DNA of 64,000 bases from Desulfonauticus submarinus (lineage in GTDB: Bacteria > Desulfobacterota > Desulfovibrionia > Desulfovibrionales > Desulfonatronovibrionaceae): NCBI RefSeq assembly GCF_900104045.1, contig NZ_FNIN01000007.1, forward strand, positions 30,632 to 94,631, in the 5' to 3' direction. The notes under the pieces are model-generated. The model worked only from the letters and a program-made list of their open reading frames with translations, was not told where the DNA came from and ran no database searches. Position 1 is the first letter of the stretch, and each line of letters starts with the position of its first letter. Positions 1 to 64,000 of this stretch are shown here, piece by piece. The translations under genes and the position numbers were made by a program.

Positions 1-945
1 AGTTCATATCCAAAAGGAGTTTATGTTTTTAAGATCAAAAATGGAACTATTTATTTAGGACAAAAGAGATTAAATAGGGTTGTTGACCTAAAGTTTATAG
101 ATGTTTTTATTTTTAATAATAAAAAATATAAGGGAAGATTAAAGTTAAAATTAAAGGATAATCTTATTTTAGTAATTAACTGTTTGCCGATGGAAGAATA
201 TTTAAAAGGTGTAGTCCCTAAAGAGATGTCTGCTTCTTGGCCATTAGAAGCATTAAAGGCTCAGGCTGTTGCAGCTAGATCTTATGCCTATTTTGTGCAT
301 TTAAAGTCAGAGGAAAAGGATTTTGATTTAAGTTCTTCTGTTGCTTCTCAGGTTTATGGTGGTATTTTACCTCAAAGCTCTAAAAGTATTCAAGCAGTCT
401 GGGATACACGAGGAGAAATATTAATGTTTAAAGGTAAGCCTGTAATTGCTTATTTTCATTCACATAGTGGAGGAGTTTTAGAGACTGCAAAAAATGTGTG
501 GAAGGTGCAATTCCCTTATTTTAGAATAAAAAGAGATCCTTATTCCAATAAAATAAAGAAGTTAGAGTGGAGGACAGAGATTTCTTTATCTAAAATAGAA
601 AATGTTTTAAGAGAGAAAGGATTTGGTCTCTCAAGAATTAAAAGGGTTGAAAGTAAAGATGTTTCTCCTTCTGGAAGAGTGATAAATTTTTCTATCACTG
701 CTGAAAATGGGGAAGTTCTTTTGGCAAGTAATAATATGAGAATATGGTTAGGTCCTTCTATCATTAAGTCTACTTTATGTTCTGTAAAACAGGTGGGGAC
801 AAATTTATTATTTAAAGGGAGAGGATATGGACATGGGGTTGGTATGAGTCAATGGGGGGCCTATGATATGGCTAAAGAAGGTAAAAAATATAGAGAAATT
901 TTGCAGTTTTACTATCCAGGAACAACTGTAAAAACAATATACTAA
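1..945 (+). CDS. SpoIID/LytB-domain protein, 5' end outside window
   Basis: The reading frame is open from base 1, so the protein is cut at its N-terminus; the ATG at 184 is internal to the domain. Upstream of it the frame already reads a beta-rich stretch ending VINCLPMEEYLKGVV, the usual entry to a SpoIID domain. Visible hallmarks are EYLKGVVPKEM, ALKAQAVAARSYA, a Ser/Gly-rich SHSGG and the terminal GRGYGHGVGMSQWGA. SpoIID proteins are peptidoglycan lytic transglycosylases acting on stem-peptide-free glycan; LytB-type homologues modulate amidases. The next gene is an amidase that strips stem peptides, so the two enzymes probably act in sequence in the periplasm. The domain call is firm; the exact substrate is inferred. 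Confidence 0.88.
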   Translation, partial: SSYPKGVYVFKIKNGTIYLGQKRLNRVVDLKFIDVFIFNNKKYKGRLKLKLKDNLILVINCLPMEEYLKGVVPKEMSASWPLEALKAQAVAARSYAYFVHLKSEEKDFDLSSSVASQVYGGILPQSSKSIQAVWDTRGEILMFKGKPVIAYFHSHSGGVLETAKNVWKVQFPYFRIKRDPYSNKIKKLEWRTEISLSKIENVLREKGFGLSRIKRVESKDVSPSGRVINFSITAENGEVLLASNNMRIWLGPSIIKSTLCSVKQVGTNLLFKGRGYGHGVGMSQWGAYDMAKEGKKYREILQFYYPGTTVKTIY

Positions 946-963
946 CTAAATTAGGGCGAAATT

Positions 964-2094
964 ATGCGTTTAAAAAGAAGAGATTTACTTTTTATAATGG
1001 CAGGGGCGGGGATTTCTTTTTTACCTGTGAGTAGGCTATTTGCAGAATCTGGGTTTGATTTAGGACTACAAGCTCAAGAATTTTTAGCTAAAGGTAAGTT
1101 TGATCAAGCAATTAGTATATTAAAAAAAGGAGTAAAAATAGATCCTCAAAATGAATGGCTTTGGGGATTATTGGGAAGAGCTTATTTTCAGAAAAAAGAT
1201 ATGCGGGGGGCTTTGGATAGTTTTAGAAAGGTTTTGGTTTTAAATCCAGAAGATACTTATTCCAGAATGATGGTGGATATTATAACTCAAAAGCCAGTTC
1301 CACCTAAAAAGATAGAAAAAAAAGAATTAACACCACTGGAGAAAAAGGCTTTACAAGAAGAACAAGAAATTTTTGCTCGTTTAAAAGGAGAGAAAGGATT
1401 AGGTTATCATATTCGAAGAATTGTACTTGATCCAGGTCATGGTGGATTTGACTCTGGAGCAGTGGGTTTACATAAACTTCAAGAGAAAAATGTAAACTTA
1501 GATGTTGCCAAGAGAACCGCAGCTATCTTAAACCAAAAAGATTCTCAACTAAAAATTTTCTTAACAAGAACCGAAGATTATTTTGTGCCTCTTAGTGCTA
1601 GAACAACTACAGCTAATCAGTATAGTGCAGATTTATTTGTATCTTTTCATGTAAATGCCAATAGGAATAGAAGACCTAGAGGAATGGAAACTTATTTTTG
1701 TTCAGAAAAAGCTTCTAGTAAAGAGGCTGCAAGAGTAGCTGCTTTTGAAAATTCTGTTATTAAACTTGAGAAAAATGAACTTATAAAAAAAGGCTATGTT
1801 AATATAGAAGAGATATTATTTAGATTTGAAAGAAAAAGATATTGGCAGGCAGGAGGAAAAGTAGCCTCTTATCTACAAACTGTGTTAAAACACGAATTAC
1901 CGCTTAAAAATAGAGGAATTCATTCAGCTAATTTTTATGTATTAAGAAGAGCAAAAATGCCCTCTATTTTGTTAGAGCTCGGGTTTATTTCTAATCCAGA
2001 TGAAGAGTATTTACTTAGACAGAGTGATTTTAGACATAAACTTGCCTTAAGTGTGGCAAAAGGAATTTTATCTTTAAAAACAGTGAAAATATAG
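964..2094 (+). CDS. N-acetylmuramoyl-L-alanine amidase with TPR segment
   Basis: 376 residues. The N-terminus has a twin-arginine-like signal (KRRDLLFIMAGAG) ending near LFAES. Residues about 30-105 form two TPR repeats (IDPQNEWLWGLLGRAYF). The C-terminal half (about 157-376) is an Amidase_3 zinc domain: VLDPGHGGFDSGA gives the first zinc His, then EKNVNLDVAKR with the Glu, FVSFHVNAN with the second His, and ILLELGFISNPDEE with the catalytic Glu. It cleaves the lactyl-alanine bond of peptidoglycan in the periplasm. It starts 18 bases after the SpoIID gene with a weak AGGGCG ribosome site. Amidases with Tat signals are known in the AmiA/AmiC class; the TPR fusion is less usual and may recruit a partner. 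Confidence 0.9.
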   Translation: MRLKRRDLLFIMAGAGISFLPVSRLFAESGFDLGLQAQEFLAKGKFDQAISILKKGVKIDPQNEWLWGLLGRAYFQKKDMRGALDSFRKVLVLNPEDTYSRMMVDIITQKPVPPKKIEKKELTPLEKKALQEEQEIFARLKGEKGLGYHIRRIVLDPGHGGFDSGAVGLHKLQEKNVNLDVAKRTAAILNQKDSQLKIFLTRTEDYFVPLSARTTTANQYSADLFVSFHVNANRNRRPRGMETYFCSEKASSKEAARVAAFENSVIKLEKNELIKKGYVNIEEILFRFERKRYWQAGGKVASYLQTVLKHELPLKNRGIHSANFYVLRRAKMPSILLELGFISNPDEEYLLRQSDFRHKLALSVAKGILSLKTVKI

Positions 2095-2126
2095 TTCGAA
2101 TCTTTTAATAAGTGAAGGACATAATT

Positions 2127-2987
2127 ATGAAATTTAGGAAATTAGTTTTTTTGATTGTGTTATTTAATTTGTTTTTTACAGTATGTTTTTCTTTTGCAGA
2201 TGATATAAATGATCTGATTTTTAAGGCATCAGACTTACATTATCAAGGTAAGTTAAATGAGTCAGAAAAAATTTTCTTAAAAGTGTTGCAACTTGATCCA
2301 AATAATGAATTTGCCCTAAATCAGTTAGGACTTTTGGCTGCTAAAAGAGAAAAGTTTAATTTAGCTTATAAATATTTTACTAGAGTTGTAAATTTATCTC
2401 CTGATAATACCTTTGCCAGAATTTGGGTAGGCGTTTTGTTATTAAAAGATAATAAACCAGATAAAGCAATGCAACAGTTTGAAAGAGTGTTGCAAATAGA
2501 TCCTTATAATGCCAATGCCTATTATTTTATAGGAGTCATTTATGCTGTTGAGCATAATTTAGAGCAAAGTATTAAGTTTTTAAGAAAAGCCCAACAAGTA
2601 GGTTCAGATGATCCAGAAACTCATTATAGGTTAGCAAATGCTTTTTTAGGACTAGATATGATTTATAATGCTGAACTTGAATTAAACAGAGCATTACAAA
2701 TAAATCCAAAGTATGTGAAGGCAATGAATGCCTTAGGTTGGATTTATTTTAATCAAGGTCATGTGAGTAAAGCTTTATCTGTTTGGAATAAAGCTTTGAA
2801 ACTAGAACCTAAAAATAGTGAAGCTAGACATAACTTAGCAAAGGTTTATAATGAAATGGCTTTACAGGCTTATAAAAAAGGGGATATACGAAAAGCTACT
2901 TCTTTTTGGAAGAAGACTTTAATTTTTGAACCTCGTAATAAATCTGCTCGGTATTATTTAAAAAAAGTAAGTAAAAGAAGAAAATAA
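2127..2987 (+). CDS. Exported TPR-repeat protein
   Basis: I place the start at ATG 2127, because GAAGGA at 2114-2119 sits eight bases upstream; the longer frame begins at a GTG (2112) overlapping that site. The product is about 286 residues. It has a hydrophobic signal sequence (KLVFLIVLFNLFFTVCFSFA) and then tandem TPR units roughly every 34 residues, each with the A/G-Y-P pattern (IDPYNANAYYFIGVIYA, LEPKNSEARHNLAKVY). There is no enzymatic domain, so it is a periplasmic or membrane-tethered protein-interaction scaffold. It lies between the amidase and other exported TPR or structural proteins, consistent with envelope assembly. Its specific partner cannot be read from sequence. Confidence 0.82.
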   Translation: MKFRKLVFLIVLFNLFFTVCFSFADDINDLIFKASDLHYQGKLNESEKIFLKVLQLDPNNEFALNQLGLLAAKREKFNLAYKYFTRVVNLSPDNTFARIWVGVLLLKDNKPDKAMQQFERVLQIDPYNANAYYFIGVIYAVEHNLEQSIKFLRKAQQVGSDDPETHYRLANAFLGLDMIYNAELELNRALQINPKYVKAMNALGWIYFNQGHVSKALSVWNKALKLEPKNSEARHNLAKVYNEMALQAYKKGDIRKATSFWKKTLIFEPRNKSARYYLKKVSKRRK

Positions 2988-3012
2988 AGCTAAATTTTTT
3001 AGGAGGAGAAAG

Positions 3013-3963
3013 ATGAAAATAAAGTGTTTTTTGCTAGGGAGTCTGATGGTATTAGTTATGTTGAGTGTTGCCATGGCTCAACCAACTATGAATTATGGAT
3101 ATGTTCAGACTTTTGAAAATGGTCAGGTTAATTGGACTACAGGACTTGTTACTGCAAAAGGTATAGGGGCTCCGCCAGCTACTGCTGTAAATATGGCCCA
3201 GGCTAGAGCTATGGCTGTGAGAGCAGCAACAGTAGTAGCTAGAAGAAATTTATTGGAAGTAATTAAGGGTGTGCAGATTGATTCTACTACTACAGTTCAG
3301 AATTATATGGTAACAAATGATATTATTGTTTCTAGGGTTCAGGGTTTTTTACAGAATTCTCAAGTATTAGATATAGCTTATATGTCTGATGGTTCTGTAG
3401 AAGTAACAGTAGGAGTAAGCTTGAGAGGGGGACTTGCTGATGTTTTATTACCTAAAACGATTCCTTTTGGGACTAAGATTCAAAGACCAACAAGATTAAC
3501 TCCATCTGCTCCTCAAGTTTCTGTGCCTGCGCCCACGGCTCCAGCCACTCCAACAGTTCCAACTACGCCTGAGGTTCAAAAACCTAGAATGGAAGAGGCT
3601 CAGACTCAACCTAAGCCTCAAATTGTTTATACAGGTCTTATTGTGGATGCACGGGGTTTAGGTGCAAGGCCTGCGATGAGTCCTAAGATATATGACGAGA
3701 ATGGTCAGGAAGTGTATGGTTCTGCTTTTGTAAGTAGAGAATATGCTATTCAACAAGGTATGGCTGGATATGCAAAAGATATTAATAAGGCAAAAACAAA
3801 TCCTAGAGTAGCTAACAATCCTTTTATTGCTAAAGCTGTGCAGGTAAAGGGTAAGGCAAGAACAGACTTAGTAATAAATAATGATGTAGCTAATCAATTA
3901 AGATCTCTTAGTAAAAATCAAAATTTTTTAGAAAAGTGTAAGGTAATGATTATTTTAGATTAA
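3013..3963 (+). CDS. Exported LPP20-like protein
   Basis: 316 residues behind a strong AGGAGGAG site. A signal peptide ends at SVAMAQ. Residues about 45-145 (GLVTAKGIGAPP, AQARAMAVRAATVVARRNLLEVIKG, then a VEVTVGVSLRGG strand) resemble the LPP20 fold, in which a helix rich in Ala/Arg precedes a beta sheet. A Pro/Ala/Thr-rich linker (about 165-205) joins a second module that starts YTGLIVDARGLGARPAMSPKI and ends in a KCKVMIILD strand. It contains no lipobox. Proteins of this kind are found in flagellar or outer-surface gene sets of delta-proteobacteria, but no activity is established. The next gene encodes a lipoprotein 15 bases away, so co-transcription is likely. Confidence 0.65.
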   Translation: MKIKCFLLGSLMVLVMLSVAMAQPTMNYGYVQTFENGQVNWTTGLVTAKGIGAPPATAVNMAQARAMAVRAATVVARRNLLEVIKGVQIDSTTTVQNYMVTNDIIVSRVQGFLQNSQVLDIAYMSDGSVEVTVGVSLRGGLADVLLPKTIPFGTKIQRPTRLTPSAPQVSVPAPTAPATPTVPTTPEVQKPRMEEAQTQPKPQIVYTGLIVDARGLGARPAMSPKIYDENGQEVYGSAFVSREYAIQQGMAGYAKDINKAKTNPRVANNPFIAKAVQVKGKARTDLVINNDVANQLRSLSKNQNFLEKCKVMIILD

Positions 3964-3978
3964 TATAAGGAGTAGGAG

Positions 3979-5157
3979 ATGAAGGGTATGTTCTTTAAAA
4001 GGATAGCTTTTTTTAGTTTAGTGGGGGTTTTTTTAATATTGGGAGCTTGTGCACAAAAAGGTAGAGCCCCTCAGGGAGTTATGGATAATCCAGAACATCA
4101 TTTTGAACAAGGATTGAATTATTTAGATCAAGAAAAATTTGATTTGGCAAGAGAAGAATTTGATCAGGCTCTGAGCTTAGATCCAGAATATGGTCCTGCT
4201 TTAGCAGGGAAAGGATATTTGTTAGTTATAAAAGGTGATGATGATGGTTTTAAGTTAATCAAAAAAGGGGAAAGAAAAGCTAAAGGAAAAGAAGAAAAAT
4301 TAAATTCTCTTTGTTTAGAAATAAGAGGATATATTGCTTTTAGAAAGCTTAAAAAACTTTCTGCAAGCAAGCTTATTTCTAAAGCAAAAGAAGTCTTTGA
4401 AAAGGCAAAGCTTGTAGATAGTAAAAATCCTGCTATTTATTTTTATATGGGAGAGGCTTATCTTTATGGGCTTGATTTTCCTAATGCAGAAAGGATGTAT
4501 GCCCAGGTTAAGGCTTTAGGAAAAGGATATGAAGATAAAGCAGATGAGAGATGGCAATTAGTGCAAAAAGCCAATAGAGCTGCTCCTGAAAGTAAATTAG
4601 GCAAGGAGATAGTTTTATTAGATAAACTTACTCGCGCTGATATGGCTGGTTTGTTGATAGAAGAGTTAAATGTAGAACGTTTTTATAAAAGAACTCAAAA
4701 AGCAGAGAAAAGGGGATTTGTAGCTCCAAAAGGGATACAAATGAGTTTTGAAGACTTATATAAAAAGATTAGAGTATTAGATGTAGATAACCATCCTTTG
4801 AAGAATGATATTTACTTAGTTATTGATCTAGGAGTAAAAGGTTTACAACCATATCCAGACCATACTTTTAGGCCCAATGAACATGTTACTAAAGTAGAAA
4901 TGGCACTTCTTTTTGAAGATATTATTATAAGGGCTACAGGAAATGACCGTTTGGCTAGTGAATTTATTGGGCAAGAGAGTACTATTCCTGATATTCCTTC
5001 TACTCACTATGCATTTAATGCGGTGATGTTATGTACTACAAGAGGTTTGCTTACTACAGATCTAAGGACAGGTGAATTTCATCCAGAGGAGCCAGTGTCT
5101 GGTGTGGATGCTGTTTTAGCTATAAAGAAGTTAAAAAACATGTTAAGAGTGTTTTAA
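3979..5157 (+). CDS. Lipoprotein with TPR repeats and C-terminal SLH motifs
   Basis: 392 residues. The lipobox LILGAC near residues 19-25 marks a lipid-anchored protein. TPR repeats occupy about 38-190 (HFEQGLNYLDQEKFDLAREEF). The C-terminal 120 residues contain two S-layer-homology-like motifs (GLQPYPDHTFRPNEHVTKVE; then IPSTHYAFNAV with GEFHPEEPVSGVDAVLAI). SLH domains bind secondary cell-wall polymers or outer-membrane-linked peptidoglycan, so the protein may tether the outer membrane to the wall. It closes the first envelope operon: a strong terminator follows at once. The architecture is directly visible; the tethering role is inferred. Confidence 0.78.
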   Translation: MKGMFFKRIAFFSLVGVFLILGACAQKGRAPQGVMDNPEHHFEQGLNYLDQEKFDLAREEFDQALSLDPEYGPALAGKGYLLVIKGDDDGFKLIKKGERKAKGKEEKLNSLCLEIRGYIAFRKLKKLSASKLISKAKEVFEKAKLVDSKNPAIYFYMGEAYLYGLDFPNAERMYAQVKALGKGYEDKADERWQLVQKANRAAPESKLGKEIVLLDKLTRADMAGLLIEELNVERFYKRTQKAEKRGFVAPKGIQMSFEDLYKKIRVLDVDNHPLKNDIYLVIDLGVKGLQPYPDHTFRPNEHVTKVEMALLFEDIIIRATGNDRLASEFIGQESTIPDIPSTHYAFNAVMLCTTRGLLTTDLRTGEFHPEEPVSGVDAVLAIKKLKNMLRVF

Positions 5158-5167
5158 TAAATTTTTG

Positions 5168-5202
5168 CTAAGGGTTGGCATCTGCCAACCCTTAGTATTT
5201 TT
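5168..5202 (+). terminator. Rho-independent terminator
   Basis: Perfect 13-base arms CTAAGGGTTGGCA (5168-5180) and TGCCAACCCTTAG (5183-5195) are followed by TATTTTTTT. It ends the transcript of the 1-5157 envelope genes. Confidence 0.9.
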
Positions 5203-5245
5203 TTAGCTGAATAGTAATTAGTAAAAATTAAAAATGGATTAAAAA

Positions 5246-6151
5246 ATGAGAGTATTTTTTAGGATACTTTTTATATTATTATTTATTTATCCTTCTACTG
5301 TTTTTGCTGGAGTTACAGTTGAGGTTACAGTCCCTTTGGCTGGTTCAAATGAACTTTTGAGTGATTTAAAACAAGATATATATCACAAAGCGTTTCTTCA
5401 AGCATGTTTAAAAGAAAGTGAAAGTATTTTAGGTGTAAGTATTTCCAAAGAAAGATTGTCTATACTTCAAGATTTTTTAGAGCCAGTTTTAGATAAGTTA
5501 GTTTATGGATATAGAGAAATTTATTTTAAAATTGGAGAGCAAGATATCAAGTTAAAACTTGATTGTGAGATAAATAGAAAAATTTTAAGAAATGAATTAA
5601 AAAAATATGGTATTCTTTTTACAGCACGTCATAAAATAGCTTATGATTTAACCCTTCAAGGAGTTAGTCCAGAAGAATTTGTAATTTTGAGTAGATTGCA
5701 AACTTTGGCTGGAGTTGAGGTGAGTCCTGGAGCTGAGTTAAAATTAACTATTTTAAAGGGAAAAGATAAATGGGCAGGAGAGTTAATTTTTGGCAAGCAT
5801 GAAATTAAATGTATTTCTTCTAGTTTGAAAGATTTATGGCTTAAAGTTTGGGCTAAATATTTTGCTTTACCAGAAGTTATGGACAAATTAACTCAGAGTT
5901 TTGTCCTTTCTACAACAGGATGGGCCTGTGCTGAAAGTATCCATAACTTTGATGCCCAATTAAAGCAATGGGATCAGATTCTTTTAAAACAAGAACTCAT
6001 ACATATTTATTTACAAGTTCCCTCTATTAGCGCTACCTGGAATGTTTGGACTTTGGATAAAGAATCTTTGGAGAAGAAACTAAATAATGTTCTTCATTCT
6101 CAAAATATAGTTTATTCCTTGACTAGGAGAAAAGTAAATGAAAGTAATTAA
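5246..6151 (+). CDS. Exported protein of unknown function
   Basis: 301 residues that I do not recognise. A clear signal peptide (FRILFILLFIYPSTVFAG) is followed by a mature part with alternating short strands and helices and no catalytic motif that I can name. The start of the mature protein (VTVEVTVPLAGSNELLSDL) and its helix with ACLKESESILG suggest a periplasmic or outer-membrane-associated protein. It overlaps the next gene (FecR-domain protein) by 14 bases, a sign of translational coupling. Together with that gene it probably forms a small unit of envelope or surface-export proteins. Confidence 0.6.
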   Translation: MRVFFRILFILLFIYPSTVFAGVTVEVTVPLAGSNELLSDLKQDIYHKAFLQACLKESESILGVSISKERLSILQDFLEPVLDKLVYGYREIYFKIGEQDIKLKLDCEINRKILRNELKKYGILFTARHKIAYDLTLQGVSPEEFVILSRLQTLAGVEVSPGAELKLTILKGKDKWAGELIFGKHEIKCISSSLKDLWLKVWAKYFALPEVMDKLTQSFVLSTTGWACAESIHNFDAQLKQWDQILLKQELIHIYLQVPSISATWNVWTLDKESLEKKLNNVLHSQNIVYSLTRRKVNESN

Positions 6152-6869
6152 ATTTTTTTTTCTAATCTTTTGTGTTTTAGTATTTTTTTCAAGAGTTGTT
6201 AATGCAGAAGAAGTTGAAGTAGAAGGAAAAGTAAAAGTAAATTTTTTGCAAGGAAAGATTTTTAGTAAAGGTAAATTATTAGCGTTAGGAGATATTTTGT
6301 CCCCACCTGTAGAAGTTAAAGTTGATAAAGATTCTAGATTAGAGTTATTACTTCCAGATAAAAGTGTATTGCGTTTTAATGAAAATACTAAATTTAAGTT
6401 AGTTAAAGCTCTTGTAAAAGAAAATAAAAGAGAAATTAAAACAGATTTAATTTTAGGAGAATGCTGGGCATCTGTTCAAAAAATGATTGGTGATGATAAT
6501 ACATTTGAAATAAGTTCTCCTACAGCTGTTGCTGGAGTTGCAGGGACTAAATATAGAGCAATAGTAAACACTGATTATAGCAAATTTTTAGTTTATGATG
6601 GTAAAATAAAAGTAGGTTATCGGCCTGTATCAGAAAAGTATCAAATGGGCAAAGGTTTTCAAGCTCATCGAGTTCAAGGACCAATGAGAATAGCTGGCCC
6701 CAAAAGAGTGAGTGTAGAAGAATGGACGATGATTGTAGCAAGAGGGTATGAATTTGTGGTTTATCCTGATGGGCGATTTGATGTTCCTAAAAAATTTGAT
6801 GTAAAGCAAGATAGTCAAAACCCATGGGTTAAATGGAACCAACAACGTGATAAGCAGATGGGATTTTAA
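6138..6869 (+). CDS. FecR-domain exported protein
   Basis: 243 residues. A signal peptide (VIKFFFLIFCVLVFFSRVVNA) precedes a FecR-type beta domain: VKVNFLQGKIFSKGKLLALGD, then DSRLELLLPDKSVLRFNENTKF, and TFEISSPTAVAGVAGTKYRA. In FecR proteins this fold relays a signal from an outer-membrane receptor, but stand-alone exported FecR-domain proteins without a sigma factor, as here, are common in delta-proteobacteria and have no agreed role. No ECF sigma gene is in the window. The stop codon overlaps the pgsA start by one base. Confidence 0.78.
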   Translation: MKVIKFFFLIFCVLVFFSRVVNAEEVEVEGKVKVNFLQGKIFSKGKLLALGDILSPPVEVKVDKDSRLELLLPDKSVLRFNENTKFKLVKALVKENKREIKTDLILGECWASVQKMIGDDNTFEISSPTAVAGVAGTKYRAIVNTDYSKFLVYDGKIKVGYRPVSEKYQMGKGFQAHRVQGPMRIAGPKRVSVEEWTMIVARGYEFVVYPDGRFDVPKKFDVKQDSQNPWVKWNQQRDKQMGF

Positions 6870-7444
6870 TGGCAGGGAATCTGACTATTCCTAATATTTT
6901 AACTATCTTTAGAATAGTTTTAACACCTATTTTTGTAATTACTTTTGTCAGTAAAAAGATTTTTTTTTCTTTAATTATTTTTTTTGTAGCAGGTATTACT
7001 GATGCATTAGATGGTTTTATCGCCCGTTTTTTTAATCAGAAGTCTACTTTAGGGGCAATTTTAGATCCCTTGGCTGATAAAATTTTATTAATGACAGCAT
7101 ATGTTTGTTTAGGCATAGTATATTGGGTTCCTTCTTGGCTTACTGTCATAGTTGTAAGTAGAGATATACTTATAATAGGAGGTCTTGCTTTTTTAAATTT
7201 TATGGGTCAGAATATAAAATCGAAAATAAAACCATCTTTTTTAAGTAAAATAAATACATTATTTCAATTATTTTTAGTTCTTGTTGTTTTGTCACATAAA
7301 AGTGAAGTATTATCTTTTAGTATATTTTTTGATTATTATATATATTTATGTGTGTTGGTTGCCGTTCTTACAGTAGCTTCTGGTATAGATTATATTATAA
7401 AGGGTGCAAATTATCTTCTATTGATGAATGGAGAAAAAATATAA
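6869..7444 (+). CDS. pgsA: CDP-alcohol phosphatidyltransferase (PgsA type)
   Basis: 191 residues, mostly membrane-spanning. The family motif D(x)2DG(x)2AR(x)8G(x)3D(x)3D is present near residues 47-74 (DALDGFIAR ... GAILDPLADK). It transfers a phosphatidyl group from CDP-diacylglycerol to glycerol-3-phosphate, the committed step to phosphatidylglycerol, in the inner membrane. The opening NLTIPNILTIFRIVLTP is typical of PgsA rather than phosphatidylserine synthase. It starts within the previous stop codon (TAATG), so the two are coupled. Confidence 0.88.
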   Translation: MAGNLTIPNILTIFRIVLTPIFVITFVSKKIFFSLIIFFVAGITDALDGFIARFFNQKSTLGAILDPLADKILLMTAYVCLGIVYWVPSWLTVIVVSRDILIIGGLAFLNFMGQNIKSKIKPSFLSKINTLFQLFLVLVVLSHKSEVLSFSIFFDYYIYLCVLVAVLTVASGIDYIIKGANYLLLMNGEKI

Positions 7445-7544
7445 AAAATTATTTTAGTATTTAATATTTTTTGATAAATTTTAGAAATTATAAATTATTT
7501 TTTAGCTAGACTTAAATATAGATTTAGGAATTTAAGTAAAATAG

Positions 7545-7611
7545 GACTCGTTGTTGACGAGTCTTGGCTTTTAAGTTTAAAGTTTTATAGTTAACACGCT
7601 TTAAAACTTAA
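7545..7611 (+). promoter_or_regulatory. Two inverted repeats in the ppsA-like gene leader
   Basis: In the 185-base gap before the PEP synthase gene a 7-base stem, GACTCGT (7545-7551) with ACGAGTC (7557-7563), is followed by an imperfect stem made from TAAGTTTAAAG (7573-7583) and CTTTAAAACTTA (7600-7611). The second lies just before the ribosome site. They could be a weak terminator for pgsA or part of the 5' leader; no riboswitch class is recognised. Confidence 0.4.
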
Positions 7612-7629
7612 ATGTATAGGGGAGAGAAA

Positions 7630-10600
7630 ATGGGAAAGAAAACTTTAGAGGGTGCGCAAAAGAAGCAGACCAAAAAAGGGGGAAAGGTAAAGGTGTCAGA
7701 AAAATCTTCCTTAAGTATAAAAGTTTCACATTCTGAATTAGAAAAACTTAAACAAAAATTAGTTTTAACTGGTCAAGAGATTAAAGCCATAGGTGTAGAA
7801 GCAGAGCTTTTAGTGGGTGGAAAGAATTATAATACGGCTATTATTAGTACAATAGAAAATGTTCGCGCCCCTCAGTTTAGGGCTATTTCCTCTGTAGCTT
7901 TCCATAAAGTTCTTGATGAGACAAAAGTAAATGCTTCTTTGGTTCGTAATATTGTGGATAAAGAATACGATGCAATAGATTGGAATGATAGTGAAGTTAA
8001 TAAAGATCCTGAATTTTTGAGAAATTTTGTTCGTAGGCTTGCTAGAAAGATTAAAGAGGATGGCAGAAGGGGTAAGTCTCAGGTAAAGTTAAGGACATTT
8101 ATTAATAATGTAGTAGAGGGTTTTGCTACTTCTCCAGAAGGCATAGACCAATTACGTAAGCGCTCAGTGATGGTACAAGTTGCTATTTTATCTGTGGATT
8201 TGCCCAAAGATGTGGAAGAAGGTGTTCGTCAAGCGTATCGAGATATTTGTAAAGAAGCAGGAGAAGAAAATGTTCCTGTAGCTGTTCGTTCTTCTGCTGC
8301 TGGAGAAGATAGTAGAAAGAAAGCCTTTGCAGGATTACAAGATACATATTTAAATATTGTAGGAGAAAATGAAGTAGTTCAGGCATATCATTGGGATTGT
8401 GCTTCAGCTTATAATCTGAGAAGTATGACTTATAGAAGAGAGGCAATTCTAGATGCTTTGGCTAAAGCTGAAAAAACAGGAAATGAAAGTATTGCTATTG
8501 AGGCCAAGAAAGAATGGGCGATAGAAAATACATCTCTTTCTGTTTGTATAATGAGAATGATAAACCCTGTAGTATCTGGAACAGCTTTTAGTGCAGATAC
8601 TGCTACAGGATGTAGAGGAACAGACAGAAAGGATTTAGTATCTATTGATGCTAGTTATGGTTTAGGAGAAGCAGTTGTTAGTGGCATGGTGACTCCTGAT
8701 AAATTTTATGTTTTTCAGCGAGATGATGGAGAAGAAGTTGTAATTCGTTTTATGGGATTTAAGGATAAAAAAATTGTCTATGATGAGGAAGGAAGTGGGA
8801 CAAAAGTAGTAAAGGTCCCTGAAGACATAGCATGTCGATGGGCTTTGTCTTTAGCTCAAGCAGAGATGGTTGCCAAAGGTGTGCGGGCTATAAGCAAAGC
8901 ATACGGTGGCATGATTATGGATACAGAGTTTTGTATAGATGAATATGATAGATTGTGGTTTGTTCAGGCTAGGCCAGAAACTAGGTGGAATGAAGAGTTA
9001 GAGAAACATCCTCATACTATTTTTATGCGAAGGTTAGAAGTAGATCCTTCTGCTTTAAGTGAAGTAGAAGTAATTTTAGAAGGAAATGGAGCTTCAAGAG
9101 GGGCAGGACAGGGTACAGTAAAGTTTTTGCGTTCAGCTTTGGAGTTAAATAAAATTTCAAAAGGAGACGTATTGGCAGCTGAACGAACAGATCCTGATAT
9201 GGTGCCAGGTATGAGGATTGCTTCTGCAATTTTAGCTGATGCAGGTGGAGACACCAGTCATGCTGCAATTACTTCTAGAGAATTAGGTATTCCTGCAATT
9301 ATTGGTATTCAAAAATTAGAAGTTTTGCGTTCATTAGATGGACAAGAGGTAACTGTAGATGCTTCTAGGGGTAAAGTATATAGAGGACTTGTTCCTTTAG
9401 TTGAAGTTGGGGGAGAAATAGATACTAGCAAACTTCCAACAACCAAGACGAAGGTAGGACTTATTTTAGCAGATGTAGGACAAGCAATGTTTTTATCTCG
9501 TTTAAGAGATGTTCCTGATTTTGAAGTTGGTTTGCTTAGGGCTGAATTTATGTTGGGTAATATAGGCGTTCATCCTTTAGCTTTGGAGGCGTATGATAAA
9601 GGCACGTTATTGCCAATTGTAGAGAGAAAGTTGGCAGAATTGGAAAATGGATTAGTTAAAATTATTAAAGAACAACTTTCATCTGGAGTAGTGACCTTAG
9701 ATTTAAAACTCAGAAAGTATGTAGGAATAATTACTGGATTAAAACAAAAGGTTAAAGAACTTACGGAAATAGAGGGAAGTAAAGGAACAGAAGAAGTTTT
9801 AGCAATTCATAGACAAATTCGAGAGTTTGATCACAAGTGGGATCAATATTTGGACAAGGCTACTAAGTATCTAGAGCTTCTTAAAACATCTGTGGATTTA
9901 AAGGAACATATTGCTGCGATTTTAGGTTATAAAGAAGAGTTAGCTTCTTTAATAGGAAAAGATCCTGAGACTGTTCAAAGAAGGCAAGAAATAGAAGATA
10001 AAATAAATGTAGTTTATCATAGAGTAAAAGATGAGCCCTATGTACAAGAAGTTTTGACGAAGATTAAAGAAATGCGTGATAAAGTGGCTTTAAATACAGG
10101 TTATAAACAACAAATGGATGAAGTAAGAGAGCTTCCCCAAAAAATTAGAAATATTTTAAGAGCAAAGGGATATAGAAGTGGGAAGGAATTGTATGTACAA
10201 ACTTTGGCTCAAGGTTTAGGTCTTTTTGCTATGGCTTTTTATGGCAAGCCTATTATTTATCGGACTACAGATTATAAAAGTAATGAATATAGAAATCTTG
10301 TGGGCGGAAGTTTATTTGAGGAACACGAAGATAATCCAATGCTTGGCTATCGAGGTGTATCCAGAGGTATTCATGATTGGGAGTTAGAAGCCTTTAAATT
10401 GGCAAGAGGAGCGTATGGAGGAAAAAATTTACACCTCATGCTTCCATTTGTAAGAACTTTAGAAGAAGCCAGAAGTATGAAAAGATATCTTTCAGATGTT
10501 CATCAATTGCGTTCAGGTGAAGATGGGTTGAAATTGGTTTTGATGTCAGAAATTCCTAGTAATGCTATTTTGGCAAAGAATTTTATTCAAGAGTTTGATG

Positions 10601-11256
10601 GGTTTTCAATTGGTTCTAATGATATGACTCAATTAGTTTTAGGTACAGATAGAGATAATGCGAGATTAAGACATATCTATGATGAAGAAGATCCTGCAGT
10701 CGTATGGGCTATTTTAGTGACTATTTTTACCGGACAAAAATATGGGAAAAAAGTAGGTTTTTGTGGTCAAGGAGTATCTAATAGTAAAATTATTAGAGGC
10801 TTGGTGTGTATTGCTGGAATTGTATCTGCCTCAGTGGTCCCAGATACTTATGCTCAGACTAAATTTGATATTGCAGAGGTTGAGAGAGAAAATATTCCTC
10901 TACGTGAACTTGGAAAATGGCTTAAGACTCAACACTTAACACGACTTCAAGATTTATTAAAACAAGAGAATTATGAACATATAGCTAAAAAATGTTCCTC
11001 AGCTAAAGATTTAATGGATTGGTATGAAGGTGAGTTAGCTAGGTTACACGAGCAAGTACATTCTAATTTGGGAACAGAAAAAGAAGAATTCTATCGTCAA
11101 GAGCTAGATAAATTTAGAAAAACTTTTCATAAGCCTGTGATTTATGCGAATTGGGATTGGGATAAAACTGTTTTAGATGCATTACATCAAGCGGGATTTA
11201 ACTCATTTGAAGAACAAGAAAAAGCATTAGAAGAACAAAGAAAGCATGTATGGTAA
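7630..11256 (+). CDS. ppsA: Phosphoenolpyruvate synthase / dikinase family enzyme, extended
   Basis: The ATG at 7630 follows AGGGGAGA by five bases; the upstream ATG at 7612 lacks a site. About 1208 residues, against roughly 790 in E. coli PpsA. The N-terminal PPDK nucleotide-binding domain (about 55-455) has AVRSSAAGEDS and MIMDTEFCIDE. The swivelling phospho-His domain contains GGDTSHAAITSRELG with His544 as the carrier. Residues about 650-860 are a charged helical insertion (ELTEIEGSKGTEE, ELASLIGKDPETVQRRQEIE). The C-terminal PEP-binding barrel has SIGSNDMTQLVLGTDRDN near 995-1010. The reaction is ATP + pyruvate to PEP (or the reverse), feeding gluconeogenesis. Synthase is favoured over phosphate dikinase by overall layout, but not proven. 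Confidence 0.82.
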   Translation: MGKKTLEGAQKKQTKKGGKVKVSEKSSLSIKVSHSELEKLKQKLVLTGQEIKAIGVEAELLVGGKNYNTAIISTIENVRAPQFRAISSVAFHKVLDETKVNASLVRNIVDKEYDAIDWNDSEVNKDPEFLRNFVRRLARKIKEDGRRGKSQVKLRTFINNVVEGFATSPEGIDQLRKRSVMVQVAILSVDLPKDVEEGVRQAYRDICKEAGEENVPVAVRSSAAGEDSRKKAFAGLQDTYLNIVGENEVVQAYHWDCASAYNLRSMTYRREAILDALAKAEKTGNESIAIEAKKEWAIENTSLSVCIMRMINPVVSGTAFSADTATGCRGTDRKDLVSIDASYGLGEAVVSGMVTPDKFYVFQRDDGEEVVIRFMGFKDKKIVYDEEGSGTKVVKVPEDIACRWALSLAQAEMVAKGVRAISKAYGGMIMDTEFCIDEYDRLWFVQARPETRWNEELEKHPHTIFMRRLEVDPSALSEVEVILEGNGASRGAGQGTVKFLRSALELNKISKGDVLAAERTDPDMVPGMRIASAILADAGGDTSHAAITSRELGIPAIIGIQKLEVLRSLDGQEVTVDASRGKVYRGLVPLVEVGGEIDTSKLPTTKTKVGLILADVGQAMFLSRLRDVPDFEVGLLRAEFMLGNIGVHPLALEAYDKGTLLPIVERKLAELENGLVKIIKEQLSSGVVTLDLKLRKYVGIITGLKQKVKELTEIEGSKGTEEVLAIHRQIREFDHKWDQYLDKATKYLELLKTSVDLKEHIAAILGYKEELASLIGKDPETVQRRQEIEDKINVVYHRVKDEPYVQEVLTKIKEMRDKVALNTGYKQQMDEVRELPQKIRNILRAKGYRSGKELYVQTLAQGLGLFAMAFYGKPIIYRTTDYKSNEYRNLVGGSLFEEHEDNPMLGYRGVSRGIHDWELEAFKLARGAYGGKNLHLMLPFVRTLEEARSMKRYLSDVHQLRSGEDGLKLVLMSEIPSNAILAKNFIQEFDGFSIGSNDMTQLVLGTDRDNARLRHIYDEEDPAVVWAILVTIFTGQKYGKKVGFCGQGVSNSKIIRGLVCIAGIVSASVVPDTYAQTKFDIAEVERENIPLRELGKWLKTQHLTRLQDLLKQENYEHIAKKCSSAKDLMDWYEGELARLHEQVHSNLGTEKEEFYRQELDKFRKTFHKPVIYANWDWDKTVLDALHQAGFNSFEEQEKALEEQRKHVW

Positions 11257-11289
11257 ATAAGTAGTAATATTTTTGTGAAAGAAGTTAAA

Positions 11290-11316
11290 AGGGGGCTTTA
11301 AAAGCCCCCTCTTTTG
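11290..11316 (+). terminator. Bidirectional terminator between ppsA and speE
   Basis: AGGGGGCTTT/AAAGCCCCCT arms at 11290-11310 with a T-rich tract on both sides (CTTTTGTTTTT on +, TTTTAACTTC on -). The two converging genes end 34 bases to the left and 9 to the right, so it can serve both. Confidence 0.88.
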
Positions 11317-11319
11317 TTT

Positions 11320-12258
11320 TTATAAAGTGTTTTCTAAATTATTCCCAAACCATCTGGGCATATCTTTTAGAGAATAAACCATTTGTTCATTTTCAATGGC
11401 ATTTTTAAGAAATTTTGGCAAAGTAAGAGCAGCAAAAAACATTTCTTCATCTAAAAATTTTAGAGTACCTTTTATTTTAGTGTGAATAATTTCTTTAATT
11501 TGTTTTTTATTTAGTGTTTTAAATTCTTTTAAAGAAACAATTGAGAATGCTAGAGGGGTTAAATATACTTGGCAAAAGGAGATACAGGCCTGAAAATACG
11601 GAAAAATAGTTTTTAATGTATTTGCTACTCTTGTAAAATAAAAATGGTCTGGAGGAGCAGCTGGTCCAGACTGGATGCTTATAATGCCTTGAGGATGTAA
11701 AATATTTTTTAAACTGGAAAAGAATTCTTTAGTGAATAAAGCCATAGCTGGCCCATCATCTACAGGATCAGATAAATCGCAGATTATAAGATCCCATTTT
11801 TTAGATGTATTTTTAACAAAATCAAATGCATTTTCTATTAAAATAGTTGCTTTGGGATGTTCCAAAGAATTTTGATTAAGTGTTTTAAAATGAGTCTTGC
11901 CACATTTGATAACCTCTTCATCAATATCTACAAGAGTAATATTTTCCACCTCTTTCCATTTCAAGGCTTCTCTTAATGCGCATCCATCTCCTCCCCCTAG
12001 AATAAGAATATTTCTAGGATTTCCATGAAAAATAGCAGGGACATGAACTAAGAGTTCATGATAAATAAATTCATCTACCTCACTAATTTGACAAATATTG
12101 TCTAATAAAAGAACTTTGCCATATAATTTGGACTTAATAAGAGCAAGTTTTTGATATTTTGTTTTTTTTAATTCCAAAATTTCTTCTGCTGAGTGTAAAA
12201 AAATATCTCCACCCGTTAGTATTTCTGGGAAATAGTCTCTTAGTTGGCAACCTGACAT
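11320..12258 (-). CDS. speE: Spermidine synthase
   Basis: 312 residues. The SAM-type fold is shown by LILGGGDGC (GGGDG at 88-92), ITLVDIDEEVI (acidic residue binding the ribose) and ICDLSDPVDDGPA (161-171), where Asp161 matches the catalytic acid of polyamine synthases. It moves the aminopropyl group of decarboxylated SAM to putrescine. The first 19 bases overlap the end of speD, so the pair is translationally coupled and supplies donor and transfer steps of one pathway in the cytoplasm. The C-terminal region lacks extra domains. A different amine acceptor (for example making thermospermine or aminopropylcadaverine) cannot be excluded. Confidence 0.9.
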   Translation of the reverse strand: MSGCQLRDYFPEILTGGDIFLHSAEEILELKKTKYQKLALIKSKLYGKVLLLDNICQISEVDEFIYHELLVHVPAIFHGNPRNILILGGGDGCALREALKWKEVENITLVDIDEEVIKCGKTHFKTLNQNSLEHPKATILIENAFDFVKNTSKKWDLIICDLSDPVDDGPAMALFTKEFFSSLKNILHPQGIISIQSGPAAPPDHFYFTRVANTLKTIFPYFQACISFCQVYLTPLAFSIVSLKEFKTLNKKQIKEIIHTKIKGTLKFLDEEMFFAALTLPKFLKNAIENEQMVYSLKDMPRWFGNNLENTL

Positions 12259-12656
12259 GGTTCGTATTCCTCATGTAACTTGTTGTAAATTTTTTCTTTC
12301 TTCACTTTATTCCCCCTAGGCAAAGTAATGAGGTCATAGTCTTCAGCTTGAAGAAATTCTACTAAAAATTCACATGCTTTTTGAGGATCTGAAAATTCCC
12401 CACAGGTGAAGACATCAACCGCAGCGTATCCCAATTCTGGCCAAGTGTGGATAGAAATATGGGATTCTGCTAATAAACCTAAAGCAGTTACTCCCATAGG
12501 ATGAAATTTATGGCTAGTGAGACTTAAAAGGGTTGACATAGATTGTTGAGAGGCTTGTTTGATAGCTTGTTTGATGATTTCTTCGTTGTCCAAAATAGAA
12601 AATGGACAGCCTTTTAGCTCAAGGACAAGATGAAGTCCACAGATCTTGTTTTTCAA
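12240..12656 (-). CDS. speD: S-adenosylmethionine decarboxylase proenzyme
   Basis: 138 residues, the class 1B size. LAESHISIHTWPELGY holds the self-cleavage site between Glu64 and Ser65; Ser65 becomes the pyruvoyl group, and His70 and Cys85 are the other expected catalytic residues. Start codon is TTG (12656-12654), chosen because AAGGAGG lies eight bases upstream and no ATG is near. It makes decarboxylated SAM for the overlapping speE. A leader of about 175 bases with a terminator-like hairpin and a short ORF precedes it, so expression may be attenuated. Confidence 0.93.
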   Translation of the reverse strand: MKNKICGLHLVLELKGCPFSILDNEEIIKQAIKQASQQSMSTLLSLTSHKFHPMGVTALGLLAESHISIHTWPELGYAAVDVFTCGEFSDPQKACEFLVEFLQAEDYDLITLPRGNKVKKEKIYNKLHEEYEPCQVAN

Positions 12657-12689
12657 TGGCTTTTCCTCCTTAAGTTATAGGTTTACTAC

Positions 12690-12755
12690 TTAGGTAGGTG
12701 CAAAACTTTCTCTTGGTAAATAGACAACACGTATTAACGGGTCGTCAGTACTCAT
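12690..12755 (-). CDS. Possible 21-codon leader ORF upstream of speD
   Basis: An ATG (12755-12753) with AAGGGG five bases upstream opens a 21-codon frame (MSTDDPLIRV... to ...SFAPT, stop TAA at 12690). It ends 33 bases before the speD start. Its own ribosome site and position between a leader terminator and speD suggest a regulatory leader peptide, as known for other polyamine genes, but no homologue is claimed. Confidence 0.4.
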   Translation of the reverse strand: MSTDDPLIRVVYLPRESFAPT

Positions 12756-12785
12756 AAAAACCCCTTGGTTAAGAATTTATTTTCT

Positions 12786-12827
12786 CCCCTTTCCAAAAAA
12801 AGAAAGGGGGGTAGCCTAAAACCCCCT
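12786..12827 (-). promoter_or_regulatory. Terminator and alternative hairpin in speD leader
   Basis: Read on the - strand, AGGGGGT (12827-12821) pairs with ACCCCCC (12812-12806) and is followed by TTTCTTTTTTT, an intrinsic terminator. The sequence CCCCTTTC (12809-12802) can instead pair with GAAAGGGG (12793-12786), which uses the terminator's 3' arm and U-tract. The two hairpins exclude each other, as in attenuators. It could also simply end the upstream ABC-importer transcript. Confidence 0.55.
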
Positions 12828-12837
12828 GAATCAATTC

Positions 12838-12867
12838 AGTATTGAGAAAAAAAGACAAGATTGTCAA
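12838..12867 (-). promoter_or_regulatory. Likely speDE promoter
   Basis: TTGACA (12867-12862) and AATACT (12843-12838) are 18 bases apart on the - strand. The predicted start near 12831 lies just before the leader terminator hairpin, which implies that this hairpin is transcribed from this promoter. Confidence 0.5.
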
Positions 12868-13020
12868 GTAGTTGCTTTTCTTCTATAGATGGTGTTTTAA
12901 TTTTAATCAGTTAAAAAAAAGATGTTTGATTATTTAATATGGGAAAAGTTTTGTTTTCTAAAAGGGTAGTTAACAAGGTAAAAAATTAAAAAATATATTA
13001 AATCTATGTGAATTAATTGA
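12868..13020. other. Gap between BMP importer operon and speD promoter
   Basis: AT-rich and without a convincing ORF or terminator. I see only short A/T runs. Together with the speD leader it makes the 364-base non-coding stretch between the two operons. Confidence 0.5.
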
Positions 13021-13929
13021 TTATTCTTTTAAATAAGGAAGCCCTAGACTTTTGGGGAAATTTAGTTCGGATTTATATTTGTTTTTTATTAATATTAAAA
13101 TAATAAGAGGTAAAATAAAGGGAAGCATTTTAAGAATATAAACAGGAACAATTTCTTTGCCAATGGCTTGGAAGTAAAATTGTAAAGCCATAAAAGATCC
13201 AAATAAAAATGCTCCCACAAAGGCTCTAAATGGTTTTAGTCCTGAAAATACTACCATAGCAATAGCAATCCAACCTTGCCCACCACTTATGCCTTCTTTC
13301 CAACCTGGAGTATAGGCTAGAGATAGGTAAGAACCTCCAAGTCCAGTTAATGCTCCACCTATAATGGTTGCTATATATCTATACTTAAACACATTAAGGC
13401 CTGCTACATTACTAACTTTGGGATCTTCGCCAATAGCTTTAAGGTTTAAACCTAGAGGAGTATGATAAAGAATAAAATTGACAATAAAAAGTAAAATAAA
13501 ACTTGCAACAACTATCCAGTTTAGTTCTTTTAAAATGATTCCAAAAGGATAATGCTCAAGTTCTGTAAAGCAAGGTAGAGAAATTGTTTGCAATCCAATA
13601 AAAGGTCGTCCTAGGAAACTACTAAGTCCTTCTCCTAAAATAGTAATTGCCAGTCCAGAAAGAACTTGGTTAGCGCTTAGATGGATAGAAAAAAAAGCAT
13701 GGATTAAGGACATACTGCTTCCTACTATCATTGCTCCTGTAAATCCTATAATTAAACTGTGAGTATAATAAGTTAATACAAATCCTGCGAGAGCAGATAC
13801 AAGCATTATTCCTTCTAATCCAAGGTTTAAGATGCCACCTTTTTCAGTGATTATTTCTCCTAAAGAAGCTAAAAATACTGCTGGTATTGATTTTAGAGTT
13901 AGTGCTAAGATAAAATAAATATCATTCAT
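13021..13929 (-). CDS. BMP-family ABC transporter permease (second)
   Basis: 302 residues, about eight membrane segments, BPD_transp_2 type. GEIITEKGGILNLGLEGIML and LGLNLKAIGEDPKVSNVAGL are typical of the permeases paired with BMP-type binding proteins (nucleoside or purine importers such as Bacillus NupQ/YufQ). Its start overlaps the end of the other permease by 8 bases. It forms the heterodimeric channel with that protein in the inner membrane. Confidence 0.88.
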   Translation of the reverse strand: MNDIYFILALTLKSIPAVFLASLGEIITEKGGILNLGLEGIMLVSALAGFVLTYYTHSLIIGFTGAMIVGSSMSLIHAFFSIHLSANQVLSGLAITILGEGLSSFLGRPFIGLQTISLPCFTELEHYPFGIILKELNWIVVASFILLFIVNFILYHTPLGLNLKAIGEDPKVSNVAGLNVFKYRYIATIIGGALTGLGGSYLSLAYTPGWKEGISGGQGWIAIAMVVFSGLKPFRAFVGAFLFGSFMALQFYFQAIGKEIVPVYILKMLPFILPLIILILIKNKYKSELNFPKSLGLPYLKE

Positions 13930-14983
13930 TTTTTTTGATCCATTTTAATTTATAATTGCTAAGAGTTAGTGCACCTAAGAAAGATAAAAGCATAAATCCT
14001 TCTAAAATTAGGGTGAAAGATGCTGGTATGTGTAGGTTAGTTTGAATACCTTCAGCACCTACTTTTATTATACTGAGTAGAACACTTAAAATAGGAACTA
14101 GAAGAGGATTTTTTTGTGCTAAAAAGGCAATAAGAATACCATCATATCCATATCCAATACTTAAGCCTTGTTGAAGTCTTCTATGGAGACCTAAAACTTC
14201 TCCCATCCCAGCTAATCCTGCAATGCCTCCACTTATTAAAAAAGCAATTAGTAGTAATTTTTTTTGAGGAAAATGTGCGTATGTGGCAGCATTAGGATTT
14301 AGTCCACATACCTTAATTTTATACCCAAGAGGTGTTTTTTGGAAGAAAAGATAACCTAAAAAGCATAGTCCTAATCCAATAAATAGATTTAAACTAATTC
14401 TAGTTTGGAAAAATCTAGGTAGCCATGTGCTTACTGGTAGAATAGCTGTACCAGGAAATCCAAACCCCATAGGATCTCTCAATGGTCCAAAATATAGGTG
14501 TTCCATAAAGATAAGAGCTACATAATTTAGAAGTAGTGAAGAAATAATTTCACTTATTTCCCATTTTATTTTTAAAAATATGGGAATATATGCCCAAATA
14601 AATCCACCTATAAAACCTGCTAATATTACTATGGGCAAATGCATATAGATGGGAATATACTTAACCACAGTAAGTGCACAAATAGCTGAGCAGGTTCCTC
14701 CCATAATAAGCTGACCTTCTGCTCCAATATTCCATAGTCCTGCCTTAGCAGCGATTAAAACACTTAGACCCGTAAGTATTAAAGGAGTTGATTTAACTAA
14801 TACTTCTGAGAAGGAATAAAAGTCGCCTAAACTATTTTGCAAAATACCTGAATATATTTTCCAGGGATTTAAATGCAAAAGAGTGAAGATAATCGCTAGA
14901 ATAAGAAAGGGTAAAGACATTAAAATTAAAAAAAGAAAAATTTTTTGTTTCAAGGAGAGATTACGTTTTTTTAAGATTAACAT
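13922..14983 (-). CDS. BMP-family ABC transporter permease (first)
   Basis: 353 residues, with one extra N-terminal membrane segment compared with the second permease. AAKAGLWNIGAEGQLIMGG and GYKIKVCGLNPNAATYA are the family signatures. It overlaps the ATPase gene by 7 bases at its start and the second permease by 8 at its end, so the three genes are tightly coupled. It resembles Bacillus NupP/YufP, part of a guanosine importer; the substrate here is inferred only. Confidence 0.88.
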   Translation of the reverse strand: MLILKKRNLSLKQKIFLFLILMSLPFLILAIIFTLLHLNPWKIYSGILQNSLGDFYSFSEVLVKSTPLILTGLSVLIAAKAGLWNIGAEGQLIMGGTCSAICALTVVKYIPIYMHLPIVILAGFIGGFIWAYIPIFLKIKWEISEIISSLLLNYVALIFMEHLYFGPLRDPMGFGFPGTAILPVSTWLPRFFQTRISLNLFIGLGLCFLGYLFFQKTPLGYKIKVCGLNPNAATYAHFPQKKLLLIAFLISGGIAGLAGMGEVLGLHRRLQQGLSIGYGYDGILIAFLAQKNPLLVPILSVLLSIIKVGAEGIQTNLHIPASFTLILEGFMLLSFLGALTLSNYKLKWIKKNE

Positions 14984-16494
14984 TTTAAACTTCCTGTCAT
15001 GTAAAGACCTAGATTGGCAATATCTTTTGAGGAGGTAGGTGAAAAAGTTTTTACTATTTGTCCTTTATAGATGATGCCAATTTTATCAGCTAAAATAAGA
15101 GATTCTTGAATATCTCCAGAGATAAGTAAAATACTAGAATGTTTCTTTATTTGTATTAATTGTTTCCATATTTCTTGAGTAGAATTAATGTCTAATCCTT
15201 GAGTTGGGTGTTCTGCAATAATTACGGTTGGTTCTTTACTTAACTCTCTGCCTAGTATAAATTTTTGAAGATTTCCTCCTGAAAGATTAGAAGGGGTAGA
15301 GTTTATCCCATTGGGGGTCTTTATGTTGAATTCTTGAATAATTTTTTGTGTAAAAGTTTTAGCAATTTTCCATTTTATTTTAAGAGAATTTGAAAGTTCT
15401 TTGAGTCTAGTTAAAACAAAGTTAAAGTATAGACTTTTCTCTTCTATACAGGCTAAATTATTGCGATCTTCAGGAATATATACTATTTTAGTAGGATAGT
15501 TATTTATCCATTGTGAGGCATTGTATTTTTTATCGAAAATAATTTCTCCTTTAAATTCTTGTAATCCGCCAAGCACTTTGGCTAGAACTTCTTGTCCATT
15601 TCCAGATATTCCCAAAAGAACAAAGATTTCACCTTGTTTTAATTTTAAATTAATATTTTTAAGTAAAACTTGTCCATTTTGATTTACTTGAATATTATTT
15701 AATTGTAATATACTCTTTTTACTTATATTTTTTGTTTTATGTGTGTCAAAATTATTAATAATATTAAACTCTTTCCCTATCATTAGGGAGGCTAGTTCTA
15801 ATTTAGATTTTATTTTTGTTTTAGGTGTTGTGGATACTATTTTACCTTTTTGCATAACAGTAATAGTATCTGCTATTTCTAATACTTCTTCTAATTTATG
15901 AGAGATGAAGAGAATAGTGTGTCCATTTTGGCGTAATGATAGCAGTATTTTAAAAAAAGGTTTAATCTCTTGTGGGGTTAATACAGATGTTGGTTCATCA
16001 AATATAAGAATTTTACTATTTTTATAAAGAAGTTTTAATATTTCTACTTGTTGTTTTTGCCCCATTGAAAGGTTATGTATTCGTTCTTCTGGATTAATAT
16101 TTAAATTGAATTGACATAGAATAGAGTTAATCCGAGTTATTATTTGTTTTTTGTTCCATACAAAATTATTTTCCAGAGTTCCTAATGCAATATTCTGCCA
16201 TACAGTGAAATTTTCTATAAGCATAAATTTTTGATGTACCATGCCTATTCCATATTTTTGGGCATGGGCTGGATTTGTGAAAAGAATTTTTTTATTTTTT
16301 ATTAATATTTCTCCTGAATCAGGTAGAATATTACCAGAAATAATAGACATTAAGGTAGATTTGCCAGCACCATTTTCTCCTAAGATAGCATGAATTTGTT
16401 TTTGTTTTATATTAAGAGAAACGTTTTTAAGGGCTTTAAAATCACCAAAGGATTTGTTGATGTTTTTAAGTGTTAAAATAATAGAGTTGCTCAC
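14977..16494 (-). CDS. Double ABC ATPase of BMP-type importer
   Basis: 505 residues with two fused ATPase halves. First half: Walker A GENGAGKST, signature LSMGQKQQ, Walker B ILIFDEPTS. Second half: a degenerate Walker A (LGISGNGQEVL, lacking the usual GKS/T), signature LSGGNLQK, Walker B VIIAEHPTQGLD. This asymmetry is standard for the sugar/nucleoside CUT2-like group. It powers uptake through the two permeases. The binding protein is encoded upstream, beyond a hairpin that may lower transcription into this gene. Confidence 0.92.
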   Translation of the reverse strand: MSNSIILTLKNINKSFGDFKALKNVSLNIKQKQIHAILGENGAGKSTLMSIISGNILPDSGEILIKNKKILFTNPAHAQKYGIGMVHQKFMLIENFTVWQNIALGTLENNFVWNKKQIITRINSILCQFNLNINPEERIHNLSMGQKQQVEILKLLYKNSKILIFDEPTSVLTPQEIKPFFKILLSLRQNGHTILFISHKLEEVLEIADTITVMQKGKIVSTTPKTKIKSKLELASLMIGKEFNIINNFDTHKTKNISKKSILQLNNIQVNQNGQVLLKNINLKLKQGEIFVLLGISGNGQEVLAKVLGGLQEFKGEIIFDKKYNASQWINNYPTKIVYIPEDRNNLACIEEKSLYFNFVLTRLKELSNSLKIKWKIAKTFTQKIIQEFNIKTPNGINSTPSNLSGGNLQKFILGRELSKEPTVIIAEHPTQGLDINSTQEIWKQLIQIKKHSSILLISGDIQESLILADKIGIIYKGQIVKTFSPTSSKDIANLGLYMTGSLKC

Positions 16495-16516
16495 TGGTTA
16501 AAGTTAAATTTAAAGA

Positions 16517-16546
16517 GGAGAGGTTGCTAAGGCCTCTCCTTTTTTT
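16517..16546. terminator. Hairpin between binding protein and ATPase genes
   Basis: GGAGAGG (16517-16523) pairs with CCTCTCC (16533-16539). The + strand has a T7 run after it; on the - strand, the direction of the operon, the following tract is only TCTTTAAATTT. It probably acts as a partial terminator or mRNA stabiliser, so the binding protein is made in excess over the ATPase. Confidence 0.6.
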
Positions 16547-16572
16547 AATTTTTAATGTTTAGAGTTTTTTTA

Positions 16573-17664
16573 TTAATCAGGGATATTCCCTACTACTCCT
16601 TTAACCAGCCAGCGCATGGTCAGAAGTTCTTTGTCTGTTAATTTTTCACCTGGTTTTACTCGTAATTTGCCACTTTGATCATAAATTGGTCCTACAAAGA
16701 CATTATCTTCACCGTTTTTAAATTTTTCTAACTCTTTTAATACCTTTTTTTGCACGGATTTAGGCACAGAGGCATTAAATGAACTTAATTTAATCATGTT
16801 TTGCTCAAAACCAGCCCAATAGGGTGTAGGTTTCCATGTTCCAGCCTGAACTTCTTTAACTACTTTTACAAAAAAAGGTCCCCAATTCCAAAGAGTAGAC
16901 ACCAAGGCACAAGATGCTCCGTATTTAGCTGCATCAGCTCCATAACCGATAGCAGGAACTCCTTTTTTACAAGCTGCCAAACTACTATCCGGAGTGTCTG
17001 CCATTTGTCTTATAAGAGTGCATCCTCTTGAAATAAGGGTTTCTGCAAGGGTTGTTTCATTAATAGGATCTCTCCATGCTTTTAACCATACCACAGTATT
17101 TACTTTATTGGGGTTAAAAGAATGCTTACCTTCTTTTAATCCTTTAATAAGACCAAGGGTAAAGGCATTAACTCCTCTGATTGGTTCAGGAATGGGGTTT
17201 GTAGCAACTGTTCCCACATGTTTATATCCCATAAGTCCAGCCATATATCCTGCTAAATAGTCTGCTTGATACATTCTTGCAAAATAGTTTCCCATGTTAG
17301 GAGCAGTTTTGTAACCTGCACAGTGTTCGAAGACAACTTTTGGAAAATCTTGAGCTACCATGAGCATTGGATCCATATGTTCAAATGTAGTGCCAAATAT
17401 TATATCATAACCTTGACGGGCATATTTTCTAAAAACCCGTTCTGCATCAGCAGCTAAAACTTTCTCAGTATAACTAATCTCTACTTGGTCTCCCATTTTT
17501 TCCTTAAGATATTTTATCCCATTATATGCTGCAGTAGTCCAGCCCATATCATCAATGGTCCATAAAAGAGCAAAAGCAACTTTTATTTTTTTCTTTGCGT
17601 TTGCTGGCTGAGAAATACTAATTACCATTAGTAAAGATATGATTAAAAGTAGAATCTTTTTCAT
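16573..17664 (-). CDS. BMP-family substrate-binding protein
   Basis: 363 residues with a signal peptide ending PANA. The mature part is a periplasmic binding fold (VAFALLWTIDDMGWTTAAYNG, KVVFEHCAGYKTAPNMGNYFAR, PAIGYGADAAKYGASCALVS). BMP proteins bind purine nucleosides in Treponema (PnrA) and Bacillus; this branch, with the DMGWT and EHCAG motifs, also contains members of unknown ligand. AGGGGGG precedes its ATG. It lies 40 bases after glpX and upstream of the ATPase and permeases on the same strand, so sugar released from nucleosides could enter the tkt/glpX reactions. Confidence 0.88.
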   Translation of the reverse strand: MKKILLLIISLLMVISISQPANAKKKIKVAFALLWTIDDMGWTTAAYNGIKYLKEKMGDQVEISYTEKVLAADAERVFRKYARQGYDIIFGTTFEHMDPMLMVAQDFPKVVFEHCAGYKTAPNMGNYFARMYQADYLAGYMAGLMGYKHVGTVATNPIPEPIRGVNAFTLGLIKGLKEGKHSFNPNKVNTVVWLKAWRDPINETTLAETLISRGCTLIRQMADTPDSSLAACKKGVPAIGYGADAAKYGASCALVSTLWNWGPFFVKVVKEVQAGTWKPTPYWAGFEQNMIKLSSFNASVPKSVQKKVLKELEKFKNGEDNVFVGPIYDQSGKLRVKPGEKLTDKELLTMRWLVKGVVGNIPD

Positions 17665-17704
17665 TACGCCCCCCTTTTTTTATCTTTTAAATAATAACTG
17701 AAAT

Positions 17705-18688
17705 TTAATCATATTTAATTCCACTTATTTTCATTAATTTGTCCCATTTATGATACGCCTGAATTCTTCTTACTGTACCTGTTTTTCCTCTAATAACAAG
17801 AGAATGGGTGATAGCACCATCTCCTGTATATTTTACTCCTGCCAAAAAGGTCCCTCCTGAGATTCCTGTGGCAGCAAAAAAAACATCGTCACTTGTAATT
17901 AAATCATCTACTGTAAAAATACGATTTAAATTGTATCCTTGTTCGATTAGAGCTTGTTTTTCTTTTTCTTTTTGGGGATCTAATTTGCAAAGCATTTGAC
18001 CTCCTAAGGCTTTGATGGCACATGCAGATAAAACACCTTCAGGAGTCCCTCCTGTTCCCATCATAATATCCACTTCAGAGATTGGATCTACAGCCATAAG
18101 AGAGCCTGCCACATCTCCATCTGTATGAAGTTGAATTCTTGCTCCTGCTTTTCTAATGTTTTCAATAAGTGTAACATGACGCGGTTTATCTAAAACAAAA
18201 ACCACTAAGTCATCTACATCTTTTCCTAAGGCACGAGCAACTTTTTTAAGAGTATCTTCTACAGGGGCGTCTAAATCAATAACATCTTTTGCTTCTTCGG
18301 GAACTACTAATTTTTTCATGTAATAACTTGGTCCAGGATTATACATACTTCCCTTTGGAGCAATACCTACAACAGAGATGGCATTTGGTCTTCCTAAAGC
18401 TAGTAAGTTTGTACCTTCTACAGGATCAACTGCCACATCTACTTCTGGACCAATACCTTTTCCTACTTGTTCTCCATTAAAGAGCATAGGAGCTTTATCT
18501 TTTTCTCCTTCTCCTATAATAACAGTGCCTTTTATGTCTAAACTATTAAATACAAAACGCATGGCATCCACACCTGCCTGATCCCCTGCTTTTCTTTGTC
18601 CTTTTCCTAACCATCTAGCTGAAGCTAAGGCAGCAGCTTCTGTTACCCTTACGAGGTCTAAGGCAAGGTTTCTATTGGGTTGTTCCAT
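17705..18688 (-). CDS. glpX: Fructose-1,6-bisphosphatase class II
   Basis: 327 residues, full length for GlpX. TVIIGEGEKDKAPMLFNGE and VDVAVDPVEGTNLLALGRP are the metal and phosphate motifs of the lithium-sensitive phosphatase superfamily; DIMMGTGGTPEGVLSACAIK completes the site. It removes phosphate 1 from fructose-1,6-bisphosphate in gluconeogenesis, and some homologues also accept sedoheptulose-1,7-bisphosphate. Directly downstream of tkt, which fits carbon flow into the pentose phosphate pathway. Confidence 0.95.
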   Translation of the reverse strand: MEQPNRNLALDLVRVTEAAALASARWLGKGQRKAGDQAGVDAMRFVFNSLDIKGTVIIGEGEKDKAPMLFNGEQVGKGIGPEVDVAVDPVEGTNLLALGRPNAISVVGIAPKGSMYNPGPSYYMKKLVVPEEAKDVIDLDAPVEDTLKKVARALGKDVDDLVVFVLDKPRHVTLIENIRKAGARIQLHTDGDVAGSLMAVDPISEVDIMMGTGGTPEGVLSACAIKALGGQMLCKLDPQKEKEKQALIEQGYNLNRIFTVDDLITSDDVFFAATGISGGTFLAGVKYTGDGAITHSLVIRGKTGTVRRIQAYHKWDKLMKISGIKYD

Positions 18689-18724
18689 GGTTTTCCTCCC
18701 CTTTTAGATGAGAAATATTAACAA

Positions 18725-18748
18725 GGAGAAGAGATTTTATCTTCTCCT
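18725..18748 (-). other. Stem-loop between tkt and glpX
   Basis: AAGGAGAAGA and TCTTCTCCTT arms around a 7-base AT loop, in the 69-base gap. There is no clear U-run on the - strand, so an mRNA-processing or stabilising element is as likely as a terminator. Confidence 0.45.
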
Positions 18749-18757
18749 TTATTAAAT

Positions 18758-20731
18758 TTACAAATTTTGTAAATAATTTTGAACAAAATTTAAAGCCTTA
18801 GATACTGTGAATCCATATTCTTCTGCCAAGATGTTAGCAGGAGCAGAAGCTCCAAAATGATTAATACCTAATACAGTGCCTTTTAATCCTATGAATTGAT
18901 GCCAAATATCTGTCCTTCCAGCTTCAAAAGCAATTCTTTTTTCAATATCAGAGGGTAAGAGAGATTGGATATAGCTTTGAGGCTGCTCTTTAAAGAGTTC
19001 CATGCAGGGCATACTTATTACACGCACAGGTAGCTCTAATTTGTTTGCTACTTCCAAGGCTAAATGCACTTCTGAACCTGTTGCAATAAAAATGATTTCA
19101 GGTTTTTGTTTTGGTTCTTTTAAAATATATGCTCCTTTTCTAACACCGTCTTGGATTTGAGGATATATTTTTTCATTTAAAATAGGTAAAGTTTGTCTAG
19201 TAAATAAGAGAATACTTGGACGGGACTTTTGGGCTAAGGCTTCTTTAAAACAGTATTTAGTCTCATTGGCATCAGCAGGTCTAAAAACGAGCATATTAGG
19301 AATAAGACGTAAAGAACTAATATGTTCTATTGGTTGATGAGTTGGTCCATCTTCTCCTACATAAAAAGAGTCATGAGTAAAAATATGGAGTACAGGCAAT
19401 TTTTGAAGGGCTGACATCCTAAGAGCGTTTCTTTCATAGTCGGAAAAGACCAAAAAAGTAGCTCCAAAAGGAATTATTCCTCCGTGGAGAGCAAGACCAT
19501 TTAAAATTGCTCCCATGGGAAACTCTCTAACTCCAAAAGCAAGATATCTTCCTTCTGGATTTGTCAATGCATTAAACAAACCTACACGTTCTCTAAATCG
19601 TACTGTTTGATTTGAAGGATCAAGATCTGCTGAGCCGCCCAGTAAATTGGGTAATTGATCTGTTAGGGCATTAAGACACATTCCAAATGCTTTGCGGGTT
19701 GCTAAGGGCTTATCTTCTGGAAAGTCAGGCAAAGTAAAGGAGTGTTTTTCACCATCTGTTATAAGATTAAATAACTCTTTTTTTTCTTTAGAGAGGTTAG
19801 AGACATTTTTTTCCCATTCCCTAACCTCAGTAGTTAGCTCTGAAAATCTAGATCTAAAGTGTTCTAAAACATCTTTAGGTAAATAAAATTTATGTTCAGG
19901 AAGACCGAGTTTTTTCTTAGTTGCTTTTATTTCTTCTGGAGAAAGAGGAGAACCATGGGTTTTTTCACTTCCTTCTAAAGTAGCGCATCCTTTTGCCATA
20001 ATTGTATGTCCAATAATAAGAGTGGGCTTGGAAGTTTCTTTTTGAGCTTGTAAAATAGCATTTTTTATTTCGCTATGACTATGACCATTTACTTCTAATA
20101 CTTGCCAATTAAAGGATTTAAATAATGTATTATAGTCTGTGCAATCACAACGTTTAGTTGGACCAGCTAGTTGTATTTTATTACTGTCATAAAAGACTAT
20201 AAGTTTTCCTAAATTCCATTTGCCAGCTAAAGAAGCACTCCCTAGGACGACAGGTTCTTGTAAGTCTCCATCTGAAGCCAAAACATAGGTAAAATGATTG
20301 CAAATATTTTCACCTAATTTGGATCTTAAAAAAGCTTCTGCTATTGCCATTCCAACACCCATGCTAAAACCTTGTCCTAAAGGGCCAGTTGTTGCTTCTA
20401 CTCCGGGAGTTAAATCACATTCAGGATGCCCAGGAGTTTTGCTTTTCCATTGACGAAATGATTTTAAATCTTCAATAGATAGAAATCCTATGAGAGTGAG
20501 TAAGCTGTAGAGAAGCATAGATTCATGTCCTGCTGAGAGGATAAATCTATCTCGGTTAAACCATTTGGGATTTTGGGGATCAAACTTTAGAAAGTCTTTA
20601 AACAAGACATATCCAAAATCTGCTGATGACATAGCCCCGCCAGGGTGTCCTGATTTGGCTTGGTCTATGGCATCAATAATTAATCCTTTGATTACATTAA
20701 CAGTTTTTACATCTAAATTTAAATTTTCCAT
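18758..20731 (-). CDS. tkt: Transketolase
   Basis: 657 residues. ThDP-binding motif ASDGDLQEPVV ... VFYDSNKIQ (GDG to N spacing as usual), substrate residues in KSGHPGGAMSSAD, SAGHESMLLY and PGHPE, and the pyrimidine domain with GEDGPTHQPIEHISSLR. It transfers two-carbon units between ketose and aldose phosphates in the cytoplasm. It is the first gene of a - strand set tkt-glpX-BMP importer, a combination that would handle pentose from nucleosides. No strong ribosome site is visible before the ATG. Confidence 0.95.
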   Translation of the reverse strand: MENLNLDVKTVNVIKGLIIDAIDQAKSGHPGGAMSSADFGYVLFKDFLKFDPQNPKWFNRDRFILSAGHESMLLYSLLTLIGFLSIEDLKSFRQWKSKTPGHPECDLTPGVEATTGPLGQGFSMGVGMAIAEAFLRSKLGENICNHFTYVLASDGDLQEPVVLGSASLAGKWNLGKLIVFYDSNKIQLAGPTKRCDCTDYNTLFKSFNWQVLEVNGHSHSEIKNAILQAQKETSKPTLIIGHTIMAKGCATLEGSEKTHGSPLSPEEIKATKKKLGLPEHKFYLPKDVLEHFRSRFSELTTEVREWEKNVSNLSKEKKELFNLITDGEKHSFTLPDFPEDKPLATRKAFGMCLNALTDQLPNLLGGSADLDPSNQTVRFRERVGLFNALTNPEGRYLAFGVREFPMGAILNGLALHGGIIPFGATFLVFSDYERNALRMSALQKLPVLHIFTHDSFYVGEDGPTHQPIEHISSLRLIPNMLVFRPADANETKYCFKEALAQKSRPSILLFTRQTLPILNEKIYPQIQDGVRKGAYILKEPKQKPEIIFIATGSEVHLALEVANKLELPVRVISMPCMELFKEQPQSYIQSLLPSDIEKRIAFEAGRTDIWHQFIGLKGTVLGINHFGASAPANILAEEYGFTVSKALNFVQNYLQNL

Positions 20732-20775
20732 GGCTTTATTTTTTTAAGTTTGAGGTTGAATTAAAGTAAAATAGC

Positions 20776-20797
20776 CTCTGCCGACAGGCAAGGCAGA
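20776..20797. other. Short stem-loop upstream of tkt
   Basis: TCTGCC/GGCAGA arms (20776-20797) in the gap between the porin terminator and tkt. Its direction and role are unclear. Confidence 0.3.
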
Positions 20798-20839
20798 GCA
20801 GGAAAATAAGAGAAAGTCAAGAGGAGAATTTTAAAATAA

Positions 20840-20865
20840 AAAAGCCCGCTTTAAAGCGGGCTTTT
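20840..20865. terminator. Palindromic terminator after porin gene
   Basis: A perfect 26-base palindrome (arms AAAAGCCCGCTTT and its complement). It lies 30 bases past the porin stop codon and works in either direction. Confidence 0.9.
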
Positions 20866-20895
20866 AATGGCGCCAGGGAAGTTTGGTCTAAACAA

Positions 20896-22188
20896 TTAGA
20901 AATCGTATTTTACACCAACAATTGCTTTCCAAGCAGCTTGATTCTTATAATCATCGCCTCTTGTTCCGAGCTTGTCATCGTAGTTAGCTTTAGCATAGCC
21001 AAGCTCTACAATAGCTGCCAAGTTTTCATACATTTGATATTTGGTGTTGAAATCAACTTCCCAGAAAGAATCTTTAGTAGTTAAGGTAGCGTCACCGTTA
21101 CCATTTTCTACATAGTCTTTGTCACTAGTTCCTCTTGCATACATGAATACGAACTCATGTTTTACATTTTCGATGAAAGATAAATCTTTCAATTTGAAAC
21201 CAAGAGCTACTACACCTGTACCAGCAGTACCTAACAATGCACCACCATTTGCAAAAGAAGAACCATCAAAGCCGAATGGAGTAGCTGTGATGTCAGGAGA
21301 AACACTTGGCATCATTTCGCTACCATTACTTGCTTTTTTGTCTTCACCAGTAGAGTAGATGAAGAATACTTCAGGAGTCATCATATCCATTTTGTAATCT
21401 ACTGCTAAATCAAAGAACCAACCAGAAGCATCGAGTTCATTTGTTTTTGCATCTAAAGAACCATAATTAAGGTCTGTTAAGATAACAATAGGATCAAACA
21501 TAGTGATTTGTGCACTTACACCAGCCCACCAAGCAGTAGCTTTACCAGTATCTTCTATTATATCTTTTCCTATAATAGCGTAAGCAAAGAAAGGTTTGAA
21601 AGCAAAACCATCAGCCTTTACAGGCAGTACTACGAAGAATAAATCTTCTTCGTCTTGAGCAGAAGCATTTACTCCATCACTGGAGTTGGTGTCATATGGT
21701 CTTGCCCATCCAAGAGTAAGCCCAATCATATCATTAATAGGAGTGCTTACAACTACGGAAGCTACATCATCATCTAAAATAGCGGATCCTAAGTTATTTG
21801 GTAAAGCAACACCTTGGATACCAGCGCTTACATTAACATCAGTGTTAGGTAATTTAAAAGCTAAATAAGCATGTTTTACTTCTACTGCTACAGCGTCAGC
21901 ACCAATTTCTCCACCGCCATCACCCCAGCGGATATCTCCAATTTCTAAACCTAAAACAGCTTTTACATTTTCATTAGCTACAAATTCAAACCAAACTCTT
22001 GCTCTTTCGTAAACATTGAAATCATCTTCACTAATATTATCTTTTTTAGTTTTTTGAAAATCATAGTTATCAGTCCAGTTAGCGTGAGCACGCCAAGAAC
22101 CGCGAGCTTTAAGCTCTACAGCAGAAGCCATGGCAACTGTGCTTAAAATAAAAGCAGCAACAAGTGCCAAGATGCTAAGTTTTTTCAT
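20896..22188 (-). CDS. Outer-membrane trimeric porin (Desulfovibrio type)
   Basis: I choose the ATG at 22188 (MKKLSILALVAAF), because GGAGG lies nine bases upstream and a standard signal peptide ending AMASA starts there; the longer frame adds 22 residues without a ribosome site. The product is about 430 residues. After cleavage it runs as alternating amphipathic strands (ELKARGSWRAHANW, ARVWFEFVANENVKAVLGLE) and ends in VKYDF, the C-terminal Phe recognised by the BAM complex. This matches the abundant homotrimeric porins of sulfate reducers, which pass small solutes. A strong own promoter and a terminator make it a single-gene unit. Confidence 0.88.
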   Translation of the reverse strand: MKKLSILALVAAFILSTVAMASAVELKARGSWRAHANWTDNYDFQKTKKDNISEDDFNVYERARVWFEFVANENVKAVLGLEIGDIRWGDGGGEIGADAVAVEVKHAYLAFKLPNTDVNVSAGIQGVALPNNLGSAILDDDVASVVVSTPINDMIGLTLGWARPYDTNSSDGVNASAQDEEDLFFVVLPVKADGFAFKPFFAYAIIGKDIIEDTGKATAWWAGVSAQITMFDPIVILTDLNYGSLDAKTNELDASGWFFDLAVDYKMDMMTPEVFFIYSTGEDKKASNGSEMMPSVSPDITATPFGFDGSSFANGGALLGTAGTGVVALGFKLKDLSFIENVKHEFVFMYARGTSDKDYVENGNGDATLTTKDSFWEVDFNTKYQMYENLAAIVELGYAKANYDDKLGTRGDDYKNQAAWKAIVGVKYDF

Positions 22189-22214
22189 AACCTGTTTCCT
22201 CCTTTTGAATTCTA

Positions 22215-22300
22215 GGTTTTGAGAGTCTCTCAAAAACCCCTTTTCCTTTGTCATAGATCCCCTGACGCCGATAAAAGAAAATATCTTTTATCTGCGGGGC
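22215..22300 (-). promoter_or_regulatory. Porin mRNA 5' leader hairpins
   Basis: Two stems lie in the roughly 105-base leader: GGTTTTGAGAG with CTCTCAAAAACC (22215-22238), and GATAAAAG with CTTTTATC (22270-22292) extended by G/C flanks. Abundant porin mRNAs often carry stabilising leaders or sRNA targets; that role is inferred. Confidence 0.5.
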
Positions 22301-22328
22301 ATCCTAAATAAATTTTTAAAAATGTCAA
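22301..22328 (-). promoter_or_regulatory. Porin promoter
   Basis: TTGACA (22328-22323) and TAGGAT (22306-22301) with a 16-base A/T spacer on the - strand. The -35 box is a consensus match. Confidence 0.6.
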
Positions 22329-22572
22329 GCTTATTTTGACTTTTTTTTGACTAAAGTTCAAAAAATTTTACGGTTTAATTTTTTTAACTACTAATAGGCG
22401 AATTATCTAAAAATGGTTTTATTGTTTTAAGTCCTTGGAGTGGAGAAACGAATTTAACATGATTTGTTTAATTATTTGTTTAATTTGTATGATTTTGAAA
22501 GATCTTAAATAACCTTATATCTAATCTCTAAATGTGTTGAGTTTTGTAATATATAGTTTTAAGAGATAGTCT
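22329..22572. other. Divergent gap between porin and recD2
   Basis: AT-rich, with no ORF that I would defend. It must hold the recD2 promoter; I see no clear -35/-10 pair. A 14-base stretch GTCCTTGGAGTGGA (22431-22444) recurs before pyc but is likely chance. Confidence 0.4.
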
Positions 22573-24744
22573 ATGGAGATATTGCAAGGAGAAATAAAAA
22601 AGATAATTTTTTTGGCCCAAGATACTGGATATGTAGTGTTTTTATTGAAAGTAAGTAAGGATAATGTAATCACAGTTTGTGGATATGGGGGAGATATTTA
22701 TGAGGGAGAAGAAGTAGAAGTTTGTGGTAGGTGGAAGAAACATCCTAAATATGGGCGTCAATTTTGGATAGAGAAAATAAGAAAACTTGAACCAATTACA
22801 ATAAATGCTGTTGAGAGATTTTTGTGTTCTAATCTTATTAAAGGAGTTGGCCCGAAATTAGGAAAACTTTTAATAGAAAAATTTGGAACAGATATTTTGA
22901 ATATTTTAGAAGATTCGCCAGAAAAGCTTTTACAAGTTCAAGGAATAGGTCCTAAAAAATTAAAGACCATTGTAGATTCTTGGAAAACACAAAAACAAAT
23001 TAGAGAATTAGCTCTATTTTTACAGACTTATGGGATTTCTACTGCTTATTTGCACAAGATAGTGAAAAAATATGGTGAGGAGGCTATTTTTAAAATTAAA
23101 CAAAATCCTTATGCTTTGGCTCGTGATATTAGGGGGATAGGTTTTAAAAGAGCTGATCAAATGGCTTTAAAATTAGGTCTATCTAAAGAATCTTTTTTTC
23201 GGTTGGAAGCTGCAGTAATTTATGTTTTAAAAGAATTAAGTGAAAAAGGACATTTTTTTTATCCTGAGGAGGATTTAGTAGAGGAATTACAAAAACTTTT
23301 GGATATTTCTTCTGAGGTTATCTTAAATGCTCTTTTAGAACTAGAGGCACAAAGTAAAATTTTTGTTTTAGATTTAAAGGAACAGGGCATAAAACGTGCG
23401 GTGTATCTTGCGTATTTTTATAAACAAGAGCAGGAAATTGCTTCAAGAATATTTCATTTAGCTACATTTTCTATTAAAAATAAACTTACCCCAGAAGACA
23501 AATTGCTAATAGAAGACTTAGAAAAACAAGAAAATATTGTACTTTCTACAGAGCAGAAAGAGGCGATTTTTAAAGCTATAGAAAATAAGTTTTTCATTTT
23601 AACTGGCGGTCCTGGCACAGGAAAAACTACCATTGTGCGATTTATTGTAGAATTTTTTAAACAAAAGAACTTAAAATTGAAACTATGTGCTCCTACAGGA
23701 AGAGCTGCTAAAAGGTTGGAAGAATCTACAGGATTTTCTGCAACAACAATTCATAGGCTTCTTAAAGCTAGACCTGAGGGTGGATTTGAATTAGGAGAAG
23801 AACAAAAATTAAATACAGATGTTTTAATTATAGATGAGGCTTCAATGTTAGATGGGCCGCTGTTTTTAGCGGTGCTTAGAGCTTTACCTTTAAATTGTCG
23901 TTTAATTTTGGTAGGTGATATTAATCAATTGCCTGCTATAGGGCCAGGAAATATTTTGACAGACTTATTAAAAAGTGAAGTAGTTGCTTATCATTTTTTA
24001 ACTGATATTTTTAGACAGGCTAGAGAAAGTCTTATAATCTTAAATGCTCATAGAATAAATCAGGGAAAACTGCCTGTTAAAACAAAGCTTTCTCCTCCTA
24101 AAGCTGATTTTTTTTGGATAGAACAGGATGATAATAAAAAAATTTTAGACCTTATTTTAAAAATGGTTTTAGAACGGATTCCTAAAGTATATGGTTTTTC
24201 TCCTCGAGATGAAGTGCAGGTGCTTACTCCTATGCATAAAGGTGATCTTGGCACTATTAATTTAAATTATATTTTACAAAAGTATATTAATCCTCCCACA
24301 GGAAATGGATTAAAAAAAGGGGGAGTAGAATTTTTTGTAGGAGATCGGGTCATTCAACTAGCTAATAATTATGATAAACAAGTTTTTAATGGTGATTTGG
24401 GGGTTATAATAGAAATTGATGCTCAGGAAGATCGCTTGATTGTGGATTTTGATGGCAGAGAGGTTGAATATTTTAGGGAAGATTTAGATGAATTAAATTT
24501 GGCCTACGCAATTAGTGTGCATAAATCTCAGGGGAGTGAGTTCCCAGTAGTAATTTTACCTATCACTACAGCACATTTTATTTTACTTCAACGGAATTTG
24601 ATTTACACTGGTCTTACCAGAGCTAAAAAACTGGCAATTTTAATTGGCTCAAAAAAGGCCATGTTTATTGGTTTAAAAAAGACAGGTCAGGAAAAACGCT
24701 ATACTCATCTTCGCTTTAGACTACAAAATCTATTTAATTTTTAA
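22573..24744 (+). CDS. recD2: RecD2-type SF1B DNA helicase
   Basis: 723 residues. The N-terminal OB-like region and helix-hairpin-helix segments (NLIKGVGPKLGKLLIEKFG; LLQVQGIGPKKLKTIVDSW) are characteristic of RecD2 as opposed to the RecD subunit of RecBCD. Motor motifs: Walker A GGPGTGKTT near 344-352, Walker B VLIIDEASMLD, motif III GDINQLPAIGPG, and the C-terminal AYAISVHKSQGSEFPVV. It unwinds DNA 5' to 3' in repair. No recB or recC is nearby, in line with the stand-alone RecD2 class. Confidence 0.93.
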   Translation: MEILQGEIKKIIFLAQDTGYVVFLLKVSKDNVITVCGYGGDIYEGEEVEVCGRWKKHPKYGRQFWIEKIRKLEPITINAVERFLCSNLIKGVGPKLGKLLIEKFGTDILNILEDSPEKLLQVQGIGPKKLKTIVDSWKTQKQIRELALFLQTYGISTAYLHKIVKKYGEEAIFKIKQNPYALARDIRGIGFKRADQMALKLGLSKESFFRLEAAVIYVLKELSEKGHFFYPEEDLVEELQKLLDISSEVILNALLELEAQSKIFVLDLKEQGIKRAVYLAYFYKQEQEIASRIFHLATFSIKNKLTPEDKLLIEDLEKQENIVLSTEQKEAIFKAIENKFFILTGGPGTGKTTIVRFIVEFFKQKNLKLKLCAPTGRAAKRLEESTGFSATTIHRLLKARPEGGFELGEEQKLNTDVLIIDEASMLDGPLFLAVLRALPLNCRLILVGDINQLPAIGPGNILTDLLKSEVVAYHFLTDIFRQARESLIILNAHRINQGKLPVKTKLSPPKADFFWIEQDDNKKILDLILKMVLERIPKVYGFSPRDEVQVLTPMHKGDLGTINLNYILQKYINPPTGNGLKKGGVEFFVGDRVIQLANNYDKQVFNGDLGVIIEIDAQEDRLIVDFDGREVEYFREDLDELNLAYAISVHKSQGSEFPVVILPITTAHFILLQRNLIYTGLTRAKKLAILIGSKKAMFIGLKKTGQEKRYTHLRFRLQNLFNF

Positions 24745-24761
24745 AATAGTAAAGGGATAAG

Positions 24762-25331
24762 ATGTATTTTAACTTTAGAAATATAAGCAAAAGTATATTT
24801 ATTAACTCATCAACTTTAATAATTTTTATTAGTTTATTGTTTTTGAAACCATGTTATGGATTTGATATATATGATTTAAGTATAGATAATTTAGGAAATA
24901 AAATAAATTTAGAGTTCGAAATAAATTTGCGTGAAAAAAATATAATTAAACAAGTTGTTGATGATGGTAAAAAAGTTGTTATGAGTTTTTCTATAAAAAT
25001 TAAAAAGAAAAGAACTTTTCTTTGGAATAAAGAAGTAATATCATATCCTTTAGAATTAGAAATATATAAAGATATGATTCGGGGAAATTATGTTTTAAAA
25101 GTCTCTAATTATAAAAAGATATATAGAAATTTTTTATCTTTATGCAATGATATAAGAAAATTTCAGATTAATTTAGGGTCTTGGAAAAAAATAGAAAGAG
25201 GACAATATGTTTTGCTTATAGAAAGTAAGGTTTTTGCTAAAGGTGTTCCTAGTTGGCTAAAAGATATATTGTTTTTTTGGAATTTTAATTTGAGTGGACC
25301 TTATTATTTTGAAATGGAAATCAATTATTAA
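24762..25331 (+). CDS. DUF4390-type exported protein
   Basis: 189 residues. An N-terminal hydrophobic segment (SSTLIIFISLLFLKPCYGF) acts as signal or anchor. The rest is beta-rich, with the pattern DLSIDNLGNKINLEFEINL and, at the end, KGVPSWLKDILFFWNFNLSGP, which I associate with DUF4390. Such genes commonly sit directly before an NtrY-like kinase, as here (three bases apart). It may be a periplasmic partner of that sensor; no function is established. Confidence 0.7.
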   Translation: MYFNFRNISKSIFINSSTLIIFISLLFLKPCYGFDIYDLSIDNLGNKINLEFEINLREKNIIKQVVDDGKKVVMSFSIKIKKKRTFLWNKEVISYPLELEIYKDMIRGNYVLKVSNYKKIYRNFLSLCNDIRKFQINLGSWKKIERGQYVLLIESKVFAKGVPSWLKDILFFWNFNLSGPYYFEMEINY

Positions 25332-25334
25332 TTT

Positions 25335-27521
25335 ATGAATCAAAAAATAGAGATTTCTCCTAAAGATTTTCGAGAGAAAAAAAGACGTAAACGGGAAATT
25401 TTAGCAGCTTTTGCAGGTATTCTAGCTATCTTAGGGTTTACTTGGATAGAACTAAAATTTTTTGGTGTTAATTCCTATCTTTTTTTAGCTCTGTTTAATT
25501 TAAATCTCATCTTACTATTATTAGTTTTGTTTTTGGTCATTAGAAATGTTTTTAAATTGCTTATTGAACGTAAACGAAAGGTTTTGGGATCAAAACTAAG
25601 AACAAAATTAGTAGTCGTTTTTGTATCTCTTTCTTTTATTCCAACTCTATTAATGTTCTTTATTGCTGTAAGGCTTGTGCAAACTTCTGTAGATTTTTGG
25701 TTTCGCTCCCAAGTAGAGACTTCCTTAGAAGAATCTTTAGAAGTTGCTCAGACTTTTTATAATTCTTCTAAAAAGCGTTTGGAGAAAATAGCAGGGCTTT
25801 TAGTAAATCAAATCCGCGAGAATAGGTTTTTATGGGGCGGAAAAGGAATGGATAGATTTTTAGTGAGAAAACAGAGAGAATATGGGCTGAGTCTAGTGGG
25901 AGTGCTAACTCCTAAGGGACGAGAGCAGAATTGGCATGATACTAAATATTGGAGAAGATATTGGCCAAGAATAAAAAAGGAAATTTTTTCAGCAGAACCT
26001 AAAAAAAATCCTATATATTTTTCAGCTATTTATCCTGCAAATGAAATTGACTTAATGATAGGGATATGGCCAGTTGATAAAGGAAAAACTGGTTATTTAG
26101 TGGTAGGAGAAGACTTAGAGGGAGGGTTGTGGCAAAAGTTAGACTCTATAGCCAGAGGCTTAGAAGAATACAAAAATCTTCAAAGTTTAAAGCAACCTAT
26201 TAAAGTTGGTTTATATACGACATTAGGAATTATGACTCTTGTTATTATTTTTGGCTCAACGTGGTTTGGTTTTAAATTATCCAGAGAGATTTCAGCTCCT
26301 GTGCAAGCCTTAGCAGTGGGTACTCAACGTATCGCAAGGGGAGATTTGGATGTATATTTAGAAGATAGTGCTGATGATGAGTTAGGTATGTTAGTTCATT
26401 CTTTTAATGCTATGGCAAAAGATTTAAAAAATAGTCAGGAAAATTTAAATGAAGTTAATCGGAGGTTAGCAAGGAAGAATTTAGAATTAGCTAGTCAGAA
26501 TAGTTATATTCAGGCTGTTTTAAATAATATTACTGCAGGAGTGATTTCTTTAAACGGCAAAGGGGAAATTACTACTGTTAATAGAGCTGCTGAAATAATT
26601 TTAGGTGTAAAAAAAGAAGATATTCTAGGTAGAAAGCCAGTGGAACTTTTACAAACAGAGTATGCTCTACTTTTGGAAGAAATTAGAGAACAGTTAAATT
26701 TATTTCCTACGTCTCAATGGCAGAGGCAGGTTGATTTAGGGATAGGCGAAAGACAGTTAAAACTTTTGATTAGTGCAGTGCGTTTAAAAGAAGCAGGAGT
26801 ATTGGGGGATATAGTTTTAGTGTTTGAAGATATTACTGAATTGGAGAAGATGCAAAGAATTGCAGCTTGGAGAGAAGTTGCAAGAAGGATCGCTCATGAG
26901 ATTAAAAATCCTCTAACTCCAATTAAACTTTCTGCGCAGCGGTTGGAAAAGAAGTTTGGCCTAAAAATAAAAGATAACACTTTTTTAGAATGTACTCAAC
27001 TTATTGTAAGACAAGTTGATCATTTAAAAGAATTAGTGCAAGATTTTTCTAATTTTGCTAAATTACCAGAGGTAGAGTTAAGGAAAGATTATTTAGCTCC
27101 TTTATTGGAAGAAACAGTAAAGGATTTTCAAAATACTTATCCGCAAGTTAATTGGATTTTGAGTTTTAAAACAGAGATTCCTTCTTTTTACTTTGATAGA
27201 GATGCTTTAAAAAGAGCATTTATTAATATCTTTTTAAATGCTGCTGAAGCGTTAAGCCAACAGAGTGAAAAAGTTGTAAATATAGATGTATTTTGGGAGA
27301 AATCATTAAATAAACTTTTTATAGAAATAAAGGACAATGGCCCAGGACTACCTTCTGAGGAACTTGGGCAAATTTTTGAGCCTTATTTTTCCAAAAAAAA
27401 GGGTGGTACAGGTTTAGGATTGGCAATTGTTAAAACAATTATAAGTGATCATCATGGTTATATAAGAGTTAAAGGAAACAAACCAAAAGGCACTATTTTT
27501 GTTATAGAGTTACCAGTATAA
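25335..27521 (+). CDS. ntrY: NtrY-like sensor histidine kinase
   Basis: 728 residues. Membrane segments lie at about 24-45, 50-75 and 85-115, with a further one near 290-310; between these lies a sensor region (residues about 115-285). HAMP follows (SREISAPVQALAVGTQRIA), then a PAS domain (about 385-495, NSYIQAVLNNITAGVISLN). His521 lies in RRIAHEIKNPLTPIKLSAQR, and the ATPase has N-box FINIFLNAAEAL and G boxes DNGPGLP and GTGLGLAIVKTII. It phosphorylates the adjacent NtrX-like regulator. In related bacteria NtrYX responds to envelope, redox or nitrogen cues; which applies here is unknown. Confidence 0.88.
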   Translation: MNQKIEISPKDFREKKRRKREILAAFAGILAILGFTWIELKFFGVNSYLFLALFNLNLILLLLVLFLVIRNVFKLLIERKRKVLGSKLRTKLVVVFVSLSFIPTLLMFFIAVRLVQTSVDFWFRSQVETSLEESLEVAQTFYNSSKKRLEKIAGLLVNQIRENRFLWGGKGMDRFLVRKQREYGLSLVGVLTPKGREQNWHDTKYWRRYWPRIKKEIFSAEPKKNPIYFSAIYPANEIDLMIGIWPVDKGKTGYLVVGEDLEGGLWQKLDSIARGLEEYKNLQSLKQPIKVGLYTTLGIMTLVIIFGSTWFGFKLSREISAPVQALAVGTQRIARGDLDVYLEDSADDELGMLVHSFNAMAKDLKNSQENLNEVNRRLARKNLELASQNSYIQAVLNNITAGVISLNGKGEITTVNRAAEIILGVKKEDILGRKPVELLQTEYALLLEEIREQLNLFPTSQWQRQVDLGIGERQLKLLISAVRLKEAGVLGDIVLVFEDITELEKMQRIAAWREVARRIAHEIKNPLTPIKLSAQRLEKKFGLKIKDNTFLECTQLIVRQVDHLKELVQDFSNFAKLPEVELRKDYLAPLLEETVKDFQNTYPQVNWILSFKTEIPSFYFDRDALKRAFINIFLNAAEALSQQSEKVVNIDVFWEKSLNKLFIEIKDNGPGLPSEELGQIFEPYFSKKKGGTGLGLAIVKTIISDHHGYIRVKGNKPKGTIFVIELPV

Positions 27522-27556
27522 AGTTTAGATTAAAATTTTTAGGGGAAAAATAGAGG

Positions 27557-28924
27557 ATGCCAAGAATTCTTATTATAGATGATGAAGAAGATATCAGGTT
27601 TTCTTTAAAAGGTATCTTAGAAGATGAGGGTTATGAAGTAATAGAAGTTCCTTCAGGGGAGGAAGGGTTAGAGTTAATTTTTAAGGTTGATTTAGTTTTT
27701 TTAGATATATGGTTGCCAGGAATAGATGGAATTGAAGTTTTAAAAAAGATTCATGAAGTGTTGCCAGATTTACCTGTGGTTATGATTTCAGGGCATGGAA
27801 CTATTGAGACTGCAGTTCAAGCAATAAAAATAGGAGCTTATGATTTTATTGAAAAGCCATTATCTTTAGAAAAAGTACTTTTGGTAGTTGAAAAAGGTTT
27901 GGAGTTAGCTAGGCTTAGACAAGAAAATAGAGAATTAAAGTCATGTTTATCTCATAAAGTTAGTGAAGTAAGTGGTAATTCTTATGCTATTAAGAAGTTG
28001 AAAAAATTGATTAGACAAGTAGCTCCAACAGATGCGTGGGTGCTGATTACAGGAGAAAATGGTACTGGCAAGGAAATAGTAGCGAGATCTATACATCGCC
28101 AGAGTAAAAGAGCAAGTAAACCTCTTGTTGCTGTAAATTGTGCTGCTATCCCTGAAGAGCTTATAGAATCAGAACTTTTTGGACATGAAAAGGGTGCTTT
28201 TACGGGGGCGGTAGAAGCTAAAAAAGGAAAGTTTGAGCTGGCAGATGGAGGGACTCTTTTTTTAGATGAAATTGGTGATATGAGTTTAAAAACGCAGGCT
28301 AAGATTTTGAGAATTCTCCAAGAACAGAGATTTGAGAGAGTTGGAGGAAATAAAACAATTCAAGTGGATGTAAGAGTAATTGCTGCTACAAATAAAGACT
28401 TAGAAGAAGAAATTAAAAAAGGAAATTTTAGACAGGACCTTTATTTTAGATTAAAAGTTTTTCCTTTGGAAGTACCTCCTCTAAGAGAGAGAAAAGAAGA
28501 TATTCCTATTCTAATAGATGAGTTTATTCAATTTTTGAGTCAAGAACATAATTTTAAACCTTTAAAATTTTCAAAAGAGTGTTTGTCTATTCTAAAGAAT
28601 TATCCTTGGCCAGGCAATGTTAGAGAACTAAAGAATTTTATAGAGAGGATGTTTATTTTATATCAGGGTAAAACTATTTTTCCTGAGGATTTACCCGGAG
28701 ACTACTTGACTGACAACAAAACAGATCATCAGGAACAAACCGAAATTAAATTATTAACCGAGCTTCCTAAAAATTTTAAACAGGCAAAAAGTGAATTTGA
28801 GAAGTGTTTTTTAGCTCAGAGATTAAAAGAAGTAAACGGGAATATAACAGAATTGGCTAAGCTTATTGGTTTAGAAAGAACATATTTATATAAAAAATTG
28901 AAGTATTATAACTTATTAAAGTAA
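27557..28924 (+). CDS. ntrX: NtrX-like sigma-54 response regulator
   Basis: 455 residues. Receiver domain with DDEED near the start and phospho-acceptor Asp50 (VFLDIW). AAA+ domain: Walker A GENGTGKE near 163, GAFTGA (the sigma-54 contact loop) near 210, FLDEIGDM Walker B, and the WPGNVRELKNFIERM segment. The C-terminal Fis-type helix-turn-helix (GNITELAKLIGLERTYLYKKL) binds DNA. It activates RpoN promoters when phosphorylated by the upstream kinase; spacing is 35 bases and transcription is shared. Confidence 0.93.
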   Translation: MPRILIIDDEEDIRFSLKGILEDEGYEVIEVPSGEEGLELIFKVDLVFLDIWLPGIDGIEVLKKIHEVLPDLPVVMISGHGTIETAVQAIKIGAYDFIEKPLSLEKVLLVVEKGLELARLRQENRELKSCLSHKVSEVSGNSYAIKKLKKLIRQVAPTDAWVLITGENGTGKEIVARSIHRQSKRASKPLVAVNCAAIPEELIESELFGHEKGAFTGAVEAKKGKFELADGGTLFLDEIGDMSLKTQAKILRILQEQRFERVGGNKTIQVDVRVIAATNKDLEEEIKKGNFRQDLYFRLKVFPLEVPPLRERKEDIPILIDEFIQFLSQEHNFKPLKFSKECLSILKNYPWPGNVRELKNFIERMFILYQGKTIFPEDLPGDYLTDNKTDHQEQTEIKLLTELPKNFKQAKSEFEKCFLAQRLKEVNGNITELAKLIGLERTYLYKKLKYYNLLK

Positions 28925-28998
28925 GTATGGATAGAAATTGTTTTTTTGTTGCTAATCTAGATTTTGGGTATTTTGGGTAATGATCTAATTAAAAATAG

Positions 28999-29739
28999 TT
29001 AGGCTATTTTTAAAATTAAATTTCCTTGTCTTCCACATATTTTATTTTGACGATAGGAAAAAAATAAATTTGGATTACAAGCAGTACAAATATCTACATT
29101 GAATATATTAGAAGATAATACGCCTGCTTGTTTTAGTTGGTGTTTGGTGAGAGACCAAAGGTCTAGCTTTTTAGTATTTTTATCTATAAATGACCAAAAT
29201 TTTTTAGGAATTTCTGACTTATAATTGATAAATTCTGCACAACAAGGACCTAAGCTAGGTCCTCTTACAACGAAAATTTCGTGTGGTAAAATAGAGTAGT
29301 TTTGACAGAATTTTTTTATCGCTAAAATAGGAAAATCAAGCACATTTCCACGCCATCCACAGTGAATAGCTCCTATAAATCGTCCTTTTATATCTGTAAA
29401 AAATATGGGCTGGCAGTCAGCTGTTTTAATTAAAAGAGCTAAATTTGAACTAGCAGTAAATATTCCATCTCCCTCGCATATTTTTTCAGAAGGGGAGTTA
29501 GTTGTTATAATATTTGTTCCATGAATTTGTTTTAGTTCTTGCCAATTGTTAATATTTAAATATTTTTTTATAATAGTTCTGTTTTTTAAAACATCTTCTT
29601 TTTTATCTCCAACTTCTAAAGAGATATTTAATTCAGTATATTGTTTAGTACTAAAACCACCCAATCGTGTACCAAAAAATATTTTAATATGTTTTACATG
29701 TGGAAATTGGAATGATATTAAATAGGGATTTTCTGTCAT
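28999..29739 (-). CDS. pgeF: Peptidoglycan editing factor PgeF (laccase-domain)
   Basis: 246 residues. Family motifs GTRLGGFST, LKQIHGTNI, GDGIFT, TADCQPIFF and AIHCGWRGNV are intact; His and Cys in these bind the catalytic metal. E. coli PgeF (YfiH) hydrolyses wrongly charged UDP-MurNAc-L-Ser so that L-Ser is not built into murein; older names call it a polyphenol oxidase. It lies 8 bases downstream of the formyl-THF ligase gene on the same strand. Confidence 0.9.
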   Translation of the reverse strand: MTENPYLISFQFPHVKHIKIFFGTRLGGFSTKQYTELNISLEVGDKKEDVLKNRTIIKKYLNINNWQELKQIHGTNIITTNSPSEKICEGDGIFTASSNLALLIKTADCQPIFFTDIKGRFIGAIHCGWRGNVLDFPILAIKKFCQNYSILPHEIFVVRGPSLGPCCAEFINYKSEIPKKFWSFIDKNTKKLDLWSLTKHQLKQAGVLSSNIFNVDICTACNPNLFFSYRQNKICGRQGNLILKIA

Positions 29740-29746
29740 TTGTCTA

Positions 29747-30307
29747 TTAAAAAATTTTATTTTCAGTTACAATAAAATGCATTTTTTTATCCCATTCTTC
29801 AATGGGAAGAGATTTTACAATTTGAAAATTAAAGGCCAAGCCAACTAATATTGATTTTTGGAATATAGGTTTATTTAAAAAACGATCATAATATCCTCCA
29901 CCATATCCTAATCTATATTTTCGTAAATCAAATCCAACTCCAGGCAAAAAAATTATTTGAGGTGGTGTTCCTGAAAATATTGGGCATTTTTTAGATGGTT
30001 CTAAAATACCAAATTTTCCTGGAGATAATTCTGATTTTTGTTGGACAAGATAAAAATACATTTTCCCTGGTACTTGTTCACATCTTGGAAAATAAGTTTT
30101 AATGTGATTTTCCCAACAATAAAATATAAGGGGCCAGGTGTCTACTTCATTTCTTATAGGAACATATAAGAATATTTTGCTATTTTTAATCAGTGAAAAG
30201 TTTTTTAGGATATGAGAAGTTATTTTATTGCTTTTAGATTTGACTTCTTTTAGAGATAAAGATTGTCTTAAGTTTAATAAATGTTGGCGTAATTTTTTTT
30301 TATCCAT
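29747..30307 (-). CDS. 5-formyltetrahydrofolate cyclo-ligase
   Basis: 186 residues, complete for the family. DKKKLRQHLLNLRQSL at the start, YVPIRNEVDTWPL (substrate loop) and FLPGVGFDLRKYRLGYGGGYYDR (ATP and phosphate site) are diagnostic. It converts 5-formyl-THF to 5,10-methenyl-THF using ATP, rescuing the folate pool. Its start is 21 bases from the divergent 55-codon gene. Confidence 0.92.
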   Translation of the reverse strand: MDKKKLRQHLLNLRQSLSLKEVKSKSNKITSHILKNFSLIKNSKIFLYVPIRNEVDTWPLIFYCWENHIKTYFPRCEQVPGKMYFYLVQQKSELSPGKFGILEPSKKCPIFSGTPPQIIFLPGVGFDLRKYRLGYGGGYYDRFLNKPIFQKSILVGLAFNFQIVKSLPIEEWDKKMHFIVTENKIF

Positions 30308-30328
30308 AAGCTTAGCTTGGAGTTTTTT

Positions 30329-30496
30329 ATGAAAAGTGAAGTTTTATTTCGGGCTGTTATTTTAGGCGCCTCTATAGGTCTTATTGCCAGTTGGTTTGGT
30401 TTAGATCCTGCTCGTTCTCTTGCCCTTGGAGTATTTAGTGGTTTTTTTGCAGGTTTGACAAGGGTTTTTATTTTAAAAAATAAAAAAGATAAATAA
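30329..30496 (+). CDS. Small two-helix membrane protein
   Basis: A 55-codon frame missed by size filters. GGAG (30319-30322) lies six bases before ATG 30329 and a TAA ends it at 30496. The protein starts MKSEVLFRAVILGASIGLIA, then has a second hydrophobic helix (LALGVFSGFFAGLTRVFIL) and a basic tail KNKKDK, so it is likely an inner-membrane hairpin with both ends in the cytoplasm. The opposite-strand frame in the same place is Lys/Arg-rich, lacks a ribosome site and would overlap the ligase gene, so I prefer this one. Function unknown. Confidence 0.6.
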   Translation: MKSEVLFRAVILGASIGLIASWFGLDPARSLALGVFSGFFAGLTRVFILKNKKDK

Positions 30497-30555
30497 CTCA
30501 CTTAAATTTTAGGTGTTAACAATTTATGAATTTGATTCAGAGTTGATGATATTTT

Positions 30556-33303
30556 TTAAAATTTTAAGAATTTTCCTGTAATAGAATCAGGGTTATTTTT
30601 TATTTCTTCGGGAGTTCCTGTGGCCACTATTTTGCCCCCGAATTCTCCACCTCCAGGGCCTAAGTCAATGATAAAATCAGCAGATTTTATTACCTCTATG
30701 TTGTGTTCTATTAAAATTACAGATGCTCCTTTTTCTACCAATTGGTTTAAAACATTAATTAATTTTCCTACTTCATGCATATGAAGACCAGTGGTGGGCT
30801 CGTCTAAAAGATACAGGGTATTGGGTAAATGTTTTTTATTAAGTTCTCTTGAAAGTTTAATGCGTTGGGCTTCTCCTCCGCTTAGTGTGGTAGCTGGTTG
30901 ACCTAGCTTTAGATATTCTAATCCAACATCTTCTAGAATTTGCAGTTTTCTCACTACTGCAGGATGATTAGAAAAGATTTCTTTGGCCTCACTAACCGTT
31001 AATTCCAAAACTTCAGCAATATTAAGCCCTTTATAGCGTACTTCTAATGTTTCTTTATTATAGCGTTGTCCTTTACAAATTTCGCAAGTAACATATATGT
31101 CTGGCAGGAAGTGCATTTCTACTTTTATTTGACCGTCACCATTACAGGCCTCACATCTTCCGCCTTTTAAGTTAAAGCTAAATCTAGATGGTTTATAGCC
31201 TCTTTTTTTAGAGTCAAGGGTGTTAGCGAATATTTGTCTTATGTCATCAAAAACTTTGGTATAAGTAGCAGGGTTTGATCTGGGTGTTCTTCCTATTGGA
31301 CTTTGGTCTATGATAAACACTCTTTCAATATACTCATCTCCTTTTAACTGTTTTAATTTCCCAGGATTATTAATTTTTTGTCCTTTTTTTAAAGCAAGGT
31401 GTTTATATAAAGTATCTATTACTAGAGAACTTTTTCCTGACCCAGACACTCCTGTTACTACAGTAAGTGTGTTTAAGGGAATGGCGCAATTTATATTTTT
31501 AAGATTATTAGTATTAACTCCTTCTAAAAATAGATAGTGTTTTGGTTTTCGTCTTCTAGCTGGTATAGGCAAGGTTAGTTCTTTTCTTAAATATTTTCCT
31601 GTTAGAGTATTAGCTTGTTTTAGTTGATTTGCTGTTCCTGTGAAAACTACTTCTCCTCCTTTTTCTCCAGATTGTGGTCCTAACTCTATGATATGGTCAG
31701 CTTTTAGGATAGTATCTTCATCGTGTTCTACTATAATTACAGTATTTCCTTTATTTTTTAATTCTTCAAGAGTTTTTAAAAGTCTTTTATTATCTTTGGG
31801 GTGTAATCCTATGGTAGGTTCATCTAAAACATAAATTACTCCTGTTAGACCTGTACCTAATTGGGATGCTAATCTAATACGTTGAGCTTCTCCTCCTGAA
31901 AGGCTGGACATGGTCCTATTTAGACTTATGTAATTTAATCCTACATTGATTAGAAATTTAAGACGATTTTTTATTTCTTCTATAAGAGGATTAGCTATTT
32001 TTTGTTTTTGCTCAGAGAAACAAATATTAGAGAAGAAAGTAAATAATTGTTCTATAGACATATTCGTTATTTCAAAGATATTTAGGTTATTTATCTTTAT
32101 ACATAAACTTTCTGGTTTTAATCGTGTTCCATTACATTGTGGACATTTCTCAGTATTTAAAAAGAGCCCTAATTCTTTTTTCCAAAATATGTCTTTTTTA
32201 AAAAGTTCTTTTAAAATAGGAATAACTCCTGACCAATTTAGAGTTTTATCTCCCCAAAAGAGGGCTTTTAATGCTTTTTTTGAGTACTTTGTTAAAGGAG
32301 TATTTAAAGAGAAATTATAATGTTTCCCAATGGTTTTTAATACTGATTCATATTTAGAAAGTATTTTACTTTTTCTCCAGGGCAAAATTGCTTTATCTTG
32401 CAAGCTTAGATTTAAATCAGGAGCTATAAGGTGAGGATCAAAATAATCTATGTGTCCTAAACCTGAACAATAAGGACAAGCACCTTGTGGGCTGTTAAAG
32501 GAAAAAAGTTGAGGGGTTAATGTGGGTAGAGATATTTTACAAATAGGGCAAACAGCATGAGTGGAAAAGAAAAGAGTTTCTTTAGGTTCAGGTAAGAATA
32601 CTTTTAATAAACCTTTACCCATTTTTAGAGCTAGTTCTAAAGAATCTGATAGCCTTTTTTGTATATTTGGTTTTAAAATTAGACGGTCCACAACAAGTTC
32701 TATAGTATGTTTTTTGTTTTTATCTAGGTTAGGAGGAGAGTCTAAAAGATAAATTTCTCCATCTATACGAATTCTGATAAATCCTTGTTTTCTAAGACTT
32801 ATAAAAAGTTCTTTAAAGGAGCCTTTTTGATTTTCTTTTAAAGGTGCTAATAAGATAAATTTTGTTTCTTCAGGTAAATTTAAAATTTGTTTTTTTATTT
32901 CATCACTTGTTTGAGATTGTATTTTGTTTCCACACTTGGGGCAAAATGCTTCTCCTACTCTTGCAAAAAGGACTCTTAAAAAGTCATAGATTTCAGTAGT
33001 AGTACCTACTGTGGAACGAGGATTTTTAGAAATATTTTGCTGTTCTATGGCAATGGCTGGAGATAGGCCTTCTATTTTTTTGACTTTAGGTTTATCTAAT
33101 TTAGGAAGAAATTGTCTGGCATATGCGGATAAAGATTCTACATAACGTCGTTGTCCTTCAGCATAGATTATATCAAATGCTAATGTAGATTTACCAGAAC
33201 CACTTGGTCCACAAATAACTACTAATTTTTCTTTAGGAATGTTGAGATTGATGTTTTTTAAATTGTGTTGATGGGCTGAATAGATGCTGATTTCTTTATT
33301 CAT
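30556..33303 (-). CDS. uvrA: Excinuclease ABC subunit A
   Basis: 915 residues. Two ABC modules: first Walker A CGPSGSGKST, second VTGVSGSGKSS; signatures LSGGEAQRIRLAS and LSGGEAQRIKLSR; Walker B VLDEPTIGLHP and LLDEPTTGLHM. Zinc modules CPKCG/CPICK...CPYCSGLG and CEACNGDG...CEICKGQRY are intact. It scans DNA for bulky lesions and loads UvrB in nucleotide excision repair. Its start overlaps the PAS kinase stop by 8 bases, an odd pairing in which DNA repair is translated from a signalling mRNA. Confidence 0.97.
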   Translation of the reverse strand: MNKEISIYSAHQHNLKNINLNIPKEKLVVICGPSGSGKSTLAFDIIYAEGQRRYVESLSAYARQFLPKLDKPKVKKIEGLSPAIAIEQQNISKNPRSTVGTTTEIYDFLRVLFARVGEAFCPKCGNKIQSQTSDEIKKQILNLPEETKFILLAPLKENQKGSFKELFISLRKQGFIRIRIDGEIYLLDSPPNLDKNKKHTIELVVDRLILKPNIQKRLSDSLELALKMGKGLLKVFLPEPKETLFFSTHAVCPICKISLPTLTPQLFSFNSPQGACPYCSGLGHIDYFDPHLIAPDLNLSLQDKAILPWRKSKILSKYESVLKTIGKHYNFSLNTPLTKYSKKALKALFWGDKTLNWSGVIPILKELFKKDIFWKKELGLFLNTEKCPQCNGTRLKPESLCIKINNLNIFEITNMSIEQLFTFFSNICFSEQKQKIANPLIEEIKNRLKFLINVGLNYISLNRTMSSLSGGEAQRIRLASQLGTGLTGVIYVLDEPTIGLHPKDNKRLLKTLEELKNKGNTVIIVEHDEDTILKADHIIELGPQSGEKGGEVVFTGTANQLKQANTLTGKYLRKELTLPIPARRRKPKHYLFLEGVNTNNLKNINCAIPLNTLTVVTGVSGSGKSSLVIDTLYKHLALKKGQKINNPGKLKQLKGDEYIERVFIIDQSPIGRTPRSNPATYTKVFDDIRQIFANTLDSKKRGYKPSRFSFNLKGGRCEACNGDGQIKVEMHFLPDIYVTCEICKGQRYNKETLEVRYKGLNIAEVLELTVSEAKEIFSNHPAVVRKLQILEDVGLEYLKLGQPATTLSGGEAQRIKLSRELNKKHLPNTLYLLDEPTTGLHMHEVGKLINVLNQLVEKGASVILIEHNIEVIKSADFIIDLGPGGGEFGGKIVATGTPEEIKNNPDSITGKFLKF

Positions 33304-34417
33304 TTAATTCTGGATGGTTTTCGGACTCTGGGAGTTTTAAAAAGAATGTTATATCTTGATTTTCTGGATTAGTTTCTAGCCATACTTTTCCATTTAAAAC
33401 ACCTTCTCCTAATAACTTAGCTAAATAAGTTCCATATCCAGTAAGAAGACCATGTTCACTTGCTATGGGTTTGAATAGTTTAGCTTCTGTTTCTTCATTA
33501 ATTATACCTTTATTTTTTACCCAAAATAAAATATTTGTACCTTGCTTTTTAATCCCACACCATACATCGTCATGACTATACTCCAAAGCATTTAATAAAA
33601 AATTTTCTAAAATAATTTTAATTAAACTAAAGTCTGACCAGAAGTTTATTTTTTCGCACTGATCAACGATCTTAATTCTTTCTATCCAACTGCTTCGATA
33701 GGATAAAATTGTATTTATGCTAGCTTTTAGTACGTCAAAGGAAGAGAAAAAAGATACTTTTTTATCTAAACTTTTATCCTCCGCAAATACAATGATTTTA
33801 AATTTTTTAAGGTTTTCAATAAGTCTGTTTATTTCTTCTAAACCTTGACTTAAAAAATCATCATCACATTTTTCAGAAGCTATTTCCATAGATAATTTTA
33901 TAGCAGATATGGAATCTATTACTTTACTCATTACATAATTTCTAAGAGTAAATCTTCTTATTTTGCTTTTTATATCTATTATATTAACTAAAATTAAAGG
34001 TTGATTTTTAATATAAATTTTTTTTCCTTGAACAAGGATATCAATAGTATCAATTTTGCCACTATTTTTAGTGAGTATATGGCATTCCTCGTAGAATCTA
34101 GTTTTTGTTTTAAGGTTTTCAAATCCTTTTTGCATTCCACAATAAAGACAATATTTTGTATTTCCACATGTTTCATTTGTTTCCAGTGTATTTACACATC
34201 CTAATGCTCCTCCAATATATTTCCCCACAGTTTGTTTTGCAGTAGTATTAAATGTTTTAAAAAAATTGATGTTGGCGAATACGATTTGACGATTTGGCAG
34301 GATTAAAAGTATGGGGTTTACAATTGCATTTAGAGTTGTAAGAATATCTTTATCTTTACTAATTTCTTGGATTACTTTTTTGATTTTTTTAGGTGAAAGG
34401 ACAGAGTTAGTTGTCAT
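33296..34417 (-). CDS. PAS-domain kinase-like protein with four-Cys cluster
   Basis: 373 residues, soluble. A PAS domain (about 25-150) contains Cys74, Cys84, Cys90 and Cys93 in GGALGCVN...TCGNTKYCLYCG, a spacing suited to a metal or redox centre. The following dimer helix (RRFTLRNYVMSKVIDSISAI) lacks a phospho-accepting His. The ATPase domain has N-box ILENFLLNALEYS and a weak G2 region (GLLTGYGTYLAKLLGEG). So it can bind ATP but may not autophosphorylate in the usual way. I infer a cytoplasmic redox or metal sensor. The gene overlaps uvrA by 8 bases. Confidence 0.72.
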   Translation of the reverse strand: MTTNSVLSPKKIKKVIQEISKDKDILTTLNAIVNPILLILPNRQIVFANINFFKTFNTTAKQTVGKYIGGALGCVNTLETNETCGNTKYCLYCGMQKGFENLKTKTRFYEECHILTKNSGKIDTIDILVQGKKIYIKNQPLILVNIIDIKSKIRRFTLRNYVMSKVIDSISAIKLSMEIASEKCDDDFLSQGLEEINRLIENLKKFKIIVFAEDKSLDKKVSFFSSFDVLKASINTILSYRSSWIERIKIVDQCEKINFWSDFSLIKIILENFLLNALEYSHDDVWCGIKKQGTNILFWVKNKGIINEETEAKLFKPIASEHGLLTGYGTYLAKLLGEGVLNGKVWLETNPENQDITFFLKLPESENHPELNE

Positions 34418-34465
34418 TTTTTTGTCCTCAAGGTTTAAATGTTAACTTTGTTTTAGGAGTTATTT

Positions 34466-36769
34466 GTGACTAGAAAACAGATAATTGTCAATGGAAGAGT
34501 TCAAGGAGTTGGTTTTAGACCTTTTGTATATCGTCTTGCTAAAGAGCTTGGGTTAACAGGTTGGGTGAAAAATTCTTCTTTAGGAGTGGTTATAGAAATT
34601 CAAGGTGAGGAACGGTCTTTAGATAAGTTTATATATAACCTGCAAAACAAACTTCCTCGTCTTGCTAAGATAGTAGATTTAAAGGTTAAGGATATAGATT
34701 TTTGTAGAGAAGAGAGCGAGTTTAATATTGTTTTAAGTCAAAAAGGAGATGGTCATAATGTTTTAATTAGTCCAGATGTTTGTATTTGTGATGATTGTAA
34801 AAAAGATATTTTTGATCCTAATAATAGAAGATATTTATATCCTTTTACAAATTGTACTAATTGTGGCCCTCGGTATACAATTACTTATTCTATTCCTTAT
34901 GATAGAGCTAAAACATCTATGTCTTGTTTTCCTATGTGTGAAAAGTGTTTTGCTGAATATAAAGATCCCTTGGATAGGAGATTTCATGCACAGCCAAATG
35001 CATGTCCAGAATGTGGTCCTCATGTGTGGTTGGTCAATAGAAAAGGTGAGCTTTTAGAAGAAAGAGAAAATGCGTTGAGAAAGGTAGCTGAACTTTTACT
35101 AAATGGGAAGGTTATAGCTATAAAAGGACTGGGAGGATTTCATTTAGCTTGTGATGCAAAAAATTCTGAGGCTGTTTTAGAACTTAGAAAACGTAAAAAC
35201 AGACCACATAAATCTTTGGCTGTAATGGTAGATAATCTTCAAGATGTTAAAGTAATTTGCGAGGTTAATGATTTTGAGGCCAATGTCCTAACAAGTCCCG
35301 CTCATCCTATTGTGGTTTTGCAAAGAAAAAATTGTTTTTTAAATGAATATTTAGCCCCAGATACAAATACATTGGGAGTAATGCTTCCCTACACTCCTTT
35401 ACATTTTATTTTGTTTAAATTTTTAAAAGAATTGGGAGAAGACTTGCCTGTGTTAGTAATGACTTCAGGAAATAGTTCGTCAGAACCTATTTCTTTAGGC
35501 AATAGAGAAGCGTTTTCTAGATTAAGTCACATTGCTGATTTTTTTCTTTTTCATAATAGAGATATTTTAATTAGGTGTGATGATAGTGTGGTGGCTTTGA
35601 ATAGAGAAAAAAAACTTTTTTTTCGTAGAGCAAGAGGATATGTTCCTACGCCTATTTTTTTGGCTCAAAAAGGAAAATGTGTATTAGGAGTAGGTCCTGA
35701 ATTAAAAAATACTATTTGCGTCATTAAGCAAGATCAAGCCTTTGTGTCCCAGCATATAGGAGATTTAAAAAATCTGGAAACATATAAGTTTTTTTTAGAA
35801 ACAATAGAACACTTGCAAAAGATTCTAGAAGTTAAGCCTGAACTTATTGTGTGCGACTTACATCCAGATTATTTAAGCACTAACTTTGCTCAAGAACAGA
35901 AAGAAATACCTATTCTTTCTCTTCAGCATCATTTTGCTCATATTTATTCATTAGTGGCTGAAAATAAAATAGAAAGTCCTGTGCTTGCTTGGGCCCTTGA
36001 TGGAACGGGCCTTGGTGAAGATGGTAATCTTTGGGGGGCTGAGCTTATTTATGTAGATCCTAATAAAGGAGAGCACTATAGATTGGCTACATTTGATCCC
36101 ATACCGTTGCCAGGAGGAGAAAAAGCAGTTTTAGAGCCGTGGAGAATTGCATATGCTTTGCTTTGGAAAATAGGAGAAGATTTAGGTTATAACTGGAAAT
36201 GGAAAAAAGAGTTTTTTAAGGCAGAAAAAATAATTTTTGAGATGTTAGAAAAAGGTGTTAATTGTCCTCTTTCGTCTAGTTTGGGGAGATTTTTAGATGG
36301 AGTGGCTTCTTTGCTTGGATTGGTAAATGTAATTTCCTATGAAGGACAAGGGCCAATTTTACTAGAAAAGATTCAAAGTAATATAGATTGCCAAGAAACA
36401 TACGATTGGAATTTTTTTGAAAAAAAAGGTTTAGTTTATGTTGATACATTATTCCTTTTTAAACAAGTTCTAGTAGATTTTAAAAACAAAGTTTCTTTTG
36501 CTGTTATTAGTAAAAAGCTACATTCTACACTTATTAAACTTTTAGTTAATTTAGGACATGATTTGGCTAAAAAAATGAATATAAAATATTTAGGGTTTAG
36601 TGGTGGTGTTATGCAAAACAGAACTTTTTCTTTCTTGCTTCCTGAAGAAACAAAAAAGAAAGGTCTTATTCCTCTTATACATACTAAACTTCCACCTAAT
36701 GATGGCAGTATTTCGTTGGGACAAGCATTTTATGGTCAGATTAAATTAAGAAACACTAATTTTAATTAG
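34466..36769 (+). CDS. hypF: Hydrogenase maturation carbamoyltransferase
   Basis: 767 residues, GTG start with AGGAG eight bases upstream. Acylphosphatase domain 1-90 (VNGRVQGVGFRPFVYRLA), two C4 zinc fingers (CDDCKKDIF...CTNCGPRYT; CEKCFAEYK...CPECGPH), a YrdC domain (about 200-390, AIKGLGGFHLACDA) and a Kae1-like domain (LQHHFAHIYSLVAE, WALDGTGLGEDGNLWGAEL). It makes the thiocarbamate used for the CN ligands of [NiFe] hydrogenases from carbamoyl phosphate. No other hyp gene is in the window. Confidence 0.97.
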   Translation: MTRKQIIVNGRVQGVGFRPFVYRLAKELGLTGWVKNSSLGVVIEIQGEERSLDKFIYNLQNKLPRLAKIVDLKVKDIDFCREESEFNIVLSQKGDGHNVLISPDVCICDDCKKDIFDPNNRRYLYPFTNCTNCGPRYTITYSIPYDRAKTSMSCFPMCEKCFAEYKDPLDRRFHAQPNACPECGPHVWLVNRKGELLEERENALRKVAELLLNGKVIAIKGLGGFHLACDAKNSEAVLELRKRKNRPHKSLAVMVDNLQDVKVICEVNDFEANVLTSPAHPIVVLQRKNCFLNEYLAPDTNTLGVMLPYTPLHFILFKFLKELGEDLPVLVMTSGNSSSEPISLGNREAFSRLSHIADFFLFHNRDILIRCDDSVVALNREKKLFFRRARGYVPTPIFLAQKGKCVLGVGPELKNTICVIKQDQAFVSQHIGDLKNLETYKFFLETIEHLQKILEVKPELIVCDLHPDYLSTNFAQEQKEIPILSLQHHFAHIYSLVAENKIESPVLAWALDGTGLGEDGNLWGAELIYVDPNKGEHYRLATFDPIPLPGGEKAVLEPWRIAYALLWKIGEDLGYNWKWKKEFFKAEKIIFEMLEKGVNCPLSSSLGRFLDGVASLLGLVNVISYEGQGPILLEKIQSNIDCQETYDWNFFEKKGLVYVDTLFLFKQVLVDFKNKVSFAVISKKLHSTLIKLLVNLGHDLAKKMNIKYLGFSGGVMQNRTFSFLLPEETKKKGLIPLIHTKLPPNDGSISLGQAFYGQIKLRNTNFN

Positions 36770-36788
36770 CAAGTGTTAAAGTTAGCAA

Positions 36789-38318
36789 ATGAAAAAGAAG
36801 ATTCTTGTCATAAATTTGACTAGATTTGGAGATTTGATCCAGACGCAACCGCTTATTTCTTTACTTACTAAAAAGGAACACGCAGAAGTCGGTTTATGTT
36901 GTCTTGAAAATTTTTCAGAAGTAGCTTGTTTTTTAAAAGATATTTCAAATATTTATCCTTTTCCTGGGGGATTGATTTTATCCCACTTAGATGATCTTCA
37001 TCAAAATAAATGGCCTTTTGCTTTTAAAGTTCTTTTAGATTTTGTTCAAACAATAAAGGAAGAATTTTCTCCTTCAGAAGTAATTAATTTGACACCTTCT
37101 TTACCTGCTAGATTGTTAACTTTGTTATTGACTCAAAAGGCAAGAGGTTTTTTATTAGATAAATTTGGCTTTGGTCTATATAGCAATGATTGGGCAGCTT
37201 TTTTACAAGCTTCTTCTGCATTTAGAAATTGTTCTCCTTTGAATTTGGTAGACTTAAATATTGGTATTGCAGATAATAAAAGAACATATTTTTCTCCTTT
37301 AAAATTACAAGCTCCCTTTTTTTCAGAAGTTAAGAGATGGAAAAATAAATTAGAAAATACTGTTTATCATAGTCAATTTATTGGTTTTCAACTAGGGGCT
37401 AGTGATAATAAACGGAGATGGCCTTTAGATTATTTTGTTCAATTAGGAAGAATATGCTATCAAAAATTAGACTATGTTCCTGTGTTAGTTGGGAGTAAAA
37501 GTGAAATAGAGTTGGGTAACAGGTTTGCTCAGAAAGCTGATTTTCCTTATGTTAATTTAATAGGTAAAACCTCTTTAAAAGATTTAGGTAGTATTTTAAA
37601 AATAATAAAATTTCTTATAACCAATGATACAGGAACAATGCACTTGGCAGCAGGACTAAAGACAAGAGTTATTGCTATTTTTTTGGCTACAGCCCAAGCT
37701 TGGGATACAGGACCTTATTTAGAAAATTCAATCTGTTTAGAACCAAACTTAAACTGTCATCCTTGTTCTTTTAAATTTAAATGTACCAATTATATTTGTA
37801 GAAAGAAAATTACTCCTGATGTTGTTTTTAAGTTTATTAAAAAATTTGATATTGAGAATATAAGAGTTAATTCTGTTAGAGCGTATCGAACTTGTTTTAA
37901 AAATAATTTTTATTCTTTAAATAAGTTGTCAACTACTGATACTAGATTTTATTTTATGAAATTTTCTCAAGAAATATATCTTTCCTTTCTTTTAAATAGA
38001 AAATTAATTTGTATAGAAAATATAAAAATAAATTATAGAGACGAATTAAAGAATGAGTTAAAAGAAATAGTTTCTTATTTTTTGATTTTTAAAGAATATT
38101 TAAATATGATTAGATCTTCTTCTTTATTTTTTAAACAACAAAAAGTGTATAAGATATATAATAAATTAAATATGGTTTTAGATAAAAGTAAATTTTTTTC
38201 CCCTCTATATCATCTTTGGTTAATCCATTCTCAACAAAATTCTAAAGGCATAGAATCTCTTCTTTCTATTACCGATAGATATTTTTCTTTTTGGAATACA
38301 GTCCTAAATAAGATTTAA
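36789..38318 (+). CDS. Family 9 glycosyltransferase (heptosyltransferase-like)
   Basis: 509 residues. GT9 features are VINLTRFGDLIQTQPLI at the N-terminus and FQLGASDNKRRWPLDYF plus ITNDTGTMHLAAGLKTR in the C-lobe (about 195-310). A Cys cluster CHPCSFKFKCTNYIC (about 325-340) is often seen in GT9 proteins of this group. Beyond residue 350 comes an AT-rich, Lys/Phe-rich extension without a recognised domain. It probably transfers a sugar to lipopolysaccharide or to a glycoprotein such as flagellin; acceptor unknown. Confidence 0.82.
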   Translation: MKKKILVINLTRFGDLIQTQPLISLLTKKEHAEVGLCCLENFSEVACFLKDISNIYPFPGGLILSHLDDLHQNKWPFAFKVLLDFVQTIKEEFSPSEVINLTPSLPARLLTLLLTQKARGFLLDKFGFGLYSNDWAAFLQASSAFRNCSPLNLVDLNIGIADNKRTYFSPLKLQAPFFSEVKRWKNKLENTVYHSQFIGFQLGASDNKRRWPLDYFVQLGRICYQKLDYVPVLVGSKSEIELGNRFAQKADFPYVNLIGKTSLKDLGSILKIIKFLITNDTGTMHLAAGLKTRVIAIFLATAQAWDTGPYLENSICLEPNLNCHPCSFKFKCTNYICRKKITPDVVFKFIKKFDIENIRVNSVRAYRTCFKNNFYSLNKLSTTDTRFYFMKFSQEIYLSFLLNRKLICIENIKINYRDELKNELKEIVSYFLIFKEYLNMIRSSSLFFKQQKVYKIYNKLNMVLDKSKFFSPLYHLWLIHSQQNSKGIESLLSITDRYFSFWNTVLNKI

Positions 38319-38452
38319 TATTTGTAGTTTATTCTTTTAAAAAAATTTAATTATTATTATGTGGATGAAAAAAATCTAAAGGTCAGTATATTTGGTATAT
38401 TTATTGAATTCTATTTTTTAAAAGGAAAAAAAGTCTTTTAGGAGGACTAAAA
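38319..38452. other. Gap before the 38453 gene
   Basis: AT-rich. The strong site TAGGAGGAC (38439-38447) before ATG 38453 is the only feature that I would call. Confidence 0.4.
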
Positions 38453-39058
38453 ATGATTATTATTGATGGTCAGCAGCTTAATCTTGAGGTAAAAAATTTT
38501 GCTAACCTAGAGGATTTATTGGTAAAAGTTATGGAAGATGATGTATTAAATGGAAGAGTTATTACAGATGTATATGTAAATGATGAAGTATTTTCAGAAA
38601 TTTATCCTCATCAAGCAGAAGATATTGAAGCTGATGAGATTGAAAAGGTTGAAATAAAAACGGTTTCTGTAGATAAAATGGCAGGAGATATAACAAGAGA
38701 GTTGTATAAAGTTGTCAATCTTTTATTAAAAGCAGGAGGAGAAGTGTGTTCTCTTTTTAGAGAAGCAAATGATTTTGAAGCCCTTGATATGTATCAAGAC
38801 TTTTTGCAAGTGTTAAGAGATTTTATGTCTATGATTACAGTACTTAGACAAGAATGTGGTTTAGGAGATACTCCTAGGTTGGAAAGTGCTCTTACTACAA
38901 TTTCAGAGTTGTTTTCTGAAATTATGGAAGTTCAAGAAAATGAAGATTGGATTTTATTGGCAGATCTAATTGAATACGAACTTCTTCCTCATTTAAATGA
39001 TTGGAAACAGATTATTAGTGAATTTAGGGATCAGATTAAAAGCAGAAAGGATAACTAA
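38453..39058 (+). CDS. Conserved-looking unknown protein, possibly flagella-related
   Basis: 201 residues I cannot name. Residues 1-75 form a beta/alpha module (MIIIDGQQLNLEV, VITDVYVNDEVFSE); the rest is helical and acidic (LYKVVNLLLKAGGEVCSLFR, TTISELFSEIMEVQENEDW). It is immediately followed by a small coiled-coil gene that starts one base after its stop. This two-gene set resembles flagellar-filament chaperone neighbourhoods of delta-proteobacteria, but I see no decisive motif. No membrane segment or signal. Confidence 0.5.
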   Translation: MIIIDGQQLNLEVKNFANLEDLLVKVMEDDVLNGRVITDVYVNDEVFSEIYPHQAEDIEADEIEKVEIKTVSVDKMAGDITRELYKVVNLLLKAGGEVCSLFREANDFEALDMYQDFLQVLRDFMSMITVLRQECGLGDTPRLESALTTISELFSEIMEVQENEDWILLADLIEYELLPHLNDWKQIISEFRDQIKSRKDN

Positions 39059-39385
39059 ATGAGCCAACTGTTGTGTGATTTGAAACAAATTGTAGAAAAT
39101 GAGATAAAAGCTCTTCAGGAAGAAAATATTGAAGAAGTGCAAAAACACGCTAAGAGACGGGCAGAAATGATTAAGAGTGCTTTAAAACAAAACAATTTAA
39201 GCTTAGAAGTGCTTTTGAAATTACAAGAGATGAATAGCCAGGTGTTAGCAATTGCTAAACAATTGCATGAAGCCCTAGGAGAACAATTGAAAAAGACTAG
39301 AAGGGAAAATCAAAGGTTTTTAGGTTATAAACAAGCAGTGATGCCAGTATCATCTTTTAGTAAATACGTTAATAAAAGGAGCTAA
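39059..39385 (+). CDS. Small coiled-coil protein, FlgN-like
   Basis: 108 residues, helical and charged with a heptad pattern (QIVENEIKALQEENIEEVQKHA). The tail KKTRRENQRFLGYKQAVMP resembles the C-termini of FlgN/FliT-type flagellar export chaperones, where a similar helix binds cargo. No filament or hook gene is in the window to support it, so this is a tentative label. Directly abuts the preceding gene. Confidence 0.45.
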   Translation: MSQLLCDLKQIVENEIKALQEENIEEVQKHAKRRAEMIKSALKQNNLSLEVLLKLQEMNSQVLAIAKQLHEALGEQLKKTRRENQRFLGYKQAVMPVSSFSKYVNKRS

Positions 39386-39510
39386 ATCTGGGATATTGGT
39401 GAAAAGTGGTTTAGAAGCAAGACTAACACCTACCTAAATAGATAGGGAGAAAATCCCATTAAAAAAGAGAGTTTTGCTTAAAACCACTCACCATATCCTG
39501 GATTAATTTT
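39386..39510. ncRNA. Long imperfect hairpin, candidate structured RNA
   Basis: The two ends of this roughly 120-base stretch are complementary over about 35 positions with small bulges: GGGATAT, GGTGA, GTGGTTT and AAGCAA on the left (39391-39421) match ATATCC, TCACC, AAACCAC and TTGCTT on the right (39476-39500). The apex holds CCTA/TAGG and GGG/CCC mini-stems that compete. No known family is evident; SRP and 6S hallmarks are missing. It may be a small RNA, a transposon-like miniature element, or a long terminator of the preceding operon. Confidence 0.45.
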
Positions 39511-39513
39511 ATT

Positions 39514-39586
<73 letters not shown>

Positions 39587-39610
<24 letters not shown>

Positions 39611-40081
39611 TTTTCTTTTAGCTCTAAAAAAATGTTGAAGTAAAGAAGCACTTTCTTTTGCTAAAACTCCTTTTATAACCCAGAAAGAGTGATTTAAGCC
39701 TTTTAGTTTTGTGTAGTCAAGAGAAGAACAAATTGCTCCACTTTTAGGATCTTTTGCTCCAAAAATTACTCCTTCTAACCTAGCTTGTACTATTGCACCT
39801 AAACACATAATGCAGGGTTCTAGGGTTACAACTAAAATGCAATTAGTAAGCCTATAATTTTTAATTTTTTGAGCAGCCTTTTCAATGGCTAAGATTTCTG
39901 CATGAGCTGTGGGGTTGCAAAGAGAGATAGATAAGTTGTGAGCTGAGGATATAATGGAATTTTGTTTTATATCCCAAATAACCGCTCCTACAGGAATTTC
40001 TTCTTTTTGCATTGCTTTTTTAGCTTCTTTAAGAGCTTGATTCATTAAAGAGCGGTAATCTACACTTTGTAAAAATAACAT
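39587..40081 (-). CDS. tadA: tRNA-specific adenosine deaminase
   Basis: 164 residues. Zinc site HAEILAIEKAA (His, catalytic Glu) and TLEPCIMCLGAIV (two Cys). It converts adenosine 34 to inosine in tRNA-Arg(ACG), and in some bacteria other tRNAs. Its final residues (GEVPKWS) are translated from the 5' part of the tRNA-Ser gene: the family core ends at FFRAKRK and the stop codon lies 24 bases inside the tRNA. The mRNA 3' end must thus be cut to release the tRNA, which links expression of editing enzyme and tRNA. Confidence 0.93.
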
Positions 40082-40088
40082 TAGGAGA

Positions 40089-40898
40089 TTAACTTGACTT
40101 TAAATATTCTATGCCTTTTTCAAATATTACTGTTCCTAATGGAGATGAGATATTTCTTGTCCATGCTGGATGATTAGTGCGATGATTATAGGCTTCTGGG
40201 TGAGGCATAAGCCCTAAAATTCTTCCAGATGGATCTGTTAGGCCAGCAATGCCTAAAGGAGAACCATTAGGATTTTCTGGATATTTTTCTGTAGGGCTTT
40301 TTGTTTTAGGATCCATGTATTGAAGGGCGATTAAATTATTTTTTTGGATTTTTGTTAATATTTCTTTGTTAAAGGGAATAACTTTTCCTTCTCCATGACG
40401 TACAGGCAGATATAAAAAGTCTAGGTCTTTGGTAAAAATACACGGACTTTGAGGGTTTATTTTTAGATAAACCCATCTATCTTCAAATTTAGCAGAGTCA
40501 TTATAACTTAGACTTACCTGTCGTTCAAAGTAGTTGTTATTTAAAGCAGGCAAAAGGCCTAGCTTGGCTAATAGTTGGAAGCCATTGCAGATTCCTAGAA
40601 TTATTTTATTTTCTTTTAAAAAGGATTCTAATTCTTTTTTTAGTGATTTTCCTGAAATAGTTTTTGAATATTTCCAACGAATAGCAGCAGCTTGAGCTGC
40701 TCCTAAATCATCTCCATCTAAAAATCCCCCAGGAAAGATGAGAAAGTTAAATTTTTGAATGTTAATTTTTTCTTGAATAAGGTCAGAAAAAAAACAAATT
40801 TGCACTTCATCAGCACCTGCTTTTTTTGCTGCATAGGCACTTTCTCTTTCGCAGTTGGTTCCATATCCTGTGATCACTAAAACTTTTGCTTGAGCCAT
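40089..40898 (-). CDS. purQ: Phosphoribosylformylglycinamidine synthase glutaminase (long PurQ)
   Basis: 269 residues, longer than the 225-residue Bacillus form. Class I glutamine amidotransferase features: ITGYGTNCE, PGGFLDGDDLGAA, nucleophile Cys in LGICNGFQLL, and the His-Glu pair in LMPHPEAYNH. It supplies ammonia to PurL in purine synthesis. Loops such as QYMDPKTKSPTEKYPENPNGS mark the longer branch common in delta-proteobacteria. It precedes tadA by seven bases. Confidence 0.9.
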   Translation of the reverse strand: MAQAKVLVITGYGTNCERESAYAAKKAGADEVQICFFSDLIQEKINIQKFNFLIFPGGFLDGDDLGAAQAAAIRWKYSKTISGKSLKKELESFLKENKIILGICNGFQLLAKLGLLPALNNNYFERQVSLSYNDSAKFEDRWVYLKINPQSPCIFTKDLDFLYLPVRHGEGKVIPFNKEILTKIQKNNLIALQYMDPKTKSPTEKYPENPNGSPLGIAGLTDPSGRILGLMPHPEAYNHRTNHPAWTRNISSPLGTVIFEKGIEYLKSS

Positions 40899-41299
40899 AG
40901 AAAAATCCTTAAATTGTTGTTCTAAAAACTTCTAAATATGGTATTTTTAAAAGAAAAGCAACAGGTTAAAATGTTAAAATGAGGGGAAAAAGATTATTCC
41001 ATTTAACTTTAATTTGCAAGGCCAATATATGTCCTAGGAAATTTAGATAACTTAATTTGTTAAGTTTTTGTTTTAGAAGACATTGTTTTTACTAACTTCA
41101 GTAAGTCGACACTACATTGAAATGACTTTGATTATGAAGATATTATTTTAGTATTTTTTAAAATAGATGGTTGTCAAAATTATATAAAAATTATAATAAA
41201 GATTAAAATCTTGAAGAATCAAGCCTAGAATTACTTGTTTTTTGGTCAAAAAAAAATTATAGTGTTGATAAATGTCAAACCTATAACCAGGAGGAAGAT
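40899..41299. other. 401-base gap before chemotaxis operon
   Basis: AT-rich, without a credible ORF. It contains a small palindrome CTTGA/TCAAG (41210-41223). A ribosome site AGGAGGA precedes the first operon gene. No sigma-28 or sigma-54 consensus is evident. Confidence 0.4.
41171..41197 (+). promoter_or_regulatory. Possible chemotaxis operon promoter
   Basis: TTGTCA (41171-41176) and TATAAT (41192-41197) with a 15-base spacer, shorter than ideal. Best sigma-70-like candidate in the gap; weak. Confidence 0.3.
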
Positions 41300-41590
41300 A
41301 TGGCTGAGCAAGAAATTACTCTAACCCTTGAGGGGGATATAGTCTCTAATAAAGCACAAGAAATTAAAGACGCTATTGCAGGTGCAATTGATAAAGACGC
41401 ACAAGGTATTCAGTTAGTTTTAGATTTAAGTAAAGTTTCTTATGTAGATTCTATTGGGATAGGTATTTTAATAGCTACCCATAATTCTTTGAAAAATAAA
41501 GGAGGTAAATTAAAAATTATTAATGCCTCTGATGATATAAAAAATCTTTTTAAAACAATGAGGTTAGATAAACATATAGAAATATCTTGA
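41300..41590 (+). CDS. STAS-domain anti-sigma factor antagonist
   Basis: 96 residues, a single STAS domain of the SpoIIAA/RsbV kind. The site VSYVDSIGIGILI holds the Ser phosphorylated by the cognate kinase. In a partner switch, unphosphorylated protein captures the RsbW-like kinase and frees its target. The RsbW-like gene (48224) and PP2C-type phosphatase (47111) lie in the same operon, so all three parts of the switch are present, embedded in chemotaxis genes. Confidence 0.88.
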   Translation: MAEQEITLTLEGDIVSNKAQEIKDAIAGAIDKDAQGIQLVLDLSKVSYVDSIGIGILIATHNSLKNKGGKLKIINASDDIKNLFKTMRLDKHIEIS

Positions 41591-41636
41591 TAATATAAGA
41601 TTTTAAGAGTTTAATTTTAACAAAGGGGTGAAAGTT

Positions 41637-44600
41637 ATGAGTATGCTAGATGATGAAACCTTACAAATGTATGTGGAAGAGTCTAGAGATCATTTAGAAA
41701 GTATAGAATCAGACTTATTGTCTATAGAGCAAATGGGAGAAGATATTGATGAAGAATTAGTTAATAAAGTTTTTAGAGCAGCTCATTCTATTAAAGGTGG
41801 AGCTGGTTTTTTAGGATTAAATACTATTAAGGAACTTGCTCATAAAATAGAAAATGTTTTAGATCTTATAAGAAATAGAGAGCTAGTGCCAAATCCAGAG
41901 ATTATTAACATTCTTTTGTTAGCTTTTGATAGATTATCTGAGTTGATAGATAATATAGAAGAAAGCAATGAGATGGATATTTCAGAGCATGTTACTGCAC
42001 TTATGAATATTGCTTCTGGTGGTCTTCCTGAGAAAGAACAAGAAAGTGTTATAAATGAAGTGGATATAAAAGATAAAAGTGGTCGAACAATTTTTACCAT
42101 TAAAGAATTTGATTTAAATCAAGCCACAAAAGGTGGTAAGTATGTGTATCTGATAGAGTTTGACCTTATTCATGATATTCATCAAAAAGATAAACAGCCT
42201 TATGATGTAGTAAAAGATATACAATCAACAGGTGAAATTATAGATATAAAGTTGGATCTTGATGCTGTAGGTACATTAGAAGATGGAAAATTTAGTAATA
42301 AAATCCCATTATATGTGCTTTATTCTACTATAATTGAGCCAGATATTATAAATACACTTTTTGATTTACCTGCAGAACAAATTCATGTGGTAAAAGGTCA
42401 GGAAACTTCTCAAGCAGAGTCAGAAGTACAAGCTGAGGAAGAAACTGTTACTACTTCTGAGGAAGAAGTTAAAGAAGAAGTTGAGCAAAAGGTTAAAGCA
42501 GAACCCAAAGTAGAAGAGAAGGTAGAGGAAGCTAAGAAGGAGGTTAAAAAGTCTAAGCCAGTTAGCAAGGTAACACCCGTTAAAAAAACTGAAAAATCTC
42601 AACCCAAGCCCAAATCTCAGCCCAAGGCTGCTTCACATGTTGCTGCAGTACATGCTGAAACTTTAAGAGTTCATGTAAGTCTTTTAGAAAACTTGATGAA
42701 TTTAGCAGGTGAACTTGTACTTAGCAGAAACCAGCTTATGCAGGCCATTACTCAAGGGAATGAACACGATATACAAACTGCAAGTCAGCGCATTGATTTA
42801 GTTACTTCAGAATTACAAGAAGCTATTATGCTTACTAGGATGCAACCAGTAGGCAATATTTTCAATAAATTCCCAAGAGTGGTTAGGGATTTGGCAAGAG
42901 AGTTAGGAAAAGAAATAGAACTGGTATTAGAAGGAAAAGATGTAGAATTAGATAAGACAATTATTGAGGGTCTTTCAGATCCTTTAACCCACCTTGTTAG
43001 AAATTCAGCAGATCATGGCATAGAGCCTCCTGATGAGAGAGTAGCTAAAGGAAAAAATCCAGTAGGTAAAATTATCTTAAAAGCTTATCACGCTGCTGGA
43101 CAAGTCAACATAGAGATTCGAGATGATGGCAAAGGAATGGATCCTGATGTCATAGCTAAAAAAGCAGTAGAAAAAGGACTGGTTACAGAAGAGCAAGTTC
43201 GTTCTATGAATGATAAGGAAAAGTTGAATTTAATTTTCTTGCCAGGTCTGTCTACTGCAGAGAAGGTGTCGGATGTGTCTGGTCGTGGTGTTGGAATGGA
43301 TGTAGTGAAAAGTAATTTAGATAAGCTAGGTGGACAAATTGATATAGAAACAGAATTGGGCAAAGGCACTACTATTAGAATTAAATTGCCATTAACTTTA
43401 GCTATAATTCCTAGTTTGCTTGTTTCAGTTGAAGGAGAAAGATTTGCTATTCCACAAGTAAATGTAAATGAGCTTATTGAAGTCCCTGCTAGTCAGGTTA
43501 AGGAGAGGATTGAAAAGGTTGGAGATGCAGATGTTTTGATTTTAAGGGGAGAACTTATTCCTTTGTTAAGCTTGGCAGAGGTGTTAGGATTAAAAGAATT
43601 TGATGCTGAAGAAAGTGATTTTGTTCAAAAATATCAAGCAACTGGTGGAGCAGTAAAAGTTGTAATCGCTCAAGCAGGATCTTTTAAGTATGGATTGGTA
43701 GTAGATGAATTGCACGATTCTGTAGAAATAGTAGTAAAACCTTTGGGGCGTCATTTAAAAGACTGTTTAGGTTATGCTGGTGCAACTATTATGGGTGATG
43801 GTAAAGTTGCTTTAATTTTAGATGTAGTAGGCTTAGCAAAGTTAGCTGAACTTTCCGCAGTTAATATAGAAGAAAAAGATAGACGAGATGAAAAAAGAGA
43901 ACAAGAAGGCGAAGAGATGCATACCTTGTTCTTATTTAATAATGCCCCAGGAGAAGCATGTGCAGTACCTTTGGACTTAGTTGCAAGGGTTGAGTTAATA
44001 AAAGCAGAAGAAATAGAAGTTATTGGCGGTAAAAAGGTTATTAAATATAGAGGAGGTAGTTTGCCAATTTTTGCTTTAGAAGAAGTGGCTAATATTGGTC
44101 ATTTAGAGTTAGAGGGCGATTTGGTAGTAATTGTGTTTGTGATGAGTGGGCATGAAGTTGGTCTTTTGGCTACTCCCCCTGTAGATGCTGTAGAAGCTAA
44201 GGTAAAAATTGATGATTTTTCCTTAAAACAGCCAGGAATTGCAGGCTCTACTATTTTAAATGACAAAACTACTTTGGTAGTAGATATTTTTGAATTTTTT
44301 GAAACTTTAAATCCAGATTGGTTTAAAGAAAGAAAAGAAGCAGTACAAGAAATTAGAAAAGAAACAGGAGAGAAAAAGGTTTTATTAGTAGAAGATTCAG
44401 ACTTTTTTAGAAGTCAGGTTAAAAAGTTTATAGAAGATGAAGGATATAAAGTAGTGCCTGCAGAAGATGGGCAGGTTGCTTGGGATTACTTAAATGAACA
44501 TCCAGATGAGATAAGTGTAGTAGTGACAGATATTGAGATGCCTAATATGGATGGGTTTGAACTAACTAAGCTTATAAAAGAAAGTCCTAATTTTTCTCAT

Positions 44601-44747
44601 TTGCCAGTTATAGCTTTAACATCTTTAGCAGGAGAAGAAGATATAGAAAAGGGCAAAGAAGTTGGAATTGATGATTATCAAATCAAGTTAGATAAGGAAA
44701 AATTATTGCAGAGTATATTTAGTTTCTTGGCTAAAAAGGCAGCTTAA
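41637..44747 (+). CDS. cheA: Chemotaxis kinase CheA with two CheW domains and a receiver
   Basis: ATG 41637 has AAGGGG eight bases upstream; the GTG at 41628 overlaps that site. About 1036 residues. Hpt domain with His50 ([10 protein letters not shown]), a low-complexity Glu/Lys/Pro-rich linker (about 260-335), dimerisation helices ([19 protein letters not shown]), ATPase ([37 protein letters not shown]), a CheW domain, then a second CheW-like domain and a C-terminal receiver with acceptor Asp in [10 protein letters not shown]. The receiver may act as a phosphate sink. It is first of the core signalling genes here and works with the next MCP and CheW. Confidence 0.95.
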
Positions 44748-44764
44748 AAAGGGGGAGGTGTGTT

Positions 44765-46633
44765 ATGAAGATAGGCTATAAAATAATGAGTTTAACAACA
44801 ATGCTGTTAGTATTGGCAGTAGGTGTTATCATTGGCATTGTTTTTTATAATTTTCACGCCCAAAAAGAGTTTGCGGAGAAACAAGTTGATAACTTTGGTA
44901 TAGAGGTTGTTAATTTAGTTAGTAAAAGTGGTAATGAGATTGCTAATTCTTTTGAAAAAGAGTTTTACTTAGAGAAAAAAAATTTTTTAAAAGCTGAGGT
45001 GGATACACTTGTTTCAGGTATTAGACATATTATAAAGACAGGGCGAGAAGCTGGATTGAGTGAAGAAGAAATCAAGGAAAGAGTCAAGAAATGTGTTGCT
45101 GATATGCGGTATGGTCCCCATAAAAAGGGTTATTTTTGGATAAACGACATGCAATATAGAGCTGTGATGCATCCTATTAAACCCTCTTTAAATGGAAAAG
45201 ATCTTTCTAAAGTAAGAGATAAGAAAGGCAAGTATTTATTTGTTGAATTTGTAAGGGTTTGTAAGGAAAAAGGTTCTGGTTTTGTAGATTATTACTGGCC
45301 TAAGCCAGGTTCTGATGTTCCGGTGCCAAAACTTTCATATGTTTATTTACTTCCAGAATTTAATTGGGTTGTAGGAACAGGAGTATATATTGATGATATC
45401 AAAGAACGAGTTAATGTAGTTAAGAGTGTTGTGCGAGATCAAATTAATAAAACAACTCAATTAAGTAAGACAAAAGTGAAAGAGATAGAAATCAAATTAG
45501 AGAAACAAATTAAACAGGTATTGACAGGTATTATAGGGATAGGCTTGGGCGTTATCATTTTGGGTCTTTTATTAGCTTATCTATTTACAAAATTTAGTAT
45601 TACCGCGCCTCTGGCAAAAGCAGTGAGCTTTGCAGAAGAAATAAGCAAGGGAAATCTTAGGGCCTCTATAGATCTTAAATCAAAAGACGAAATTGGGATG
45701 TTGGCAAGTACCTTAAGTGGAATGGGTACAAAGTTAAAAGAAATGTTTAAGATAGATGATTTGCGTCATTTAGCAGATGTTTTGACTAATTCTTCTTCCC
45801 AAATGAATTCTATGTCAGATGAGTTTTCTAATAGAGCTGAGGGTATGGCTGGCAAGGCAAATACCGTAGCCACCGCAGCAGAAGAAATGAGCGTAAATAT
45901 GAGCAATGTTGCTCAAGCTATGGAAGGGGTGCAAGAGGCTGCAAACACAGTGGCTACCGCAGCAGAAGAGATGAGTGCTACTATTTCTGAGATAGCCCAA
46001 AACTCTGAAAAGGCAAAAGAAATTACTTCTCAAGCTGTTCAAAGAGGAGCAGAAACTTCTGAAAGAGTAAATAAATTAGGTCAGGCTGCTGCTGAAATTT
46101 CTAAAGTAACAGAGACTATTACTGCTATCTCTTCTCAAACAAACTTACTGGCTTTAAATGCTACTATTGAGGCAGCAAGAGCTGGAGAGGCTGGTAAAGG
46201 GTTTGCTGTGGTAGCTAATGAGATTAAAGAATTAGCTCAACAAACCGCAGATGCCACAGAGGAAATTAAACATAGGATAGGAGAAATTCAAAAGGCAACA
46301 GATGTTACAGTAGAAGATATTCAATCTATTACTGAAGTTATAAATGATATAGATTCGATTATTTCCACAATAGCAGCTGCGGTAGAAGAGCAATCCGTAA
46401 CTACAAGAGATATTGCTCAAAATATTGGAAATATATCTGAAAATATTTCTCAGGCAGGAGAAAATGTAAGTCAGAGCTCTACTGTTGCTCAAGACATTGC
46501 AAAAGATATTGCAGAGGTGAATATGGAAGTAAATGAGATGGCTAATAGTAGTTCACAGTTAAAGCAAAGCGCAGAAGAACTTATGGAATTAGCAAAGAGA
46601 TTAAAAGAAATTACAAAGAGTTTTACTATTTAA
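44765..46633 (+). CDS. Methyl-accepting chemotaxis protein, Cache sensor
   Basis: 622 residues. Membrane segments near 7-27 and 250-275 enclose a periplasmic single-Cache (SMP_2-type) domain: [49 protein letters not shown] follows ([20 protein letters not shown]). The signalling tip has [29 protein letters not shown]; flanking helices are rich in Gln/Glu sites for CheR and CheB. Single-Cache sensors in the family often bind short organic acids, but the ligand here is unknown. Confidence 0.92.
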
Positions 46634-46648
46634 ATAAAGAGGTGTAAT

Positions 46649-47110
46649 ATGGAAGGTGATATTCAAAAAAGGATAGGTCCTTTTCAAGCCTCCTGTTTTT
46701 ATATTGGGGAGGCTTTATGTGGTATAGATATAAATTTAGTTCAAGAGATTAATAAACAAATTAATTATACAGTTGTGCCTCATTCTCCTGATTATGTGCT
46801 TGGTATTATGAATTTAAGAGGAAGGATAGTGACTATTATTGATTTTGGTAAAAAATTAGGGTTAGGAAATACTAAAATTACAGATGATACAAGAATTATT
46901 ATTGTTAACTCTAAAGAAGAACAAATAGGACTTATGGTTGATAAGATAACAGATGTAATAAATGGAAAATGGGAGGAGGTTTCTCCTCCTCCTGCTAATA
47001 TTAAGGGAATTCAAGGTAGATACTTTTTAGGGGTATGTAAGGCACGCAACAAGTTAGTTGCTCTTTTAAATGTAGAAGAAGCTTTAGCAGATGAAACAAA
47101 GGGAAGTTAA
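46649..47110 (+). CDS. cheW: CheW scaffold protein
   Basis: 153 residues, one CheW domain (ALCGIDINLVQEINKQIN, VLGIMNLRGRIVTIIDFGKKLG, LMVDKITDVIN). It couples receptors to CheA at the cell pole. Spaced 15 bases after the MCP and abutting the next gene, whose GTG follows its TAA directly. Confidence 0.95.
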   Translation: MEGDIQKRIGPFQASCFYIGEALCGIDINLVQEINKQINYTVVPHSPDYVLGIMNLRGRIVTIIDFGKKLGLGNTKITDDTRIIIVNSKEEQIGLMVDKITDVINGKWEEVSPPPANIKGIQGRYFLGVCKARNKLVALLNVEEALADETKGS

Positions 47111-48214
47111 GTGACCAAAAAACCTCCACTTATTTTAGTAGTAGATGATTCTGTCTTAAATAGAAAAATATTGGAGACCCTTTTACAAGATGAGGGCTAC
47201 GAAGTAGTTGAAGCAGGAAGTGGAAAGGAGTGTTTTGATTTAGCTAAGAAGTTAAAACCAGATCTTATTTTGTTAGATATAATGATGCCAGGAGAAGATG
47301 GCTTGGAGACGTGTAGGCGTCTAAAGCAAGATCCATCTACTCAAGAAATACCTGTTATCTTTATTTCAGCTTTAAGTGAGAATAGATATATTGTGCGCGG
47401 GTTGGAATTAGGTGGGGTTGACTATATAGTAAAACCTTTTTCCAATCCAGAAGTTTTAGCAAGGGTAAAAGTTCATTTGGGATTAAAATTTGCTAGAGAG
47501 CAACTCATAGAAGCTCAAGCAGAAAAGTTAAACTCAATAAAAGATGCTCAGGATTCTCTTCTTATTTCTCCTAAAGATTTGCCTGAAGCAAAGTTTGCTT
47601 ATGTATATAGATCTTTAAAAGAAGCTGGAGGAGATTTTTTAGATGTTTTAAAGCTTGGAGAAAAACAGTTTTTATATATTCTAGGAGATATTAGTGGTCA
47701 TGACTTGGGAGTTGGATACTATCTTTCTGCTTTAAAAGCTCTTTGTCAGCAGAATTTTGAGTTATTTACTCCTATTAGAGATGGTCTTAATATGATTAAT
47801 AAAATTAGCAAAAAGATTTTTTATCCTGGTCAATATGTTACAGCTAATTTTGTAATGTTAAATTTTAGTAGCCAGATTTTATATTTTTATAATGCGGCCC
47901 ACTATCCATTACTTTTATTAAGAGATAATAAGGTAAAAGAAATTTATTCAGAAGGTGATGTTTTAGGTGCTTTTGATAATTTTTTTATAGAAGAAACTAT
48001 TCTAGAAGTAGAAAAAGGAGATAGAGTATTTTTATTTACTGATGGCTTGCTTGGATGTTCTTTAAAATTTAAAGATAAAATAGAAAGATTAAAAGATGTT
48101 ATATTAAAATTTAAAAAATTTTCATTGAAAGATCAGATAGATTTTGTTGTGCGAGAAATGATAGGAAATAGGAAGATAGATGATGACTTAACATTTTTGG
48201 GAATAGAAATATAA
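47111..48214 (+). CDS. Response regulator with PP2C-type phosphatase (RsbU-like)
   Basis: 367 residues, GTG start overlapping nothing but touching the cheW stop. Receiver 1-125 with acceptor Asp in LILLDIMMPGEDG, a coiled linker (about 128-150), then a SpoIIE/PP2C domain (about 160-367) with GGDFLDVLKLG, LGDISGHDLGVGYYLSALKA and DDDLTFLGIEI supplying metal-binding Asp residues. Its expected substrate is the phosphorylated STAS protein of this operon, so chemotaxis kinase input could set the partner switch. That wiring is inferred from content and position. Confidence 0.9.
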   Translation: MTKKPPLILVVDDSVLNRKILETLLQDEGYEVVEAGSGKECFDLAKKLKPDLILLDIMMPGEDGLETCRRLKQDPSTQEIPVIFISALSENRYIVRGLELGGVDYIVKPFSNPEVLARVKVHLGLKFAREQLIEAQAEKLNSIKDAQDSLLISPKDLPEAKFAYVYRSLKEAGGDFLDVLKLGEKQFLYILGDISGHDLGVGYYLSALKALCQQNFELFTPIRDGLNMINKISKKIFYPGQYVTANFVMLNFSSQILYFYNAAHYPLLLLRDNKVKEIYSEGDVLGAFDNFFIEETILEVEKGDRVFLFTDGLLGCSLKFKDKIERLKDVILKFKKFSLKDQIDFVVREMIGNRKIDDDLTFLGIEI

Positions 48215-48223
48215 AAAATATAA

Positions 48224-48658
48224 ATGAATCTGAAAATTTTTAAATATAATTTTTTTTTAAAAGTATCTTTTTATGCTGATTTAAATTGTATAGCTAGTGT
48301 AATGGAATGCGTTCTTGATTTTTTAAAAGGATGGAACATAGATGTTTCGGATTTTAAGTTAAATTTAATCTTGAGAGAAGCATTAAATAATGCTATAATT
48401 CATGGTGCCCGTTTAGATAAAAAAAAGAAAATTTTATTTTGGTTAAAAAAAGAGAAAAAAAGGCTTTATTTTTTTATTCGAGATCCAGGAGCTGGTTTTA
48501 ATTTTTTGTCTTTTGGGAAAAAGCCAGAAGAATTTTGTCCTAGAGGGTGGGGAATTTATCTTATTCGACATTATAGCTCTGGGTGCAGATTTTTTTATCC
48601 AGGAAATAAATTTCTTTTTTGGGTAGATTTAGAAGAAAGTAAAAAAAATAGATTATAA
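48224..48658 (+). CDS. RsbW-like serine kinase / anti-sigma factor
   Basis: 144 residues. GHKL ATPase features: N-box LILREALNNAIIHGARLD, G1 RDPGAGFNF, and GWGIYLIRHY in the lid region. Small stand-alone proteins of this type phosphorylate STAS antagonists and often sequester a sigma factor or another output protein. No sigma factor gene is in the operon, so the output may be different (for example motility control). Lys/Phe-rich composition fits the AT-rich genome. Confidence 0.82.
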   Translation: MNLKIFKYNFFLKVSFYADLNCIASVMECVLDFLKGWNIDVSDFKLNLILREALNNAIIHGARLDKKKKILFWLKKEKKRLYFFIRDPGAGFNFLSFGKKPEEFCPRGWGIYLIRHYSSGCRFFYPGNKFLFWVDLEESKKNRL

Positions 48659-48672
48659 GGAGGATTCTTACA

Positions 48673-49770
48673 TTGCCGTTAAAGGTTTTAGTTGTAGATG
48701 ATACTATTGTATATCGTAAGATTTTGAGCGATGTATTTGCTCAGATTCCAGAAGTGACAGTAGTAGGCAGTGCAAATAATGGAAAGGTCGCTCTTGCTAG
48801 AATAGAGAGTTTAAAACCAGACTTGGTGACTTTAGATGTAGAAATGCCCATTATGGATGGGCTTCAGACCTTAGAAGAGATTAGAAAAAGGAAGTTAGAT
48901 GTTGGCGTTATAATGGTGAGTACCCTTACTAAAAGGGGTAGTCAGATCACTATGCGAGCACTGGAATTAGGTGCTTTTGATTTTATTACCAAACCAGATC
49001 ACGCCAAACAAGAGGAGAATTTTCAAGAATTATTAAAAGTTTTAGGTCCAAAAGTTAAGGCTTATTTGCGTAGGCTAGAGATAAAAAAAGCCCTTAAATC
49101 TGGACAAAAAGTTACTAATGCTGGACAGTTAGAAAAATTTGAGACCAAGGATAAAGTTTATAGAAAGCGCACAGTAACAACAAGAGTAGAAAAATCTCAA
49201 ATTGTGGCCATAGGAGTATCCACAGGCGGCCCAAATGCTCTTAGTACTATGCTTCCTATGCTTCCGGGCAATTTGGGGGTCCCTGTAGTTTTGGTTCAAC
49301 ATATGCCCCCAGTATTTACTAAGTCTTTGGCAGAGAGTTTAAATTCTAAATGTGCTTTACAAGTTAAGGAAGCAGAAGAGGGAGAAGAAATAAAGCCAAA
49401 TGTGATTTATATTGCTCCTGGTGGGAAACAAATGAAAATTGTAAGGGGAGCAGGTAAACAAGTAGTGATAAAAATTACAGATGATCCTCCAGAAAATAAT
49501 TGTAAGCCTGCTGTGGATTATTTGTTTCGTTCTGTGGCTAAGGAATATAAATCTAAAGCCACAGGAGTGGTAATGACAGGTATGGGTAATGATGGAACGC
49601 TTGGTTTAAAGGTAATGAAATCTTTTGGAGCTATAACCATTGCCCAAGATGCTGAAACATGTGTGGTTTATGGTATGCCAAAATCTGCTATAGAAGCAGG
49701 GGTTGTAGATATTATTGCTCCATTGGATAAAATTGCTGAAGAAATCGTAAAAACAGTTAAGCTTGCATGA
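48673..49770 (+). CDS. cheB: CheB protein-glutamate methylesterase
   Basis: 365 residues, TTG start (48673) with AAGGAGG nine to ten bases upstream. Receiver with acceptor Asp in LVTLDVEMPIMDG, linker, then esterase with catalytic Ser in IGVSTGGPNAL, His in LVQHMPPVFT and Asp in GMGNDGTLG. It removes methyl groups from MCP and deamidates Gln when phosphorylated by CheA. Its stop overlaps the cheR start (ATGA). Confidence 0.95.
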   Translation: MPLKVLVVDDTIVYRKILSDVFAQIPEVTVVGSANNGKVALARIESLKPDLVTLDVEMPIMDGLQTLEEIRKRKLDVGVIMVSTLTKRGSQITMRALELGAFDFITKPDHAKQEENFQELLKVLGPKVKAYLRRLEIKKALKSGQKVTNAGQLEKFETKDKVYRKRTVTTRVEKSQIVAIGVSTGGPNALSTMLPMLPGNLGVPVVLVQHMPPVFTKSLAESLNSKCALQVKEAEEGEEIKPNVIYIAPGGKQMKIVRGAGKQVVIKITDDPPENNCKPAVDYLFRSVAKEYKSKATGVVMTGMGNDGTLGLKVMKSFGAITIAQDAETCVVYGMPKSAIEAGVVDIIAPLDKIAEEIVKTVKLA

Positions 49771-50618
49771 AAATAAAGCCTGAAGAATTCAAAGTTCTTA
49801 CCCAGTATATCTATAAGATATCTGGCATATTCCTTGATCCATCAAAAGCATATTTGTTGGAGACAAGGTTAAAATCTCTTTTAGAACAAGAAAAGGCTAG
49901 TTCTTATTTAGAACTTTATAAAAAAGCTCTTGCTGATCCTACAAAACGTATAGAAAAAGCAATAATAGATGCTATAACAACAAAGGAAACACTTTTCTTT
50001 AGAGATCAAGCTCCTTTTGATTTATTAAAATTTAAAATTTTGCCTGATTTGATTGATAGAAGATCAAAAACAACATCTAAGCATTTACCTATAAAAATTA
50101 GAATATGGAGTGCTGCTTGTTCCACAGGGCAAGAAGTATATAGTATTGCTATAGCAATTAAAGAAACTATTCCAGATTTAGAAAAGTACAACATTACAAT
50201 TTTGGGTACAGATATATCTGATGAAGCTATTGCAAAGGCAAGTTATGGCAAATATAATAAGTTTGAAATAGAAAGAGGTCTTCCGCCAGATAAGTTGAGA
50301 AAATATTTTGATCCAACTCCAGATGGTCAATGGAGAATAAAAGATGAAATAAGATTTATGGCTAATTTTAGGAAAATTAACTTAATGAAGCCTTTTTCTA
50401 TCTTAGGTAAATTTGATATAATTTTTTGTAGAAATGTAGCCATTTATTTTGCTCCTGAGGATAAAAAAAAGTTATTTGAAAGAATTGCTCAGGTTTTGCA
50501 ACCAGATGGATATTTAATTATTGGTTCTACAGAGTCTTTAGCTGGCATAACAGATCTTTTTGTTCCTAAAAGATATTTAAGAGCCATATTTTATCAATTA
50601 AAAAGTTTTAAAGGTTAA
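49767..50618 (+). CDS. cheR: CheR receptor methyltransferase
   Basis: 283 residues. N-terminal helical domain (ISGIFLDPSKAYLLETRL), then a SAM-binding fold (IWSAACSTGQEVYSIAI; ILGTDISDEAIAKA; FDIIFCRNVAIYF). It methylates glutamates on the MCP. It overlaps cheB by four bases and closes the operon. Confidence 0.96.
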   Translation: MKIKPEEFKVLTQYIYKISGIFLDPSKAYLLETRLKSLLEQEKASSYLELYKKALADPTKRIEKAIIDAITTKETLFFRDQAPFDLLKFKILPDLIDRRSKTTSKHLPIKIRIWSAACSTGQEVYSIAIAIKETIPDLEKYNITILGTDISDEAIAKASYGKYNKFEIERGLPPDKLRKYFDPTPDGQWRIKDEIRFMANFRKINLMKPFSILGKFDIIFCRNVAIYFAPEDKKKLFERIAQVLQPDGYLIIGSTESLAGITDLFVPKRYLRAIFYQLKSFKG

Positions 50619-50644
50619 CTTTAAAGTAAAAAAGTTAATTCTTT

Positions 50645-50664
50645 CCAAGGAATTATGTCCTTGG
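50645..50664 (+). other. Short hairpin between cheR and pyc
   Basis: CCAAGGA/TCCTTGG arms with a 6-base loop. No U-run follows, so it is weak as a terminator; a leader element of pyc is possible. Confidence 0.35.
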
Positions 50665-50704
50665 AGTGGATTTTATACACTAAAAAAGGGGAGAGGAGAT
50701 ATTG

Positions 50705-53700
50705 ATGAAAAGTTTTGAACAGGTAAAAAAGGAGCTTTATGGAAAGAAGATTTTAGTAGCCAATAGAGGCATTCCTGCTCGAAGGATTGTTCGATCGATT
50801 TATGAATTAAAAGCTATTCCTGTTATGACTGCAACTAATGTAGACAAAACAGCGCCCTTTACTTCTGGGGCAATGGATTTGCTTTTGTTAGGTGAAGATC
50901 CAAGAGCATATTTAAACATAGATATTATTATAGCAAAGGCAAAAGCTAAAGGTATCATTGCAATACACCCTGGATGGGGTTTTGCTTCAGAAAACGAATC
51001 TTTTCCAGAAAAATGTAAAGAAGCTGGAATTATTTTTATAGGCCCAGAGGCTAATTCTATGCGCCTTTTGGGCAATAAAGTTGAAGTTAGAAGATTGGCA
51101 AAAAAACTTGGTATTCCTGTAGTTCCAGGGTCAGAGGAAGCTGTTACTCTTGAAGAGGCTAAAGAAATAGCAGAAGATATAGGTTATCCTATTATGTTAA
51201 AGGCAGAAGGGGGTGGTGGTGGAAGAGGAATTTATGAAGTGTATAAAGAGAGCCAGTTGGAGAGTGCTTTTGTCAAAGCTTCTACCCAAGCTCAAGCTGC
51301 TTTTGGTAATCCTAGGTTGTATGTAGAAAAGTTTCTTCCTTCGGTTCGACATATAGAAATTCAAGTTATAGCAGATAAATATGGAAATGTTTTTGCTTTT
51401 GATGAGCGGGATTGTACTGTGCAAAGAAATCATCAAAAGCTTATTGAAATTACTCCTTCTCCATGGTCAAAGATGACCAAAGACTTAAGACAAGAATTAA
51501 AAGAATATGCTGTTAAATTGATTAAAGAAGTTGGTTATTATTCTTTGGCTACAGTAGAATTTTTAATAGATAGTGCAGGGACTCCATATCTTATTGAAGT
51601 AAATACTAGATTACAGGTAGAGCATGGAATTACTGAGTGTAGATATGGAATTGATTTAGTAGAAGAACAAATAGCAGTAGCTTTTGGTTCTAAATTGCGT
51701 TTTAATAATAGAACGGTGAAACCTTCTAATTGGGCTATGCAAGTGAGAATAAACTTAGAAGATCCTCAAAACAACTTTAGCCCAAATTCTGGTGTGATTA
51801 CCCGCTATCAATCTCCAGGTGGACAAGGAGTTAGAGTAGATTCGTGCATTGGAACAGGGTATCATTTTCCTTCCCAATATGATTCTGCTGCTGCTTTACT
51901 GATAGTTTTTGGTAAAACTTGGACAAAAATTTTAAATACAATGGATAGGGCTCTTAGAGAGTATATTATAGGAGGAGTGAAAAGTACTATTCCATTCCAT
52001 CGAAAAGTTATAAACCATTCTGTTTTTCAAAAAGGAGATTTTGATACTAACTTTATTTCCAATCATCCTGAAGTAATGATCTATAAAGATATGGAACCTG
52101 AATCGCTTCGACTTTCAAAGTTGGTGGCTGAGATTTCAGCAAAGGGTTATAATCCTTATTTGCAGTTAGGAGAATATAGGGGATATTCTGATAAGAGATT
52201 AGGCAGATTTTATCCTGTTCTTCCCACATTTAATCCTAAAGATTATAAATATCCTTATCCTCGTGGAGATAGAGATGCGATTTTAGATTTTATTAGAGAT
52301 TCTGATTACATTCATTTTATGGATACTACGCCTAGAGACATTACCCAATCTAATAGCGGGAATAGATTTCGATTAGCTGAAGATAGGTTAATAGGCCCTT
52401 ACTTAGATAATTGCGGTTTTTTCTCTATCGAAAATGGAGGAGGAGCTCACTATCATGTAGCAATGTTGGCTAATATGACGTATCCTTTTACTGAGGCTAA
52501 GGAATGGAATAGATTTGCTCCAAAAACTTTGAAGCAAATTTTGGTACGTTCTACTAATTTATTGGGATATAAACCCCAGCCTAAAAATCTAATGCATCTT
52601 ACAGGGGAAATGATTTGTGAGCATTATGATGTAATTCGTTGCTTTGACTTTTTAAATCATATTGAAAATATGCGTCCTTTAGCAGAAGTTGTTTTGAGTT
52701 CAAAAAGTAATATTTTTGAACCAGCTATTTCCTTATCTTGGGCCAAAGGTTTTGATATTCCTCATTATTTAAGTGTAGTTGAGGAAATTTTAAAATTAGT
52801 AAAAGACATTAGAGGAGTATCTTTAAAAAAGGCTCAAAAGCTTATTATTTTGGGATTAAAAGACATGGCTGGAGTATGTCCTCCAGTGTTTATGAGAGAA
52901 TTGGTATTGGCAATTAAAAAGAAGTACCCTGAATTGATTATTCACTATCATAGACACTATACAGATGGACTTTTTGTGCCAGCAGTAGCAGAAGCTGCAA
53001 AAGCTGGGGCTAAGATAGTGGATACAGCCATTGGCGCTTCTGTTAGGTGGTATGGTCAGGGCGAGGTTTTATCTACTGCTGCTTATATGGAAGAATTGGG
53101 ATTAAAGACAAATCTTAATAAAGAAATGATTCGGAAATGTAATTTTGTTTTAAAACAGATAATGCCGTATTACGATAAATATACAGCCCCTTATTTTCAA
53201 GGTATTGATTATGACGTTGTAGAACATGGAATGCCTGGTGGAGCTACATCTTCTTCTCAAGAAGGAGCAATGAAACAAGGTTATATTCACCTTTTACCCT
53301 ATATGTTAAAATTTTTAGCAGGTACAAGAAAGATTGTTCGTTATCATGATGTTACACCTGGTTCACAAATAACGTGGAATACAGCATTTTTAGCAGTTAC
53401 TGGAGCATATAAGAGAGGAGGAGAAGTAGAGGTTAAGAGATTGCTTAACGTATTAGAAAGAGTTGTAGAAATTCCAGAAGATAAATTGGATGAGCAAACT
53501 AAAAAAGATCGTCTTATGATTTATAGAGAAAGTAATGATGCTTTTAGAAATTTACTTTTGGGTAAATTTGGCAAGTTGCCTTTAGGATTCCCTCCGGATT
53601 GGGTTTATGAAAGTGCGTTTGGAGATAAATATAAAGAAGCTTTAGAACAGCGAACAGAAGAATCTCCTTTGGTTAAACTTCAAAATATAGATATTAAGGT

Positions 53701-54385
53701 TGAGAAAGAGAAATTAACAGAATTAATAGGCAGAGAGCCTAATGAAGAGGAATTAATAAATTACTTAAATCATCCAGGAGATGCGCTAAAAACAATTCAA
53801 TTTAAACAAAAATTTGGAGATCCTAATAATTTGCCTTTGGATGTGTGGTTTGAAGGTTTAGAAGTAGGAGAAGAGTTAAATTTTGAAGATTCTAATGGTA
53901 AGCCTCATACAATGATTATTTTAGACATTTCTACTCCTGATGTACGAGGACATAGTGTGGTAAGATATAGCTTGGATTCTGAATTTTTTACTTATCAGGT
54001 AAAAGTAAAAGAAAGTATAGCTGCAGAAAAGGATGAGGTAGAAATGGCAGATGCTTCTAATCCTTATCATGTTGCTGCCCCTTGTAGTGGAGATTTGTGG
54101 GTAATGCATGTAAAACCAGGAGATATGGTAAAACAAGGAGAAGAACTTTTTAATATTTCAGTTATGAAGCAAGAAAAGGCGGTTTTATCTCCTGTAGATG
54201 GAATTGTAAAAAGAGTGTTAAAAGTTGCCAATTATCAAGAAGATAAAAAAATGGTTCCTGTAAAAGAAGGGGAACTTATTGTAGAGCTTATGCCAGCAAG
54301 TCAAACTTGTCCAACTTGCAGAAAACCAGTCTCCCTTTCAGATGCAAAATTTTGTCCTAATTGCGGGCAGAAGTTGAAAAAATAA
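50705..54385 (+). CDS. pyc: Pyruvate carboxylase, divergent, with C-terminal zinc ribbon
   Basis: ATG 50705 is placed by GAGGAG seven bases before. About 1226 residues. Biotin carboxylase half (1-460: ILVANRGIPARRIVRSI, EGGGGGRGIYEV, LIEVNTRLQVEHGITE). The carboxyltransferase region starts MDTTPRDITQSNSGNRFRL and has IHYHRHYTDGLFV for the metal; both differ from standard enzymes. The biotin domain has Lys1155 in SVMKQEKAV. After it come two CxxC pairs (CPTCRKPVSLSDAKFCPNC), a zinc ribbon not found in typical enzymes. It makes oxaloacetate from pyruvate for anaplerosis. The next gene may import pyruvate or peptides. Confidence 0.9.
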   Translation: MKSFEQVKKELYGKKILVANRGIPARRIVRSIYELKAIPVMTATNVDKTAPFTSGAMDLLLLGEDPRAYLNIDIIIAKAKAKGIIAIHPGWGFASENESFPEKCKEAGIIFIGPEANSMRLLGNKVEVRRLAKKLGIPVVPGSEEAVTLEEAKEIAEDIGYPIMLKAEGGGGGRGIYEVYKESQLESAFVKASTQAQAAFGNPRLYVEKFLPSVRHIEIQVIADKYGNVFAFDERDCTVQRNHQKLIEITPSPWSKMTKDLRQELKEYAVKLIKEVGYYSLATVEFLIDSAGTPYLIEVNTRLQVEHGITECRYGIDLVEEQIAVAFGSKLRFNNRTVKPSNWAMQVRINLEDPQNNFSPNSGVITRYQSPGGQGVRVDSCIGTGYHFPSQYDSAAALLIVFGKTWTKILNTMDRALREYIIGGVKSTIPFHRKVINHSVFQKGDFDTNFISNHPEVMIYKDMEPESLRLSKLVAEISAKGYNPYLQLGEYRGYSDKRLGRFYPVLPTFNPKDYKYPYPRGDRDAILDFIRDSDYIHFMDTTPRDITQSNSGNRFRLAEDRLIGPYLDNCGFFSIENGGGAHYHVAMLANMTYPFTEAKEWNRFAPKTLKQILVRSTNLLGYKPQPKNLMHLTGEMICEHYDVIRCFDFLNHIENMRPLAEVVLSSKSNIFEPAISLSWAKGFDIPHYLSVVEEILKLVKDIRGVSLKKAQKLIILGLKDMAGVCPPVFMRELVLAIKKKYPELIIHYHRHYTDGLFVPAVAEAAKAGAKIVDTAIGASVRWYGQGEVLSTAAYMEELGLKTNLNKEMIRKCNFVLKQIMPYYDKYTAPYFQGIDYDVVEHGMPGGATSSSQEGAMKQGYIHLLPYMLKFLAGTRKIVRYHDVTPGSQITWNTAFLAVTGAYKRGGEVEVKRLLNVLERVVEIPEDKLDEQTKKDRLMIYRESNDAFRNLLLGKFGKLPLGFPPDWVYESAFGDKYKEALEQRTEESPLVKLQNIDIKVEKEKLTELIGREPNEEELINYLNHPGDALKTIQFKQKFGDPNNLPLDVWFEGLEVGEELNFEDSNGKPHTMIILDISTPDVRGHSVVRYSLDSEFFTYQVKVKESIAAEKDEVEMADASNPYHVAAPCSGDLWVMHVKPGDMVKQGEELFNISVMKQEKAVLSPVDGIVKRVLKVANYQEDKKMVPVKEGELIVELMPASQTCPTCRKPVSLSDAKFCPNCGQKLKK

Positions 54386-54410
54386 TTGATCTTTTAGATG
54401 TATAAAAAAA

Positions 54411-54454
54411 CACCTAAACGCCCCTAAAAAATTTTTAGGGGCGTTTATTAGGTG
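54411..54454 (+). terminator. Strong terminator after pyc
   Basis: Arms AACGCCCCTAAAAA and TTTTTAGGGGCGTT, extended by CACCTA/TAGGTG, with the A/T-rich core supplying the U-tract on either strand. Separates pyc from cstA. Confidence 0.85.
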
Positions 54455-54648
54455 ATGTAAATTAAAACCCCTAAGCCAATGCTAGTTTTTATAAGCAAAA
54501 AGATATTTTAAGGCATATAAATTAGATATTTAAATTCTGCTTTTTTTCCTTCCTTATTTTTTCACAAATAGATAGTGCCTTTTAATAAGTGCTTATTCAA
54601 ATAGCTAAAAGATGTGTGTGTTTTTTTTAATAAAGCAGAGGAAATAAT
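54455..54648. other. Gap before cstA
   Basis: AT-rich. GAGGAAA precedes ATG 54649. No clear -35/-10 pair stands out. Confidence 0.35.
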
Positions 54649-56061
54649 ATGTTAATATTTTTTGTATGTGTAATATTATTGTTTGGTGGATATTTTATTT
54701 ATAGTAAGATAATTGACAAAATTTTTGGCTCAGATTCACACCGTATTACCCCAGCTAAAGAATTTAATGATGGTATTGATTTTGTAGAGATGTCTCCTAA
54801 AAAAATATTTTTAATCCAGTTGCTTAATATTGCAGGTTTAGGGCCAATATTTGGTCCTATATTAGGAGCATTGTATGGACCTGTTGCCTTGATATGGATT
54901 GTTCTTGGTACAATCTTCGCTGGTGGAGTTCATGATTATTTTTCAGGTATGCTTTCTATTAGATATAAAGGAGCGAGTATCCCAGACATTGTTGGAGAAA
55001 CTCTTGGTTGTGGGTTTAAGCAGTTTATGAGAGTATTTTCAGTTGTTTTATTATTGCTGGTTGGAATAGTTTTTGTGCTTGGACCAGCAAAACTTCTTGC
55101 TAATCTTTCGGGGGTAAGCACAGCTTTATGGGTAGCTATTATTTTTGCTTATTATTTTATAGCCACAATTCTTCCAATTGATAAAATTATTGGCAAAATT
55201 TATCCTTTTTTTGGAGCAATATTAGTTTTTATGGCTGTGGGATTGATCTCTGCATTGATGATAAAAGGATATCATTTATATCCCGAAGCTTCTTTAGTAA
55301 ATTCACACCCAAGACATTTACCTTTATGGCCCTTGATGTTTATAACTATTGCCTGTGGTGCTATTAGCGGATTTCATTCAACACAATCTCCTATGATGGC
55401 AAGATGCTTGCCCAATGAGAAATATGGTCGAGTGGTGTTTTATGGAGCAATGATTGGTGAAGGTTTAATTGCCTTGATTTGGGCCACAATGGGTATGTCG
55501 TTTTACCATAATGCAGAAGCTTTAAATGCTGTTCTAGTAAAAGGCGGACCTGCTTTGGTAGTTAAAGATATATCTACTACTTTGCTGGGTACAATAGGAG
55601 GAGTGTTTGCAATTCTTGGTGTTGTTGTACTTCCTATTACTTCTGGGGATACAGCTTTTCGTAGTGCAAGACTTATAATTGCAGAATTCTTTAAAATTTC
55701 TCAAAAACAAGGGATGAAAAGATTATTAATCGCAGTTCCTCTTTTTATTGTGGGTTTCATAATTTCAAAATCCAACTTTAGCGTTATATGGAGATATTTT
55801 GGTTGGGCAAACCAAACACTTGCCACAGTTACACTTTGGTCTGCTGCTGCATATCTTATTAAAAAAGATAAGTTGCACTGGGTAGCAACAATACCTGCAA
55901 CGTTTATGACAGCTGTGGTTGTAACCTACCTTGCTTATGCTAAGATTGGCTTTGGATTAAATTTAAACACTGCTACCACAATAGGTATTGTTGGGGCAAT
56001 ATTATCTTTTATAGTATTTGTGTTAAAGTTTAAATTTTTTAAAATTGGGGAGAGATGGTAA
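54649..56061 (+). CDS. cstA: CstA-family transporter
   Basis: 470 residues with about 12 membrane segments. Family signature GPIFGPILGALYGP near 62-75, then AGGVHDYFSGMLSIRYKGASIP; later TSGDTAFRSARLI and FGWANQTLATVTLW. Shorter than E. coli CstA (about 700), as in the short branch of the family. CstA and its relative BtsT move pyruvate and/or peptides with protons. Placement after pyc makes pyruvate or peptide uptake plausible. The normal AT-rich composition ends here; a G+C-richer segment begins within about 20 bases. Confidence 0.9.
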   Translation: MLIFFVCVILLFGGYFIYSKIIDKIFGSDSHRITPAKEFNDGIDFVEMSPKKIFLIQLLNIAGLGPIFGPILGALYGPVALIWIVLGTIFAGGVHDYFSGMLSIRYKGASIPDIVGETLGCGFKQFMRVFSVVLLLLVGIVFVLGPAKLLANLSGVSTALWVAIIFAYYFIATILPIDKIIGKIYPFFGAILVFMAVGLISALMIKGYHLYPEASLVNSHPRHLPLWPLMFITIACGAISGFHSTQSPMMARCLPNEKYGRVVFYGAMIGEGLIALIWATMGMSFYHNAEALNAVLVKGGPALVVKDISTTLLGTIGGVFAILGVVVLPITSGDTAFRSARLIIAEFFKISQKQGMKRLLIAVPLFIVGFIISKSNFSVIWRYFGWANQTLATVTLWSAAAYLIKKDKLHWVATIPATFMTAVVVTYLAYAKIGFGLNLNTATTIGIVGAILSFIVFVLKFKFFKIGERW

Positions 56062-56069
56062 TTCGCTCC

Positions 56070-56213
56070 TAAGTTGACAGGGGCGGATAAATACCGTACT
56101 TTTAAGGATAAAATGGGGCAGGCCACGAACTTTCCTGTGATTCTGGGGCTTGAAGTCCGTGGGATTGTTCGAAGTTGTCTGAACGTTGTCGGGAAGAAGA
56201 GAAGGGGATTGCT
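56070..56213. other. Left junction of G+C-rich segment
   Basis: Directly after the cstA stop the base composition rises (for example GGGGCGGATAAATACC, GGCTTGAAGTCCGTGGG). No direct repeat or tRNA was found. The stretch precedes the Na/Pi transporter and must hold its promoter if it is expressed alone. Confidence 0.5.
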
Positions 56214-57845
56214 ATGTTGACCACTGTAACTGGCCCTCTGCTCGGTGGCATCGGGATTTTTTTTGTCGGCGCCTATATGGTCAGTCAGAATTTGAAAAAT
56301 ATGACCTCCCGCCGGCTGCGTCAATTGTTCGCTCGATTTACCCGCCGCGATTTGCAATCAGCTGCGATCGGCTTTATGTCAGGGCTGATTACCCAGAGTA
56401 CCTCGGTTAGTACCTTCATTATGGGTGGCCTCTCGGCCAGTGGTCTGGTGCGAGTGCGCAATGCTTTGCCTGTGGTTTTTTGGGCCAATGCCGGTTGTTC
56501 CTTGCTGGTGGCTATCTCGGTTATCGATATTCGCTACCTAGTTTTTCTTCTGCTTTTTGTTTCCGGAGTCTGTATGGCCTTTGAGAAACCAGCTTCTCTG
56601 CGTTTTCCTGTTCGGGCCTTGTTCGGCATCGGTTTGCTTTTTTTGGGGTTGCAGTTTATCCAGCAGGGGGCAGCGCCGCTGACAGGGATGCCCTGGGTGC
56701 GCAAGCTTCTGGTTTCTTCACACGGTTCCATTATCCTGGCCTTTTTTCTTGGCACTGGTCTTACTGTAGTGACTCAGACCTATATTGGTGTAGTGATTAT
56801 CGCCGTGACGATGGTCAAGGCAGGGGTCTTTTCACTTGAACAGGTGATGATGCTAACTTATGGAGCCGAACTCGGATCGAGCGTAGTGACTTTGCTGCTT
56901 TCGTCTGGCATTCGGGGAACTGCAAAGCAGCTTATTATGTCTCAGGTTTTTTTCAATTATATGTCAGTGGGAGTGATGGTGGCCCTTTTCTACCTTGAAT
57001 ATTGCACTGGCATTCCTTTGGTCAAGGCCCTGATTAAGAGTCTTAGCTCTGATCCCGATAAAGAGATCGTCTGTCTTGTTATCTTTTACAATTTTGCCAT
57101 TCCGATGCTTTCCTTTTTCTGCTACGATTGGATCTATGCGCTTCTGAATCGTTTTTGGCCTCCGACCCGAGAGGAAATGCTGGCCAAGATCAAATTTATC
57201 AAGGATCATTCTTTAGATGATCCTGCGGCGGCATTGATGATGGTTGAAAAGGAGCTATTGCGTTTGGTTCGGCGTTTTCCCGAATATCCTGCAGCAGTGA
57301 AAAAGAGCCTTAACAGAGGAGGAAAGGAAGAAGTTGACGGGATTACTCATTATCATACCGCTTTTGTTGATATCAACCGGGAGATCGCCTATACTCTCAG
57401 CGATATAGCCAAGCTTGAACTTGACTCCGACTCAAGTACCGAGCTTTTGAAATTGTTTAATATCCAAGAGCTGATTGTCACCCTAGAGCAGAACCTGGCA
57501 GATTTAGCTCCCATGGTCGAATTGAGCATGCGGACTGAGAGTCTTAAACAGTTTTATTTGCTCCTACTTGAGAGTTTGGAGTTTTTGTTGCTACAAGCGG
57601 TTGATGCCCTGGCTGGAGACGATCGTCGTGATCTCGAGATTTTGCGGGCCCTTACAGCCGTCAACAGCGAGGCTGTCAAACAGGTGCGGAGTCGCTATCT
57701 CGAAATCGGACAAAATTTAGATCTCCAGGATAAAGCCACTCTCTACAAGCTCTCTGGTCTTTTCGAGCGCACGGTCTGGCTTTTGAACCGCTTGAGTGAG
57801 TCAGTGGAACTAGGTCTTGAAAAAATAGCGACGGTTCACCCTTAA
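56214..57845 (+). CDS. Na/Pi cotransporter family protein with PhoU-like C-terminus
   Basis: ATG 56214 has AAGGGG six bases upstream; the longer frame from TTG 56175 lacks one. About 543 residues. Two inverted membrane repeats (GGIGIFFVGAYMVSQNL; LITQSTSVSTFIMGGLSASG; then LTVVTQTYIGVVIIAVTMVKAG with GAELGSSVVTLLLSS) form the NptA-type core; residues about 330-540 are helical and PhoU-like (VEKELLRLVRRFPEYP). Gene composition is G+C-rich, with many C- and G-ending codons, unlike all other genes in the window except the attC sites. It is likely acquired. The substrate (phosphate or another anion) is inferred from the family. Confidence 0.85.
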   Translation: MLTTVTGPLLGGIGIFFVGAYMVSQNLKNMTSRRLRQLFARFTRRDLQSAAIGFMSGLITQSTSVSTFIMGGLSASGLVRVRNALPVVFWANAGCSLLVAISVIDIRYLVFLLLFVSGVCMAFEKPASLRFPVRALFGIGLLFLGLQFIQQGAAPLTGMPWVRKLLVSSHGSIILAFFLGTGLTVVTQTYIGVVIIAVTMVKAGVFSLEQVMMLTYGAELGSSVVTLLLSSGIRGTAKQLIMSQVFFNYMSVGVMVALFYLEYCTGIPLVKALIKSLSSDPDKEIVCLVIFYNFAIPMLSFFCYDWIYALLNRFWPPTREEMLAKIKFIKDHSLDDPAAALMMVEKELLRLVRRFPEYPAAVKKSLNRGGKEEVDGITHYHTAFVDINREIAYTLSDIAKLELDSDSSTELLKLFNIQELIVTLEQNLADLAPMVELSMRTESLKQFYLLLLESLEFLLLQAVDALAGDDRRDLEILRALTAVNSEAVKQVRSRYLEIGQNLDLQDKATLYKLSGLFERTVWLLNRLSESVELGLEKIATVHP

Positions 57846-58142
57846 TGAACTCAGAAAAATCTAATTTTTTCAATGACATAGGTTGATTTTTTACGAAACT
57901 ATCACATTTTTTTATTTATTTTAAAAGCGGCATCCTGGTATGCTGTGGAAGTCCTGACATATGTATCTAGTCAATATAATATTTACGTTCTAACTTTTGA
58001 TTAATTTAAAGAGAAAAATTGCCTAAAATTTAGGATTATTTTACAAATCTCTGCCATTCCTTTGCTGGAACTCCTTTTTTCATCTACTGATATTATTTCT
58101 CGTTCTTCGTTAGAAAAGATATTGTTTGTGATGTGTGATTTT
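57846..58142. other. Gap between Na/Pi gene and cassette array
   Basis: 297 bases, AT-rich again after about 57850. No ORF with a ribosome site and no complete attC. It contains a small attC-core-like CGTTAGA at 58109-58115 without partner. I see no repeat that would mark the edge of the acquired segment. Confidence 0.4.
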
Positions 58143-58213
58143 GGTTGACGTCTAAGCTAAGCTGCTGACATGAGCGCAGCGAAATGGCGGCCTGGTGCAC
58201 CCTTTTGTTAGCC
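58143..58213 (-). repeat. attC site 1 (end of array)
   Basis: R'' GGCTAAC (58213-58207) provides the stop codon of the Phd-like gene. R' is GTCAACC (58149-58143), one base off the GTTRRRY consensus, which may mark a decayed last site. Shares an 18-base block (AAATGGCGGCCTGGTGCA on +) with the IS-split site 5. Confidence 0.85.
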
Positions 58214-58435
58214 TTTCTTTTCTCTACTTTCTCTTATAATATCAACAATTTCTGATGTAGATACACCTAGATTAATCCCAGGAACATCTAAAGGTGAGCG
58301 CTTTTCAATAAGAGGTTTTATTACAAATACTTGGCCATCTTTTCGTTTTACTAATACTTCTCCTTCAGTTGCAGCCTGTTCCAAAATCTTTGCAAATTTT
58401 TGACGGGCTTCTGAATATGTATATAACGCTCCCAT
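58208..58435 (-). CDS. Phd/YefM-type antitoxin
   Basis: 75 residues. YTYSEARQKFAKILEQAATEGEVLVKRKDG is the Phd fold pattern; the C-terminal part would wrap the toxin. The start lies two bases from the toxin stop, so they are coupled. The stop codon TAA is formed by the attC R'' box. Order is toxin first, which is unusual for Phd/VapB systems. Confidence 0.85.
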   Translation of the reverse strand: MGALYTYSEARQKFAKILEQAATEGEVLVKRKDGQVFVIKPLIEKRSPLDVPGINLGVSTSEIVDIIRESREKKG

Positions 58436-58436
58436 A

Positions 58437-58832
58437 TTATTTTACCTCAATTACTTCTATTGATAATGTCTTTGCTACATTTAATAATTTCTTATCTAAA
58501 GTTATAAGTGGAGAATTATACTTCTGACAACATCTTAATAAATAAGCATCATAACAATACATATTTGTTTCTTTAGCTATCTTGAGAGATTTTTCTAATT
58601 CAACATCTACAAATCTTATTGGAATTTTTTTAAATATAGCAAGAGCTTTATTCACTTCCTTAAAATATGCTTTTCCCCTACGAAACATTGCGGAAAAAGC
58701 GTTGCCAATCTCCCAATATACAGAACTTGGAGTCAATAAAGTTGTTCCTTCTGTAATTTTTACAATTTTCTGTTTTTCTGGTTCGTTAGCAATTACAGCT
58801 ATAATAACCGATGTATCAACTACAACTTTCAC
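58437..58832 (-). CDS. PIN-domain toxin (VapC type)
   Basis: 131 residues, GTG start with AAGG upstream. PIN acidic residues are in VVVDTSVIIAVIANEPE (Asp6), SVYWEIGNAF (Glu), MYCYDAYLLRC (Asp) and LITLDKKLL (Asp). VapC toxins are Mg-dependent ribonucleases cutting tRNA or rRNA. It has its own promoter within the cassette and is followed by the antitoxin. Confidence 0.9.
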   Translation of the reverse strand: MKVVVDTSVIIAVIANEPEKQKIVKITEGTTLLTPSSVYWEIGNAFSAMFRRGKAYFKEVNKALAIFKKIPIRFVDVELEKSLKIAKETNMYCYDAYLLRCCQKYNSPLITLDKKLLNVAKTLSIEVIEVK

Positions 58833-58869
58833 TTTTACAACCTTATCTTTTGTTCAATTGTACAATGAC

Positions 58870-58896
58870 ATTATAATAGCAAAAAATTTTTTTCAA
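58870..58896 (-). promoter_or_regulatory. Promoter within PIN-toxin cassette
   Basis: TTGAAA (58896-58891) and TATAAT (58875-58870), 15-base spacer, on the - strand upstream of the GTG. Cassette toxin-antitoxin genes usually carry their own promoter because array read-through is weak. Confidence 0.5.
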
Positions 58897-58930
58897 CTCT
58901 TTTTTTCAACGGGGATATGAATTTTTATAA

Positions 58931-59003
58931 AGCTAACGACTAGGGGCACTTGCCGCTGTGAAGCGCAAGCGGAACAGCGGTCAAGTGGATCCATTTGTTA
59001 GCC
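58931..59003 (-). repeat. attC site 2
   Basis: R'' GGCTAAC (59003-58997), R' GTTAGCT (58937-58931), inner arms CACTTGACCGCTG and CAGCGGCAAGTG nearly complementary with a central GCGCTTC spacer. The upstream gene reads into it and stops at TGA 58983-58981. Confidence 0.93.
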
Positions 59004-59553
59004 AAGTTAATTTTTTCAAAATTATTAATAAAAAGAACGGTAAAGAGATTAGTACTACATACAAGATAATTACCAATAAAATTGGTCTATATCTAGAGAA
59101 GAATTCACGGATAAAATGAATTCTTGACAAATTAACATGGTTTTCTGAACTAATTGATGCTTCAATTGCCATATCTCTGTCCATCGTAATTGCATGTGTT
59201 ATCATATTAGCTCCAACCGACCCGCCCACAAACATTAAAAAAATTTTTATTAAAAAAAGTATATCCAAAAAGTTTGAAACATCTTGTTTAGTAATTTTCA
59301 ACGTATCTGGCATAATATTGGGATTATTTTTTATCCCTTCAAGGTGTAAGAATATTTTTAATGTCTCTTTTTCAAGACGCTCTGAGAGACCTAAAATAGC
59401 TCCTGAAAAAAATACAATCAACAATCCTAATATTAAGTACTCCAAAGGCCGCCGCGGAGGATTTCTATAACTTAAAAATAATATCATTATGATTGGAAGA
59501 CACAAAATAATAAGAATAATTAGCACTATTATTAATTGTTGGCTATGAATCAT
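58981..59553 (-). CDS. Small membrane protein, cassette gene
   Basis: About 190 residues from ATG 59553 (MIHSQQLIIVLI); a start further upstream (59586) lies in the degenerate attC. Four hydrophobic segments (LIIVLIILIILCLPIIMILF; LEYLILGLLIVFFSGAIL; FLIKIFLMFVGGSVGA; PILLVIILYVVLISLPFFLLI) suggest an inner-membrane protein. The last residues (LTNGST) are encoded by attC 2. I do not recognise a family. Confidence 0.6.
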   Translation of the reverse strand: MIHSQQLIIVLIILIILCLPIIMILFLSYRNPPRRPLEYLILGLLIVFFSGAILGLSERLEKETLKIFLHLEGIKNNPNIMPDTLKITKQDVSNFLDILFLIKIFLMFVGGSVGANMITHAITMDRDMAIEASISSENHVNLSRIHFIREFFSRYRPILLVIILYVVLISLPFFLLIILKKLTWLTNGST

Positions 59554-59582
59554 GATTTTAAAGATAGGCCGTTTTGTTAGTC
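59541..59582 (-). repeat. Degenerate or truncated attC
   Basis: GACTAACAAAACGG (59582-59569) looks like an R'' start; 28 bases on, CATAGCC (59547-59541) is two bases off GTTAGCC. GACTAAC is exactly complementary to the core GTTAGTC of attC 3, so a short cassette seems to lie between them. Confidence 0.5.
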
Positions 59583-59650
59583 CCACAATCTACATGTTTT
59601 TATAAAATTACCATACTATAAGGCATCATTTATCCTTTAACAAAGACTAA
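59583..59650 (-). other. Very short cassette, 9-codon ORF
   Basis: Between core GTTAGTC and R'' GACTAAC lie about 65 bases. They hold AAAGGA followed by ATGATGCCTTATAG... giving a nine-codon frame (MMPYSMVIL). It may be a gene-less cassette or a deletion remnant. Confidence 0.4.
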
Positions 59651-59716
59651 CGACCAAGGTCACTTGCCGCTATGGAGCGCAGTGGAATAGCGGTCAGGTG
59701 GAGCAAATTGTTAACC
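59645..59716 (-). repeat. attC site 3
   Basis: R'' GGTTAAC (59716-59710), R' GTTAGTC (59651-59645); arms CACCTGACCGCTAT and ATAGCGGCAAGTG. R'' is the exact complement of the core that begins this cassette (GTTAACC at 60161-60155). Confidence 0.93.
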
Positions 59717-59719
59717 GAT

Positions 59720-59914
59720 TTATTCTTCTATTACTTCCATAAGTGCCTTTACTATTTTGGGATGTAATGTTTTGCCCTTGTGAAACGGCAAAATAAATCT
59801 TTCTTTATCTTTTCGATAAATTTTATGACTCCCCTTAGTCCTCACATGTTCAAATCCAGCTTTTAGGAGCATTCTTTCAGCTTCTTCAGCTATTAATCGT
59901 GGTAACTTAGGCAA
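59720..59914 (-). CDS. hicA: HicA-type toxin
   Basis: 64 residues. KAGFEHVRTKGSHKIYRK contains the catalytic His of the double-stranded RNA-binding-like HicA fold; ILPFHKGKTLHPKIVKALM follows. HicA is an mRNA interferase. It overlaps the HicB gene by eight bases and stops just before attC 3. Antitoxin-first order differs from the classic hicAB operon. Confidence 0.93.
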   Translation of the reverse strand: MPKLPRLIAEEAERMLLKAGFEHVRTKGSHKIYRKDKERFILPFHKGKTLHPKIVKALMEVIEE

Positions 59915-60125
59915 CTTTAACCTCCATAGAGGTCGTCAATATCTCCTTGCTCAGACAATACACTCTTTCATCTGGGGGTAGAGTTTCTAAATAAAGTTCT
60001 ATAGCCTCTTTTATATTCTCAAGCACTTCTTCAAGAGAATCCCCCTCGGTATGGCAACCTTTCAATTCAGGACAAAAAGCATAATACCCATACTCATCTT
60101 TCTCTATTATAATATTTACTTTCAT
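59907..60125 (-). CDS. hicB: HicB-type antitoxin
   Basis: 72 residues, GGAG eight bases before its ATG. The degraded RNase H-like HicB fold is shown by YYAFCPELKGCHTEGDSLEEV. No DNA-binding tail is visible after LSKEILTTSMEVKVA, so autoregulation by this protein is uncertain. Confidence 0.92.
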   Translation of the reverse strand: MKVNIIIEKDEYGYYAFCPELKGCHTEGDSLEEVLENIKEAIELYLETLPPDERVYCLSKEILTTSMEVKVA

Positions 60126-60154
60126 TTTTCTTTCTCCAACATATATCTATTTGC

Positions 60155-60212
60155 GGTTAACGACTAAGCTCAGCCGCGGCGTTTAGCCGTCGGCTGAAGC
60201 ACTTTGTTAGCC
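60155..60212 (-). repeat. attC site 4
   Basis: R'' GGCTAAC (60212-60206), R' GTTAACC (60161-60155), arms TTCAGCCGACGGC and GCCGCGGCTGAGC. The upstream gene runs into it and its stop codon lies inside. Confidence 0.93.
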
Positions 60213-60790
60213 TCTTTTGCTATTTCAGATTTTCCACCAATAATAAACAGCCCCAATAGCTCGTTTTTTTTAATACCCTTATTACTTTCACCTAAATCTG
60301 CTCGCATCTCCATAAATAGTTTATCAATAAGTAGCAATCCTTTTATAGGATCCTCATCTGCTGCTGCAGACCGCCAGTTACTAAAAGCCTTGACGACACC
60401 AGGTCCTCCATAAATTAGAATCTTAGATGTAAATTTATAAAAGAATTCTTCAATATTTTCCGGTAAAATATCATCACCCCTTTTCCCTTCTTTGGTATTC
60501 CGCATTAGCTCAATTACCATATCCAAAAATTCATTATAAACCTCTGCTTTTTTCTCTCTATGTGCTTCAAATGCTACCCTTTCTTTAGCTTTTCTAGCAT
60601 TGAGAGATGCGATATATACTGATGATATTATTGTTGTTGCACCAGCTATAATTGCAGCACCTACGCTAGGGTTTATTCTAGTAAACGATTTAGCTAAGCA
60701 GATAATTAGTAGGTATCCCCCGTATCCTAAACCTGCTAATAGTATAAATCCAAATACTGTCGATATAGTTTTTTTCACTTTAAGCCCCAT
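60170..60790 (-). CDS. Membrane-anchored cassette protein of unknown function
   Basis: 206 residues. Two N-terminal hydrophobic stretches (TVFGFILLAGLGYGGYLLII; VGAAIIAGATTIISSVYIA) precede a soluble helical domain rich in Lys/Glu (KAKERVAFEAHREKKAEVYN). The tail NKVLQPTAKRRG is translated from attC 4, a known habit of cassette genes. It starts eight bases after the core (GTTAGCCTTAATG) and has no ribosome site that I can see. I do not recognise a family. Confidence 0.6.
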   Translation of the reverse strand: MGLKVKKTISTVFGFILLAGLGYGGYLLIICLAKSFTRINPSVGAAIIAGATTIISSVYIASLNARKAKERVAFEAHREKKAEVYNEFLDMVIELMRNTKEGKRGDDILPENIEEFFYKFTSKILIYGGPGVVKAFSNWRSAAADEDPIKGLLLIDKLFMEMRADLGESNKGIKKNELLGLFIIGGKSEIAKEANKVLQPTAKRRG

Positions 60791-60793
60791 TAA

Positions 60794-60861
60794 GGCTAAC
60801 GTCTAGGGTCACTTGCCGACAAGACGCAAGGCCGAAGGGAGTAGCGAAATGGCGGCCTGGT
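60794..60861 (-). repeat. attC site 5, R' half, split by IS
   Basis: R' GTTAGCC (60800-60794) and the arms TGTCGGCAAGTGACCC and AGGCCGCCATTTCGC are intact, but the R'' box is not here; instead the sequence runs into the IS end at about 60862. The rest lies at 62217-62229. Confidence 0.9.
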
Positions 60862-60868
60862 GCAGACC

Positions 60869-60882
60869 TTATGCTAAAAAGT
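60869..60882 (+). repeat. Left subterminal inverted repeat of IS
   Basis: TTATGCTAAAAAGT; pairs with the complement of 62201-62213 (one base shorter). Confidence 0.8.
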
Positions 60883-60955
60883 AGTTTACGATTCCAAGCC
60901 TGCCAACATATAACACTAGGGTTGACCTTAAACCTCATATACCAGGAGATAACTT

Positions 60956-61955
60956 ATGAAACAACATAAATATATTAGAAAAACTTCTTTTAAAGGTAAA
61001 GACTTTTTCATTGGAATTGATGTGCATAAAAAAGCTTGGTATATCTCTATTAGACATAATGGACTTCTTATTAAATTTTTTGCTATGGACCCTGTGCCTG
61101 AGATTTTAGTTAATTCCTTAAATAAAAACTATCCTAACGCTAATTTCTTTATGGCCTATGAAACTGGGAGATTTGGGTTTTGGATATATAGAAAATTTAA
61201 AAAACTAGGTGTTAAATGTATGGTGGTAAATCCTGCTGATATACCTTCTACTCATAAAGAAAAAGATAAAAAATCTGATAAAATAGACTCTCATAAATTA
61301 GCTAGGGAGTTGGAAAATAATAACCTTAACCCTATATATGTGCCGCCTCCAGAGTCTCAACACTTAAGATCTTTGGTGAGATTATATCTAAATTACACTA
61401 AAAATATCACTAGAACCAAAAACCAGATTAAAAGTTTTTTGGATTACAATGGCATTACATTACCAAAACATACATCTTCCTGGTCTAATAATTTTATTAA
61501 CTATCTATATTCCATAACAATTGATAATAGACCAGGAGATAAGACCTTATATAAATAACTCTCATTTTAAAGAGACCTTTGATCTTCTAAGAACAGTTAC
61601 AGGAATAGGCTCTAAAATAGGTTTTATCATCTTGTCAGAAATTATAGACATGAAAAGATTTAAAAACTTTGATCAATTAAAATCATATGTGGGACTTACT
61701 CCTTCAGTATATTCTTCAGGAAATACCCATTATGAATATGGCCTTAGCCTTAGAAAGAATTCCAGATTAAAATATGCATTAATAGAGGCCTCATGGGTTG
61801 CAATTAGAAAAGACCCAGCACTACTAGAGAGTTATAATAAATTAATAACCAGAATGAAGAAACAACAAGCTATAATTAGAATATCCAAAAAGCTTTTATC
61901 TAGAATAAGATATGTATTAAATAAACAACCTTATGTAACAGGTATAGTAGAATAA
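60956..61955 (+). pseudogene. IS110-family transposase, frameshifted
   Basis: First part (60956-61558) has the DEDD RuvC-like domain: FIGIDVHKKAW (Asp), MAYETGRFG (Glu) and KSDKIDSHKLAREL (two Asp). The second part (61521-61955, other frame) has LLRTVTGIGSKIG and the Ser-containing TPSVYSSGNTHYEYGLSL of the C-terminal domain. Frames differ, and the linking coiled-coil region usually 30-40 residues longer is missing between GDKTLYK and SHFKETF. So it carries a small deletion plus frameshift near 61545. CCAGGAGA precedes the ATG. Probably inactive; sequencing error is an alternative. Confidence 0.85.
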
Positions 61956-61974
61956 ATTAATGCATTCAAAGCTT

Positions 61975-62110
61975 GGCAGACCGCAAACAATCGGATGCGA
62001 GAGAATTTTATACCTCTCGCTAAGGTGCAGACTGCGGCTGCCATTAAAATGTCTTAATTCTACGTCATGCAGTAGGGTAAAATCCCTAACTGTTAATAAT
62101 AGCTTGCAGA
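61975..62110 (+). ncRNA. Candidate bridge RNA / seekRNA of the IS
   Basis: Outer stem GGCAG(A)CCGCA (61975-61985) with TGCGGCTGCC (62033-62042); inner hairpin GCGAGAG (61997-62003) with CTCTCGC (62014-62020); between them internal-loop strands AACAATCGGAT and TAAGGTGCAGAC. The 3' strand contains GGTGCAGAC (62024-62032), identical to the left junction 60859-60867. The 5' strand contains AACAA, present in the attC R'' side. A second hairpin CAGTAGGG/CCCTAACTG follows, and its 3' flank has ATAATAG (62096-62102), identical to the right IS end (62210-62216). This is the layout of target and donor loops. Confidence 0.6.
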
Positions 62111-62200
62111 AATATTTATTCTATTACTCCTTATAAATTAAAAAGGAGTGAGATCCATGCTTTAGCAAAATTTTTTCAAAAAAACTTACTCGCTAGATTG

Positions 62201-62213
62201 ACTTTTTACATAA
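62201..62213 (-). repeat. Right subterminal inverted repeat of IS
   Basis: Reads TTATGTAAAAAGT on the - strand. Confidence 0.8.
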
Positions 62214-62216
62214 TAG

Positions 62217-62229
62217 TGCTTTGTTAGCG
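62217..62229 (-). repeat. attC site 5, R'' half
   Basis: CGCTAACAAAGCA (62229-62217). Its TAA is the stop codon of the hydrolase gene. The first base C departs from the RYYYAAC pattern and from the expected complement of that cassette's core. Confidence 0.8.
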
Positions 62230-63399
62230 ATCCCAAAGGTATCTATTAAGAAATTCTTGGATGATAGTTTTAGGGAAACAATGCCCTTTGCTGTGAGTTT
62301 GACAGGAAACATTTTTAATATTTGAGAAATAATTACAAGTTAATTTTTTTTCTGCCTCAATTCTATAAGTACGCACTTCCCTTATCCCGTATGTAAATAG
62401 AAAGTTTGTAGTTGATTTTTTAATTTTTTGTTTAATTTTTTTATTATTAAATTGTTTGAATAGATTTGGTATAATGATTTGTTTATAGCCTGCCCATTCT
62501 ACCTTTTCGTTAATAATGCTAAAACCTGAAGAAATAATTGCAATATCAGGTTCTGCTTGTAATGCAGCAAGAAGTGTAGCCCTCCCGCTTTGAGAAAGAC
62601 CTGCTAGAATAATTTTATCGTATTTCTTCTTTAAATATTTTATTATAGCAATACTGTTAGTTATGTAGTATGCAGAATATGATCCTCCATAATTCAATAG
62701 ATAGGAAATTATAAAATCATAATTAAGTTTATTTTTTCCATTATGAAATGCTAATATATCTTCATTTGGTTTTATTAAAACATAGCTATCTATATTCTTG
62801 CCTAAGGCATCTATTATTCCATAATGATAATTAGATGAGTTGTTTTTATAAATTTGAGATGATTGATTTTCTCCAGAACCAGGGATGATCAGAGCGGCTA
62901 TGTGTAGATCTAACTCATTCAGTGGGGCATAGGCATAAGCATAATATTTCTCCTCATTAATTTTGTAAGACAGTTTAAGAACTTTTTCTTTACCTTGATT
63001 TATCTTTAAATATACTGCTTCAGTAATCATAATTTGTTTATAAATGTCATTATAAAAGTTATTATATGGAAATATAATAGAGTGAAGTATTCTATGTAGT
63101 TCGTCTAACGAGTTAATTGGCTTGTATATCATTTCTCCTTCGATAAGTGGATCTGTGAAGGCAACTCGTAAAAGTTCTTTTTCGCCCGAATAGACAGGTT
63201 TATTGCTAATATTTATATTTTTCTTAAAGATTATTTTTATGTCTTTAAGTATAGTAAATGGAGGCCAATGATATACACCTACCCCAACCCCATATGTGAA
63301 TGTAATTGAAAGTAGTAATAAGAAAAATACGATTTTTCTAATTTTCAAACTTTGCGTGCTTTGTATATTCGCTTTTTTCATACTATTCCCTTTTTTCAT
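62224..63399 (-). CDS. Membrane-anchored alpha/beta-hydrolase, cassette gene
   Basis: 391 residues. An N-terminal segment (KIVFFLLLLSITFTYGVGVG) anchors or exports it. The hydrolase core shows AALIIPGSGENQSS (oxyanion loop), nucleophile Ser in IILAGLSQSGRATLLA, and a likely catalytic His in THSKGHCFPKTII. The first ATG is part of the recombination core (GTTAATG), so translation starts exactly at the cassette edge; a second ATG six codons later is possible. Substrate unknown; a large gene for a cassette. Confidence 0.72.
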   Translation of the reverse strand: MKKGNSMKKANIQSTQSLKIRKIVFFLLLLSITFTYGVGVGVYHWPPFTILKDIKIIFKKNINISNKPVYSGEKELLRVAFTDPLIEGEMIYKPINSLDELHRILHSIIFPYNNFYNDIYKQIMITEAVYLKINQGKEKVLKLSYKINEEKYYAYAYAPLNELDLHIAALIIPGSGENQSSQIYKNNSSNYHYGIIDALGKNIDSYVLIKPNEDILAFHNGKNKLNYDFIISYLLNYGGSYSAYYITNSIAIIKYLKKKYDKIILAGLSQSGRATLLAALQAEPDIAIISSGFSIINEKVEWAGYKQIIIPNLFKQFNNKKIKQKIKKSTTNFLFTYGIREVRTYRIEAEKKLTCNYFSNIKNVSCQTHSKGHCFPKTIIQEFLNRYLWDR

Positions 63400-63455
63400 T
63401 AACGCTAAGGTCAGCGGCGAGCGAGTAGCGAGTCCGCTGGACCGCCTTGTTAGAT
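63397..63455 (-). repeat. attC site 6
   Basis: R'' ATCTAAC (63455-63449), R' GTTAATG (63403-63397), arms GGTCCAGCGGACTCGC and GCGAGCCGCTGACC-like in between. R'' is the complement of the core GTTAGAT at the window edge. Confidence 0.93.
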
Positions 63456-63784
63456 TACTTTATTATTTCTATAATTCTATTTATTACTTCTTGCAGCTTA
63501 TGAATTTTCAAACTACCTATTTTATATAAAATTATATCTTTATCTGCTGTAAATATTTTATTAGGTCTTATATTACTTTCTTGTCTTAAGCCTCCTGCTG
63601 CAAAGTCATCATCTTTTAGGTCTATTGCATACTTATCTTTTATATTTTTACTTGTTATTTGACACAAAATTAAATCATATCCTTCTAAATTTGAAATTAT
63701 TAATGCTGGTCTTCTTTTGCTTCCGCTTAAATCAGAAAAAGGAAAAGGAATAACCACTACATCTCCTTTTATAAATTTTTCCAT
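63455..63784 (-). CDS. PemK/MazF-type toxin
   Basis: 109 residues. GDVVVIPFPFSDLSGSKRRPALIIS is the MazF/PemK signature; ICLCQIT-like strand LILCQITSK follows. Sequence-specific mRNA endonuclease of a toxin-antitoxin pair. It overlaps the upstream antitoxin gene by 16 bases; its stop touches attC 6. Confidence 0.92.
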   Translation of the reverse strand: MEKFIKGDVVVIPFPFSDLSGSKRRPALIISNLEGYDLILCQITSKNIKDKYAIDLKDDDFAAGGLRQESNIRPNKIFTADKDIILYKIGSLKIHKLQEVINRIIEIIK

Positions 63785-63969
63785 GCTTCATCTTCCTCTG
63801 GAAGAAGCCAATCTTTTGATAGAGATTGCTCACTTAAATATAGGGTTTCTTTTCTTTGAGCTTTTAATTGCAAATATTCTATAAAATCCATTAGTTCTTT
63901 TTTATATATCAATGGTAGTTCTCGTATTTTTTCTAATAATTTTTCTTCATCTCGAAGTTCTACTTCCAT
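63769..63969 (-). CDS. Antitoxin partner of PemK-like toxin (DUF2281-like)
   Basis: 66 residues, AGGAG nine bases before ATG. The sequence LLEKIRELPLIYKKELMDFIEYL resembles DUF2281 proteins, which often precede MazF/PemK or PIN toxins. Tail LPEEDEAWKNL is probably the toxin-binding part. No DNA-binding domain is evident. Confidence 0.75.
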   Translation of the reverse strand: MEVELRDEEKLLEKIRELPLIYKKELMDFIEYLQLKAQRKETLYLSEQSLSKDWLLPEEDEAWKNL

Positions 63970-63992
63970 TTTTTGTTTTCTCCTTTTTATTA

Positions 63993-64000
63993 ATCTAACG
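63993..64000 (-). repeat. Edge of attC site 7
   Basis: CGTTAGAT (64000-63993) is the R' end of a further attC that continues past the window, so the array extends to the right. Confidence 0.75.

Follow-up and report, generated by a model that had tools for sequence, protein, structure and literature searches.

Guided insertion by IS1111 elements has been published, including for two elements that target integron attC sites, ISKpn4 and ISPst6 (PMC11187229, in the sections cited here). In those sections, the seekRNAs of ISEc11, ISPa11, ISKpn4 and ISPst6 lie in the 3' non-coding part of the element, and IS1111 seekRNAs place a complement of the top strand 5' of a match to the bottom strand; both the location and the order are the same in the element described below. 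The IS110/IS621 bridge RNA has a target loop, a donor loop and a short common core, again as here, and the cited sections of the same paper (PMC11208160) give the RNA at the right end as the rule for IS1111 too and predict the donor-binding nucleotides of IS1111 bridge RNAs by inspection. Judging by titles, this is apparently the only paper on topic in the literature searched for bridge RNA with integron insertion sequences or with IS1111. An 82-nt seekRNA suffices for ISEc11, with no donor loop described in the sections cited (PMC11187229), whereas the present family has a second loop, which co-changes with the ends of the IS. In contrast to the IS1111 bridge RNAs as predicted in the cited part of PMC11208160, target and donor guides were here permutation-tested jointly, within one IS1111-type clade. 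The principle of RNA-guided insertion is already published; new are the lineage, the position within attC and the joint co-change of target and donor guides in an IS1111-type clade.

The window, that is, the whole 64,000-nt stretch of Desulfonauticus submarinus DNA that was analysed, contains one IS1111-type element of ~1.35 kb (core to core 60863-62216), which sits within an integron attC. The RNA predicted from its 3' non-coding end very probably acted as a bridge RNA, with loop 1 for the attC halves and loop 2 for the joined ends of the element. The element, its broken transposase, the attC context and a predicted two-loop fold with compensatory changes are read from the window and its relatives; family-wide, loop 1 of the predicted RNA matches and co-changes with the flanks, and loop 2 with the IS ends. 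Such an RNA would extend RNA-guided IS1111 insertion in attC to several phyla beyond the published proteobacterial examples.

The element and the interrupted attC

On the left, the element begins with a core CAG (60863-60865, + strand) that is common to target and donor, its register being taken from the guide/flank tests below. The left IS end follows (60866-60882, +) and contains the subterminal inverted repeat TTATGCTAAAAAGT at 60869-60882; similar sequences are present in the related loci L003-L008. The right IS end is ACTTTTTACATAA plus core TAG (62201-62216, +; core at 62214-62216), and its complement is TTATGTAAAAAGT, one base shorter than TTATGCTAAAAAGT. Apart from this extra base, the pair has the form of the perfect or near-perfect subterminal inverted repeats of 11-13 bp found in IS1111. 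If the IS counts both core copies, the terminal extensions are CAGACC (6) on the left and TAG (3) on the right, against an IS1111 norm of 7 or 6 and 3 bp; the attC spacing suggests that one of the two core copies belongs to the target.

The transposase has the DEDD and C-terminal Transposase_20 domains of IS1111, split across two frames. The N-terminal DEDD part (60956-61558, +; PF01548, E=2.8e-15) occupies a 200-aa frame that ends early, and the C-terminal Transposase_20 part (61539-61955, +; PF02371, E=5.1e-21) lies in a different frame with ~71 nt missing upstream. The break is an internal deletion of ~71 nt near 61540, by arithmetic against P0004 and L008. Between the stop codon and the end of the right core are 261 nt, matching the long non-coding stretch that IS1111 elements carry 3' of the transposase gene. 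The two Pfam domains, the inverted repeats and this 261-nt region agree with the first-pass annotation, which had called an IS1111-type element from the sequence. DNA, protein and RNA-model searches of the 2.1-Mb genome returned no second copy. Because the transposase is disrupted and a second copy was not found, the window copy is likely no longer able to move.

The interrupted site, attC5, has its left half at 60794-60862 (GGCTAACG...GGCCTGGTG) and its right half at 62217-62228 (TGCTTTGTTAGC), in an array whose cassettes are read on the - strand. With the core counted once, restored attC5 has the form GTG + 7 nt + TTGTTA, which is the same in attC1, attC2, attC3, attC7 and attC8; attC4 and attC6 are without the GTG form. 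The earlier proposal of an insertion within attC is upheld by the presence of both halves and by a spacing that matches five other attC. Further attC sites lie in the window at about 58.2, 59.0, 59.7, 60.2 and 63.4 kb. A simple attC finder recovered six of the eight listed sites; attC1 and the split attC5 were missed and read by eye. On inspection by eye, the additional sites that it reported (three in the window and two in each of L127 and L131) were taken to be false, and a second match of an attC-like pattern (C13) was set aside as looking, by eye, like protein-coding sequence.

An integron integrase is encoded on contig C11 (TIGR02249, 400 bits against a cut-off of 265). The cassette array likely continues there, because the window closes with 600 bases (63401-64000, the contig end) that are identical to the first 600 of C11. 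They also occur on C1 near 487248, and this exact 600-base repeat in three places probably broke the assembly. A search of two same-genus genomes, G001 and G002, for an uninterrupted attC5 found the right-hand flank absent from both, and the transposase is absent from them too. With a single copy and no empty site, no insertion event is seen. The 1.35-kb split of L' from R' would render attC5 inactive and lock the two adjoining cassettes together. Cassette locking in arrays through attC splitting by such elements thereby becomes testable. Three cassettes of the array (58208-58832, 59720-60125 and 63455-63969, - strand) resemble toxin-antitoxin pairs, namely Phd/YefM with PIN, HicA/HicB-like, and PemK/MazF-like with a DUF2281-like partner (below the Pfam cut-off).

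The predicted RNA and its two loops

The predicted bridge RNA or seekRNA lies at 61965-62126. It was found with R1, a covariance model derived from 18 relatives, the window being left out, at 59.3 bits (E=2.1e-11), and over the 2.1-Mb genome this region is the only credible match (next E=0.17). The RNA is on the + strand, the same as the transposase, and not on the - strand for which the guides had initially been read. Folding supports the stem/internal loop/hairpin that had been proposed: the 74-nt structure has -31 kcal/mol (z = -4.54) and the 175-nt region z = -3.28, with none of 200 shuffles equally stable in either case. In an alignment fitted to the structure in question, two-sided changes are seen in 18 of 21 base pairs, and 95.7% of cells are paired, a share that falls to 25.6-48.0% on sliding and to 72.1% on shuffling; a MAFFT alignment of the 18 model elements has two-sided changes in 12 of 21 pairs. 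Compensatory base changes among related copies, on which the first-pass annotation had staked its reading, are thus present in both alignments. R1 matched 22 of 29 loci outside the model at E < 0.005. Among these 29 it had no match in L019, L025, L039, L066 and L154, nor in L003 and L008, whose contigs stop short of the RNA region. The model and the compensatory changes together point to a conserved structured RNA within the element, as in bridge RNA and seekRNA systems. Rfam at its gathering threshold gave nothing for the RNA region and one tRNA elsewhere in the window. A second, weaker R1 match (38.5 bits) is present in L055 (2285-2391, - strand), on the opposite strand to the main one.

A scan of genome contigs yielded 476 relatives, and the analysis retained the best 80. 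Twenty-six of these loci, picked by readable anchors, make up a set of 27 elements together with the window; anchors and register were read by eye ahead of the permutation tests. All share one layout: a stem, a 5' guide, a hairpin, a 3' guide and the closing stem, followed by another stem-loop. The register consists of a left target (4 nt), a core NAG and a right target (8 nt), and, for the donor, the right end, the core and the left end. The 5' strand of loop 1 is complementary to the right flank, and its 3' strand is identical to the left flank.

Right guides match their own flanks at 126 of 176 positions in 22 of the 27 elements (L011, L017, L045, L055 and L065 lack a usable right flank), compared with 74.0 +/- 6.4 in permuted pairs (0/100,000 as high). 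Left guides, outside the core, match at 57 of 76 positions in 19 of the 27, the left-end pattern having found nothing in the other eight (permuted 23.2 +/- 4.4; 0/100,000). Both signals are lost, or nearly so, in shifted registers, and the right one is also lost in non-complementary readings; a weak excess persists for the right guide at shift +5 (80 vs 72.3; 710/20,000) and +6 (81 vs 74.6; 1,459/20,000). Eleven further elements gave 75 of 88 right-guide matches (permuted 47.2 +/- 4.2; 0/100,000), with an offset range widened to 13-19 and two flank starts, equally for the permuted pairs. They derive from 14 other R1-positive loci, looked over before testing, without L018, L076 and L077, which lie at contig ends, and L060, whose right end went unrecognised, and with L163 added; L161, L162 and L165-L171 were left out as the motif scan missed their RNA, and L160 and L164 repeat L004 and L012. 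The right end of L015 was misread by rule in this test and in the right-end donor test, and was kept as a miss. An earlier guide test by longest common substring (101 vs 77.6 +/- 4.6, n=20, 0/20,000) mis-anchored L014, L040 and L041 and was replaced. In the seven attC-inserted elements alone, own pairings score 38 against a mean of 28.0 (as high in 38 of 5,040 permutations), a test that mostly separates two subgroups. The earlier reading would have been undermined by related copies keeping the same loops at non-attC sites; instead, the guides change with the target. Matching of loop 1 to both target strands, as in bridge RNAs and seekRNAs, is therefore found family-wide, with 4/4 on the left and 4/8 on the right in the window.

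Loop 2 behaves in the same manner towards the IS ends. For the three bases past the core of the left IS end, 48 of 54 match (n=18; permuted 24.7 +/- 3.3; 0/100,000), and over eight bases 82 of 144 (permuted 57.8 +/- 3.3; 0/100,000); among six other registers only +3 retains an excess (47 vs 40.5; 192/20,000). This test covers 18 of the 27 elements, without the eight lacking a found left end and without L021. At the right IS end, 71 of 72 match (n=36; permuted 54.1 +/- 2.2; 0/100,000), in a test that samples only ends of restricted form because the patterns that find them are narrow (CATAA[CT] for the first set). At the two bases tested, eight elements differ from the usual form, and in seven of them, the window included, loop and end have co-changed. 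In the window, the donor guide for the left IS end (62058-62065, +; complement ACGTAGAA vs ACCTTATG) matches at 3/8, including 2/3 of the bases adjoining the core. The donor guide for the right IS end, ATAATAG (62096-62102, +), is identical to 62210-62216 (7/7) and co-changes in the family; the identity had been noticed in the first pass, and ATAATAG is a donor guide rather than a target guide. A second loop matching both donor ends, the other feature of bridge RNAs, is thus found family-wide. These natural sequences, in which the target and donor guide pairs of an IS1111-type clade both vary together with the DNA that they match, also supply guide/target pairs for programmable insertion.

A mechanism consistent with these data would have the RNA transcribed and processed from the element's 3' non-coding end. 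Its loop 1 would pair with both halves of the attC target and its loop 2 with the joined ends of the element, which would pass through a circular intermediate; the transposase would carry out this RNA-DNA pairing, and strand exchange would occur within the 3-nt core NAG.

Fit of the window's guides to its own site

Taken by itself, the window is weak evidence; the argument rests on the family. Its left-target guide GGTG plus core CAG (62024-62030, +) matches the left flank and core at 4/4 and 3/3. The identity first noticed, GGTGCAGAC, does occur both at 60859-60867 and in the 3' strand of the internal loop (62024-62032); only GGTG and the core CAG can be target, the final AC being IS-end sequence. 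The right-target guide ACAATCGG (61987-61994, +; complement CCGATTGT), which adjoins the core complement ATG (61995-61997, +), matches its own flank TGCTTTGT at 4/8. The AACAA previously pointed out is indeed in the 5' loop strand; the match spans only the attC-constant TTGT, and the other four right-guide bases are mismatched. Compared with eight attC sites, its own included, the window's right guide fits attC7 on C11 best (7/8, with 3/3 core and 4/4 left), and the guides of L005, L007 and L040 match the window's right flank at 6/8, above its own 4/8. The mismatch would reflect either tolerance of mismatches or drift after inactivation.

The present guide may not have chosen attC5: the element could have entered a fitting attC elsewhere, or its guide differed or has drifted. 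This is a real possibility, to which we give the lesser weight. The 7/8 fit at attC7 in the same genome speaks for it, as do the disrupted transposase, which may leave the guide free to drift, and the known mobility of cassettes within arrays. Left guide and core, however, match exactly, and open-frame elements tolerate mismatches too (L009 4/8, L005 2/8). IntI cuts attC within R', and the four unmatched bases adjoin the IS; they would stay in place if IntI swapped DNA beyond the R' cut. Because the right guide fits its own site poorly and attC7 better, guidance of the insertion by this RNA is likely as regards the copy's ancestor, and no more than a possibility for the present sequence.

Recognition of the folded attC hairpin by shape, with the loop matches secondary, is very unlikely. 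As this explanation expects, attC is palindromic, and by eye so are several further targets, among them terminator-like palindromes and a REP-like repeat, but the guides change with the flanking bases in a register- and strand-specific way, and a reprogrammed seekRNA with matching donor flanks redirected ISEc11 (PMC11187229, in the sections cited). Least probable of all is chance matching inside a conserved non-coding RNA: the window's target signal is small alone (an exact GGTG is 1 in 256, right 4/8 about 11%), but the family-wide tests place its matched bases where other elements match.

Relatives and their insertion sites

Among the best 80 of 476 relatives, the nearest elements in a tree of N-terminal transposases come from Desulfohalobiaceae MAGs. 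The tree served solely to identify the nearest kin of the window and the two attC clades, and the branch of L008, which is frameshifted, is an artefact. The N-terminal piece shares 89% identity, across 59% of its length, with a partial Desulfothermus okinawensis protein. At E <= 0.001, R1 matches occur in 3 of 395 genomes of the window's own phylum (its own genome included) and in 8 of 296 genomes of the phylum of G105 (G105 included). Of the plasmid records, 283 contain a transposase relative, none at >= 60% identity.

By eye, the same attC position is occupied in L005 and L006 (Dehalococcoidia), in L008 (left half only) and in L010 (Spirochaetales, both halves). L005 and L006 are identical at 881 of 904 bases by position and sit in two different attC sites. 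The left half in L113 is attC-like but shortened. The left flank of L003, the element nearest to the window, is not recognisably attC, and by eye neither are those of L004 and L007. In a second clade (L012, L016, L021 and L041; Ignavibacteriota, Bacteroidota), the insertion point in attC lies, by eye, six bases further away from R'. Judged by eye, attC insertions of the lineage extend to at least five phyla.

An IS1111-attC group of IS1111-type elements in attC sites is said to have been defined by Tetu and Holmes in 2008 and by Post and Hall in 2009, and the window element shares the attC insertion. As suggested in the first pass, it would be a candidate member of this group; the sole comparator, the putative member L154, is a distant relative at the other attC end. 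L154 is a plasmid-borne IS110-family element of Klebsiella pneumoniae, in the arr-3 attC next to qacEdelta1; its transposase is 33% identical to that of the window, it has other end sequences, and it is without an R1 match. Its position, by eye, is the TAAC (R'') end of that attC, whereas the window element lies between L' and R'.

A broader reading, which we hold tentatively, at a little short of even confidence, is that an IS1111-type lineage in several phyla hunts integron cassette arrays by means of a two-loop bridge RNA able to read the constant TTGT, the L' arm and a few cassette-specific bases. It would cut between L' and R', unlike L154, would use two different attC positions, in two clades, and would be re-aimed by guide change to REP-like or terminator-like palindromes.

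The flanks of L046, L050, L024 and L040 are, by eye, terminator-like or other palindromes rather than attC. In L004 (1720-1740), the insertion lies in a palindromic repeat that we take to be REP-like, and the right guide matches the flank at 7/8.
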